From: a virus
Virus record (IMG/VR): IMGVR_UViG_3300035670_000538
Coordinates: 1-40,283 of that record
Length of the DNA: 40,283 nt
Direction: 5' to 3' (one strand)
Under the pieces are notes generated by a model, which was given only the letters and a program-made list of their open reading frames with translations, was not told the origin of the DNA and made no database searches. Shown here in pieces: positions 1 to 40,283 of the stretch. Positions within the stretch are counted from its first letter, which is position 1, and each line of letters opens with the position of its first letter. A program made the translations under genes and the position numbers.

Positions 1-39
1 CGACTGGACGACAAGGGCAACATCGTGGAGGCCGCATGA
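1..39 (+). CDS. 3' end of the tandem-repeat protein (continues from 39154-40059)
   Basis: These 39 bases encode the last 12 residues and the stop of the repeat protein whose full copy ends at 40059; the match there is exact. The gene is cut by the contig boundary because the sequence is circular. The stop overlaps the next start as ATGA. Confidence 0.8.
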   Translation, partial: RLDDKGNIVEAA

Positions 40-127
40 TTTATCACATGATGTCCCGCCCTGACGAGTCTCGCTATTGGGACGAAGTTGCGCGGGCCGA
101 ACGCAGAGAAATGCAATTACGGACGGA
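1..127. repeat. terminal direct repeat, copy 1 (identical to 40021-40147)
   Basis: Bases 1-127 match 40021-40147 without a mismatch and the two copies diverge from the next base. A 127-base exact overlap equals a common de Bruijn k-mer size, so this is probably an assembly overlap marking a circular or circularly permuted genome, not a biological terminal repeat. Unusually, the 3' copy is followed by 136 bases of different sequence, which points to two alleles in the population. Confidence 0.85.
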
Positions 128-377
128 CACGGCGGGTAGGGCTACTGTTCGGGCTACCGGGGTCTGTGCTACCCCGGTAGAACGCACGACACCCGCCCCC
201 GTCCTTGAATGGAACGACGATCACCTGCGAGAGCGAGATGCCGACCGACTCCGGGCCGACGATGAATTTTGGGACTGGTACAAGGGGACGCTCGAAGCGC
301 GTGGCAAGTGCCTCTGCCCGAATTGTCACGCGAAGGTTGAGAAGTTCGGGCAATACTGTCAAAACTGCACATTCTAA
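36..377 (+). CDS. zinc-ribbon protein, allele 1
   Basis: 113 aa. The N-terminal 35 residues are charged. A variable Thr/Ala/Arg middle follows, then a C-terminal zinc ribbon with two CxxC pairs (CPNC and CQNC, residues about 95-111). No catalytic motif is seen; a small DNA-, RNA- or protein-binding accessory protein is a guess. It overlaps the preceding repeat-protein stop as ATGA. A second, diverged version starts at 40056: it matches here up to about residue 31, is unalignable in the middle, then becomes similar again around APVLEW/APVLDW. Confidence 0.75.
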   Translation: MIYHMMSRPDESRYWDEVARAERREMQLRTDTAGRATVRATGVCATPVERTTPAPVLEWNDDHLRERDADRLRADDEFWDWYKGTLEARGKCLCPNCHAKVEKFGQYCQNCTF

Positions 378-388
378 GGAGACACACG

Positions 389-571
389 ATGAAACTCTGC
401 AAGGACTGTACGCACTACGACCCGCCGACCGACAAGTGCCAGCACCCCGACATGGCGTACGTTCACCCCGTCAACGGTGGGCCGGAATATCTCTACGCCT
501 ATTCGTGCCGAAGGATGGGGCCGTGCGGCATGGATGCCAAGCACTTCGAGCCGAAGGAGGACAAGCCGTGA
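389..571 (+). CDS. small cysteine-rich protein
   Basis: 60 aa with Cys pairs KLCKDC near residues 4-7, then single Cys near 17, 39 and 45. This suggests one zinc- or Fe-binding knuckle. A good Shine-Dalgarno (aaggaga) lies about 8 bases upstream of the ATG. Its stop overlaps the next gene's GTG start (GTGA). Function unknown; it belongs to the run of small Cys-rich early proteins. Confidence 0.7.
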   Translation: MKLCKDCTHYDPPTDKCQHPDMAYVHPVNGGPEYLYAYSCRRMGPCGMDAKHFEPKEDKP

Positions 572-777
572 GACTGTCCACCCGTTGCACCGCCCGTCCT
601 CACGCGATATGGGACGGCCTTTGCTCCGCCTGCAAGGAACACGCCGACTTCGAGGACGCGGACTGTATTCGATGCCCACAGTGCGAACTGAACGAAGTGA
701 GCGAACCGGGGGAGTATTGCGGCGAGTGCCGACAGGCGAACGCCGATCACCGTAGAGAACTTGCGACAAACCGCTGA
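568..777 (+). CDS. small cysteine-rich zinc-ribbon-like protein
   Basis: 69 aa from a GTG start inside the previous stop (GTGA overlap). Cys residues occur as CSAC, CIRC, a single C and CGEC, spread over residues 6-53, enough for two zinc sites. A long upstream extension in the same frame exists but runs through the previous gene and lacks an RBS, so GTG568 is preferred. No family recognised. Confidence 0.6.
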   Translation: MRLSTRCTARPHAIWDGLCSACKEHADFEDADCIRCPQCELNEVSEPGEYCGECRQANADHRRELATNR

Positions 778-819
778 GAGCCGGACGCTCTCTCATTCAA
801 TCACTCAGGGAGTCAAGCC

Positions 820-1173
820 ATGAACGTCAACGACATCAAGCAGTCCAAGTATCTCAAGAAGGAGGACTGCGGCGAAGGCATCCTCGTCACGATTGCCAGT
901 CTCAAGGAACAGAACGTGGCAAAGGAGGGCGTAGAGCCGGAGATGAAGGTCTGCGTGTTCTTCCATGAGGTCGAAAAGCCAATGGTGCTGAATTCGACCA
1001 ACGCCCAACTGATTGCCAAGATTACGGGCCATGACGACGACATCGAGAACACATGGCAGGGCGCGAAGATCGTCCTGTACAACGACCCGTCCATCTCCTT
1101 CGGCGGCAAAATCACGGGCGGCATCCGTGTTCGCGCACCGCGCACGGCGGCGAAGCCGGATTTGCCGTTCTGA
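820..1173 (+). CDS. OB-fold-like phage protein with SSB-type C-terminal tail
   Basis: 117 aa. It begins MNVNDIKQSKYLKKEDC and ends in KPDLPF, very close to the DLPF tail of this phage's own SSB (4251-4652). The predicted beta-rich core contains a VLYNDPSISF-like strand followed by GG-rich turns and an IRVR strand. It sits upstream of Bet/RecT and SSB. The SSB-type tail suggests it docks on the same partners as SSB or binds ssDNA; that role is inference. GGGAG precedes the ATG. Confidence 0.6.
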   Translation: MNVNDIKQSKYLKKEDCGEGILVTIASLKEQNVAKEGVEPEMKVCVFFHEVEKPMVLNSTNAQLIAKITGHDDDIENTWQGAKIVLYNDPSISFGGKITGGIRVRAPRTAAKPDLPF

Positions 1174-1180
1174 CCTAATC

Positions 1181-1202
1181 GGGGGCGGTTTGCGCCGCCC
1201 CC
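1181..1202 (+). terminator. GC hairpin, possible intrinsic terminator or processing site
   Basis: GGGGGCGG (1181-1188), loop TTTGCG, CCGCCCCC (1195-1202): 8 perfect base pairs just after the stop at 1173 and before the gene at 1222. It is followed by AACTTTACC, a weak U tract, so it may attenuate or stabilise rather than fully terminate. Confidence 0.45.
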
Positions 1203-1221
1203 AACTTTACCGAAAGGGAAT

Positions 1222-1446
1222 ATGCTCCAAGCGAAAAACGATAGGTGGTACTTGCAGGGCGGGGCCTGGGAAACAACGGGCCACGACTTCAAACCCGGCG
1301 ACAGACTCAAGTTGAACCTCCGAGCCGAAGACCTTGCCGCCTGTGCCGACGAGGAGGGATGGGTGCAGGTCTTCGTCGCCCGGAGGATGGACGTGGACGA
1401 GTCGGCCAAGTACACGCACAGTGTTTATTTCCGAGAGACGAAATGA
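1222..1446 (+). CDS. hypothetical protein, 74 aa
   Basis: A small soluble protein rich in Trp, Asp and Arg, reading like a mixed beta fold with no Cys pair or membrane segment. The start is supported by an AAAGGG Shine-Dalgarno just upstream and by the 3' ATGA overlap with the next gene. Function unknown; it lies in the recombination/early block. Confidence 0.6.
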   Translation: MLQAKNDRWYLQGGAWETTGHDFKPGDRLKLNLRAEDLAACADEEGWVQVFVARRMDVDESAKYTHSVYFRETK

Positions 1447-1838
1447 CCGAAGAACTGGGGCATTACACGGAGATCGCCGCAACGCAACTCGACACCTCAA
1501 GCGGCCACAACCTCGCCGAGCATCTCCTCACGTTGAGTGCGGCCATTGGCCGAGTCGGGTCAATCGTGGTCTTCACGGAGGGCAAGTTGCTACGGGCCGA
1601 GCGGCATCATCGGGACGAGTGCCTGAAAGCCAACGGGGACGTATCGGAGGCCCGTATCTCAGCAATACGTCTCGATGATGATGAACCCGCAGTCGGACCG
1701 CCAAGTGCCGCTGTGGATCCTCGCCACGCTTCCCAAGTCGATCGCCCTGCGTCTCGCGTCCAACGTCCTTCGGTTGAACGGGATGGACGTTCGCGACCTG
1801 TCGAAGCCCGCGCACGTCAACGGGAGCATCTTCGATGA
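1443..1838 (+). CDS. hypothetical protein with doubtful C-terminus
   Basis: 131 aa as read. The first about 75 residues (helical, Ala/Leu/Glu-rich, to about base 1670) look like a real protein. The remainder, to the stop at 1838, has poor codon usage and is Pro/Arg/Ser-rich, like an out-of-frame translation. A better frame opens at 1627 and continues to 1989 in the +1 phase. Either the two genes overlap by 164 bases or a frameshift lies between 1624 and 1674. Confidence 0.45.
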   Translation: MTEELGHYTEIAATQLDTSSGHNLAEHLLTLSAAIGRVGSIVVFTEGKLLRAERHHRDECLKANGDVSEARISAIRLDDDEPAVGPPSAAVDPRHASQVDRPASRVQRPSVERDGRSRPVEARARQREHLR

Positions 1839-1989
1839 GATGCGGCACATGATGGAAGCCCTCGGCGGTATCGCCAAGCGTGCCGAACTTGTGCCGGAGA
1901 ATGTCCCCGCGCTCCGCAAGTTGTCCCGCGAGATGCAGTCAACCCTTGAACAGTTCAACAATGAACTCGACGCGGCGGAGGCCAAATGA
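1675..1989 (+). CDS. hypothetical helical protein, 104 aa
   Basis: Typical codon usage (CTG, ATC, GCC, AAG) over its whole length argues that this frame is genuine. The product is helical, with a C-terminal amphipathic segment near SREMQSTLEQFNNELD. The start is uncertain: three tandem ATGs (1675, 1678, 1681) lack a close Shine-Dalgarno, and the frame is open back to 1627. It may therefore be the second half of a protein begun at 1443. It overlaps the next start by 4 bases. Confidence 0.6.
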   Translation: MMMNPQSDRQVPLWILATLPKSIALRLASNVLRLNGMDVRDLSKPAHVNGSIFDEMRHMMEALGGIAKRAELVPENVPALRKLSREMQSTLEQFNNELDAAEAK

Positions 1990-2204
1990 AGAACCCCATC
2001 GACCCGAATGTTGTCTACAGCGCCCGCGAAGCCGCCGAACTGTTCTCTGTGTCGCCTTCGACCGTCACCCGTTGGGCGAAGGCCCGGCGATTGATCCCCG
2101 TCCCCGGCTGTCAGCGTCCGCTCAAGTTCCTCGGTGAGCGGCTGATTGAGTTCGCACGGGGAAACGCATCCATGATTCAAGCGCACCAGCGGAGGGCCGC
2201 ATGA
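1986..2204 (+). CDS. helix-turn-helix DNA-binding protein (excisionase/MerR-like)
   Basis: 72 aa with a winged-helix/HTH core at about residues 11-45: YSAREAAELFSVSPSTVTRW, then a basic turn and a wing. This is the typical small AlpA/Xis/MerR-type DNA-binding domain, without a catalytic or effector domain. With no integrase in the window, a role as transcriptional or replication regulator is more likely than excision. ATGA overlaps on both sides place it in the operon. Confidence 0.7.
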   Translation: MKNPIDPNVVYSAREAAELFSVSPSTVTRWAKARRLIPVPGCQRPLKFLGERLIEFARGNASMIQAHQRRAA

Positions 2205-2317
2205 TGAAGCGTCTGTTTTTCCTCACCCTCGGCCTCGTCGCCGTCGGTACGTTCGTCGCGTGGTTCCAGTCCATCTCATTCGATCTTGACTTCACCGAAC
2301 GCTCCATCTCGGAATAA
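2201..2317 (+). CDS. 38-aa single-span membrane protein
   Basis: Starts MMKRLFFLTLGL and has one hydrophobic stretch at about residues 5-24, then a short acidic tail. The ATG overlaps the previous stop (ATGA). The positive N-terminus followed by a hydrophobic core could be an anchor or an uncleaved signal peptide. Function unknown. Confidence 0.5.
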   Translation: MMKRLFFLTLGLVAVGTFVAWFQSISFDLDFTERSISE

Positions 2318-2344
2318 TCCATCCACCATTCAAAGGGTGCTGCC

Positions 2345-2845
2345 ATGTCAGCCGCCAGAAGTAAGCCCGAAGTCCTCGAATCCGAACCCGTCGAAGGCCC
2401 ACCGATGGGCCTGATGTTCCCCGACAGAGTTCTCCACAAGTCCGAGTGGCCCGTCGTTGCCAACTCGCTCATCGACCGGATGCTCGAGGCGACCGATGCT
2501 CCGACCGCCTACGTCCTCATGGCTCAGGTCGAAGAAGTGATCGCCACGGCGAAGAAGCAACTCAAGCCGAAGGTGATGCTGGCCGCTGCCGGAACGCACC
2601 TGAACATCGGCGGGGCGAAGGTGGAGTACCGCAGGTCGGCGGGGAAGTGGGACTATCGGAACGACGTGAAACTCCGGCAATTGGAAGACGAGATCGCCAC
2701 GCTCTCCGAACTGGCCGATGCCCGGAAGAAGATGCTCCAAGCGTTGACCGAACCCGTCTACGACACGGAACTCGGCTCGGAGGTACAGCCGGCGGTCCAG
2801 TCCGATCCGGTCTACACCGTCGCCGTCACCTTCCCGAAGGAGTGA
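2345..2845 (+). CDS. recombination-block hypothetical protein, 166 aa
   Basis: Acidic N-terminus, a helix with KKQLKPK near the middle, a GGAKVEYR/KWDY segment, then a coiled-coil-like stretch (about residues 100-130, LRQLEDEIATLSELADARKK). Proteins of this look often sit directly before RecT/Bet genes in phages, and here the Bet start follows 4 bases after the stop. A role in homologous annealing or nuclease assembly is inference from position. Confidence 0.6.
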   Translation: MSAARSKPEVLESEPVEGPPMGLMFPDRVLHKSEWPVVANSLIDRMLEATDAPTAYVLMAQVEEVIATAKKQLKPKVMLAAAGTHLNIGGAKVEYRRSAGKWDYRNDVKLRQLEDEIATLSELADARKKMLQALTEPVYDTELGSEVQPAVQSDPVYTVAVTFPKE

Positions 2846-2849
2846 GGAC

Positions 2850-3854
2850 ATGGAACCCACGACCGCTCTCACGAAGTCCGAGGAGTACAAGTTGCTCCCG
2901 GAGGACATCAAGACCCTGGTGGACTCGAACATCATCCCGAAGGATACGCCCGAAGGGACGATCCGGCTGTTCGGGAAGTTCTGCGCCGAGTCCCGCCTGT
3001 CACCGTTCAAGCGTCAGGTCCATCTCATCGGGCGCAAGACGAAGGACGGGATGAAGTATTCGATCCAGACGGGCATCGACGGATACCGCTCGATCGCGGA
3101 CCGCACGGGACGGTATGCCGGTTCGGACGATTACCGCTTCAACGACACGCTGACGGAGTATCAGCACATCGTCACCGAGAAGGGCAAACCCCCGGTGACG
3201 GCAACGGCGACCGTCTACAAGATCGTATCGGGGATGCGCGTCCCGTTCACGGCGACCGCACGGTGGGATGAATACGCCCAGACGAAGTTCGACGGGTCGT
3301 TGAATCCCATCTGGTCGAAGATGCCGTACCTGATGATCGGCAAGTGCGCCGAAGCCCTTGCGCTCCGCAAGGCGTTCCCGGACGAACTCGGCGGGATTTA
3401 CACCGACGAAGAAATGGCTCAGGCCGAAGTTGTCGAAGTGCCGTCCTCGGTCGGGGCGGCAGAGGCGAAGCGGGGGGATGCGGGCCCATATACCCGTCCC
3501 GTCCAAACCGGACAGGAAACCCCCGCCGAGTCCTCCGTCGATGAAGCCGTCCGCAATGAATTGGGCGGGGAGCGCGTAGAGCATCCGGTCACGCAACCGG
3601 CCAAACTCCACCCGACGAAGGGCGACGTGCTGAAGCTCGATGCCGAGCGCAAGAAGCGGTCGATCGCGCTGGAAGTCGTGAAGTTGTGGCTCAGGGACCG
3701 CTATCAGGTCGCAGCCGCCACGGAACTCACGATGGAGCAATACGACGAACTCCGCAACCGCATCATCCCCGGTCTGGACAAGGGGACGATCATGGCCGTC
3801 GACCTCACCATATGGCCGAACCCGCTGGCGAACGAGGAAAGGAGCGCGGCATGA
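2850..3854 (+). CDS. bet: Bet/RecT-family single-strand annealing protein
   Basis: 334 aa. The N-terminal 200 residues match the lambda-Bet/RecT pattern: a segment with LSPFKRQVHLIGRK, then YSIQTGIDGYRSIADRTG, a WSKMPYLMIGKCAEALALRKAFP helix region and an acidic YTDEEM. The C-terminal about 130 residues are variable and charged. It anneals complementary ssDNA in phage recombination and in end or gap repair, normally with an exonuclease (none recognised here) and SSB. It is flanked by an accessory gene upstream and SSB downstream. Confidence 0.88.
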   Translation: MEPTTALTKSEEYKLLPEDIKTLVDSNIIPKDTPEGTIRLFGKFCAESRLSPFKRQVHLIGRKTKDGMKYSIQTGIDGYRSIADRTGRYAGSDDYRFNDTLTEYQHIVTEKGKPPVTATATVYKIVSGMRVPFTATARWDEYAQTKFDGSLNPIWSKMPYLMIGKCAEALALRKAFPDELGGIYTDEEMAQAEVVEVPSSVGAAEAKRGDAGPYTRPVQTGQETPAESSVDEAVRNELGGERVEHPVTQPAKLHPTKGDVLKLDAERKKRSIALEVVKLWLRDRYQVAAATELTMEQYDELRNRIIPGLDKGTIMAVDLTIWPNPLANEERSAA

Positions 3855-4108
3855 TGACCTTCGCCATTCACGTCCCCACGGGCCAGCCGTGCCTTGTCAT
3901 CGACCAGGAGTTCCATCACCAGTACGACCGGGAGGGGCGGAGGATCATCGGACGGTATGCGACGATGCTGGTGGAGTTCATGGGCCACGCGAAGCGTACC
4001 GTCCCGGCGGAAGAGGTCGAGATCGTGAAGTTCAAGTCGAAGGAATACGAGTTCCGCCCGTCGCGTGAGTTCAAGGCGTGGCAGGGCAATCGCAGGCAAG
4101 CGGCGTAA
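3851..4108 (+). CDS. hypothetical protein, 85 aa
   Basis: Starts with MMTFAIHVPTGQPC inside the stop of bet (ATGA). A small basic beta-rich protein with a C-terminal Arg/Gln tail. No motif recognised. Its position between bet and ssb suggests the recombination operon. Confidence 0.6.
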   Translation: MMTFAIHVPTGQPCLVIDQEFHHQYDREGRRIIGRYATMLVEFMGHAKRTVPAEEVEIVKFKSKEYEFRPSREFKAWQGNRRQAA

Positions 4109-4250
4109 TCACTCACTCTCACGCGGTGCGGATCGTTGCGGCGGACGGCGAGGCGACGAGCGGGACGAGTCCCAGCGGCCTCAAGGTGAATGTGTCGGCT
4201 AGGGCGCAAAGGTCGCGTCCGCATCGCGTGGGTTAATCGAAAGGGAGAAC
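4109..4250. other. 142-base intergenic stretch upstream of ssb
   Basis: No convincing open frame. It contains a small GGGA-CGAG-TCCC hairpin near 4160-4172 and a clear AAAGGGAG Shine-Dalgarno before the ssb ATG at 4251. No clear -35/-10 pair was found. It may hold regulatory RNA structure for ssb. Confidence 0.4.
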
Positions 4251-4652
4251 ATGGCACGAAGCGTCAATTTCGCGGTACTCATCGGGAACCTCACGAAAGC
4301 CCCGGAGGTGAGGTACACCGGGGCGGGAGTGGCCGTCGCAACCTTCACCGTCGCCACGAACAAGGAGTGGACGGGGGCCGATGGCATCAAGTCTGAGGCC
4401 GTCCAGTATCACAACATCGTCGCGTGGCGCAAGCTGGCGGAGATCTGCGGCGAATATCTCAAGAAGGGGTCGAAGGTGTACGTGAAGGGCGAGATTGGCT
4501 ACCGGTCCTACGACAAGGACGGCATCAAGAAGTACATCACGGAAATCACCATCGACGAGATGACGATGCTCGACGGGAAGAAGTCGGACGAACACGCCGA
4601 GCCGGTTGCGGCTGGCGCACCGGAATCGAAGGACGGGGATCTGCCCTTCTGA
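4251..4652 (+). CDS. ssb: single-stranded DNA-binding protein
   Basis: 133 aa, OB fold. Typical N-terminus MARSVNFAVLIGNLTKAPEV, then ATFTVATNKEW, the IVAWRKLAEICGEYLKKG helix, VYVKGEIGYRSY and the IDEM strand, followed by a short linker and the acidic tail DGDLPF that recruits partner proteins. It is shorter than E. coli SSB because the linker is short. It protects ssDNA in replication and works with Bet. The next gene starts one base inside its stop (TGATG). Confidence 0.93.
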   Translation: MARSVNFAVLIGNLTKAPEVRYTGAGVAVATFTVATNKEWTGADGIKSEAVQYHNIVAWRKLAEICGEYLKKGSKVYVKGEIGYRSYDKDGIKKYITEITIDEMTMLDGKKSDEHAEPVAAGAPESKDGDLPF

Positions 4653-5458
4653 TGCGGCACATCGACTTGTTCTCTGGCATCGGGGGCTTCGCTCTGGCTG
4701 CGTCTTGGGTATGGGGCGATGAATACGAGAACGTAGGCCACTCTGAAGTTGAGCCGTACGCCTGCAAGGTCTATCACAAACACTTTAGCGGGAGCAAATG
4801 TCTTGGCGACATCACGAAGATCGAATGGCAAGAAGGGCAAGCCGACCTCATCACCGGGGGATTCCCCTGCCAGCCCCACTCCGTCGCAGGGAAGAGGAAG
4901 GGCGCAGAGGATTCGCGGGATTTATGGGGAGAGTGCGTCCGCGCCGTTCGCGTGGTACGACCCCGATTCGCACTCTTCGAGAATGTCCCAGGCCTGTTTA
5001 TTTCCAACGGAGGAAGGTTCTTCAACCGAGTTGTGTCTGACCTGGCCTCAATCGGGTATGATGCGGAATGGCAAGTGCTATCGGCTGAGGCTGTCGGTGC
5101 GCCACACCTACGCAAGAGGGTCTGGATTGTTGCCTACCCCAAAAGTATCGGACTCACGCGAAGGACTCAATTCGGGGAAAGTAACCGAGAACAGGGGGGG
5201 GTATGGATCAACGTAAGGCCGAGAGACGGGGCAAGATTCGGGGCATCGTTGAACGAAGTTGTGAAGTGGCCCACGCCAACAACTCGCGATCACAAGGACG
5301 GGACAAGTGGCAACGGGAGAACGGACATACTTGGTCAGGCGGTTGGCCCGACGAAGGAGAATGGTTCGCTCAATCCGGCATGGGTAGAATATCTCATGGG
5401 GTACCCTCTAGGGTGGACAGACTTAAGGGACTCGGAAACGCCATCGTACCCCAAGTAG
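4652..5458 (+). CDS. dcm: DNA C5-cytosine methyltransferase, reading frame interrupted at a G8 tract
   Basis: 268 aa as read. Motifs: DLFSGIGGF (I, residues 5-13), GGFPCQPHS (IV, catalytic Cys73), FENVPG (VI), RKRVWIVAY (VIII). The expected motif X (LGNAIVPQ) is missing here but is found 20 codons from the end of the -1 frame (5203-5496). A -1 shift, or one extra G, at the G8 run 5194-5201 gives a 281-aa protein ending at 5496 with all motifs. It would methylate cytosine in a short site, probably to evade restriction. Real frameshift, phase variation or assembly error are all possible. Confidence 0.8.
   Translation: MRHIDLFSGIGGFALAASWVWGDEYENVGHSEVEPYACKVYHKHFSGSKCLGDITKIEWQEGQADLITGGFPCQPHSVAGKRKGAEDSRDLWGECVRAVRVVRPRFALFENVPGLFISNGGRFFNRVVSDLASIGYDAEWQVLSAEAVGAPHLRKRVWIVAYPKSIGLTRRTQFGESNREQGGVWINVRPRDGARFGASLNEVVKWPTPTTRDHKDGTSGNGRTDILGQAVGPTKENGSLNPAWVEYLMGYPLGWTDLRDSETPSYPK
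4749..5216 (+). other. second conserved-looking frame overlapping the methyltransferase
   Basis: In the +1 phase relative to the methyltransferase, bases about 4930-5216 read FAWYDPDSHSS, then TWPQSGMMRNGKCYRLR and GLLPTP. From memory these motifs recur in phage proteins annotated as DNA-methylase-like. With the same one-base correction at the G8 run this frame runs on into WPTPTTRDHKD, GSLNPAWVEYLMG and PLGWTDL (about 5265-5430). It is either an overprinted gene or a conserved shadow frame that databases record as a protein. No good start codon or RBS was identified. Confidence 0.3.
5194..5201 (+). repeat. G8 homopolymer in the methyltransferase gene
   Basis: Eight consecutive G bases between the motif VIII and motif X coding segments. 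Changing the length by +1 or -2, or a -1 ribosomal slip here, rejoins the two halves of the methyltransferase. The same change also rejoins the two parts of the overlapping frame, so one event explains both breaks. Confidence 0.85.
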
Positions 5459-5496
5459 CATACCAAATTCTCAAGCCGCTGAAAGACCCGATCTAA
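5203..5496 (+). CDS. C-terminal part of the C5 methyltransferase (motif X) in the -1 frame
   Basis: This frame carries AHANNSRSQGR, then SHGVPSRVDRLKGLGNAIVP (motifs IX/X) and QVAYQILKPL, which is how full-length phage C5 methyltransferases end. Motif X packs against motif I in the SAM site, so a product lacking it should be inactive or altered. It is unlikely to be translated alone: the ATG at 5203 has only the G tract as a pseudo-RBS. Its stop overlaps the next ATG (5496). Confidence 0.65.
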   Translation: MDQRKAERRGKIRGIVERSCEVAHANNSRSQGRDKWQRENGHTWSGGWPDEGEWFAQSGMGRISHGVPSRVDRLKGLGNAIVPQVAYQILKPLKDPI

Positions 5497-5909
5497 TGCC
5501 CGAACCTCTCCCCATCTTCACCGGAACCGTCCTCAACGGTCGCCTGACACTTGACGAGCCGGAGCGATTCAAGCGATATGTGCAATCGCTCTCTGGCCGC
5601 GTTGTGGACGTGACGGTGGGCAAGCACCGCGAACGTCGCAGTAACCCCCAGAACGCGCTCTACTGGTCGTGCTACGTCGCACCCCTAGCCGCGCATCACG
5701 GTTGGGACGCTGACGATATGCACGAATACCTCAAGCTCGAATGCAACCCCGTCATGCTCCACGTCAACGGACAGGAGGTCAAGGTGGGAGGTTCGACCGC
5801 GAAGATGGATCGCGCAGAGTTCACGGCATTCCTCGAACGCATCGAGCGTCATCCGGTGGCGGAGGGTTTCGTCTTCCCCCATGAAGATCGGGTGGAGGTT
5901 CCGGCGTGA
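5496..5909 (+). CDS. NinB/Orf-like recombination mediator
   Basis: 137 aa. It has the NinB-like order of elements: a basic VGKHRERRSNPQNALYW segment (RSxxQNxxYW type), a helix with AAHHGWDADDMHEYLK, then GGSTAKMDRAEFTAFLERIE and a short C-terminal strand. Lambda Orf (NinB) binds SSB-coated DNA and helps load the annealase, which fits the neighbouring bet and ssb. Similarity is by motif order only. Confidence 0.65.
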   Translation: MPEPLPIFTGTVLNGRLTLDEPERFKRYVQSLSGRVVDVTVGKHRERRSNPQNALYWSCYVAPLAAHHGWDADDMHEYLKLECNPVMLHVNGQEVKVGGSTAKMDRAEFTAFLERIERHPVAEGFVFPHEDRVEVPA

Positions 5910-5918
5910 AGAATTCAC

Positions 5919-5947
5919 TTGACATCGGGACAGGAATTCCGTACAAT
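5919..5947 (+). promoter_or_regulatory. near-consensus sigma70 promoter
   Basis: -35 TTGACA (5919-5924), spacer of exactly 17 bases, -10 TACAAT (5942-5947). The spacer ends in a GGAATTCC palindrome that could be an operator. It lies just after the NinB-like stop (5909), and transcription would start near 5954 into the structured leader and the HNH/replication genes. It is the best promoter in the window. Confidence 0.8.
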
Positions 5948-6141
5948 GTCGCCGGAAGGTTTCACCAACGTTGCGTCGATACAACGGGCTTGAGTTCTCA
6001 CTCAATTCCCCGTGTCCTGTGCTGTTCTATCCATTTCGCTTCGGCGGACGTGGGTGAACCTTCCACACAGGCGCGGGGAATTTTTGTTTGTACGCCCCGC
6101 CCAATTCCCTCACCACATAGGAGCATGAAAGGGTATGGGGC
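5948..6141 (+). ncRNA. candidate structured 5' leader of the replication operon
   Basis: About 190 noncoding bases between the promoter and the ATG at 6142. Complementary pairs: GGAAGGTTTCACC (5954-5966) with GGTGAACCTTCC (6053-6064, one bulge); AATTCCCCG (6004-6012) with CGGGGAATT (6074-6082, perfect); a C(UUCG)G-closed hairpin CGC-TTCG-GCG (6037-6046); and an alternative GCGGGG (6073-6078) with CCCCGC (6095-6100). The first two interleave in pseudoknot order, and the last competes with the second. This suggests a switch or attenuator. A 79-codon open frame through it looks non-coding. Confidence 0.45.
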
Positions 6142-6501
6142 ATGAAATACGCAGACAAGCTCAAGGATCCGCGCTGGCAGAAGAAACGGTTGGAGGTGTT
6201 CCAGCGGGACGGGTTTTCTTGTCGGGCTTGCGGTGACACTACGAAGACCCTCAACGTCCACCATTTGCGATACAAGAAAGGCGGTGAACCGTGGGAGTCG
6301 CCACTGTCTGATTTGATGACGCTGTGCGAGTACTGTCACGAGGAAGAGACAAATCGTAGGGCCGATTTTGAATCGGCACTACTGGAAATGCTGAGGGCTA
6401 GGAATTGGACCTGCCAAGACATAGAAATGTTGACGCGGTCTGTTATGGTCGGCTATATCGGGCCTTGGTTTACCGGCCAAACGGGAAAGGTGGGGAAGTA
6501 A
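6142..6501 (+). CDS. HNH endonuclease
   Basis: 119 aa. The HNH core has zinc ligands C27/C30 (SCRAC) and C62/C65 (CEYC), the catalytic-type HH pair at 40-41 (LNVHHL) and H66. The N-terminus (WQKKRLEVFQRDGFSC) is typical of small phage HNH proteins. The start is supported by AAAGGG about 9 bases upstream. It is the first gene after the promoter at 5919 and its stop overlaps the next ATG. Free-standing homing nuclease or packaging/replication helper are both possible. Confidence 0.82.
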   Translation: MKYADKLKDPRWQKKRLEVFQRDGFSCRACGDTTKTLNVHHLRYKKGGEPWESPLSDLMTLCEYCHEEETNRRADFESALLEMLRARNWTCQDIEMLTRSVMVGYIGPWFTGQTGKVGK

Positions 6502-7244
6502 TGGCCTGGATGGAACTGCACCAAGAATTCTACGACCACCCCAAGGTCCGTTCGCTTGCCCGGAACATCCGCGTCCCAATCCCAACGGCGAAAGGATACA
6601 TCGTCAACCTGTGGCTCTACTGCGTGAAGTTCGCGCAAGACGGCGACATCACCGATCACATCACCGACCTACCCTCATACATGGAGGTTCCCGAAAAGCC
6701 GGGATACAACATCATCAAGTCGATGATTGCGGTCGGTTTGCTCGACGAAAACAACGGAAGAGTGTGCGTACACGACTGGAAATCGCATGGTATCCGACTA
6801 CTCAAGCAGTCGAAGAGCCGCCTAACTAAGCACCGACGGCGCAAAGACTTAGGGACGAAAAGTGAAACGTTTCAGAAACGTATCAGTAACGTCCTTCTGA
6901 CCTATCTTTCAGACCTTTCGTACCTATCAACTCAGACCGAGTCGGTGATGCGGTCGGCGGACTTCGCCGCCATCTACACCGAATGGGGTTTGAACAGGAT
7001 CCAAGCCGGTAAACCCCTTACCGACATAGGGATTCGTAGACAGTTGATGTTCCTCGCCAACCAACAAGACGACCCAATTGCGATAGTGCGGCAGTCGCTA
7101 GAACGTCAATGGCAGGGGTTGTTTCCGATCAAAAAGGGGGGCGCGGTAGAAAACAATCAAGACGGTATTCGCGTTCTCCCGCTCAACTCCCACGAAAAGC
7201 GCCGCCTCCGTGAGGCCGCACGAAACCAACAAGCCCAACCATGA
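6501..7244 (+). CDS. replisome organizer / replication initiation protein
   Basis: 247 aa. The N-terminal about 100 residues match the phage replisome-organizer winged-helix pattern (MAWMELHQEFYDHPKVRSLA, then AKGYIVNLWLYCVKFAQDGD). The middle is basic and Ser-rich, and the C-terminal region resembles a helicase-loader segment. It immediately precedes the helicase with a 4-base overlap, the classic organizer/helicase pair. It would bind the origin and recruit the helicase. Confidence 0.75.
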   Translation: MAWMELHQEFYDHPKVRSLARNIRVPIPTAKGYIVNLWLYCVKFAQDGDITDHITDLPSYMEVPEKPGYNIIKSMIAVGLLDENNGRVCVHDWKSHGIRLLKQSKSRLTKHRRRKDLGTKSETFQKRISNVLLTYLSDLSYLSTQTESVMRSADFAAIYTEWGLNRIQAGKPLTDIGIRRQLMFLANQQDDPIAIVRQSLERQWQGLFPIKKGGAVENNQDGIRVLPLNSHEKRRLREAARNQQAQP

Positions 7245-8554
7245 CCGCCGATCCCGAAAAAGCACTCGCCGCAACCGTCCTCGTCTACCCCGAAGCCCTG
7301 TATGCCGTGGGCGGGGTGGTATCTCAGGCCGACTTCATCAGCCACGAATACGCCGAGGTCTACGGTTCGGCCTACTCCATCCTCGACGCTGGCGGGACGG
7401 TGACGCTGGCAACGGTAGCGGATCGCCTGAAGCGCAACGGGCGCAAGAACGCCGAAGAGACGGTGGTGGAACTCTCGAAGTTCGCGGAGTCCGAACCGGC
7501 AGCAATGACGCTGGCGAAGGTGATTCGGGAGCGGTCCATCATTCGGAACCTCAAGCACTTTGCCGGAGAACTCACCGTGAAGGCCGCGCAATCAGACGCC
7601 GACCCGTTCAAGCTCCTGTCTGAGTCTGAGCAACGGCTAATGTCCATCGGGGACATGAGCATCGCCACGCGACCCGTTCCCATCTCGGAAGCGATCCGGG
7701 ACACGGTGACGCACATCGAGGAAATCCGGGCCGGGACGCGCAAGGCGATGGGCGTGGCAACGGGCCTCATCGAACTGGACGGGATCCTCGGGGGCTTGCA
7801 CGAAGGGGACTTGATTGTGGTAGGCGGTCGCCCTGGTATGGGCAAGTCGGCCTTCGTCCTGTCGATTGCGGATTACATCGGGCGCACGGATGCCGTTGGG
7901 GTGTTCTCGCTGGAACTCTCCCGGCATCAGGTGTCGGTCCGGTATCTGGCGATGCACTCCGGCATTGCGTTCATGGACTTGGAGTCGGGCCGGTTCCGTC
8001 AGGACCAAGCCGGGGCGTTCGTCTCAGCCGCCGCCGCATCTTCATCCCGCCGCATCTGGATCGACGATACGCCGGGGATGAAGCTGATGGAGGTTCGGGC
8101 GAAGGTGCGCCGCCTTGTGGCTCAGGAGCATATCCGGTGCGCGTTCATCGACCGTCTGGAATTGCTTGACCCGCCGCAGTCGGAATCCCGCAATCAGGAA
8201 ATATCGCAACTCACGCGGGGGCTGAAGGCGTTGGCGCGTGAACTCAACATCCCGGTCGTATTGCTGGTGCAACTCAATCGGGCCGTGGAGAACCGGAGCG
8301 ACAAGCGGCCCATGCTCTCGGACTTGCGGGACTCCGGGTCGATCGAGCAGGACGCGCAGGTGGTGTTGTTCCCCTTCCGTCCTGAGTATTACGAATTCGA
8401 GAACTACGGCGACGGCTCCCCGACTGTTGGGACCGCCGAGATCATCATTGCCAAGAACACGAACGGGCCGACTGATACGAAGCGGTTCTCGTTCGTCAAG
8501 GAGCGCATGAGGTTCGACAACCTTGCGCCGTCGATCAGGGAGAGTGCCGCATGA
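7241..8554 (+). CDS. dnaB: DnaB-like replicative helicase
   Basis: 437 aa. An N-terminal helical domain (1-120) and a linker precede a RecA-type ATPase with Walker A GGRPGMGKS (195-203), SLEL with Glu225 in the catalytic position, Walker B AFID (Asp304), and the LRDSGSIEQDAQVVLF segment typical of DnaB near residues 360-376. Hexameric 5'-3' unwinding at the phage fork is the expected role. It overlaps the organizer upstream and an HNH gene downstream. Confidence 0.92.
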   Translation: MTADPEKALAATVLVYPEALYAVGGVVSQADFISHEYAEVYGSAYSILDAGGTVTLATVADRLKRNGRKNAEETVVELSKFAESEPAAMTLAKVIRERSIIRNLKHFAGELTVKAAQSDADPFKLLSESEQRLMSIGDMSIATRPVPISEAIRDTVTHIEEIRAGTRKAMGVATGLIELDGILGGLHEGDLIVVGGRPGMGKSAFVLSIADYIGRTDAVGVFSLELSRHQVSVRYLAMHSGIAFMDLESGRFRQDQAGAFVSAAAASSSRRIWIDDTPGMKLMEVRAKVRRLVAQEHIRCAFIDRLELLDPPQSESRNQEISQLTRGLKALARELNIPVVLLVQLNRAVENRSDKRPMLSDLRDSGSIEQDAQVVLFPFRPEYYEFENYGDGSPTVGTAEIIIAKNTNGPTDTKRFSFVKERMRFDNLAPSIRESAA

Positions 8555-8961
8555 CCCACATCGTCCAGTCCCTCGACCTTGCTCAGACCGAATCCGCTCT
8601 CCGCGAGATCCGCCGCCTCGCCGGGTATGCGAACTTCGACGCGGTCGTGAAGAAGCTCAACCGGGAGCGCATCGACCCCGAACGAGTCAAGCGCAAGCGG
8701 TTCCCGAAGTCCATGTACCAACGGCTCTACGACAAGCAACAAGGCGTCTGCCCGTTGTGCGACAACCGCCTAAACATTCCAGCCACGAAGAACGAGATCG
8801 ATCACATTAGTCCAGGAGAAGAACAGTTCAATGGAGTGGCGAACCTCCAACTAACCCACCCAATGTGCAACCGAAAGAAGTCAAGCAAGTCTGTGCTGCA
8901 ACAGTCGAAAGAATCTGGACGGTCGTTCGTTTCGATTGTCAGCCGTGGAGAGATCGAATGA
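8551..8961 (+). CDS. HNH endonuclease
   Basis: 136 aa. An N-terminal basic helical segment (1-55) precedes a compact HNH: CPLC (67-70), EIDHISPG with D84/H85, NLQLTHPMCNRKK with H103 and C106. The D-H pair replaces the usual HH/HN start of the motif, a common variant. It overlaps the helicase stop by 4 bases. Free-standing nucleases of this type often sit next to replication genes. Confidence 0.82.
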   Translation: MTHIVQSLDLAQTESALREIRRLAGYANFDAVVKKLNRERIDPERVKRKRFPKSMYQRLYDKQQGVCPLCDNRLNIPATKNEIDHISPGEEQFNGVANLQLTHPMCNRKKSSKSVLQQSKESGRSFVSIVSRGEIE

Positions 8962-9455
8962 GAAAGCAGATACCCGAATTCCCCGATTACTACGCAGATG
9001 AAGATGGCAACATCTATTCGCGTAGGAGGGTCAAGCACAACGGATGGAGAAAGCTGTCAACCCGGTCATCGTGCGGAGATTATTTCCGCGTGACGGTGAT
9101 TGCCAATGGCAAGAAGTACAAGCGCACAGTCCACTCGCTTGTCCTTTCTGCGTTTGTTGGTCCCCGCCCGAAGGGCCTTATTTGCCTTCATGGACCAGCC
9201 GGAAAATACGACAACTCCATCAGGAACTTGTCCTACGGGACGATCTCTGAAAATGCCGCCGATCGACACCGCGACGGGACTGCGATGTATGGCGACGCAC
9301 ATCCCAACACAAAGATCAAAGACAAGGATGTCGCCTATGTGCTGACGCAGGGGAAACATATCAGCGGCAGCGAACTGGCAAGGAGGTTTGGCGTATGCCC
9401 GTCGGTCATAAGCGCAATTAGGAAGAGACGCGAAAGGAGATACGTAAATGTCTAA
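8958..9455 (+). CDS. NUMOD4/HNH homing endonuclease with C-terminal HTH
   Basis: 165 aa. A NUMOD4-like start (IPEFPDYYADEDGNIYSRRR), then an HNH-type centre (TVHSLVLSAFVG, ICLHGPAGKYDNSIRNLSYGT, SENAADR). The C-terminal HTH-like segment, GSELARRFGVCPSVISAIRK, probably reads the DNA site. The domain order is that of mobile homing endonucleases. Start ATG8958 overlaps the previous stop (ATGA). It is adjacent to another HNH gene, suggesting serial invasion of this spot. Confidence 0.8.
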   Translation: MRKQIPEFPDYYADEDGNIYSRRRVKHNGWRKLSTRSSCGDYFRVTVIANGKKYKRTVHSLVLSAFVGPRPKGLICLHGPAGKYDNSIRNLSYGTISENAADRHRDGTAMYGDAHPNTKIKDKDVAYVLTQGKHISGSELARRFGVCPSVISAIRKRRERRYVNV

Positions 9456-9723
9456 CAACTCACGCACCCGTCCTGCAACCGCCGCAAGTCCAGCCGAAGC
9501 ATCCTCGAGCAGTCCAAGCGTAGCGGTAAGCCCTTCACCGCTCTCGTTGGCGTGGAGTGAGACGGTGGAGGTCGCCCGACGCATCGCGGTCGCGTTGCTG
9601 ATGCTGATGCTGTGCGCGTGGCTGTTCGCCGTTCGTCTGACGGTTGGAATGATCGCGCTGTTCTTCGAGGTTCTGAGCGATACCCTGGACTCGTTCTTCG
9701 ACGTGGTGTTCGGGGACAGGTGA
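9448..9723 (+). CDS. membrane protein with Ser/Pro/Ala-rich N-terminus
   Basis: 91 aa. Residues 1-35 are low-complexity Ser/Ala/Pro; about 45-80 form one long or two close hydrophobic segments (VALLMLMLCAWLFAV and LTVGMIALFFEV); the C-terminus is acidic. It overlaps the previous gene by 8 bases and the next by 1. It is the first of a string of tiny membrane proteins. Function unknown. Confidence 0.6.
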   Translation: MSNNSRTRPATAASPAEASSSSPSVAVSPSPLSLAWSETVEVARRIAVALLMLMLCAWLFAVRLTVGMIALFFEVLSDTLDSFFDVVFGDR

Positions 9724-9821
9724 TGCCAACGATCAACCTATTCCATTTCCTGCTATCGATGCTGGCCGCGTTCCTTGTCATTGCGGCCCTCGTCCGGTGG
9801 CTGGAACGAAAGGAGAGATAA
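9723..9821 (+). CDS. 32-aa single-span membrane protein
   Basis: MPTINLFHFLLSMLAAFLVI then ALVRWLERKER: one transmembrane helix followed by a charged cytoplasmic-type tail. Start and stop overlap both neighbours by one base (TGATG, TAATG). The shape resembles phage mini-membrane proteins that inhibit or anchor host factors, but no family is recognised. Confidence 0.5.
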   Translation: MPTINLFHFLLSMLAAFLVIAALVRWLERKER

Positions 9822-10162
9822 TGAGAACACTCGCATTGCTACTTGTAATGACGGTGGGGGCGTGGGGGCAGAGCAAACCCGACTCGTTCGCCGTTGAATT
9901 GATCGCAAGGGGCACGCCCATAGACATCAGCAGGGAACACGGGGCACAATTCCTCGTCGCCGCTTGGGATGCCTACGCGAAGGAGTGCTACGCGGATTCG
10001 GCCTATGTAATTTGGACGGGTTGGATGGAGGAACCAATTGTCGAGGTGAGGACGGTGCGGGAGGCGGAGGACTTCTATCGCAATTGGGGCAAGCGCGGAA
10101 CGTGGACGCACCAAGCCCCCACATTCCCCGGCTTTATCGAATACCTACGGAGGCGCAGGTGA
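9821..10162 (+). CDS. secreted protein with Sec signal peptide
   Basis: 113 aa. MRTLALLLVMTVGAWGQS is a typical signal peptide with likely cleavage after WGQ or QS. The mature about 95 residues are soluble, rich in Trp, Tyr and charged residues, with one Cys near residue 56. An AAGGAGA Shine-Dalgarno precedes the ATG. A phage-encoded exported protein made early with membrane proteins suggests action in the periplasm or envelope; function unknown. Confidence 0.6.
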   Translation: MRTLALLLVMTVGAWGQSKPDSFAVELIARGTPIDISREHGAQFLVAAWDAYAKECYADSAYVIWTGWMEEPIVEVRTVREAEDFYRNWGKRGTWTHQAPTFPGFIEYLRRRR

Positions 10163-10278
10163 ACTGGCTCCTCGCTATCCTCTGCGTTATCGGCGGCTTG
10201 TTCCTTGTGCTACTTGTCGCCAGGCTGGTGCTGGCGGTGCTGATGGCTAGGCGGTACGCGAAAGGAACGGGTCAATGA
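10159..10278 (+). CDS. 39-aa single-span membrane protein
   Basis: GTG start inside the previous stop (GTGA). One strongly hydrophobic helix, residues 2-30 (WLLAILCVIGGLFLVLLVA...), then ARRYAKGTGQ. The next ATG overlaps the stop. Confidence 0.5.
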   Translation: MNWLLAILCVIGGLFLVLLVARLVLAVLMARRYAKGTGQ

Positions 10279-10403
10279 CCGCCTTCCTCGCTGGCATCCT
10301 GACCGGGGCCGGACTGATGCTCGGCACGGTTCTCATCGGCCTTGCGGTCTATGCGGTCTGGACGCACGAAGACCCGCCGTATGGGGGAGGGCCGGAACTG
10401 TGA
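10275..10403 (+). CDS. 42-aa single-span membrane protein
   Basis: MTAFLAGILTGAGLMLGTVL then IGLAVYAVWTHEDPP: a Gly-rich hydrophobic helix and an acidic/Pro-rich tail. It is linked to its neighbours by ATGA and GTGA overlaps. Function unknown. Confidence 0.5.
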   Translation: MTAFLAGILTGAGLMLGTVLIGLAVYAVWTHEDPPYGGGPEL

Positions 10404-10561
10404 GTGAGTTCTGGTGGGGGTTCGTCGTCGGCTTCTTCTGGTTTATCGTCCTCTTTGTCTTGGGCGTGATGGCATTTGGGGTGTACGTGGTGTGGAGCGT
10501 AGCCAAGACGAAGGAAAAGTATCTGCGGCAAACACTATCGGACACGGACAAGAAAAAATGA
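10400..10561 (+). CDS. 53-aa single-span membrane protein
   Basis: GTG start in the previous stop. The hydrophobic segment at residues 5-33 is rich in Phe, Trp and Val (FWWGFVVGFFWFIVLFVLGV). A basic C-terminus follows. The stop overlaps the start of the SAM methyltransferase, so the two are translationally coupled. Confidence 0.5.
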   Translation: MSEFWWGFVVGFFWFIVLFVLGVMAFGVYVVWSVAKTKEKYLRQTLSDTDKKK

Positions 10562-11292
10562 CGCTCAAAGAGCAGGTGCGGGAGTTCTGGAACGCGGAGC
10601 CGTGCGCCATGCGCTTCGCCACAAAGCCCGTTGGGACAAGGGAGTTCTACGACGAGGTAGAGGCGTTCCGCTACCGCGTCCAGCCGTGGCACAAACGGGT
10701 TGCGGAGTTCGATCAACATTGGGGCGGGGACGTGCTAGAAATCGGGTGCGGCATGGGAACAGATGCCCTGCAATTCGCACGGGGCGGGGCAACGGTGACG
10801 GTCGTGGACTTGACGCAATCTGCCATTGACATCACGCGCAAGCGGTTCGAGGTGTACGGATTCCCGCTGAACGCGCAAGTCGCCGATGCTGAATCGCTCC
10901 CCTTTCGAGACAACACCTTCGACGTGGTGTATTCGTTTGGCGTTCTGCATCACACGCCCGATACGGAGAAGGCGTTGCATGAGGCCGTGCGGGTGTTGAA
11001 GCCCGGTGGACGGCTAATCGTCATGCTCTACCACTCGCGCTCGTTGCACTTCTGGCTTGGCTCTCTCGTCTATGGCTCGGCGGAGTGGGTCAGGATGTAC
11101 GACGGGCCGGGGAACCCGTTGGGCAAGGCATACACGCGCAAGCAAGTCCGGGCCATGATCCCGATGAAGGTCGAACTTGAATCTGTGGAGTTCATTCATC
11201 GCCGCTGGCCGAAGTGGGCCAATGCTCTGTGGCAATGCCTGACGTTCGGGACGGGGGCGTATCTTATAGCGAAAGGGAACAAACATGAGTGA
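10558..11292 (+). CDS. class I SAM-dependent methyltransferase
   Basis: 244 aa. Rossmann SAM site with motif I VLEIGCGMGTDALQFA (about residues 60-75), the acidic end of beta2 (VVDLT), DAESLPFRDNTFDVVYSFGV and LHHTPDTEKALHEAVRVLKP. The N-terminal FWNAEPCAMR segment and the VMLYHSRSLHFW segment after the core resemble methyltransferases seen in surface-polysaccharide loci, so a sugar or lipid-linked substrate is plausible. It sits among membrane proteins next to a GT-C-like enzyme, not with DNA enzymes. Confidence 0.8.
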   Translation: MTLKEQVREFWNAEPCAMRFATKPVGTREFYDEVEAFRYRVQPWHKRVAEFDQHWGGDVLEIGCGMGTDALQFARGGATVTVVDLTQSAIDITRKRFEVYGFPLNAQVADAESLPFRDNTFDVVYSFGVLHHTPDTEKALHEAVRVLKPGGRLIVMLYHSRSLHFWLGSLVYGSAEWVRMYDGPGNPLGKAYTRKQVRAMIPMKVELESVEFIHRRWPKWANALWQCLTFGTGAYLIAKGNKHE

Positions 11293-11386
11293 AACCGACT
11301 GGACGCAATACTCGCTGATCGCGTGGCTCGTCATCTGGCAGATTCTCGCGCAACTGCAAATACGGGAACTGCGGAGGCAACGGTGA
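11285..11386 (+). CDS. 33-aa membrane-associated peptide
   Basis: MSETDWTQYSLIAWLVIWQI then LAQLQIRELRRQR: a short Trp-rich hydrophobic segment and a basic tail. It overlaps the methyltransferase by 8 bases and the next GTG by 4. Small, so coding status rests on the overlaps and hydrophobic pattern. Confidence 0.4.
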   Translation: MSETDWTQYSLIAWLVIWQILAQLQIRELRRQR

Positions 11387-11652
11387 AACTCGGACGGGCC
11401 TCCTACTACGTCAACCGCTTGCAGGTCTGGATGGGACGGGCCAACTTCGTCGGCATCCTGTTCCTCGTCTCTGACCGCTTGGGCATCTCGCTCTGGCTGG
11501 CCCTTGCCGTCGTGCTGGTCGGTGGGCTTGTCCTCGCCGTCCTCGATAGCCGATACATTCTCGAAGAAGAAAACAACGCCAACATCATGCGCTCTCCGAT
11601 ATGGGTGAAGTTCCTGAAAGAATGGGGAGAGTTCTACGGGAGAAGCCGATGA
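11383..11652 (+). CDS. two-span membrane protein, 89 aa
   Basis: GTG start (GTGA overlap). The hydrophobic segments NFVGILFLVSDRLGI and LWLALAVVLVGGLVLAVL form a hairpin, followed by an acidic and basic tail (YILEEENN...EFYGRSR). The stop overlaps the GT-C-like gene. It may be a partner or anchor for it; no family recognised. Confidence 0.55.
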   Translation: MKLGRASYYVNRLQVWMGRANFVGILFLVSDRLGISLWLALAVVLVGGLVLAVLDSRYILEEENNANIMRSPIWVKFLKEWGEFYGRSR

Positions 11653-12602
11653 ACCGCCTTCCCCTCTACGCCATGCTCCTTGTGCTGGTCGTGGTATCGT
11701 GGAATACATGGTGGGGTGATCCGATGCTTTACTTGTGCTATTCCGGCCCGTTCCAGTTCAACCCCGGCGAGTTCTCTGCGAGCATGACAAGCCCCGTGTG
11801 GCATTTGATTACGCTCAAGATGGGGCCGGACGTATTCAGGGCGTTTGCGGCCCTCGTTGCGTTCCTTGCGCTGTGGGCGGTGATGGAAACGCAGGAGAAG
11901 CCGGAGGCGCAACTTGTGGCCGGTGCGCTTGTGTTCCCTGTGTTGTTCTTTGGGGTCATGGGCTACGAGACGGCGTTGGCCGTGTTCCTGACGGTGATGC
12001 TCTGGCGGGGACGGCGTATCGCGTGGCTCCTTCCTCTGGTGCGGCCCGAATCTGTGCTGTTGCTGGCGTGGGTCTATCGCAAGGACTGGAAGGGGCTGGC
12101 GTTGAACCTCGCCCCGTTCGCGGTGTGGGCCGTGATTGCCTACGCCTTCGGCAACGGATTGACGAGCATCGAGACGCGGCTGGACAACTTCAACTTCCGG
12201 TATATGGCCGTATTCTGGACGTGGGGCGTTCTCTGGTCGGTTGGAGATTGGCGGCGGTCGTTTATCCCCGTCCTACTGATTGTCGCCGTATTCCCGTACG
12301 ATACGCTACGCCGCGCCGTTCTCGATATGCACAAGCGGTGGGACTTCGACACGATCTCGCTCCATCAACCCGCCGACTTCATCAATCAGCGGTACGACTC
12401 CGTGACCGTGGGGGCGTACGAGATTCAGATTCGCTACTGGCTCAAGCCCTCGATACGGGTCGCAAGCGTCGAAGGGCTGGCGGGGGATGGATTGCCTACC
12501 GTATGGCTGGCCTCAGACCGGAACGACAACGGGCGGGAAGTCGTGGGAAGGTGGGAGTATCGCAGACCAGGATTCCTACAATACGCGGAGGTGAGACAAT
12601 GA
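11649..12602 (+). CDS. GT-C-like integral membrane glycosyltransferase
   Basis: 317 aa, about 8 hydrophobic segments. The first external loop carries the pattern DPMLYLCYSG, FNPGEF and MTSPVWHL. This matches the acidic residue plus FNPGE...TSPxW loop of polyprenyl-phosphate-sugar-dependent GT-C enzymes. A later LLPLVRPESVLLLAWVY helix matches the RPE segment of the same enzymes. The C-terminal about 80 residues form a soluble domain. It would transfer a sugar from a lipid carrier at the outer face of the inner membrane. It is shorter than most GT-C proteins. Phage examples usually alter host surface glycans. Confidence 0.6.
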   Translation: MNRLPLYAMLLVLVVVSWNTWWGDPMLYLCYSGPFQFNPGEFSASMTSPVWHLITLKMGPDVFRAFAALVAFLALWAVMETQEKPEAQLVAGALVFPVLFFGVMGYETALAVFLTVMLWRGRRIAWLLPLVRPESVLLLAWVYRKDWKGLALNLAPFAVWAVIAYAFGNGLTSIETRLDNFNFRYMAVFWTWGVLWSVGDWRRSFIPVLLIVAVFPYDTLRRAVLDMHKRWDFDTISLHQPADFINQRYDSVTVGAYEIQIRYWLKPSIRVASVEGLAGDGLPTVWLASDRNDNGREVVGRWEYRRPGFLQYAEVRQ

Positions 12603-12775
12603 CCTACACCGTCACATTCACCGACGAGGACGGCAAACGCCGGACGGAGATCGTCGAGATACCGGAGCCATTCATGGACGATAGGGACAAGACCCTCGCC
12701 GCGTGGAAACTCGGAGAACGGGGGCATACGGTACAATTCATTCACTCGATGACGAAGGAGCCAAGCCATGAGTAA
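12599..12775 (+). CDS. small protein, paralogue of 38200-38367
   Basis: 58 aa. Shares FTDEDGKRRT, DxRDxTxAA and a GHxVQxIHxM-type ending with the 55-aa product at 38200. It looks like a compact beta-beta-alpha-beta fold. Codon-level similarity shows duplication within the genome. It overlaps the GT-C-like stop by 4 bases and the next gene by 8. Function unknown. Confidence 0.65.
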   Translation: MTYTVTFTDEDGKRRTEIVEIPEPFMDDRDKTLAAWKLGERGHTVQFIHSMTKEPSHE

Positions 12776-13202
12776 CGTGCAACTGAGCGAAGGGGTGAAG
12801 GCGGCGTATTACGCAGTTCCAGTTGGCACGTCACCCTCTGAGGGAGCGTTCTACGAATTGGATATGATGCGGCTACAAAACGCCCTCACCGCCTACGAAT
12901 CCGAGACGGTGAAGCCGCTGAGGGAGACGTTGGAGAGGGCCGAGCATTGGAACAATTCGGTTGCCGTATGCGCCAAGCATACCGAAGAAGTTGTGGGTGG
13001 GGGGTGTATCGTTTGCGAGAACGCCGGACTACGAGAGGAGTTGGAGAGGATGAGGGGTGTGTGTGAATGGGAGCAGGCGGGGTGTAACTGGCGAGTGACC
13101 TGCGGTGCGGTTCCGTACATCACCGGGCGACCCGCTGGAGCATTCTGCCCCAATTGCGGTCGGCGGGTTGTTGAACTCCTCACTCCACCGGAGGGCGCAT
13201 GA
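12768..13202 (+). CDS. coiled-coil zinc-ribbon protein
   Basis: 144 aa. An N-terminal segment, then a helical/coiled region with YESETVKPLRETLERAE, and CIVCENAGLREELERMRG. The C-terminal zinc ribbon is built from VTCGAVPY and FCPNCGRRV. This helix plus terminal CxxC layout is common in small phage early proteins of unknown role. The stop overlaps the next ATG inside a GGAGGGCGC ribosome-binding cassette. Confidence 0.65.
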   Translation: MSNVQLSEGVKAAYYAVPVGTSPSEGAFYELDMMRLQNALTAYESETVKPLRETLERAEHWNNSVAVCAKHTEEVVGGGCIVCENAGLREELERMRGVCEWEQAGCNWRVTCGAVPYITGRPAGAFCPNCGRRVVELLTPPEGA

Positions 13203-13345
13203 CCGACGAACAGTTCCAGCGAATCATGTATGAACTCGACCAAGTAAAACGCGAAGCAAGCGAAAAGGGGCACTTCATCATCATCACCCTGCTCCTGTAT
13301 ATCGCAACTATTTGTGGAGCACTGGCAGTTCACTTCAAACTTTGA
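13199..13345 (+). CDS. 48-aa C-terminally anchored membrane protein
   Basis: The charged N-terminal helix (TDEQFQRIMYELDQVKREAS) is followed by one hydrophobic segment, HFIIITLLLYIATICGALAV. Tail-anchored topology. The start overlaps the previous stop (ATGA) with a GGAGGG RBS. Confidence 0.55.
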   Translation: MTDEQFQRIMYELDQVKREASEKGHFIIITLLLYIATICGALAVHFKL

Positions 13346-13359
13346 CCGGAGGGCGCACG

Positions 13360-13599
13360 ATGAGAACGCTGACAGATGAAGAGGTGATGTGGGAAACGGC
13401 GGCTTGGGCCGAATCTGATTGCGACCTGACGTGGCCCGTTGACGACGCTTTCCGCGAGGGCTATGTATCTGGTCTCGACCGTGGCAAGATTGAGGGTCGT
13501 GGAGAAGAGCGGGGGAGGGTGCTGTCCATCGTCGATGAAGTCATTGGCGACGGTGAGGTGAACTGCGAACTCCGCCGCCGCATCTCGGAGGGCGCATGA
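13360..13599 (+). CDS. hypothetical acidic protein, 79 aa
   Basis: ATG13360 is preceded by CCGGAGGGCGCACG, the same RBS cassette used by its neighbours, so it is preferred over the upstream in-frame start at 13312. The product is acidic with a central Gly/Arg stretch and a helical end. Its stop overlaps the next ATG. Function unknown. Confidence 0.6.
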   Translation: MRTLTDEEVMWETAAWAESDCDLTWPVDDAFREGYVSGLDRGKIEGRGEERGRVLSIVDEVIGDGEVNCELRRRISEGA

Positions 13600-13697
13600 G
13601 ATCCACACTCTACCGCCACTTCGACTGTCTCTTCAACCTGTTCACATTCATCCACATCCTCTCGGCGGTGTATGCCGTGAGTGGGTATATCCGGTAA
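13596..13697 (+). CDS. 33-aa hydrophobic peptide
   Basis: MRSTLYRHFDCLFNLFTFIH then ILSAVYAVSGYIR: a short aromatic-rich membrane segment. ATGA overlap with the previous stop and a GGAGGG RBS. Small, but organised like its neighbours. Confidence 0.4.
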   Translation: MRSTLYRHFDCLFNLFTFIHILSAVYAVSGYIR

Positions 13698-13707
13698 GGA
13701 GAACGGG

Positions 13708-13971
13708 ATGCTGCAATGCCAGTACCCAGGATGCACCGCACCCGCGAAGGTCAAGTGGTGCCCGAGGCACAACGCCATCGTCGCTAACGAACGAGCGGCG
13801 AAGCGGTGGAGGCAATCCAACGGATCCCCACGCAGACCAAGCCGAACGTCCGGCTACGCGGCGATGCTGATGAGCTACAACCGGGACGAGCGCGACAAGG
13901 GCCGCGTGGACTATTCCAGCCGTCCGACAGATTACACCGGCGTTGAGTACATCCGGTGGACGAGAAAATAA
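13708..13971 (+). CDS. small zinc-finger protein
   Basis: 87 aa. The N-terminus, MLQCQYPGCTAPAKVKWCPR followed by H, forms a C2..C/H zinc site; the rest is basic (Arg/Lys/Ser) and polar, suiting nucleic-acid binding. AAGGAG lies 8 bases before ATG13708. It is the last gene before the late promoter region, so a switch regulator or HNH-type remnant is possible. Confidence 0.6.
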   Translation: MLQCQYPGCTAPAKVKWCPRHNAIVANERAAKRWRQSNGSPRRPSRTSGYAAMLMSYNRDERDKGRVDYSSRPTDYTGVEYIRWTRK

Positions 13972-13984
13972 ATTCAGAAAGTGC

Positions 13985-14014
13985 TTGGAAAGTACTCCGC
14001 ACATTTCGTATCTT
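13985..14014 (+). promoter_or_regulatory. candidate late promoter
   Basis: TTGGAA (13985-13990), 18-base spacer, TATCTT (14009-14014), in the gap between the last accessory gene and the packaging genes. TATCTTCG also resembles the TAnnTTTG -7 element of Bacteroidota promoters with one mismatch. Its position fits a late promoter; strength is only moderate. Confidence 0.4.
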
Positions 14015-14070
14015 CGTGCGTCCCGAACACTCTCACGGAGCATTGATGCAGTAGGAGACGATCCCCGAAC

Positions 14071-14208
14071 GTGGCGAGACTGGCCGACTTCATCCGGCAG
14101 TTGGTATCGAGCAAGTTCTACGGAACGCTGACGCTCAAGTTCGAGTCAGGCCGCATCGTTCGCATCATTCGGGAAGAGAGCATCGACGCTCGGACGTTCA
14201 ACGACTGA
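14071..14208 (+). CDS. 45-aa DUF2292/YezD-like small protein
   Basis: GTG start. ARLADFIRQLVSSKFYGTLT followed by LKFESGRIVRI and a terminal EESI. The FYGTLTLKFESGRIVRI pattern matches the small DUF2292 family (YG-beta-hairpin with xGxIV). Family function is not established. The upstream AGGAGACG is 11-18 bases away. It is the only gene in the about 340 bases before the late block. Confidence 0.5.
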   Translation: MARLADFIRQLVSSKFYGTLTLKFESGRIVRIIREESIDARTFND

Positions 14209-14248
14209 GCGCAAGTTGACATAGGTAGAAGCCCTATCGGAACAACCG

Positions 14249-14281
14249 GGGGGCGGTCATCCCAAAAGGATGGTCGCCCCC
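14249..14281 (+). terminator. long GC hairpin before the packaging genes
   Basis: GGGGGCGGTCATCC (14249-14262), loop CAAAA, GGATGGTCGCCCCC (14268-14281): 14 pairs including two G-U wobbles. The tract after it (TCCGTCGTTTCT) is only weakly U-rich. It is the strongest simple hairpin in the window, and could be a terminator for the small transcript from 13985 or a processing/stability element. Confidence 0.55.
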
Positions 14282-14307
14282 TCCGTCGTTTCTAGGAGGC
14301 CGGACAA

Positions 14308-14580
14308 GTGAAAATAGGAAAGCGTTGGCTACTGGCAGCGGCCCAAACGGTACGGGGCCACATCCAGCGGAACCCGGAAGCGAAGAACCTCAAGGTCGAC
14401 ATCCGGGGGCTTGCGGATCGCATCAAGCGAGAGGCCATCGCCAGCCGGGAGAAGGAACGCCGGATGGAGTCCCGCCAGCAATCGAGGCCGTGGAGTCCGA
14501 TACCGGGCAGCAAGTGTCCCATCAAGCCGTGCCGCCGTCTTCCGCGATACATTCTCGCGGGGGCGAATAGGGTGAAGTGA
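14308..14580 (+). CDS. basic protein upstream of terminase
   Basis: 90 aa, strongly basic. GTG start with TAGGAGGC about 9 bases upstream. A helical first half (RWLLAAAQTVRGHIQRNPEA, then DRIKREAIASREKERRMESR) and a Pro/Arg-rich second half with two Cys. No family recognised. Position just before TerS suggests a DNA-binding packaging accessory; this is only inference. Confidence 0.5.
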   Translation: MKIGKRWLLAAAQTVRGHIQRNPEAKNLKVDIRGLADRIKREAIASREKERRMESRQQSRPWSPIPGSKCPIKPCRRLPRYILAGANRVK

Positions 14581-14586
14581 ACCGAA

Positions 14587-14655
14587 AAGCCCCAACGACC
14601 GCAATGCGGTCAACCAGTCCCCGGAAGTGCTCAGAGCTACGGGGAATCGGGGCTT
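14587..14655 (+). ncRNA. candidate three-way-junction RNA element before terS
   Basis: Stem 1 AAGCCCC (14587-14593) with GGGGCTT (14649-14655), 7 perfect pairs. Stem 2 GACCGC (14597-14602), loop AAT, GCGGTC (14606-14611), 6 pairs. Stem 3 TCCCCG (14618-14623) with CGGGGA (14640-14645), 6 pairs. All are nested, giving a compact three-way junction with short linkers. It occupies most of the 100-base gap between genes. It could be a cis-regulator, an RNA used in packaging, or DNA cruciform structure near pac/cos. Confidence 0.4.
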
Positions 14656-14679
14656 CAACAGCGAGGAAGCGCAAGGGAT

Positions 14680-15141
14680 GTGGCTCGTCAGAAACCGTCA
14701 AAGAACGTCAGGCACAAGCAGGGTCCGCTCGACGAGGTGGACGGTCGCATTCTTGCGCTCATGATGTCTGACCCTGGGATTACGCAGGCGGAGATTGCCG
14801 AGCGTATTAACTATTCCCCAGAGGTTGTCAACCGCCGAATTAAACGCCCGGAGTTTCAGGCGAGACTGGAAAAAGAGACCGAGGCCATCACAGCCGAGGT
14901 CGTGAAGATCGTCAAGCGGATGCAACTCAAGGCCGCCCTGAGAGCTTCAAGGTTGGTTGACAGCACAGACGAACAGGTTGCGGCCCGCGTTGCGCTCAAG
15001 GTGCTGGACGGGATACCCGAAGTGGCGGCGGGAACGATGAAGCAGGCGACTGACACACCGGGCGAGAACATGAGCGACGATGAGCGAAAAGCTGTGGCAA
15101 GGTATCTGGCTGAAAGCGAGGGCGAGGAAGCCGAAGAGTAA
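14680..15141 (+). CDS. terS: terminase small subunit
   Basis: 153 aa from GTG14680. Residues about 20-50 hold an HTH (DGRILALMMSDPGITQAEIA, ERINYSPEVVNRRIKRPEF) typical of TerS DNA recognition. A helical middle with RMQLKAALRASRLVDS suits oligomerisation, and the tail is acidic. It recognises the packaging site and activates TerL. It overlaps terL by 62 bases. Confidence 0.78.
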   Translation: MARQKPSKNVRHKQGPLDEVDGRILALMMSDPGITQAEIAERINYSPEVVNRRIKRPEFQARLEKETEAITAEVVKIVKRMQLKAALRASRLVDSTDEQVAARVALKVLDGIPEVAAGTMKQATDTPGENMSDDERKAVARYLAESEGEEAEE

Positions 15142-16693
15142 GCGGCTCCTGTTGATGTATGTCCGGGCGTTCTTCGGACTCCGAGTTCCCGATACGAAGG
15201 TCTGTCACGACCATTCCACCCCCGGCGATTTCGTGGCCGATGCGTTCTTTGAGAAGCACCCGCTGATGTTGGTTGTCGCCTCACGGCACGGGTACAAGAC
15301 CCTGCTTACGGCGATCATCGACGTTCTGGATATGTGGTTCAAGGGGGCCGGGATTGTTCACGCCGGGGCCATTGAAGCACAGGCGAACAAGGGATACTCC
15401 TACGTTCGAGACTTCTGCGTGAGAGTGTTCTCCGATCAGCTTGCTGGACCGCCGCTGATGCACCAGACGACGTTCAAGAATGGGGGCAAGATCGAGGTCT
15501 ACCCCATGACGATGAACAAGATGGCCGGTCCGCACGAGCCGAAACTGAGGCGGGATGAGACGGACCTTGCCAAGCCCCAAGCCCTCGAGCAGTCGAAGGG
15601 CATACCGACCGAAAAGGGCGGCGTGAAGATCGGGGTAATCGACACATCGAGCCGCTACTTCTCGCACGGCAACGTCCAGCGGATGATCGATGAGGCAGAG
15701 GAGACGGGCCGGAAGGTTCACATCTGGTGCTACAAGGAAGTGACGGAGAAGTGCAGGTCGGAGCGTAGTGGGACAACCCCAGCGGTTGCGTGGATCGATC
15801 GGGAGGCGTTACATGCCGTCAGGCCGGAAGAGTATCGAGGGTTTTCTGAATCTGAGCGACAGCATTACCAGCGGTATGACGTATGGAGTGGCTGTCACGA
15901 GTGCCCTCTGCTTCCTAGTTGCTGCGGTGATCTTCGTCGTGCGAACGGCAACCAGTCCATTGACGAGGCGATTGTCCAATTCCGGGAGGCGTCCGCTGAG
16001 ACGTGGATCGCGCAATTCGAGTCCCGACGCGCAACGAACGAAGGCGTCATCTACAAGTACGAGTGGAAGCCCCGGTATCATGTGGTTGGCTCCTGGGTTC
16101 TCCCGGCGAACTGGAAACGAGAAGGAAGCATATACCGATGCCTTGACTTCGGGCGAAACCGCCCATCGGTCGGTTGGATTTATGCTGACGGGGTGCGGGA
16201 TATTCACTTCGCGGAGTTAGAGCCGTTTGACCTGACGATCGACGCGCTCAAGTTGGAGATTCGGAAGGTTGACGAGCGGTTCGGGTTGAGGCCGGAGGAT
16301 GTGGAGTTGACGTATTGCGACCCGGCTGGCGTTCAGCGGACGGACATGGACATCGGCAACCGTCTGGACAAGCTGGGAACGCCAACGGTTCAGCCGGCAG
16401 ACGGCTACAACCTCAAGGCGGTGATTCCGGCGAGGATCGGAGTCTGGGACGGCATCGAGGAGGTCAAGAGCCGTCTGAAGATCGAGGGTGGGAAGGCGAT
16501 GTTTCAGGTTGTCGGGCCGAACTGCCCGGAGACGATCAAGGCGTTCGAGAGTTACCGCAAGAAGCGACATGGTTCCGGCTTGTGGCTGAATGAGCCGGAG
16601 GATCCGCAAGAGTTCGAGCATCCAATGGACCGTATTCGATACTTCATCGTAGGCAAGTACAAGACCAAGCCGAGCAAATGGGAGGCCGCCTAA
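15080..16693 (+). CDS. terL: terminase large subunit
   Basis: 537 aa. ATPase with a Walker A-like ASRHGYKT (67-74) that lacks the first canonical Gly but keeps G-x-K-T, and a Walker B-like RRDET (158-161). RNase-H-fold nuclease with acidic D355 (CLDFGRNRP), D414 (TYCDPAG) and D517 (MDRIRYF). Between the domains is a Cys cluster, CHECPLLPSCC (272-282), that could bind metal. It pumps and cuts DNA at the portal. The stop overlaps the portal start (TAATG). Confidence 0.9.
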   Translation: MSEKLWQGIWLKARARKPKSKRLLLMYVRAFFGLRVPDTKVCHDHSTPGDFVADAFFEKHPLMLVVASRHGYKTLLTAIIDVLDMWFKGAGIVHAGAIEAQANKGYSYVRDFCVRVFSDQLAGPPLMHQTTFKNGGKIEVYPMTMNKMAGPHEPKLRRDETDLAKPQALEQSKGIPTEKGGVKIGVIDTSSRYFSHGNVQRMIDEAEETGRKVHIWCYKEVTEKCRSERSGTTPAVAWIDREALHAVRPEEYRGFSESERQHYQRYDVWSGCHECPLLPSCCGDLRRANGNQSIDEAIVQFREASAETWIAQFESRRATNEGVIYKYEWKPRYHVVGSWVLPANWKREGSIYRCLDFGRNRPSVGWIYADGVRDIHFAELEPFDLTIDALKLEIRKVDERFGLRPEDVELTYCDPAGVQRTDMDIGNRLDKLGTPTVQPADGYNLKAVIPARIGVWDGIEEVKSRLKIEGGKAMFQVVGPNCPETIKAFESYRKKRHGSGLWLNEPEDPQEFEHPMDRIRYFIVGKYKTKPSKWEAA

Positions 16694-18189
16694 TGGCGGG
16701 TACGTTCAATCCACTCATCCGGTCGAACGTGACGGACACGCTGAATCGTGCGTTGCGAGAGGCCGAGGACAAGTCGGAGGAGATATTCCGGGCGCGTCGA
16801 CAGATGTGCGCGGATTACTTCTTCGATCGGGTGCTGGCGGAGGACAACGGGGACGATGGCTACCTCAAGGAGTTCTTCGCATACGAGAACGAGAAGGGTG
16901 CGCTGGAATACCCCTCATATCTGGGCCTTGAGCATGTTCCCATCACCCGGAAGATCGCCCGTAAGAAGGCGAAGGTCTACAAGGTCCAGCCGATTCGCAA
17001 AGTGGGCGGCAATCCTGCCGAGGACTATCAAGCCCTCCTCGACCTCTCGTCCTGGTCGGCGTTCTCCAAGAAGGTCGATCAACTGACGTATCTACTGAAC
17101 GACATCTGCGTTGGGGTCTACGTCTCGCAGGACAAGACCCGGCTGATGCCGAGACTGTACACGGACTTCGTGCCGCTGTTCGACGGCAACGATCCCTTCC
17201 AGCCCGTCGCGGTCGTTGTGCCGACATCGTGGGTTGACGCGAAGGGGGCGCAAGTCTGGGCCTACTTCGACGCGGAGAATATGTGGCTCTGTACCTCGAA
17301 GGGCGACCGAACGGACGTTGAGGGTGTCCAGCAGGGGCCGCATAACTACGGCGCACTGCCGTTCATCTTCCCGCACTACGACTTCCCGGTGGATCACTTC
17401 TTCGGCACTCCCCGCGTTGCATTGATTCAAGCCAACCAGCAGATCGACGTTGCGAAGACCTCGCTGAATCAGGTGATGAAGATGCAGGGGTATAAGCAAG
17501 TTGTGATCGTGGGCAACACGGGCGACACGGCGAGTAAGGTGGTGATGGGCAAGAGCCGGGCGCTGGTGCTTACGCCGTCCAATACCCCATCCGAGGTTCA
17601 GCCGTCCGCATCGGTGCTGGATATGCAGCCGGACTTCGTGGGCCACATCGAGGGCATCAAGTTCGGGATGGAGTTGGCCGCGTTCAACGAGAACGTGAAC
17701 ATCCGCTGGCGCATCGAGGGCGGGGCACAGTCGGGCGTGGCGATGAAGATACAGGACATGGACGACCTCGAAGACCGCTATCAGACGGTGGAGGTCTACC
17801 AGGATTTCATCGAGCGTCCCTTGTATGAGAAGGTCGCCGCCTATCGCAAGGCCAACATCTTGTCGGCTCCGGTGGAGCAGGGCGAGTTCATGGCGGACTT
17901 CGCGGACATCGACTATCCCGAAACGGTGGACGAGACGGCAAGCCGTGAGACGCACGAACTGACGAACAACCTGACGAACGCGATCCGGCTCATCAAGCAG
18001 CGCAACCCGGACCTCACCGATGAGCAGGCGGCCAAAGAGTTCCTTGTCAACCGGAAGGTCAACGGCCTGACGGCGAAACGGGGATTATCGGTGGAGTCGA
18101 TCTTGGCAACGCTTCAGCCCACACCGGAAGAACTGGCGGAGTTGGGCGTTGAGCCGGATGAGCCGGAAGGCGAGGGCGTAGATGTCTGA
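16693..18189 (+). CDS. portal protein
   Basis: 498 aa, usual size for a portal. It directly follows terL. Features include an N-terminal helical part, YLGLEHVPITRKIARKKAKVY, a beta-rich middle (RLYTDFVPLFDG), a long helix region with ALIQANQQIDVAKTSLNQVM, and an acidic tail DEPEGEG. It forms the dodecameric ring for DNA passage. ATG16693 in the terL stop is preferred over 16678 for its coupling. The C-terminus overlaps the next start by 8 bases. Confidence 0.85.
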   Translation: MAGTFNPLIRSNVTDTLNRALREAEDKSEEIFRARRQMCADYFFDRVLAEDNGDDGYLKEFFAYENEKGALEYPSYLGLEHVPITRKIARKKAKVYKVQPIRKVGGNPAEDYQALLDLSSWSAFSKKVDQLTYLLNDICVGVYVSQDKTRLMPRLYTDFVPLFDGNDPFQPVAVVVPTSWVDAKGAQVWAYFDAENMWLCTSKGDRTDVEGVQQGPHNYGALPFIFPHYDFPVDHFFGTPRVALIQANQQIDVAKTSLNQVMKMQGYKQVVIVGNTGDTASKVVMGKSRALVLTPSNTPSEVQPSASVLDMQPDFVGHIEGIKFGMELAAFNENVNIRWRIEGGAQSGVAMKIQDMDDLEDRYQTVEVYQDFIERPLYEKVAAYRKANILSAPVEQGEFMADFADIDYPETVDETASRETHELTNNLTNAIRLIKQRNPDLTDEQAAKEFLVNRKVNGLTAKRGLSVESILATLQPTPEELAELGVEPDEPEGEGVDV

Positions 18190-18493
18190 GCAGCGCATCC
18201 GGGCCGGGCTTGCCAAGTTGGACACGCTGACGAAGACGGCGAAGGGGGCGGTGGAGCGGGACTTCTACAAGGGCTTATCGCCAGCGTCCAACGAGTTCTT
18301 CGAGCTGGTTCCCGTTGACGTAAACGGGCAAGAGGTCAAGGTGTTCCGGGGGTTCTTGGTTGCTGGCCTTCGGGCGTTCAAGCGGAACGAGAAGCGTCTC
18401 ATCCAGTCAACGAAAGCCGGAGTGGAGTTCGCCCGTGGCATACAAGGTCAAGTACGAGAAGGTGCTGCCGCGAACAGTCCTGCCGCTGAGTAA
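18182..18493 (+). CDS. head-module hypothetical protein, 103 aa
   Basis: Small, basic, helical N-terminus (RAGLAKLDTLTKTAKGAVER), then a VPVDVNGQEVKVFRGF beta segment. It lies between portal and the morphogenesis protein and overlaps both, so it belongs to the head-assembly operon. No family recognised. Confidence 0.6.
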   Translation: MSEQRIRAGLAKLDTLTKTAKGAVERDFYKGLSPASNEFFELVPVDVNGQEVKVFRGFLVAGLRAFKRNEKRLIQSTKAGVEFARGIQGQVREGAAANSPAAE

Positions 18494-18878
18494 GGCGGAC
18501 TGGAAGAACATCGGCGGGATCGTGAAGGTGGAAGTGCAGAACGGGATGGCCGCACAGGTACAAGTGGACGGGAGGGCTTACGAGCCGCTGAAACCCGCGA
18601 CGATTAAGCAGAAGATTCGAGACGGGTATTCGGTCACGGCGACGCACCGTCTGATACGAACACAGAACCTGATGGACAATCAAGTGGTGACTCCATCGGT
18701 TGATAGGGTTGAGTTGACATTGGGGCCGACGCGGGAGTATATCGGGTACATCCAACAGGAAGCACCGAACCCCGGCAACGTGGCGACGAAATTCTTCGGC
18801 ATCAGCGAGAATTGCGCTCAGCGCATCTTGGCGTATGTGGACCAACAGGTGACGAAGTGGCTCTCCCGGAAGAGTTGA
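18435..18878 (+). CDS. virion morphogenesis / head-tail protein (gp10/GpG-like)
   Basis: 147 aa from GTG18435, start chosen because the upstream part of this frame overlaps the previous gene with poor codons. The segment with YEPLKPATIKQKI, then THRLIRTQNLMDNQVVTPS resembles the PLxPxTIxxK...LxxTGxLxxS core of phage virion-morphogenesis proteins, followed by a TREYIGYIQQ strand. Likely a head-completion or tail-joining factor. Confidence 0.55.
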   Translation: MAYKVKYEKVLPRTVLPLSKADWKNIGGIVKVEVQNGMAAQVQVDGRAYEPLKPATIKQKIRDGYSVTATHRLIRTQNLMDNQVVTPSVDRVELTLGPTREYIGYIQQEAPNPGNVATKFFGISENCAQRILAYVDQQVTKWLSRKS

Positions 18879-19336
18879 GTCGGTTGCTCATCGTATTGCA
18901 CAATGGGGCGTTCATCGAGGCGAACAAGGCCACGCTGACGTTCCAGCAGCAGGTCGAAACGCTCCGGGCGTTGGGGATGTCGGATGAGTCGATACGCCGG
19001 GCGATCCTGCTGGACTTCATCGAAGACAACGGAGTGTATTTCGGCGGGTTCCGTAGTGCGATCCGCGAACAAGTGGCCGGAGGGGTTCATCAGGCGTATC
19101 AGTTGGGCGTGAATGAGACGTACAAGGCATCGGGCGGCGACGGGCTGTATCGCTGGACAACGGTGGGCGATGAGCGGTCGTGCGAGGATTGCGCCGAACG
19201 TGCCGGGCAGGAGAAGACGCTCGAGGAGTGGGAGACGATCGGGATGCCCAAGTCGGGATTCAGCCGTTGCGGTCGGAGGTGTCGTTGTGAGATCACTCCC
19301 ATCGAAGCGGATGCACCGTCGAAGATGACGGTCTGA
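18857..19336 (+). CDS. MuF-like minor head protein (C-terminal domain type)
   Basis: 159 aa from GTG18857. The helical first half is followed by the MuF signature: YRWTTVGDERSCEDCAERAG, EEWETIGMPKSG and RCGRRCRCEI. The Cys pairs probably bind metal. MuF-type proteins are minor capsid components packed with the head. The gene lies after portal as expected but is short, holding mainly the C-terminal domain. Followed by a terminator hairpin. Confidence 0.75.
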   Translation: MALPEELSRLLIVLHNGAFIEANKATLTFQQQVETLRALGMSDESIRRAILLDFIEDNGVYFGGFRSAIREQVAGGVHQAYQLGVNETYKASGGDGLYRWTTVGDERSCEDCAERAGQEKTLEEWETIGMPKSGFSRCGRRCRCEITPIEADAPSKMTV

Positions 19337-19376
19337 CGTAGCCGAACATACGCAGCACAGCCCTATTGAAACACTC

Positions 19377-19422
19377 AAGGGGCCGACGCTCTCTCGGACG
19401 AGGGGGTGCATCGGCCCCTTTT
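19377..19422 (+). terminator. rho-independent terminator
   Basis: AAGGGGCCGA (19377-19386) pairs perfectly with TCGGCCCCTT (19411-19420), 10 base pairs around a 24-base loop that can form an inner CTC/GAG stem. It is followed by TTCATTT. It separates the packaging genes from scaffold and capsid, perhaps as a partial terminator that tunes their ratio. Confidence 0.7.
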
Positions 19423-19458
19423 CATTTCAACCGCCCGGATGGGCAAGGAGAAGATGTC

Positions 19459-20025
19459 ATGGCAGGATTGCCAGAAGAGATCAAGAAGAAACTGCTGGAA
19501 GGCAGCCCATTGACTCCGGAGGAGTCGAAGGTGGTTGCGGAGCATAACGCCTACTTGGAGAAGGAAGCCAAAGAAGCGTTTGCACGCCGCGACGAAGCGA
19601 AGAAGCGTGCCGAAGCCCTTGAGGAAGCCGAACGCGCACGGAAGACCGCCGAGGAGTCGGAGGTTCAGAAGGCACAGCGCGAGAAGTCGGAAGCCGAAGC
19701 ACGGGCGAAGGCATTGGAAGCCGAGGCGGAAGAGGGACGGCGGTATCGTGCCGCTAAACTCGAAGAACTCAAGAAGTCCTTTGGCGACGCATGGTCGGAG
19801 TCCTACGCCAAGCTGCCGCTCGAAGACCTTGAGAAACTGGCCGCCAAGCTCAACGAGAAGAAGCCCGGAGTGCCTGCGCCCCCTGGCAGCGCATCGGAAG
19901 GCCCCAAAGACTATGCGGAGTATCTGCGCAGCCCCGCACGGTTCGGAGAATGGGGAGAGAAGAACCGGGAACAACTGGAACGCATGAAGTCCGAATGGCA
20001 GGCGAATCAGCGGGGTCGCCGCTAG
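19459..20025 (+). CDS. scaffolding protein
   Basis: 188 aa, highly charged Glu/Lys/Ala coiled coil from about residue 25 to 125, then a Pro/Gly break (KKPGVPAPPGS) and a basic C-terminus (SEWQANQRGRR) suited to capsid binding. Its size, charge and place directly before the capsid gene fit a scaffold. ATG19459 has GCAAGGAGAAG upstream; the longer in-frame start at 19366 runs through the terminator and is rejected. Confidence 0.75.
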   Translation: MAGLPEEIKKKLLEGSPLTPEESKVVAEHNAYLEKEAKEAFARRDEAKKRAEALEEAERARKTAEESEVQKAQREKSEAEARAKALEAEAEEGRRYRAAKLEELKKSFGDAWSESYAKLPLEDLEKLAAKLNEKKPGVPAPPGSASEGPKDYAEYLRSPARFGEWGEKNREQLERMKSEWQANQRGRR

Positions 20026-20049
20026 CATCGGAGCAAGGAGTAGCAAGAA

Positions 20050-21018
20050 ATGGCTGCTGTCACCTTTACCACCCTCATCGACAAGTCGCCCACCTTCTTG
20101 TCGGAGTATATGAGCGCGATGCTCCCGGAGAAGTCCGTCATGGTCTCTTCGGGTGCGGCTCGTATCGACGATCAGCTGGGGGCGCAGCTTTCCGCACAGG
20201 GCGGAAAGACGCTCTCTCGTCGGCTGTATGACGAGGACACGACGGACGAGGAAGTTCTCGCCGCCGCAACCAACCTTACGGTCCAAGCCCTCACGACCGA
20301 CGCGGACATCGTGGCCGTCTGCGCGCGCGGTCGTGCGCGTGGCTCGGAAGACCTCGCCGCAATCTTGGCGCAGGCCGATCCTCTGGCCGAGTTCGCCGCA
20401 CAGCGGACGAACTACTGGGCGCGGAAGTTTGACACCGCACTCATCAAGGTCGCCACGGGTGCGCTCGGTGCGCTCGGCGCGACGGTGCAATACACCGACC
20501 CGGCATCCTCGCCGTTCGCGTACGAGCATGTTCTCGGGGCGGTGGACCTGATGGGCGACAATTCGGAAGACCTGTCCATCATCATCTGCCACTCGAAGAT
20601 CTACCACGACATGCTCCGTCAGAACATCGTCACCTTCCCGAACGCTGGTGCGGTCGGTCAGGCGAGCGTGTTCCTCGGCGGGTTCATCGGCAACCGCAAG
20701 GTCGTGGTCTCGGATCAGGTGTACAACACGGGCGGCGTGTACTCGACGTACATCGTCGCTCCGGGTGCGTTCACGCTGGCCTTCCAGAAGCAGGTCACGG
20801 TTGAAGCATACCGTGAGCCGTTGCTGGCTGGCGGCACGGAGATCCTTGTGGACACGGTGCATTTCGTGGCCCACAAGAACTACGTGAAGTGGAGCGGAAC
20901 GGCGGCTGGCATCACGCCGACGAACGCTGAGCTGGCGACAACCGGCAACTGGACGGGCGTGGCCGGCAACGACAAGATGTATCGTGCGGTTGAGTTGCAA
21001 TGCAAATCCACCTTCTAA
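20050..21018 (+). CDS. major capsid protein
   Basis: 322 aa, following the scaffold gene with a GCAAGGAG RBS. It has the make-up of HK97-fold coats in this position: an N-terminal helix, ARKFDTALIKVATGALGALG, an HSKIYHDMLRQN helix, then GGFIGNRKVVVSDQ and VEAYREPLLAGG strands. The C-terminal about 40 residues (GITPTNAELATTGNW...) look like an added surface loop. Codon use is highly biased, as expected for an abundant protein. The exact family was not verified. Confidence 0.82.
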   Translation: MAAVTFTTLIDKSPTFLSEYMSAMLPEKSVMVSSGAARIDDQLGAQLSAQGGKTLSRRLYDEDTTDEEVLAAATNLTVQALTTDADIVAVCARGRARGSEDLAAILAQADPLAEFAAQRTNYWARKFDTALIKVATGALGALGATVQYTDPASSPFAYEHVLGAVDLMGDNSEDLSIIICHSKIYHDMLRQNIVTFPNAGAVGQASVFLGGFIGNRKVVVSDQVYNTGGVYSTYIVAPGAFTLAFQKQVTVEAYREPLLAGGTEILVDTVHFVAHKNYVKWSGTAAGITPTNAELATTGNWTGVAGNDKMYRAVELQCKSTF

Positions 21019-21040
21019 CGACGAAAGGACGAACACAACC

Positions 21041-21475
21041 ATGAAGAAGATTCTGCTTGTCTCCGTGGCTCTCGCCCTCCTCGTTGGGAGTGCGGATGCC
21101 CAGTACCGTGTCCACAGCTTGTTCTCGTCGGAGTCCTACTCCAACACGAGCGCGGACACGTCCGACACCATTGTTCTCGACCCGTTCGAGTCGCTGTCGC
21201 TGTTCTTCTCGTTTGCCGACTCGAACAACGTCAATATCGACGTTGACTATCGCCACGGTTCCGGCGCATGGGTTGAGTATGTGGCGTCAGATTCCACGAA
21301 TAACGTGACGGCTGCTGGTTCTTCGATCGGCAAGCTCATCCGTCGCCTGACAACCGACAACATCCCCGGCGCGGCTGAATTCCGGGTGCGGGTGACGGGC
21401 ATGGGCGCGGCTTCCGGTAAGAACGGCACGACCTCGGCCACTTTCAACGGCTGGGCGTTCATTCGGCAGGAGTGA
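21041..21475 (+). CDS. signal-peptide-bearing protein next to the capsid gene
   Basis: 144 aa. MKKILLVSVALALLVGSADA then Q: a classic Sec signal peptide, cleavage after ADA. The mature part is Ser/Thr/Asp-rich and beta-like (VLDPFESLSLFFSFADS, EFRVRVTGMG, FNGWAFIRQE), reading like an Ig- or jelly-roll domain. An AAAGGAC RBS is present. Sitting between capsid and connector genes it would be called a head decoration protein, yet it should be exported. Possibly an envelope-facing or post-lysis-bound decoration. Confidence 0.7.
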   Translation: MKKILLVSVALALLVGSADAQYRVHSLFSSESYSNTSADTSDTIVLDPFESLSLFFSFADSNNVNIDVDYRHGSGAWVEYVASDSTNNVTAAGSSIGKLIRRLTTDNIPGAAEFRVRVTGMGAASGKNGTTSATFNGWAFIRQE

Positions 21476-21496
21476 TCCACTCATTCTCGGCATGGC

Positions 21497-21520
21497 GGGG
21501 CCGGTCGGATGATCGGCCCC
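21497..21520 (+). terminator. GC hairpin terminator after the capsid-linked gene
   Basis: GGGGCCGGT (21497-21505), loop CGGATG, ATCGGCCCC (21512-21520), 9 pairs with one wobble, then GTTCG. It shares the GGGGCCG/CGGCCCC core with the terminator at 19377. There is no U tract, so readthrough is likely. Confidence 0.5.
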
Positions 21521-21551
21521 GTTCGCCGGGGCTAACACTCGGAGGAGTGTC

Positions 21552-21884
21552 ATGGCAAAGCGCGACAATCAGGCGGCGGAAGCCGTCGAAGAAGCAAAGA
21601 CGAAGAAGTATCGGGTGGTTCTGCCGTCAGGCGATGAGAGCTACCGTCTCAACGTGAGCAACGGTCAGACCATCGTGGAGTCCATCGTGATCGTCGACCT
21701 GGATGAGGTCCGGGCGAGAGAAATGCGCCAGCGGTATCGGGCGGTGCTGGAACAGCCGAACGTGGAGCATGTGAAACCGGGAAGCCTCGTCGAATGGCCG
21801 CTCCCGTCGAACGAGCCGTATCCGAACCGGACACAGGTTGGCATCCGTGCCGGGATCCTGAAGGAAGTCAAAGAAAGCGTCTAG
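21552..21884 (+). CDS. hypothetical virion-module protein, 110 aa
   Basis: A charged, helical N-terminus (QAAEAVEEAKTKKY) then beta segments (YRVVLPSGDESYRLNVSNG, IVESIVIVDLDEV). Preceded by GGAGGAGTGTC. It lies between the capsid group and the connector, so a head-completion role is possible. Not recognised. Confidence 0.6.
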   Translation: MAKRDNQAAEAVEEAKTKKYRVVLPSGDESYRLNVSNGQTIVESIVIVDLDEVRAREMRQRYRAVLEQPNVEHVKPGSLVEWPLPSNEPYPNRTQVGIRAGILKEVKESV

Positions 21885-21887
21885 CCA

Positions 21888-22880
21888 ATGGCACAGACCA
21901 CGTACTGCAACGCTACGACCGACCTCTACCGGGCATATCCTCGCATCGAGGAATTCCGGGAGTATAAGACCGTTCGCGGTTGGGTGCTGCATTCCGGGAG
22001 CATCTACAAGGTCGGCGGGACCGGATATGTCTCGGCGGTCTTCGAGAACAATCTCCCCCTGACGGCGGCGGCGAGTGCCGTGGCTGTCACGGCGGGGACG
22101 TATTACTACGACAGCGATGCGGACGTGCTGTATCTGGCGGCGACAAGCGGACTCCCAACGGCCTCGACGAACATCTACAAGGTCGGTGAGGATTGGGACT
22201 CGCTCAAGTCGTGGGCGGTGACGCAGGCCGGGGCGGAAGTGGACACACTGCTGGATGGGCGGTTCCCCCGGCCCATCCCGGAGTCTCCCGATGGGTCTAC
22301 CACAGCCCGGTATGACGTGGACCTGACGAGGGCGGCGGCAAAGTTCGCCGTGGCGTTCATCGCCTCGAGGCGTGAGCCGATGCGGACGGAGCCGGAGCCG
22401 AACACGGCGCAATCGCTCTACGACGAAGGCCGGAAGATCATCGACGAGTACAACAAGGGCGACCGTCATTTCTCGTGGGAGCAGACGAAGGACGAGATCG
22501 GCGGGTTTATCGTTCGTGCCGAGACGGACAACACCGGGGACGGCATCCTCCAGGTGCGCGGTTCGCATGACGCATGGGATGATGCCTTCTGGCGGGTGAA
22601 GATCACCACAGCCGGAGCGGTTGGGACGGCGGAGTATCAGTATTCGACGGACAACGGCTCGACCTACAACGGGACGGACCTCACGACCTCGAGGACGTGG
22701 CAGGAGATCAGCGGGGCGTTGGCCGGTGAGGGTGTGCTGGCCGAGGAGTTGTCGTTCTACATCCGCTTCCTCGACCGGAGCGGGACGTTCGATGTGGGCG
22801 ATGAGTGGCAGATCGAGATTGTCTCGGCGCATCGTGGAGATGCCCGGAGCCGGATCGGTTCGGTGAGGATCGTTGGATGA
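21888..22880 (+). CDS. head-tail connector fused to a beta-sandwich domain
   Basis: 330 aa. Residues 1-60 and 100-200 contain helical connector-like segments (TTDLYRAYPRIEEF, DLTRAAAKFAVAFIASRREP, YDEGRKIIDEYNKGDR). The C-terminal about 120 residues are a beta-sandwich (TGDGILQVRGSHDAWDDAFW, GTAEYQYSTDNGSTYNG). Adaptor proteins at this gene position are usually shorter, so the beta domain looks like an added decoration. It overlaps the next start by 4 bases. Confidence 0.6.
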   Translation: MAQTTYCNATTDLYRAYPRIEEFREYKTVRGWVLHSGSIYKVGGTGYVSAVFENNLPLTAAASAVAVTAGTYYYDSDADVLYLAATSGLPTASTNIYKVGEDWDSLKSWAVTQAGAEVDTLLDGRFPRPIPESPDGSTTARYDVDLTRAAAKFAVAFIASRREPMRTEPEPNTAQSLYDEGRKIIDEYNKGDRHFSWEQTKDEIGGFIVRAETDNTGDGILQVRGSHDAWDDAFWRVKITTAGAVGTAEYQYSTDNGSTYNGTDLTTSRTWQEISGALAGEGVLAEELSFYIRFLDRSGTFDVGDEWQIEIVSAHRGDARSRIGSVRIVG

Positions 22881-23410
22881 GCGTCCAGAATGACATCCTG
22901 ACGGCGATGGAGGCGGCTGTCCGTGGCGACACGTCACTCGGCAACGCCAACATCTACAAGCGCATGGAGCGCAAGGATGACCGCCTTCCGCAGACGGGTC
23001 AATGCGATGTGTATTTCCGTCCGCTTGTGCCGGAACCGGCTGAGTCGGTGTTCGTGCTGGACGGGCGGACCTATCCGATTGAGGTGACGCTCAGGTTCGC
23101 GGAGGAGGTTCACGCCGTCGATGAGTCCGACCGGGATGTGATCGTTGAGCAGATGTCGTTCTACACCGACGCGATCCTTCGGGCGTTGCGCTTCGGTCAG
23201 ATCACCTATCCGACCGGGGTGTATCACCACGAGTTCGCCGGATCGGACGGAGAGCCGGAAGGACCGGAGGGTATCGAGACCGGGGCTACGCTTCACCGCG
23301 TTCGCATCACGGTCAACTTCCACGCCTTCGTTGACCCGAACACGGTGGACGGCGGCGGTGCTTCGGATGATGACTCCACAAGCGTTGTGATCGATGGAGG
23401 GTGGAATTGA
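22877..23410 (+). CDS. tail terminator / tail completion-like protein
   Basis: 177 aa. Starts MSVQNDILTAMEAAVRGDTS. The IEVTLRFAEEVHAVDESDRD strand-helix and a VRITVNFHAFVD strand fit tail-completion proteins found between connector and tube genes. The tail is acidic (GGASDDDS). Assignment rests mainly on position and size. Confidence 0.55.
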   Translation: MSVQNDILTAMEAAVRGDTSLGNANIYKRMERKDDRLPQTGQCDVYFRPLVPEPAESVFVLDGRTYPIEVTLRFAEEVHAVDESDRDVIVEQMSFYTDAILRALRFGQITYPTGVYHHEFAGSDGEPEGPEGIETGATLHRVRITVNFHAFVDPNTVDGGGASDDDSTSVVIDGGWN

Positions 23411-24183
23411 AACGCCTTGCGTTCATCTTCGCGCTTCTCAGCGTTCTGGCCGTCGATGCCTTCTCGCAGGGTGCGCCGAAGGCCCGGTATCAGATACGTC
23501 GCGGCACGTACGCCAACATCCCCTCAAGTGGCGGGCTGTTGCCGTATGAGCCGTTCTTCGTGACGGATTCGACGTGGTTCATCATTGGCGATACGGTGAA
23601 CGGGTCGTACACCTATCACCGCATTGGCGATACGGGCGACCTGCTGGACTCCATCGCGGTCCTTCGCGCCCTGACGGGCGATGTGCGGTATCTCACCGTG
23701 CCGGAGATCGGCGCGGGAACAACCGGGGCCGGGTGGGTCACAACGGCCTACAACATCAACTTCTACCCGTTCAACGTGGGGCAGTCGTTCACGCCGGATT
23801 CGGTCGTGTGGTATCTGCTCTCGTCGAATGCGGCAACGGACTCCTTCCGGGTGGGGATCTACTCGTTGGCCGGTGCGGTGCAATGCACAACGGCGTTACA
23901 GACGCACGGATCGACGTCATCCAACATCCGACTGGCGCAAGCGTTCACCTCAAGTCCGACGCTTTCGCCGGGGACGTATCTGCTGGCGTGGCAGCACAAC
24001 ACGACCTCGCCCCCATCGGTGGACATCATCAACACGACGGCGTTCTTCCGCGTGGCACAGACGAAGGGATGGGCCGGGACGATAGCGGCATCCGGTGGGC
24101 AATCCTTCCCGGCGACACTCTCCGGGGCTGGGGTGTATCAGACGGCGGCGAATGCTCCAATCCTGATTCTGATAGGCGAATGA
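23407..24183 (+). CDS. secreted beta-sandwich virion-module protein
   Basis: 258 aa from TTG23407 (GGAGGG 6 bases upstream; the GTG at 23401 abuts the RBS). The signal peptide reads KRLAFIFALLSVLAVDAFSQ. The mature part is beta-rich: GTYANIPSSGGLLPYEPFFV, an NVGQSFTPDSVVWYLLSSN strand, FRVGIYSLAG and PGTYLLAWQHN, which resemble carbohydrate-binding or fibre-tip domains. It sits between tail terminator and tail tube, an odd place for an exported protein. Confidence 0.7.
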   Translation: MKRLAFIFALLSVLAVDAFSQGAPKARYQIRRGTYANIPSSGGLLPYEPFFVTDSTWFIIGDTVNGSYTYHRIGDTGDLLDSIAVLRALTGDVRYLTVPEIGAGTTGAGWVTTAYNINFYPFNVGQSFTPDSVVWYLLSSNAATDSFRVGIYSLAGAVQCTTALQTHGSTSSNIRLAQAFTSSPTLSPGTYLLAWQHNTTSPPSVDIINTTAFFRVAQTKGWAGTIAASGGQSFPATLSGAGVYQTAANAPILILIGE

Positions 24184-24184
24184 C

Positions 24185-24352
24185 ATGACGCTCAAGCGTA
24201 CCGACAATCTCACGTTCAACATTCGGCGGGGAACCGTACCGGAGTTGACCGAATCGCAGTATCAATCGCTCATGGCCGATGCGCCGACAGAAGTATCGGA
24301 CGCGGCTGCTGAATACCTGACAACGCACGGCTACGCAGCCGAGGAGGAATAA
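24185..24352 (+). CDS. 55-aa virion-module protein
   Basis: MTLKRTDNLTFNIRRGTVPE then a helical acidic half (SQYQSLMADAP, EYLTTHGYAAEEE). It starts one base after the previous stop and ends two bases before the tube gene's ATG, with a strong GAGGAGG RBS for that gene inside its end. Function unknown. Confidence 0.55.
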   Translation: MTLKRTDNLTFNIRRGTVPELTESQYQSLMADAPTEVSDAAAEYLTTHGYAAEEE

Positions 24353-24354
24353 TC

Positions 24355-25383
24355 ATGGCGTTCGTGGTGTACTCCGACGAAAAGGATGAATGGGGCTACC
24401 TGCCCGAAACGACGTGGGGAACCTCCAACGGCGCGGCTGGCAACTATCGCCGCATCAAGTTCCCGAAGGGGACCAGGATCGACTCGTGGGTGACGCACGA
24501 CGATCTGGACCTCAACCGTGCGGCCCGTCAACAGGTCTTGGCGGACCTGTTCAGCGAGAACTACTCCGGGCCGGTCCGGGTGTCGGTTCCCGAAGTGATC
24601 CTGACGCTCGACCGGGCGGCGGACCTGCTGTATGCCTGCCTGCAGAACCGCGTCTCGCAAGGGGCGGCATCGCTCTACCTGAAGCAGTACAAGGCGCACC
24701 TGTCTCAGCCGGACTTTGCGGCGAACGCTGGCTACTTCTTCACGCTCGCCTACAATCCCCCGGTATCCGCGAAGGGCTGTCTCATCACGTCCTGCATCGT
24801 GCAATCGCTCGAACTGGAATGGGACAAGACGGGCAAGGGCGGACAGAACCTCGTTCGGGTGCGGAATCTGGTGATCGTGGGCAAGAAGATCGCCATTGGA
24901 CAAACGATGTCCGGCACATGGGTTGACGAAGGCACGACGCGCTTCAACCCGCACGATTTCACCTACAAGTACAACGACTCGGACGCGATGGAGTGGGCGC
25001 GGTTCACGCTCTCCGTCAACAACGGTGCGGAACCGATCGACAAGGACACGGACGGAACGCCCAAGTCGTTCTTCCTCAACTGGCCGAAGGACGGACTCCG
25101 GGCCGAGGCGATGCACTGGTACAACGCCAACACGACCGGGACGATCGTGGACCTGTTGAGCGATTACAACGCGGGAACCTCGCGGCTGTATTCGATTCAG
25201 ACCTCTGCGGCGAACGATGCAAGCGGCCACCTCAAGATCCAATTCTACGGCAAGCTCGCAGAGACCCCGATGGACGCGCAGAACCGTCATATGATGGCTC
25301 CGGCGCGATTCATCATCGGACACAACAGCGTCTCGACGAACGACGCGATCATCATCGACATCGCAGACAGCATCAGTCAGTAA
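24355..25383 (+). CDS. major tail (tube) protein
   Basis: 342 aa. MAFVVYSDEKDEWGYLPETT with WGTSNG is the E/TTWGT-type start of siphovirus tube proteins. Beta strands follow, including IVQSLELEWDKTGKGG and VRVRNLVIVG. It directly precedes the frameshifted chaperone pair, the standard order tube, chaperones, tape measure. Confidence 0.82.
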   Translation: MAFVVYSDEKDEWGYLPETTWGTSNGAAGNYRRIKFPKGTRIDSWVTHDDLDLNRAARQQVLADLFSENYSGPVRVSVPEVILTLDRAADLLYACLQNRVSQGAASLYLKQYKAHLSQPDFAANAGYFFTLAYNPPVSAKGCLITSCIVQSLELEWDKTGKGGQNLVRVRNLVIVGKKIAIGQTMSGTWVDEGTTRFNPHDFTYKYNDSDAMEWARFTLSVNNGAEPIDKDTDGTPKSFFLNWPKDGLRAEAMHWYNANTTGTIVDLLSDYNAGTSRLYSIQTSAANDASGHLKIQFYGKLAETPMDAQNRHMMAPARFIIGHNSVSTNDAIIIDIADSISQ

Positions 25384-25402
25384 GGGCAGAGAAAGGCCGG
25401 AC

Positions 25403-25933
25403 ATGCCGAAACTCAAATCAGGGGATGTGGCGGAACCGAAGCTGCTGGGCGAGGAGTGCTGGATCACCTTGTCAGACGGCTCATCGATCCGCGTGGACTA
25501 TCCGACACGCGGCCAGCGGCGGCGGTATGACGAGCTGGCGATGCGCTGGCACTACGACATGGTTCCAGCCGGGACGGACCACCACATCGGGTACTTTCTG
25601 CGGTGCGCCATCCGTGAGGTGAAGGGCTGGCAGTTGGATGACAAGGACGTGCAGATCGAGTTCGAGTATGGCCTCGCCAAGAACCTCAAGGCGGGCGATG
25701 CGAGTGTCGACCTGCTGGACTATATCGAGGCCGCTGGAATGCGGCTTGAGGTCGAGGACGCGGTGATCTGCCGGTTGGACTTCACCGGACTGGACAAAAA
25801 AAAATTGAAATCTGCTGGACTCTCATCCGCGACAAGCGGTTCCGGGGAGCCGGAGAGCCGTTCAAGCCAGGGGTCCGAGTCCTCAACGGGTGGAGACCCA
25901 TTGACCCCCGTACCGGCAGAGAGAACTTCGTAG
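25403..25933 (+). CDS. tail assembly chaperone (short, G-type product)
   Basis: 176 aa unshifted product. The folded part covers about residues 1-130 (WITLSDGSSIRVDYPTRGQR, HHIGYFLRCAIREVKGWQ, VEDAVICRLDFTGLD). After the A9 slippery run the frame turns into a Ser/Gly/Pro-rich tail, as in lambda-G-like proteins. Such chaperones coat the tape measure during tube assembly. Position between tube and tape-measure genes is diagnostic. Confidence 0.85.
   Translation: MPKLKSGDVAEPKLLGEECWITLSDGSSIRVDYPTRGQRRRYDELAMRWHYDMVPAGTDHHIGYFLRCAIREVKGWQLDDKDVQIEFEYGLAKNLKAGDASVDLLDYIEAAGMRLEVEDAVICRLDFTGLDKKKLKSAGLSSATSGSGEPESRSSQGSESSTGGDPLTPVPAERTS
25796..25804 (+). promoter_or_regulatory. programmed -1 frameshift site (A9)
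   Basis: Nine A bases inside codons K-K-K of the chaperone gene. This contains the A AAA AAA heptamer. A -1 slip moves translation from the tail LKSAGLSS to IEICWTLIRDKRFRG, a well-formed continuation to 26226. The place, between tube and tape-measure genes, is where lambda-like phages use -1 slippage. Confidence 0.88.
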
Positions 25934-26226
25934 AGGTTGCCACGCTCGAAGAAGCGTGGAAGTTGGTCGAGGAGTTTCGCGAGGGTATCGAGGTAGAGTT
26001 AAAGCGGGACTTCGACCTGATGACCGCACTTTCGATCATGGGCATCAACCCGGAGTGGTTCGTGGACGGGCGGACGGTGGAGTTGATCGAGATGTATTAC
26101 TTCTACCACCCGCATCCGCACACGGCCTTTCCGGTCAAGTTCGCAGATCAACCCCATATCTGGATCGAGGCCAAGTTCCTGCTGGATGCCCTGACAAAGA
26201 CCCCAAGCCATGCCGAACCTGAATAA
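25796..26226 (+). CDS. -1 frameshift extension of the tail assembly chaperone (GT-type product)
   Basis: Read after the -1 slip, the extension is about 140 residues: KKIEICWTLIRDKRFRGAGE, GWRPIDPRTGRENFVEV, ATLEEAWKLVEEFREGIEVE, IMGINPEWFVDGRTVEL and a HPHPHTAFPVKF segment. Codon use is normal throughout. The part from ATG25963 could be read as a separate 87-aa gene, but it lacks an RBS and upstream residues match the same style. The fused product (25403-26226) binds the tape measure. The end overlaps the tape-measure start by 17 bases. Confidence 0.82.
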
Positions 26227-27466
26227 GAAAATGGTCATCGAGGTATCTCAGACGGGTGCGGAGAAGACCGCCGCCTCTTTGGGGATGCTGGACAAGGCGC
26301 AGGCCCGCGTAGCGGGTTCTGGCAATCAGGCGAACATGGTCCTGCTGAATACGACCCGCGTGGTTCAGGACATGCCGTACGGTTTGATCGCCGTCTCGAA
26401 CAACGTGGACATGCTTGTGCAGCAGTTCATCTCGTTGCGGGCAACATCGGGGGGGACGATAGGGGCGCTGACTGCTATCAAAACGGCGCTGATGGGTCCG
26501 TCCGGTCTGTTGTTCCTGTTCTCTGCCGGAACCGCCGCGCTGACGATGTGGGCGCTGGCAAGCAGGGACTCGGGGAATGCGGCGCGAGACTTGGCGAAGG
26601 AGTTGGAGAACCTCAAGGAAGCTGACCTCCGTCTCGCTCGCGCCCGGTTCGGGGCTGGTAGCGGGTCGTTTGAGGAATACCGCGCATCACTTGAAAAGCG
26701 CATCGGGAATCTCCGCCAGACCGAAGCATCGCTCCGCGAGGAGTTGAACGCCGAACGTCGAAAGAAGCCGCAAATCACGCAACCGGGCGACATTGACATC
26801 GACCCGGGTGCGACTGGGACTCTGGGATTGGCGAAGCGGTCGACCGTGAAAGCCAAGAAGGAGGGCGAGTCCCTTACGGAGAAGGAGTTGGATTTGACGA
26901 AAAAGCTCAATGAAGCCGTTGAGCAGAGAATCCAACTTGAGAGTGAACTAGGGTCTGTACAGGAGAAGCGTTCACGGTTGTACTCTGACCGACTCAACGA
27001 CCCCGTGGGGGATTTTGAAAAGGGAATGGATGCTCGTGGCAAGGGTCAGGAACTTGCGATACAGGCCCGCCGTGAGAACGAGGAACGCCGGAGAATGCGG
27101 AACCTCGACCGGATGTATGCTCAAGACGATGCGGCGGAAAAGCGACAGCGGGCATTAGACGAAGCCCAACGCAGTCTCCACTCCGGTTTCGGTCAACTCA
27201 ACTCATCGCTCCAAACGCTCGGCGTGACATCGGACTCCGTGTTCGGTCGGATGATCGACTCGCTGAACAAGATATACGCGCTCATCCAACTCATCAATTC
27301 AGTGAAGACGATCGCATCGGCGGTTAGTACGCTCTTCGGCAACCCAGCCGGTGTTGCCGGGGCCGCTGGTTCGGCGGGGAACCTCGAGGCGGTGCTGGCG
27401 GCGCCGGAGAACCGGAGGGCGTTGGCAATGACCGTCCGCGATATGAGTCGAAAGGGGATGCTCTGA
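26210..27466 (+). CDS. tape measure protein
   Basis: 418 aa, helical. Two hydrophobic segments near residues 50-120 (YGLIAVSNNVDMLVQQFISL, LLFLFSAGTAALTMWALA). Long charged coiled coils at about 120-330 (LEKRIGNLRQTEASLREELN, RIQLESELGSVQEKRSRLYS). The hydrophobic C-terminal part (YALIQLINSVKTIASAVSTL) ends in a basic tail. At about 1.5 A per residue this predicts a tail near 60 nm, short for a siphovirus. Confidence 0.82.
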   Translation: MPNLNKKMVIEVSQTGAEKTAASLGMLDKAQARVAGSGNQANMVLLNTTRVVQDMPYGLIAVSNNVDMLVQQFISLRATSGGTIGALTAIKTALMGPSGLLFLFSAGTAALTMWALASRDSGNAARDLAKELENLKEADLRLARARFGAGSGSFEEYRASLEKRIGNLRQTEASLREELNAERRKKPQITQPGDIDIDPGATGTLGLAKRSTVKAKKEGESLTEKELDLTKKLNEAVEQRIQLESELGSVQEKRSRLYSDRLNDPVGDFEKGMDARGKGQELAIQARRENEERRRMRNLDRMYAQDDAAEKRQRALDEAQRSLHSGFGQLNSSLQTLGVTSDSVFGRMIDSLNKIYALIQLINSVKTIASAVSTLFGNPAGVAGAAGSAGNLEAVLAAPENRRALAMTVRDMSRKGML

Positions 27467-27467
27467 C

Positions 27468-27827
27468 ATGGCGACCATCTTCGGAGTCACCGTCACCTTC
27501 GCATTGCCGGAGAACGATACCCGGCGACAGAACGACGCGCACATTCAGGCATCAGACGGGACGTTCAAGTATTACAAGTATCGAACGAGCGACCGCATCT
27601 TGGTCATTCCGCTCCGGGGACTATCCACCACGACGAAGAACTCTCTGGCAACGGCCCTTGAGGGTGACGCGGACAAGAGCGGCACGATCGCGCCGGATTC
27701 GCACGTTGACTTGGGTGGGGGTGTCGGAACGTCTGTCACGGCCCGCTGGATCGACCCGGTGTTCGATGCTCGCAAGACCAATCACGAAAAGTGGGACGTT
27801 GACCTGACGTTCGTTCGCACAGCATGA
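27468..27827 (+). CDS. distal tail / tail-tip protein, 119 aa
   Basis: Follows the tape measure by two bases. Small and beta-rich (ATIFGVTVTFALPENDTR, SDRILVIPLRGLS, WDVDLTFVRTA). Its size and place suggest a tail-completion or distal-tail accessory. It overlaps the next ATG by 4 bases. No specific family recognised. Confidence 0.55.
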   Translation: MATIFGVTVTFALPENDTRRQNDAHIQASDGTFKYYKYRTSDRILVIPLRGLSTTTKNSLATALEGDADKSGTIAPDSHVDLGGGVGTSVTARWIDPVFDARKTNHEKWDVDLTFVRTA

Positions 27828-29374
27828 GGACGGTTCCATCGGCCATATCGACGGGTCTCTCGGCGGGAACGCGCATGTTCTACCTCGTGCGCCTGACGTG
27901 GCGGGACGGGGACGGGAACGAAACGACCAAGTATTTCCCTACGGCATCCAAGAACCTCGCCGGGAGTACGCTCGTGCTGAAGGAAACATCAGCAGGGGCT
28001 TCGCTCTCCTACGACTCCACGGTGATCGCCGGGGATGAGTGGGTGAACGGCATCCCGCAATCCCTGAACGGTATCGGGGAGTTCGAGCAAGCGGTGGACC
28101 TTGCGATCGGCGGGGGCGTGGCGCAAATGTCGGACGGATTCATCACGCTCGTCAACCCGCAGTATTCCGGCTCGGACAGGTTCGATACGACTGTTCTGGC
28201 CGCTCCGACCTATCTGGAAAACGCGACAGTCAAGATTTACATGGGGTTTATCCCGGCAGGCGCAACGCCCACGGTTGTCATTGCGGACGATATGCTCCTC
28301 CGGTGGAGTGGCGTGGTAGAGGACGCGCACGACTTCGACCATAAGACGGTCCGGCTGGCTTGCGTGGACGGCTCGGAGCTGCGGCACAAGGAGATCCCCG
28401 AAGATACGGTGACGATCAACGACTATCCCCGATGCCCGAAAGAGAACCTGGGCCGGGTGATCCCGTTGCTCTACGGCGACTATTCCAGCGGTGGTGAGTT
28501 CTCCGGGTTCGACAACACGGAGGACGTGAAGTGGACGCTGGCCGATCTATGTCCGGCTCCGGGCATTTCGGTCGATTACTTCACGATGAAGCACGTCTTT
28601 GCCGCGCATGAGTGCCATACGTTCTCGCAGAGGACGTTCCAGTACGACGCGGCGATCGACGCATACGGCGGGTTGTATAACCCTGGGTTTGTATTCGATC
28701 CCGGATCACGCGACACCTACGACTTCACACGGGCCAACACTTCGGCGGGGTGCTTTATCACCTATCGACCGAACGGCATCGGCGCACCGATCACGGAGTG
28801 GCGACAACCCGTCAGGTTCCGCAATAGTCAGACGAGCGCGACCTACGCCGACACGCAGTTCATCAACACGATCGACCGGGACGCGACGACGAAGGCGCAG
28901 ATATTCCCGACGGACATCTACTCGTACAACTGCGACCCCCCGGCTGGCGCGGGAAGGTATTGCACCGTCCACGGCTATTACATCCGACTTAACCCTGTGG
29001 ACGTTGCGCCGACGCTCTACCTTCGCGGGGTCTTCGAGCGGAACAACATCTTCGCAGTTGGGACGGTGAACCTTTTCTGGGATGAGAACGACGGGACGGG
29101 GTTGTCCGATACTGACGTGAGCATTGCGAAGGGCGACCTGGTGGCGTTCCCCTTCACGAAGGAAGTCCAACTCACGCACGGCGGGAAGTCACCGATCATG
29201 GATTCCGGGTACGTAAGCGAGAACCGTTTCGGGATGCTGGATTCATCGATCGGGACGATCGGCGGGACGGCGCATTTCTACGGTATGGCCGTCGTGTACT
29301 TCGCCATCCCGACATTCAGGTATGCACTCTCAGTAAGGATCCCGACGATCGGGGTTCGGATAGCGCGACGATAA
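27824..29374 (+). CDS. minor tail protein / tail-tip component
   Basis: 516 aa, beta-rich throughout: FYLVRLTWRDGDGNETTKYF, FEQAVDLAIGGGVAQMS, VIADDMLLRWSGVVEDAHDF, VRLACVDGSELRHKEIPEDT and CPKENLGRVIPLLYGDY. The central LLYGDYSSGGEF segment and several Cys are notable. Gene order places it as a distal tail or hub protein. It shares a one-base overlap with the next gene. Confidence 0.65.
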   Translation: MRTVPSAISTGLSAGTRMFYLVRLTWRDGDGNETTKYFPTASKNLAGSTLVLKETSAGASLSYDSTVIAGDEWVNGIPQSLNGIGEFEQAVDLAIGGGVAQMSDGFITLVNPQYSGSDRFDTTVLAAPTYLENATVKIYMGFIPAGATPTVVIADDMLLRWSGVVEDAHDFDHKTVRLACVDGSELRHKEIPEDTVTINDYPRCPKENLGRVIPLLYGDYSSGGEFSGFDNTEDVKWTLADLCPAPGISVDYFTMKHVFAAHECHTFSQRTFQYDAAIDAYGGLYNPGFVFDPGSRDTYDFTRANTSAGCFITYRPNGIGAPITEWRQPVRFRNSQTSATYADTQFINTIDRDATTKAQIFPTDIYSYNCDPPAGAGRYCTVHGYYIRLNPVDVAPTLYLRGVFERNNIFAVGTVNLFWDENDGTGLSDTDVSIAKGDLVAFPFTKEVQLTHGGKSPIMDSGYVSENRFGMLDSSIGTIGGTAHFYGMAVVYFAIPTFRYALSVRIPTIGVRIARR

Positions 29375-30405
29375 TGTCACCGACCAGAGGCGCAATATCG
29401 ATACGGGGCGTGGAGGTTGAGGAGAAGGACCGGGTCTATGAGGGCGACGTCTACGCCCACATCAAAGGCCGCTCCTTCGCCGGTATTGCCTCGGAACACG
29501 CAGACCGCTTATCCTCCGACCTCATCGAAGGTGCGCCGTACATCGTGGACTCCATCCTGCGCGACGTGTTGGGCCGGTCAACGACCGAGGTGAACACGGC
29601 GAGCATCGGAGCGGTGGGGAATGATGTGACGGGTCGGCGTCCGCAGTTGCAATGGAAGTATCGCCGGAGCATCACGGAGCGCGAGAACTCCATCAACCTC
29701 ATCGGCTCCCTGTGCTTCGAGTCCGGCATGGCGTTGTTCCAGGATCATCAGGACCGGGAAACCCTGTTCGCGGTGGACTATAAGGCCCCGGTTTGCACCC
29801 TGACATCGGCATCGGTGCTGGACGTCGGCGGGGTGCCGCAAGTTCGCGCTCGTCAGACGGATGTGAGCAACATCTTCAATCAGTTCTCCGTGCGGTATCA
29901 GTACAGCCACGCGCGGGGGACGTTCCTGAAGGAGATCCGCTGCGACGAATCCAGCAGCAATATGACGGACACGCTCCGGCCTGATTCGGATGGACTTGGG
30001 GCCACGTATCCGCTGTTGTGCGCGAAGAGTCAGACGATCTACCGGAAGGTGCGGAAGTTCTCGCATGATGCCGAGTGGATCGGCAACGCAGAGACGGCGG
30101 AGCGGTTCCTGAAGCACATCATCAACTGGACGGCGATACGTCGGTGGGAGGTGGAGGGCAAGTTTGCCATGACCGCCGATACGCTCTCGTTGGAATTGGG
30201 CGATACGGTCGTGCTGAGTTTAGACCTGTTGCCGACATCGGTGCAAGCGTCGAATGTGTTTCTTGTGACGCGCATCGTGGACGGGGGGCTGGCGAATCCC
30301 GGCGTGCTGACGCTGGGCTTCACGATGGTACCGATCGTTCTGGGGACGTATGCAGACGGCTACGGGTTCAACTATGGCGAAACGGGATACGGAACGCAGT
30401 TGTAA
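29374..30405 (+). CDS. baseplate hub-like minor tail protein
   Basis: 343 aa. Segments such as YIVDSILRDVLGR, INLIGSLCFESGMALFQDHQ and the TDVSNIFNQFSVRYQYSHA strand resemble phage hub proteins (gp27/TAL N-terminal type). The C-terminus is beta-rich with LSLELGDTVVLSLDLLPTS. It forms the tail-tip hub through which DNA exits. Function from gene order plus fold-like motifs. Confidence 0.6.
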   Translation: MSPTRGAISIRGVEVEEKDRVYEGDVYAHIKGRSFAGIASEHADRLSSDLIEGAPYIVDSILRDVLGRSTTEVNTASIGAVGNDVTGRRPQLQWKYRRSITERENSINLIGSLCFESGMALFQDHQDRETLFAVDYKAPVCTLTSASVLDVGGVPQVRARQTDVSNIFNQFSVRYQYSHARGTFLKEIRCDESSSNMTDTLRPDSDGLGATYPLLCAKSQTIYRKVRKFSHDAEWIGNAETAERFLKHIINWTAIRRWEVEGKFAMTADTLSLELGDTVVLSLDLLPTSVQASNVFLVTRIVDGGLANPGVLTLGFTMVPIVLGTYADGYGFNYGETGYGTQL

Positions 30406-30433
30406 GCGGATGGGAAAGGCGAAGGTTCAACCA

Positions 30434-31636
30434 ATGCGAAAGGTTCTCTCACTCGTTCTTCTGGCGGTTGTCATGCTGGCGGTGGACGGCGTTGCTCAAG
30501 ACGCCCCGAACAACTACACGACCCGGTACCGCTTGCGTCAATGGGCCTCGGGCGCGAACCCGTCTGCCGACTCGCTGAACGCGAACTGGGCGCAGATCGA
30601 TTCCTCCATCCGCTATCCCCGGCACACCTATCAGGATTCGCTCATCATCGGGGCGACGGCGAGTCCGGGAGTTGTCAAACTGTATGTCGCAGGGACGGCC
30701 CGTATCGAATCGCTCTATGTGTCGGGCAACGCGGACTTCATCGGCACAATTCGCTCACTCACGGTCAACTCCGGCAACTCCAACCCCGACCTGTTTCTTG
30801 GCGAAAAAGGATATCCGGGCATCCTCACATTCTTCACTGAGAACGCCGGGGGGCCGACCGACTCTGTATTCTTGACGGTCCCGACCGAAGGGGATGGGTC
30901 ATACACGGTGACGATGCCCGACACGGCGGGAACACTTGCCTTGACCTCACAGCTTCCGACCCCGGCGACGCTGGACACCGTGGCCGGGACAATTTACATC
31001 GGGTACTCGGGTGCCGCTGCCGTTCTCAAATTATGGTCAACGTCCGCGCTTGGATACTCGACATTATCGCTTCCAGATCTGAGCGGCGTTGGGACCGGCA
31101 ATTGGACAATGCCAGAAGCGTATGGCAACATTGCGCTCATCGACGGCGACCAAGACTTCACCGACGTTGGAGCCATCACCGCCGACTCTATCGCGGTTGG
31201 CTCGGGTAAGTTCATCGTCTCATCCGGCGGGGTAGCGTCGAAGGTCGGTGATGTCTCAACGGAGGGCAACTTCGGCGTTCCGGTTGTGGTGGATGTTGTC
31301 ACGACTGAAGAGGGGGACGCGGCGATTACCGCAACGAACGTCTCATCCTCGATCGTCTCGGGAACCTACCGCGTCAGCATGTACCTCAACTGCGACCGCG
31401 TAACGGCGGGAACCGATCAGGTCTACGGCAAGGTTACATGGCGCACATCGGACGGCGACATCGTAGCGGATAGCACGGCGACGATCACACTCAGCGCAAC
31501 GTCAGTCTACACTCATAAGACGTTCTTCGTGCGTCATTTCGGTGCAGGGGCGACCTCGATACAGTACGCCACGCTCGGCTCGTTCGGGGCATCGGACGGG
31601 TACACGCTCCAGGTCTTCGTCGAGAGGTTACACTAG
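30434..31636 (+). CDS. tail-fibre-like protein with Sec signal peptide
   Basis: 400 aa from ATG30434. MRKVLSLVLLAVVMLAVDGV then AQ is a clear signal peptide; an earlier ATG at 30410 would add eight basic residues. Next comes a phage-type segment, YRLRQWASGANPSADSLNAN followed by WAQIDSSI, seen at fibre N-termini. Then come beta-helical repeats (GTARIESLYVSGNADFIGTI, TMPDTAGTLALTSQLP) and a C-terminal beta-sandwich (YRVSMYLNCDRV...YTLQVFVERLH). Probably binds the host surface. Confidence 0.75.
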   Translation: MRKVLSLVLLAVVMLAVDGVAQDAPNNYTTRYRLRQWASGANPSADSLNANWAQIDSSIRYPRHTYQDSLIIGATASPGVVKLYVAGTARIESLYVSGNADFIGTIRSLTVNSGNSNPDLFLGEKGYPGILTFFTENAGGPTDSVFLTVPTEGDGSYTVTMPDTAGTLALTSQLPTPATLDTVAGTIYIGYSGAAAVLKLWSTSALGYSTLSLPDLSGVGTGNWTMPEAYGNIALIDGDQDFTDVGAITADSIAVGSGKFIVSSGGVASKVGDVSTEGNFGVPVVVDVVTTEEGDAAITATNVSSSIVSGTYRVSMYLNCDRVTAGTDQVYGKVTWRTSDGDIVADSTATITLSATSVYTHKTFFVRHFGAGATSIQYATLGSFGASDGYTLQVFVERLH

Positions 31637-31640
31637 CGCC

Positions 31641-33455
31641 ATGCGGAAAGTCCTCGCACTTCTGGCCCTGTGCGTCTCACTGGCATCGGCGCAGGATACG
31701 TACTACGTCCGCACGTCCTCGTCGTGGGTGCAACTCGGCAACGTCACCGCATCGGGCGATTCGATCTACGCGAACCTCCCCCCAGGTTCCGGCCTGTCGC
31801 TCCTCAATGGACTCTCGGCCACAACCCAGACCTTCGGCGTGGACTCCACCTATTCGACGTGGGGCATTGGCTCATCCGGCTCCGCGCATACGTTTCGGTT
31901 CCCCGGATCGCGGCTGGCGTGGCTGGACAAGGACAACTCGTTCTCCGGGGCGCAGACCATCTCCAACTCCCTCTCCGTCACCGGCTCGGCCACGCTCGGC
32001 TCGGTGCTGACGGACTCCATCTACTATCCAGCCGGAGCATTGACGGTAGCGGATAGTCTGACGGTGACGGGGCTTGTGAGTGCATCGAACGATGTCACGA
32101 TAGGCGACTCGCTTTTCGTCGGCGGCAATGCTTGGATAAAGGGAACGGTCTATAACTCCGGCTTAACGGACTATCCCGGTTCCGTTCTTCGCGTCTCGGA
32201 CACATCCTCACACTCCGGGGGAACGGCGAACGCGATCTATGGCCTCATCGGTTCGACGGAAACATCTGCCAAACTCGCTATCGGTCTATGGGGACGAGCC
32301 GAAGGGCTTGCAACGAGTGCGAGTGATGTGAGGCTCTTTGGGGCGGCCAGCAATCTGCGGTTCTACGGGTCATCAAACTATACTCATTCGAGTCTGCACT
32401 TGGGGGTTGATGCGAACGTAGGAACCGAAGGCACGGGAACCGTTGTCTCAATCGGCGGCTATGGTTCTTACTTGGACGGGGGAGCGGCATTGGCCGGGAC
32501 GGTGACGAACGGGTACGGGATGTATATGTTCACCCCGGACACGACGAACGACATTCCGGGCCACTCGTTCACGAATCTCTACGGACTCTACATCAACGAC
32601 TATCGCAAGGCCGGAAGCACGAACTCCTACGCGATCTACACGGATGGCGGACTCCATCGCTTTGGCGACACGGTGAACATCTCTTCCGGCGTTCTGCAAA
32701 TGGGCGGCACGACCGCGATTGACGCTTCTCGCAATGCAACGCTCGGGACGGGAACGTTTGGCGGGAACATAACGTCCACGGGGGCCGCCATCATATTGCA
32801 AACAGGAACGACAGCACCGCTATACTTAAACGGTACGAATAGTTGGATTGCTCAATCTAATTCTGACGGCAACTTCTACATCACGCACTCAGAAGTGATA
32901 AATGCACTTACGCTTGCGCCTACCACCGGAACCGCGACGTTCGCCGGCAACCTCGCCTTCTCCGCAACAGGGAAGAAGGTCGCATCGGCAAGCGTTCCCG
33001 TCGATTCGATGTGGGTCAACCGCATCGTGGAGAACTACAAGGCGTGGGGCAATCTCTACGTCAACGACGATGACCCCGATACGGTCACGACCGCAAGCGC
33101 AACGGACACGGTGACGATGCGGGACTGGAACACGACCGGCTCGTATCAGAATACGACCCTCTCGGACTCCGGCATTACAGTCACACGGGCCGGAACGTAT
33201 CGCATCTCGTATATCGCCTCGTTCTACGGCTCAACGCCCGCCGAGTGCCATGCGTACCTCTACGTCAATACGGCGCAAAAGTCTGAGGCGGGGTATCAGC
33301 GCACACTAGCGACGGCGGCTCAGGTTGGTTCGGCCAGTTTCTACACGATCATCTCCCTTGCGGCCAACGACTTTGTAAAGGTGAGGTTGCACGGCGACAC
33401 GGCGGAGACGTTCTACGTCTTACACGCTTCGCTCAACGTGGAAAGGATAGACTGA
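31641..33455 (+). CDS. large tail fibre with Sec signal peptide and C1q/TNF-like head
   Basis: 604 aa from ATG31641. MRKVLALLALCVSLASAQ is a signal peptide almost identical in style to the previous gene's. A Ser/Thr/Gly-rich repetitive shaft covers about 20-480 (SLSVTGSATLGSVLTDSIYY, LTVADSLTVTGLVSASNDVT). The C-terminal about 120 residues form a jelly-roll (GTYRISYIASFYGS, CHAYLYVNTAQKSE, DFVKVRLHGDTAETF) like trimeric C1q/TNF fibre tips. Receptor binding is the likely role; the signal peptide is unexpected. Confidence 0.78.
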   Translation: MRKVLALLALCVSLASAQDTYYVRTSSSWVQLGNVTASGDSIYANLPPGSGLSLLNGLSATTQTFGVDSTYSTWGIGSSGSAHTFRFPGSRLAWLDKDNSFSGAQTISNSLSVTGSATLGSVLTDSIYYPAGALTVADSLTVTGLVSASNDVTIGDSLFVGGNAWIKGTVYNSGLTDYPGSVLRVSDTSSHSGGTANAIYGLIGSTETSAKLAIGLWGRAEGLATSASDVRLFGAASNLRFYGSSNYTHSSLHLGVDANVGTEGTGTVVSIGGYGSYLDGGAALAGTVTNGYGMYMFTPDTTNDIPGHSFTNLYGLYINDYRKAGSTNSYAIYTDGGLHRFGDTVNISSGVLQMGGTTAIDASRNATLGTGTFGGNITSTGAAIILQTGTTAPLYLNGTNSWIAQSNSDGNFYITHSEVINALTLAPTTGTATFAGNLAFSATGKKVASASVPVDSMWVNRIVENYKAWGNLYVNDDDPDTVTTASATDTVTMRDWNTTGSYQNTTLSDSGITVTRAGTYRISYIASFYGSTPAECHAYLYVNTAQKSEAGYQRTLATAAQVGSASFYTIISLAANDFVKVRLHGDTAETFYVLHASLNVERID

Positions 33456-33868
33456 TGCTCACCCTTGCCGCTATCGTATGGGGAGTGTCCACGTTCTTCG
33501 AGTCGTGGCACGACTGGATGCTCCACAAGACCCTCTACAAGCACGACGCGAACTGGCGGGACAAAGACCGCGTGAAGTCATTGGATGCGGCGGAGAAGTT
33601 TGTGTTCGTCCTCGGCTTCGCTACGCTCTGGTATCAGCAGACGGGCGACCCGTTGACGGCCTGCCTGTTCATCCTCTGGCAAGCGTGGGCGCGGTGGATC
33701 GGGCATGAGTTCTGGTATTCGTGGTTCTCTGGATTGGAGTTCGGCAAACTCGGCACAAGTTCACAGTTGGACTTGGCCCTGAACTACATCGGCCTCAGAC
33801 GGTGGGGCAATATCGCGGTGATGCTCGCTCCATTCGTGGCGTTGACGTTGGCATTGGGCTGCGAGTGA
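33455..33868 (+). CDS. integral membrane protein, 137 aa
   Basis: About three hydrophobic segments (LTLAAIVWGVSTFFESWHDW, KFVFVLGFATLWYQQ, WGNIAVMLAPFVALTLALG). HDWMLHK near residue 20 and the GHEFWYSWFSG segment supply His residues. It overlaps the fibre gene by one base and precedes the lysis genes. Holin, lysis modulator or metal-dependent membrane enzyme are all conceivable; not recognised. Confidence 0.55.
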   Translation: MLTLAAIVWGVSTFFESWHDWMLHKTLYKHDANWRDKDRVKSLDAAEKFVFVLGFATLWYQQTGDPLTACLFILWQAWARWIGHEFWYSWFSGLEFGKLGTSSQLDLALNYIGLRRWGNIAVMLAPFVALTLALGCE

Positions 33869-33869
33869 C

Positions 33870-33895
33870 AGCCCATCGAGGGGGCGGGGTGGGCT
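33870..33895 (+). terminator. hairpin after the fibre/membrane genes
   Basis: AGCCCATC (33870-33877) pairs with GGTGGGCT (33888-33895), 8 pairs with one wobble, loop of 10 G-rich bases, followed by TCTTG. It lies in the 116-base gap before the lysis genes, which otherwise shows only an RBS (GGGGGGAGAAAG) for 33985. Confidence 0.45.
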
Positions 33896-33984
33896 TCTTG
33901 TCCGGCGGCTCCCCCGTCCCCGGCAAATTGAAACAAGCGCAGTCATAATTCACGAAGCATCTCCGGGGGGAGAAAGAACGCATC

Positions 33985-34272
33985 ATGGCACTAACAAAGG
34001 CAGACCGCGAATGGCTCGAACTCAAGATGGAGGAGAGCAATCGCAAGGCCGTTGACCCGATTGAGAAACTTGTCCAGATGCACCACCAGTCGATCTACGG
34101 GCCGAACAACGACAACGGGCTCGTGGGCGATATGAAGTCCATCAAGGAGACCGTCCGCAAGCTCGACGGGTTCAAGAACCGAGTCCTCGGAATGGCATCC
34201 GGCGCGTCTATCGGCGTGACGGCGGTGTATCACGTTGTTCTCTCCCTGCTCAAGTCAGGAGGCGTAAAGTGA
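33985..34272 (+). CDS. haemolysin XhlA-like / holin-associated membrane protein
   Basis: 95 aa. An N-terminal helical charged region (ALTKADREWLELKMEESNRK, GDMKSIKETVRKLDGFKNRV) followed by one C-terminal membrane segment (GMASGASIGVTAVYHVVLSL). This coiled coil plus terminal helix is the XhlA-like layout found beside holins. The stop overlaps the next GTG start. Confidence 0.6.
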   Translation: MALTKADREWLELKMEESNRKAVDPIEKLVQMHHQSIYGPNNDNGLVGDMKSIKETVRKLDGFKNRVLGMASGASIGVTAVYHVVLSLLKSGGVK

Positions 34273-34493
34273 AGTTCCTCGAATTACTATCAGAGTCCAA
34301 TGGGTCGCTTTCTTCCATGCGTCTCTCGATGCTGGGATGTGTCGTCGTGGCCCTGTTCATCGCCGTCTATCAGGTTGTGAACCGCATCGAGCCAGAGTCG
34401 CTAGAACTCATCCTTGTTCTCCTCGGCGCAGGATTTACGGCGAAGGTTGCGCAGAAGGTTGTCGAAGAGAAGAAGGACACGCCGCCGCAATGA
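34269..34493 (+). CDS. putative holin
   Basis: 74 aa, GTG start. Two hydrophobic segments (MLGCVVVALFIAVYQVV and LELILVLLGAGFTAKVA) and a charged C-terminus (QKVVEEKKDTPPQ). The class II holin-like shape next to the endolysin supports the call. It would permeabilise the inner membrane at a set time. Confidence 0.65.
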   Translation: MKFLELLSESNGSLSSMRLSMLGCVVVALFIAVYQVVNRIEPESLELILVLLGAGFTAKVAQKVVEEKKDTPPQ

Positions 34494-34681
34494 CCGCGAA
34501 CACCTGGGTAGCGCGTCTCGTCCTTCTCCCGAAGGCAGAGCGAGAGATCATCTTCAAGTACCTGACGGGGATGGACGGGGCAGGCCCGGTCCCGAACGTG
34601 AAGTGGATGAAGGAACGGGTGAAGGAGCGGGACTTGAACGCGGCGAAACGGGCGGCGAGGGAACAGCATGAGCAAACTTGA
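34490..34681 (+). CDS. 63-aa protein between holin and endolysin
   Basis: MTANTWVARLVLLPKAEREI then IFKYLTGMDGAGPV and a basic helical tail (WMKERVKERDLNAAKRAARE). No membrane segment. ATGA overlap upstream and 14-base overlap with the endolysin. Could be an antiholin-like or endolysin accessory; function unknown. Confidence 0.5.
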   Translation: MTANTWVARLVLLPKAEREIIFKYLTGMDGAGPVPNVKWMKERVKERDLNAAKRAAREQHEQT

Positions 34682-35144
34682 CGGGCTGCATCCAGTCGTG
34701 AGGCAGAAGGCCGAAGCACTCATCGCCATTTGTGCCGCCGCGAAACTCCCCATTATCGTCACGCAAGGGCTACGCACCGACGAGGAACAGGCCGCACTCT
34801 GGGCGAAGGGCCGCACCGCACCGGGACCGAAGGTGACGAACGCCAAGCCGGGACACTCCTACCACAACTACGGGCTGGCCTTCGACATTGCGGTCGTGAA
34901 GAACGGGAAGCCGACGTGGAACGACAAGGTGAGCGTGGACGGTGACGAGATGCCGGATTACGTCGAGGTGGGCGAGATCGGGGAGCAGCTTGGCCTTGAA
35001 TGGGGCGGACGGTGGAAGTTCCGCGACCTGCCGCACTTTCAAATGAGGTTCGGGCTATCCCTCGCAGACCTCAAGTCGGGGAAGCGTCCGACGATCGAGG
35101 GGGATGTTGTGCAACTCCCTGTGCGACCCGTGAGCGTGGCGTAG
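34668..35144 (+). CDS. endolysin, M15-type L-alanyl-D-glutamate peptidase
   Basis: 158 aa. Peptidase M15C/VanY-like: VTQGLRTDEEQAALWAKGRT, then zinc ligands H66 and D73 in SYHNYGLAFD, and H123 in DLPHFQ after WGGRWKFRD. It cuts the peptide stem of peptidoglycan. There is no signal peptide, so release needs the holin. It sits in a holin, endolysin, spanin order. Confidence 0.9.
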   Translation: MSKLDGLHPVVRQKAEALIAICAAAKLPIIVTQGLRTDEEQAALWAKGRTAPGPKVTNAKPGHSYHNYGLAFDIAVVKNGKPTWNDKVSVDGDEMPDYVEVGEIGEQLGLEWGGRWKFRDLPHFQMRFGLSLADLKSGKRPTIEGDVVQLPVRPVSVA

Positions 35145-35149
35145 GTTTA

Positions 35150-35211
35150 TGTGGGTATAACCACAAACAATCCGCCGAAATGACGGGTATAGCCACACGT
35201 TCAATTTGTGG
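35150..35211. promoter_or_regulatory. paired dyad elements, candidate operator
   Basis: GGGTATAACCACA (35153-35165) and GGGTATAGCCACA (35185-35197) are direct repeats with one mismatch, 32 bases apart, about three helical turns. Each contains or adjoins inverted TGTGG/CCACA half-sites: TGTGG 35150 with CCACA 35161, and CCACA 35193 with TGTGG 35207. They occupy the 99-base gap before the spanin gene. No clear -35/-10 pair was found. Confidence 0.4.
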
Positions 35212-35243
35212 CAAAGTCAATCGGTACTGAACGGAGCCGGACA

Positions 35244-35723
35244 ATGAACAAACCTCTCGCAGTTGCAATCCTCCTTTCAACCTTCATCGGTTGCACGTCA
35301 AGCGTTCAAGTGGTGGACTCCATACCAACCCCGCCCATCCGCATCGATACCGTGCAAGTCCTTTCCACTGTTGCCACGGACTCGCTCGTTGCGGCCATCC
35401 TCGAGAAGTTCTGCAAGGGTGAGACCAGCGGGACGCAGGACGGAACGGACTGGACGGCGGCACTCTACACGGACGTTCGACGTGATACGGTCTACGTCGC
35501 CAAGCCGACGATCCGGCTGGTCATCCAGCGGGACACCGTGCTCATCCCCATTCCGCAAGCCATCGTCGACAAGGTGGCCCGCCTCGAGTCGAACCAGGAG
35601 CGGCACACATGGCGGGACTGGCTGGCCGCCGGTGCGGTCGGTGCTGGCGTTCTACTCATCCTCGAAGTGCTGGTGTTCGTGTTCTTTGGCATCAAGCGGC
35701 TCCTGCCGCCGATCAAGTTCTGA
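35244..35723 (+). CDS. unimolecular spanin (u-spanin)
   Basis: 159 aa. The N-terminal signal MNKPLAVAILLSTFIGC has a lipobox ending at Cys17, so the N-terminus should be in the outer membrane. The periplasmic middle is beta-rich with VQVLSTVATDSLV, YVAKPTIRLVIQRDT. One C-terminal helix (WLAAGAVGAGVLLILEVLVF) anchors it in the inner membrane. Lipoprotein plus terminal anchor in one chain, after an endolysin, is the u-spanin design (phage T1 gp11). It would fuse the two membranes at lysis. ATG35244 has ACGGAG upstream. Confidence 0.75.
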   Translation: MNKPLAVAILLSTFIGCTSSVQVVDSIPTPPIRIDTVQVLSTVATDSLVAAILEKFCKGETSGTQDGTDWTAALYTDVRRDTVYVAKPTIRLVIQRDTVLIPIPQAIVDKVARLESNQERHTWRDWLAAGAVGAGVLLILEVLVFVFFGIKRLLPPIKF

Positions 35724-35725
35724 CC

Positions 35726-36031
35726 ATGCCAAACGTCAATCGAATCGCTATCGGCGGACGCACCTTCGACGTGGGCGGCAATGTGCCGAGCGGCATCCCC
35801 GCGCAAGTCCGAAAGTTCATTGAAATAGCCGAAAAAATGCCAGACGGCAAACTCCTCACGACGGCTCAAATGTCGTCGCTTGCGGGGTATTCCCGACGCA
35901 TTGACAGCGTTGTGCCGCACCCAGCCTGTCAGCCGTACGTCTTTCGGTATTCCTACAACGTCTATCTATGGGGGAACAGGAAAGAGATCGCCTATGCGAA
36001 GAAGGCCACGAAGTCATCGACAGACGTTTGA
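35726..36031 (+). CDS. hypothetical protein, 101 aa
   Basis: A small, basic protein with a helical centre (IPAQVRKFIEIAEKMPDGKL, LTTAQMSSLAGYSRR) that could be a winged helix, and a Tyr-rich C-terminus (YVFRYSYNVYLWGNRKEIAY). It overlaps the phosphoesterase gene by 38 bases. A DNA-binding partner is only a guess. Confidence 0.55.
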   Translation: MPNVNRIAIGGRTFDVGGNVPSGIPAQVRKFIEIAEKMPDGKLLTTAQMSSLAGYSRRIDSVVPHPACQPYVFRYSYNVYLWGNRKEIAYAKKATKSSTDV

Positions 36032-36875
36032 AGCGGAGCGCGAAACGCGGTTCCTCGCCTACATCGGGCGCGAGTACCCGTATGTCCCACCGACGCCCCA
36101 GCATCACGCGACGCCCGACCGCGACAAGATATTCGTGCTGGCCGACATTCACGAACCGTACTCGCATTCGGCGGTGATACGTGCCGCGCTTGAACACAAG
36201 GACGCGGGGACGCTCATTATCCCCGGCGATGTCGGGGACTTCTACTCCAAGAGCCGATTCCGCAAAACGCGGTACGTCTCGTTTAAGGAGGAATTGGCAT
36301 CGGTGTTCCGGCGAATTGAGTGGGCCGCGACACACTTCCCCGAGGTCCGCATCATGCTCGGCAATCACGACAACCGACCGGAGAAGATGATCCTCGGAAA
36401 GATGGACAACGGGGCGGTGGATCTGCTCATGCTCACCGAACACGACCTGTTGGCTCGCATGGCATCTTACTTCGACAACGTGCGCATGGTGGGAACACCC
36501 ATCGGTGTTGACGGGATCGTGGCAACGCATCTCTATCAGCACGGCGACATTGTGTTCACGCACGGCGAGGTATCGTTGAAACAAACCACCGCCGTCCTTG
36601 AGCGCGTGTCCACGTATCTCCACCGCTGGCATCGTCGGCTCGGCATCAAACCGTATCGCGTGATTGCTCAGGCGCACAATCACCGGGCGATGAAGTCCAT
36701 CGAGGACGGCGAGGCATGGTTCGCTCTGCCGTGTTCGATGGATCCCTACTCCATCGGCGCGGAATATATCTACGGTTCGCGCATGATCGGCAACCCGCCC
36801 CAGGTCGGCTACACCATCTTCTACCAGCACAACGGCGTCACCGACATCAACCGCAGCAACTTCTACGTCCTATGA
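35994..36875 (+). CDS. calcineurin-like metallophosphoesterase
   Basis: 293 aa from ATG35994. Metal-site motifs in order: DIH (51-53), GDVGD (78-82), GNHDN (123-127), FTHGE (188-192, His190) and AHNHR (227-231). These supply the usual Asp, His and Asn ligands of a dimetal phosphoesterase. The N-terminal 40 residues are basic and unstructured. The substrate could be DNA ends, nucleotides or protein phosphate; the sequence does not decide. It is in the late block after lysis genes. Confidence 0.82.
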   Translation: MRRRPRSHRQTFEAERETRFLAYIGREYPYVPPTPQHHATPDRDKIFVLADIHEPYSHSAVIRAALEHKDAGTLIIPGDVGDFYSKSRFRKTRYVSFKEELASVFRRIEWAATHFPEVRIMLGNHDNRPEKMILGKMDNGAVDLLMLTEHDLLARMASYFDNVRMVGTPIGVDGIVATHLYQHGDIVFTHGEVSLKQTTAVLERVSTYLHRWHRRLGIKPYRVIAQAHNHRAMKSIEDGEAWFALPCSMDPYSIGAEYIYGSRMIGNPPQVGYTIFYQHNGVTDINRSNFYVL

Positions 36876-36878
36876 CCC

Positions 36879-37079
36879 ATGACCCAGCGCATAGTACCCC
36901 ACCCCGTCCGATGTATCCATTGCGGGACGTTGCACTCACTCACGACCCCGGCGGGGATGACGTTAGCGTTGTTATCCTGTCCCAACTGCGGGAGCGACTT
37001 CGACGCGAAGAAGAGGAGAGAGATGCTGAGGCAGATCGAATCCATCGTCAGCGGGAAGCAGAACGAGAAGCCAAACTGA
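36879..37079 (+). CDS. small zinc-ribbon protein
   Basis: 66 aa. Two Cys pairs, CIHC (12-15) and CPNC (34-37), form a zinc ribbon, followed by a charged helix with DAKKRREMLRQIES. A frame that overlaps it at 36716-37099 is judged a shadow. Last gene before the control region. Confidence 0.65.
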   Translation: MTQRIVPHPVRCIHCGTLHSLTTPAGMTLALLSCPNCGSDFDAKKRREMLRQIESIVSGKQNEKPN

Positions 37080-37260
37080 CGAGCATGGGGGATGACTAGG
37101 GGTACATATAGAGGTCCGCGAGTCCACTCCACCCCCCAAAGTCCCGTATAGCGCATCCTCGAGCGCATGGGGGGCATTGTAGCGAGAACTACGGACTTTC
37201 TACATACTCAGCGAAAACGTATCGAATTCGCCACGCGAGAAGATAGCCGTATATCGGCTG

Positions 37261-37365
37261 GTGCTGGCCGGGATGCCTACGGACAAGGCCAATGCGCTTG
37301 TCCGGTCGGCGAGAATGGCCCTGGCACACTTTTTCCAGCATAGGAAATTTCCTACCCCAAAATAG
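37261..37365 (+). CDS. 34-codon frame, possible small gene or remnant
   Basis: From GTG37261: LAGMPTDKANALVRSARMAL, then AHFFQHRKFPTPK. The same frame is open upstream to about 37183 with coding-like, helical content (REKIAVYRLV) but no start codon, so it may be a gene remnant. No RBS is seen. Its end overlaps the 14-base palindrome. Confidence 0.25.
   Translation: MLAGMPTDKANALVRSARMALAHFFQHRKFPTPK
37341..37354. promoter_or_regulatory. perfect 14-base palindrome, candidate operator
   Basis: TAGGAAATTTCCTA is a perfect palindrome, 24 bases upstream of the -35 of the promoter at 37378. It is the longest uninterrupted palindrome noticed in the noncoding DNA. It would suit a dimeric HTH protein such as the one at 1986-2204; that link is inference. 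Confidence 0.5.
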
Positions 37366-37377
37366 TCCATCGGGCAC

Positions 37378-37405
37378 TTGCGTTTGAGAAAAGCCCGCGT
37401 ATATT
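37378..37405 (+). promoter_or_regulatory. candidate early promoter
   Basis: TTGCGT (37378-37383), 16-base spacer, TATATT (37400-37405), 31 bases before the start at 37436. It has a good -10 and a moderate -35. On the circular map it would transcribe 37436 to 40283 and on through 1-5909 without any other strong promoter in between. Confidence 0.6.
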
Positions 37406-37435
37406 AGCATGTAATCACACGAAGGGAGACACAAG

Positions 37436-37696
37436 ATGAAACAGACACAGCAGACCCAAGCCGAACTCGCGGCCCGTATCGATGCCCTTGAAGTAGCCAA
37501 TCACGATCTCGGTTCCGACCTGTCGAGGGCCGAGGTCCGTGTCAAGCGATTGGAGCGGGAGAAGCGGGAATTGGTGGAGGCGTTGCGGGGTGTCGAATCG
37601 GCCTACGGTTGCGAATGTATAGACGGGCAGCCCGTAGGGCATTGCCCAATGTGCCGCGCCCGCGCCCTTCTCTCCCGCATGGAGGCCGGACAATGA
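37436..37696 (+). CDS. coiled-coil protein with C-terminal zinc site
   Basis: 86 aa. Residues 5-52 form a coiled coil (LAARIDALEVANHDLGSDLS, RVKRLEREKRELVEALRG). The C-terminus has CEC and CPMC Cys groups with HCPMCRAR. First gene after the promoter at 37378, with AAGGGAGA RBS. The layout is the same as in the protein at 12768. Function unknown. Confidence 0.65.
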   Translation: MKQTQQTQAELAARIDALEVANHDLGSDLSRAEVRVKRLEREKRELVEALRGVESAYGCECIDGQPVGHCPMCRARALLSRMEAGQ

Positions 37697-37860
37697 CCAC
37701 CTACGACCTCGTTGCCGAACTCAGACACCAAGCGAACGAGTGGGCCATCTTCGCCATGCAATGCCAAGCGAAGGGATTCGACGGAATGTCCCAAGCCGCC
37801 GCATTGAACGCGGAGCGGTGCGAGAAGTGCGCTGAGGAGATCGAAAGGGCGAACCAATGA
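37693..37860 (+). CDS. small helical protein, 55 aa
   Basis: MTTYDLVAELRHQANEWAIF, then QCQAKGFDGMSQAAALNAER and CEKCAEEIERAN. Predicted helical hairpin with a CxxC. ATGA overlaps on both sides. Function unknown. Confidence 0.6.
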   Translation: MTTYDLVAELRHQANEWAIFAMQCQAKGFDGMSQAAALNAERCEKCAEEIERANQ

Positions 37861-38198
37861 AGAAGACACTCACTCAGCGCGTCACCGCCCTTGAGCGCAA
37901 GGTACGCGCACTCTCGTTGAAGGTTGAAGTGCTGGAGGCTGGCAAGCGCAAGTTTATGCCCTCCGAGAACATGGATGGCCCGAAGCCCACGACGATCCTG
38001 GGATGGCTTGAGACGTTGCCGGAACCCGTGCGGGCGAAGGCGCTGGCAAACCTTTTACCCAACCATGCGAACATGGAGCGCGACAAACTGTCGTGGGCAA
38101 TTCATGGAGCGTTTGTTTGGCACGAAACGCGGGAGGGCCATGATTATTGGAGAGAGCAATACCGTGACGCGGTTGACTTGGAAAGACAGGGAGTCTGA
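37857..38198 (+). CDS. hypothetical coiled-coil protein, 113 aa
   Basis: N-terminal coiled coil (TQRVTALERKVRALSLKVEV), then a Pro break and a helical domain with ILGWLETLPEPVRAKALANL and FVWHETREGHDYWREQY. It overlaps the previous stop by 4 bases. Function unknown. Confidence 0.6.
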   Translation: MKKTLTQRVTALERKVRALSLKVEVLEAGKRKFMPSENMDGPKPTTILGWLETLPEPVRAKALANLLPNHANMERDKLSWAIHGAFVWHETREGHDYWREQYRDAVDLERQGV

Positions 38199-38199
38199 C

Positions 38200-38367
38200 A
38201 TGATCTACATCGTGGATTTTACCGACGAGGACGGGAAGCGGCGAACGGCTGACGTATTCATACAGCATCCATATCGGGACGAACGCGACCAAACGATAGC
38301 GGCATACCTGCTATCTCAGCACGGGTACAGAGTTCAGCGCATCCACCGAATGAGGACGCAACCATGA
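38200..38367 (+). CDS. small protein, paralogue of 12599-12775
   Basis: 55 aa. MIYIVDFTDEDGKRRTADVF, DERDQTIAAYLL and GYRVQRIHRM align end to end with the product at 12599. The two copies lie in different parts of the early transcript. Overlaps the next gene by 4 bases. Function unknown. Confidence 0.65.
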   Translation: MIYIVDFTDEDGKRRTADVFIQHPYRDERDQTIAAYLLSQHGYRVQRIHRMRTQP

Positions 38368-38552
38368 CTGGCTACGAAATGCTCTCGCAATTCCAAGCGC
38401 AGATGCGCGAACGGCCAGAGGTCGAAGCCGACTTCCTCGCGTGGTACTTCGACTCCATCCTACCGACCCTTCCAAGTGATTGCGTCCGGTTCTCGGATTG
38501 CGACGATTGGGCCGAGGTCGAATTCCCGACGTATCACTACAATCCAAACTGA
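38364..38552 (+). CDS. hypothetical acidic protein, 62 aa
   Basis: MTGYEMLSQFQAQMRERPEV, then FLAWYFDSILPTLPSDCVRF and an acidic/aromatic tail (DDWAEVEFPTYHYNPN). The composition (acidic, no basic patch) resembles small phage inhibitors of host DNA-binding proteins, but nothing specific is recognised. ATGA overlap upstream. Confidence 0.55.
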   Translation: MTGYEMLSQFQAQMRERPEVEADFLAWYFDSILPTLPSDCVRFSDCDDWAEVEFPTYHYNPN

Positions 38553-38564
38553 AAGGCGCACACG

Positions 38565-38969
38565 ATGGGAATGTACACGGAGTTGATATTGGGGGCGCAG
38601 TTGCGGTCTGACACCCCCGTTGCGGTTGCGGAGAAGTTGACGAAGATGGTCAACGATCCAGAGGAAACCCTGCCGGATGACGACCAGAACCCGCTTCATG
38701 GAGCGTCCTACTACTTCGGCGTTTCGCGCTCACACGCTACAATCGTCTTCGATGACATCTCGAAGGGGCTGATTGTTGAGGCGCGGGCCAACATCAAGAA
38801 CTATGGCGACGAGATTGAGCATTTCTTGGAGTGGTTGCGGCCCCACGTAGATTCGGGAAGTGGCTCGCGAGAGTTCTTTGCGATTGTGACATACGAGGAA
38901 CAGGCGACCCCGACAATTTGGTATTTGCATGAAACTCCGTGGGGTCAGGAAGAAGGAGGCAACCAATGA
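38565..38969 (+). CDS. hypothetical protein, 134 aa
   Basis: MGMYTELILGAQLRSDTPVA then a helix, DDDQNPLHGASYYFGVSRS, ARANIKNYGDEIEHFLEWLR and a FFAIVTYEEQATPTIWYL strand. The MGMYTEL start recurs in conserved phage proteins of unknown role. Soluble alpha/beta fold. GAAAGGCGC lies upstream of the ATG. Confidence 0.65.
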   Translation: MGMYTELILGAQLRSDTPVAVAEKLTKMVNDPEETLPDDDQNPLHGASYYFGVSRSHATIVFDDISKGLIVEARANIKNYGDEIEHFLEWLRPHVDSGSGSREFFAIVTYEEQATPTIWYLHETPWGQEEGGNQ

Positions 38970-39157
38970 TCCCGACCCTGACTTGCCCCCGTTGCCACGG
39001 TGAGCGCACCGACCCTACCACCCAACACTTGCCCGAATCCGAGCGTACGGATTGCCGCCGATGCGGGGGTTGGGGAGAGTTGCCCGTTGTCCGAATCCAC
39101 GACATACGGGTATTGTCGCAGGGAGAACGATTAACCCGCAGACTGGAGGCCGCATGA
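38966..39157 (+). CDS. DnaJ-type zinc-motif protein, 63 aa
   Basis: Two CxxCxG-like motifs: CPRCHGE (residues 7-13) and CRRCGGWGE (29-37), the central zinc-finger pattern of DnaJ, here stand-alone. Such proteins are common in phage early regions; function is not established. ATGA overlaps with both neighbours. Confidence 0.65.
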   Translation: MIPTLTCPRCHGERTDPTTQHLPESERTDCRRCGGWGELPVVRIHDIRVLSQGERLTRRLEAA

Positions 39158-40059
39158 AAAAGCACACGATGTATGGTCTGAGAACCTGCAACGCTGACCT
39201 CACTTCGCACAACGGGTTCAAGTGGAAGGCGAAGGGCCGCGTCACCGCACCGGACTGGAACGAACGCGCCGAATGTGGCGGCGGGTTGCACTTCCTCCCA
39301 ATGGGCAATGGTGACGGCTCGTTGCTGAATTGGGACACTGATGCGAAGTGGCTGGTGATCCGTCCCATCGGCAAGGTCGTTGACATCGGCGGCAAGTCAA
39401 AGTGTGAGTGCGCCGACGTGGTGTATTGCGGCGACCGCAAGGGTGCGACAGACTGGCTTGTGGCGCATGGGGCCGATTCTGTGAAGTGCGTAGGCGTGTT
39501 CGCAACGGCTGGCGACGGTGGGACCGCAACGGCTGGCAACGGTGGGACCGCAACGGCTGGCAACGGTGGGACCGCAACGGCTGGCAACGGTGGGACCGCA
39601 ACGGCTGGCAACGGTGGGACCGCAACGGCTGGCGACGGTGGGACCGCAATGGCTGGCCACCGTGGGACCGCAACGGCTGGCTACTATGGGACCGCAACGG
39701 CTGGCGACGGTGGGACCGCAACGGCTGGCTACTATGGGACCGCAACGGCTGGCGACGGTGGGACCGCAACGGCTGGCAACGGTGGGACCGCAACGGCTGG
39801 CGACGGTGGGACCGCAATGGCTGGCCACCGTGGGACCGCAACGGCTGGCGACGGTGGGACCGCAACGGCTGGCAACGGTGGGACCGCAACGGCTGGCAAC
39901 GGTGGGACCGCAACGGCTGGCGACGGTGGGGGTATCATTTTCAAGCATTGGACTGGCGACCGCTACATCGTCAAGGCGTTCAACGTCGGCATCGACGGCA
40001 TCAAGCCCAACGTCAAGTACCGACTGGACGACAAGGGCAACATCGTGGAGGCCGCATGA
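39154..40059 (+). CDS. tandem-repeat protein with DUF7666-like N-terminus
   Basis: 301 aa. Residues 1-115 form a globular domain (MYGLRTCNADLTSHNGFKWK, CGGGLHFLPMGNGDGS, WLVIRPIGKVVDIGGKSKC, DVVYCGDRKGATDWL) resembling DUF7666-type phage proteins. Then come 18 repeats of eight residues (TATAGNGG with variants), predicted beta-solenoid, and a C-terminal 40-residue cap with YIVKAFNVGIDGIKPNVKY. Variants differ at a NAC codon (Asn/Asp/His/Tyr). Its end is repeated at bases 1-39. Confidence 0.75.
   Translation: MKKHTMYGLRTCNADLTSHNGFKWKAKGRVTAPDWNERAECGGGLHFLPMGNGDGSLLNWDTDAKWLVIRPIGKVVDIGGKSKCECADVVYCGDRKGATDWLVAHGADSVKCVGVFATAGDGGTATAGNGGTATAGNGGTATAGNGGTATAGNGGTATAGDGGTAMAGHRGTATAGYYGTATAGDGGTATAGYYGTATAGDGGTATAGNGGTATAGDGGTAMAGHRGTATAGDGGTATAGNGGTATAGNGGTATAGDGGGIIFKHWTGDRYIVKAFNVGIDGIKPNVKYRLDDKGNIVEAA
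39502..39933 (+). repeat. 24-nt tandem repeat, 18 units, inside the gene at 39154
   Basis: Units of 24 bases with consensus GCAACGGCTGGC + RAC + GGT + GGGACC. Variable positions: AAC, GAC, CAC or TAC, then GGT, CGT or TAT; two units also carry ATG for ACG. The unit is a multiple of 3, so length changes keep the frame, and no stop occurs in any of six frames across much of it. There are no spacers, so it is not a CRISPR array. Confidence 0.9.
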
Positions 40060-40147
40060 TTTATCACATGATGTCCCGCCCTGACGAGTCTCGCTATTGG
40101 GACGAAGTTGCGCGGGCCGAACGCAGAGAAATGCAATTACGGACGGA
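40021..40147. repeat. terminal direct repeat, copy 2 (identical to 1-127)
   Basis: Exact copy of bases 1-127, including the end of the repeat-protein gene and the first 92 bases of the next gene. The sequence departs from copy 1 at 40148. Confidence 0.85.
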
Positions 40148-40283
40148 TGCGGCGACTACCGGAATAGACGTGGCTAGGTCGTGCGATGTGATTCCACGCA
40201 AGGCCAGTGCCGCCCCCGTCCTTGACTGGAAGCGTATCGAGCATATCACCCGCGAGAACGACCAGCGGCGCAGGGATGCAGAC
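40056..40283 (+). CDS. zinc-ribbon protein, allele 2 (partial)
   Basis: 76 codons, cut by the window end. The first 30 residues equal those of the gene at 36; then it reads AATTGIDVARSCDVIPRKAS in place of a Thr/Gly/Arg-rich segment, and becomes similar again at APVLDW. This is probably the same locus in another member of the population rather than a second gene in the same genome. The C-terminal zinc ribbon is not reached. Confidence 0.6.
   Translation, partial: MIYHMMSRPDESRYWDEVARAERREMQLRTDAATTGIDVARSCDVIPRKASAAPVLDWKRIEHITRENDQRRRDAD

Follow-up and report, generated by a model that had tools for sequence, protein, structure and literature searches.

The window, i.e. the whole stretch of 40,283 nucleotides that was analysed, contains a putative C5 cytosine methyltransferase locus, placed inside a recombination/replication operon (2850-8554) together with RecT-like, SSB, NinB-like, HNH and DnaB helicase genes, all of which match their own families over most of their length. 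The methyltransferase region is read in three frames of the + strand, indicated here as A, B and C; the names alpha and beta are used for the products of frame 0 and of the +1 frame in the family. Frame A corresponds to an ORF extending from 4652 to 5458, whose ATG at 4652 overlaps the stop codon of SSB and whose own stop (5456-5458) is reached without a motif X. Its first part (4652..5201, +), the N-terminal part of alpha, covers the catalytic domain, with motifs I (DLFSGIGG), IV (GGFPCQ), VI (ENVPG) and VIII (RKRVWIVA). In a profile search it matches positions 1-166 of the 324 of PF00145, with an E value of 1.1e-45; it also matches TIGR00675, and M.HhaI is its best match in a search of PDB sequences.

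Frame B, in +1 relative to alpha, contains the N-terminal part of beta (4803..5216, +), identified by a match to phrog_1008 (E 1.5e-16) and by synonymous constraint, with z values of 18 at SGMMRNG and 13.7 at LLPTP. The proposed start is the TTG at 4803, preceded 8 bases upstream by a putative Shine-Dalgarno sequence, GGGAG (4790..4794, +). The frame reads TWPQSGMMRNGKCYRL and then LLPTP, and includes the blocks SGMMRNG (5052-5072) and LLPTP (5124-5144); it is 43-57% identical to the +1 frame of the nearest relatives, and is closed by a stop at 5214-5216, soon after a tract of eight G (G8; 5194..5201, +). Past the tract, frame A continues as a beta-type C-terminal part (5202..5458, +), which matches phrog_1008 and phrog_26627 and reads WPTPTTRDHKD .. 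GSLNPAWVEYLMG / NPAWVEYLMGYP, with WPTPTTRDHKDG from 5267 and a motif IX-like block, GSLNPAWVEYLMGYPLGWTDL, at 5363-5425. Among the loci compared, the window is the only one where the beta C-terminal profile is matched in frame 0. Frame C (5203..5496, +), in frame -1, carries the alpha-type C-terminal part, supported by a match to phrog_363 (E 2e-9) and to a motif X profile: motif X is contained in GRISHGVPSRVDRLKGLGNAIVPQ (5383-5454), where LGNAIVPQ, within GLGNAIVPQ, occupies 5431-5454. An ATG at 5203 lies directly 3' of the tract, and the stop of frame C overlaps the ATG of the next gene, NinB-like. Motif X is consequently not on the same chain as motifs I-VIII in the window, while it is in the intact relatives.

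The -1 transitions of both readings, from frame A to frame C for alpha and from frame B to frame A for beta, can only occur within 5185..5213 (+), because frame C has its last stop upstream of motif X at 5182-5184 and frame B meets its first stop at 5214-5216. This interval of 29 bases includes the G8 tract, where the length change probably took place. The initial annotation had described motifs I, IV, VI and VIII in the frame from 4652 with the loss of motif X, the presence of LGNAIVPQ in the -1 frame, and a second overlapping frame broken at the same tract in the same direction; it was correct in every detail that was testable. G8 is the longest G run of the window and its sole G run of eight. 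Since about 2.5 runs of at least eight G or C are expected per 40 kb by a first-order Markov model of the window, the tract in itself is not unusual; its falling by chance within that very interval is put, as our own estimate, at roughly 0.2%.

Related sequences were gathered from viral loci, annotated phage regions and 80 bacterial loci. In 98 of 171 loci, the +1 frame contains a SGMMRNG/LPTP block and a WPTP..NPxWVEWLMG block, while frame 0 encodes motifs I-VIII and X. The 80 bacterial loci were found by scanning for the +1 (beta) motif alone: an alpha could be identified in 76 of them, and all 76 display the dual-frame arrangement. Chloroflexi, Proteobacteria, Bacteroidota, Actinobacteria, Planctomycetes, Clostridia and Spirochaetes, among others, are named in the titles of these records. 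On the basis of such comparisons, conservation of the nested arrangement reaches beyond phages into many bacterial phyla. Beta is not represented by any Pfam model, and literature searches returned nothing on widespread nested cytosine methyltransferases. A few members of the set are themselves disrupted: alpha has an in-frame internal stop in one metagenome-assembled genome (MAG; L243), and frame jumps are found in another (L173), whose near twin, L174, is intact.

The coding nature of the second frame was evaluated on 57 alpha genes sharing less than 60% identity with one another, by comparing the identity of synonymous codons in frame 0 with the value expected from codon usage. The ratio is neutral (0.95-1.02) over codons 1-56, exceeds 1 from codon 57 and is again 1.00 right after the +1 stop; within the +1 ORF it falls to 1.00 in one block only, corresponding to a variable linker. 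Constraint peaks over the +1 motifs, with z values of 21 at PTPTASDG, 32 at AVKMWPTP, 77 at TWVEWLMG and 51 at FPIGWTDL; these values assume independent genes, so that their size only serves as a ranking, and the real control is provided by the flat stretches in the same genes. In addition, the openness of the +1 frame exceeds that of synonymous shuffles (p<0.01) in 23 of 31 genes, against 0 of 31 for the -1 frame, which was used as a control along with codons 1-56 and the codons past the beta stop. In the homologues, in-frame +1 stops nearly vanish past codon 57, and start codons, some of them with Shine-Dalgarno matches, cluster at codons 50-64.

The class of canonical one-chain enzymes was dropped as a negative control for the +1 test, as it shows constraint of its own. 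In this class (L011, L013, L021, L023, L042 and L058) the synonymous constraint ratio reaches 3.1 at alpha codons ~121-168, a value based on only 6 representatives, and the +1 frame has a different ending (CSLSDILEE..). This may possibly be a second dual-coded family.

The relative contribution of the two frames was assessed on 42 independent pairs by separating substitution classes, with alpha measured as dNN/dSN and beta as dNN/dNS. In alpha, constraint is strong over codons 1-56 (0.09), almost absent from the target-recognition region (0.89; 0.79-0.99) and present once more around motif X (0.29). For beta, the target-recognition region is under constraint, with a ratio of 0.43 (0.35-0.54), and the C-terminal (IX/X) block is the most constrained part (0.27; 0.20-0.33).

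A second frame existing as a mere shadow of conserved methyltransferase codons is given practically no credence: YDAEW and VAYP in frame 0 do force parts of SGMMRNG and LLPTP, but synonymous constraint stays within the +1 ORF, with neutral values on either side, no signal is seen in the -1 frame, and in the target-recognition region it is beta, rather than the nearly neutral alpha, which is constrained. The shuffle test, the substitution classes and the profile of the 57 genes concur in rejecting it. The doubly conserved overlap perceived in the initial annotation is confirmed, as synonymous constraint begins and ends with the second ORF; lack of constraint on the second frame in homologues, indicated there as the outcome which would reduce it to a shadow, is decisively contradicted. 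Both frames are thereby shown to be protein-coding in the homologues, and the boundaries, the division of constraint and the interval of the shift are likewise shown by the data.

The structural model of alpha is in line with this division. In this model, built for the relative L085, pLDDT is ~95 for residues 1-160, ~45 for residues 161-250 and 96 for the motif X helix; the best PDB matches are M.HhaI and M.HaeIII, with ~160 aligned columns, the size of the catalytic domain. Beta modelled alone gives a poor result (pLDDT 62). Constraint and the alpha model so point to an alpha combining catalysis with a motif X held on a disordered tether, while beta would provide the target-recognition region and a motif IX-like segment. 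The beta block matches canonical motif IX weakly (probability 7%, E 0.005; LNPxWVEWLMGFPxGWT aligned to RLTPxECxRLQGFPDxW), and is assigned to this motif because of its position, of this weak profile match and of one-chain homologues such as Gudmit gp58, described below.

Taken together, these data make it very probable that a single C5 cytosine methyltransferase of two subunits is encoded at this locus by two genes overlapping on the same strand, one nested in the other, with both frames displaced by -1 at or beside G8. Alpha, in frame 0, would comprise the AdoMet-binding and catalytic domain (motifs I-VIII), a disordered linker and a C-terminal motif X helix. Beta would start internally in the +1 frame, near alpha codons 50-64, and contribute the motif IX segment together with the target-recognition region; both polypeptides are expected to assemble into one enzyme. 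The TTG start of beta in the window counts against this explanation, as do the poor model of beta alone and the weak profile match to canonical motif IX. In the window as deposited, frame A would join motifs I-VIII to the IX block, beta would be cut short and motif X left alone, as the presumable effect of a change in homopolymer length, due either to real slippage in the virus or to an error in sequencing or assembly.

Among the loci examined, the fully shifted pattern is seen in the window alone. Relatives 75-83% identical in the catalytic domain retain both frames; since their target-recognition regions differ from that of the window, no comparable tract is found in them. In 216 distinct family genes, runs of G7 to G10 are few and their positions scattered. 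A search of viral contigs for a near-identical copy with another tract length found none. No second lesion is present in either the frame A/C or the frame B reading, and the stop of frame C has kept its overlap with the start codon of the next gene. Given the lack of a near-identical contig, the ending of frame C and the absence of a second lesion, the pattern is most simply accounted for by a recent change in homopolymer length, in the virus or in the data, and a switch fits less well than passive slippage or sequencing error.

An error of sequencing or assembly in G8, leaving in the virus itself an ordinary intact alpha/beta pair, is credited with a probability just short of one half. Homopolymers are prone to error, the downstream frames retain their conserved motifs and are intact apart from a -1 displacement common to both, and the frame jumps of the relative L173 are missing from its near twin; on the other hand, the neighbouring genes bear no sign of frame errors, and G8 would be short for consensus errors if the data are short-read. 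A real, passive indel generated by slippage at the tract, with an enzyme inactive or impaired, is a serious candidate whose probability is set somewhat below one half. It agrees with the presence of the longest G run within the 29-base interval, with the intact appearance of the other genes and with the failure to find a near-identical intact contig among viral ones, but the event would need to be recent, as neither frame has accumulated a second lesion.

A phase-variable switch, or a programmed -1 frameshift at G8, regulating modification, as suggested in the initial annotation, is considered very unlikely. The sequence G_GGG_GGG has the phase required for frame A to slip by -1, and type III methyltransferase genes are known to contain poly-G switches (PMC3711429). 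However, the frames of the relatives are intact, and the tract is not conserved in the family, where G tracts are scattered. Programmed frameshifting relies on a conserved slippery site and a downstream stimulatory structure: here the site is unconserved, and folding of the RNA 3' of the tract into pseudoknot-free structures revealed nothing unusual (z -0.85 and -0.14). The related motif G_GG.G_GG.U is the least slippery without a stimulator, showing the lowest frameshifting of all motifs in an E. coli survey (PMC4066793), which further disfavours the programmed frameshift. A G10 tract, found at alpha position 709 of L223, an uncultured Spirochaetes MAG, inside the target-recognition region of a dual-frame methyltransferase, is a better candidate for tract-length variation than the G8 of the window.

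It is quite improbable that G8 lets the phage alternate between two working partitions, i.e. alpha with motif X plus a nested beta, or a catalytic-IX chain plus a small motif X protein; if true, a single tract would remodel both overlapping proteins together, and target specificity could change as a result. Even less credible is that the locus as deposited is a newly partitioned working enzyme, made of a chain with motifs I-VIII and IX and of a 97-residue motif X protein started at the ATG at 5203. That ATG does sit behind the tract, G runs are able to function as weak Shine-Dalgarno sequences (PMC4066793) and split C5 methyltransferases tolerate fragment complementation (PMC3404938), but the arrangement is unique among the loci examined, the stop at 5214 removes part of beta and just one base separates the tract from the ATG. 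Neither the switch nor a new working partition has positive support.

Whatever the origin of the break, the nested pair has implications of its own. Prokaryotes are considered to have few long overlaps between genes of the same strand; the overlap described here is conserved in phages and many bacterial phyla, its boundaries are legible from synonymous sites, and its two frames are split by function, with catalysis and motif X in one and target recognition in the other. As gene callers normally retain one frame, databases probably lack the specificity subunit of many annotated methyltransferases, and a missed second frame may be why some methyltransferase genes are called inactive. The arrangement also makes subunit assembly, internal initiation and the mutational coupling of two proteins directly testable.

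Several known systems share part of this organization. Canonical one-chain C5 methyltransferases, such as M.HhaI and Gordonia phage Gudmit gp58 (L171), have the same catalytic domain, with all motifs in one frame. In Gudmit gp58, a beta-like module is located between the catalytic domain and motif X of the one chain, in frame 0, and LPTP blocks are also present in its +1 frame. Gudmit gp58 is a possible intermediate between nested and fused forms. In the split methyltransferases of actinophages, Hammer gp91/gp90 and Lilbooboo gp32/gp33, a catalytic half is accompanied by a separate beta-like half (phrog_1008); unlike in the nested pair, the second polypeptide carries motif X and the overlap between the genes is only short. 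In Streptomyces phage phiBT1 (L254, NC_004664.2; locus 1206-2300), gp9.1 is annotated as 'DNA methylase may be inactive', and right after it lies an unannotated +1 frame with motif X and a target-recognition region of beta type, an arrangement also seen in the annotated Lilbooboo pair; the label may thus reflect a missed second gene. Paenibacillus larvae phages have nested genes of DNA-cytosine methyltransferases, e.g. Leyra gp61/gp62, where the GenBank annotation includes both members of the pair, with beta nested in +1 and starting at alpha codon 62. Unlike in the window, genes of this type are intact, without a frame break.

In terms of polypeptide layout, the closest known design is that of M.EcoHK31I (YGGCCR); Lee et al. 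(1995) reportedly found the coding region of its small polypeptide to lie within the large gene, in a different frame. When plasmids were searched with beta, 10 distant records were detected, none of them a named EcoHK31I relative. The large polypeptide of M.EcoHK31I contains motifs I-VIII and X and the small one motif IX, and M.AquI is made of two polypeptides as well (PMC3404938). In the relatives, alpha has the layout of the large polypeptide (I-VIII and X present, IX absent), whereas frame A of the window has the IX block and X is separate. For the small polypeptide, the counterpart in the relatives is a +1 coding frame, with IX assigned by position and a weak profile match. The target-recognition domain of M.EcoHK31I is predicted in the large subunit, while here the region is constrained in beta (0.43) and near-neutral in alpha (0.89), where the linker is disordered in the model. 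In the window, moreover, both frames are displaced at G8 and the second is interrupted at 5214. On this comparison, what is new relative to the M.EcoHK31I design is the apparent location of target recognition in beta, together with the displacement of both frames in the window.
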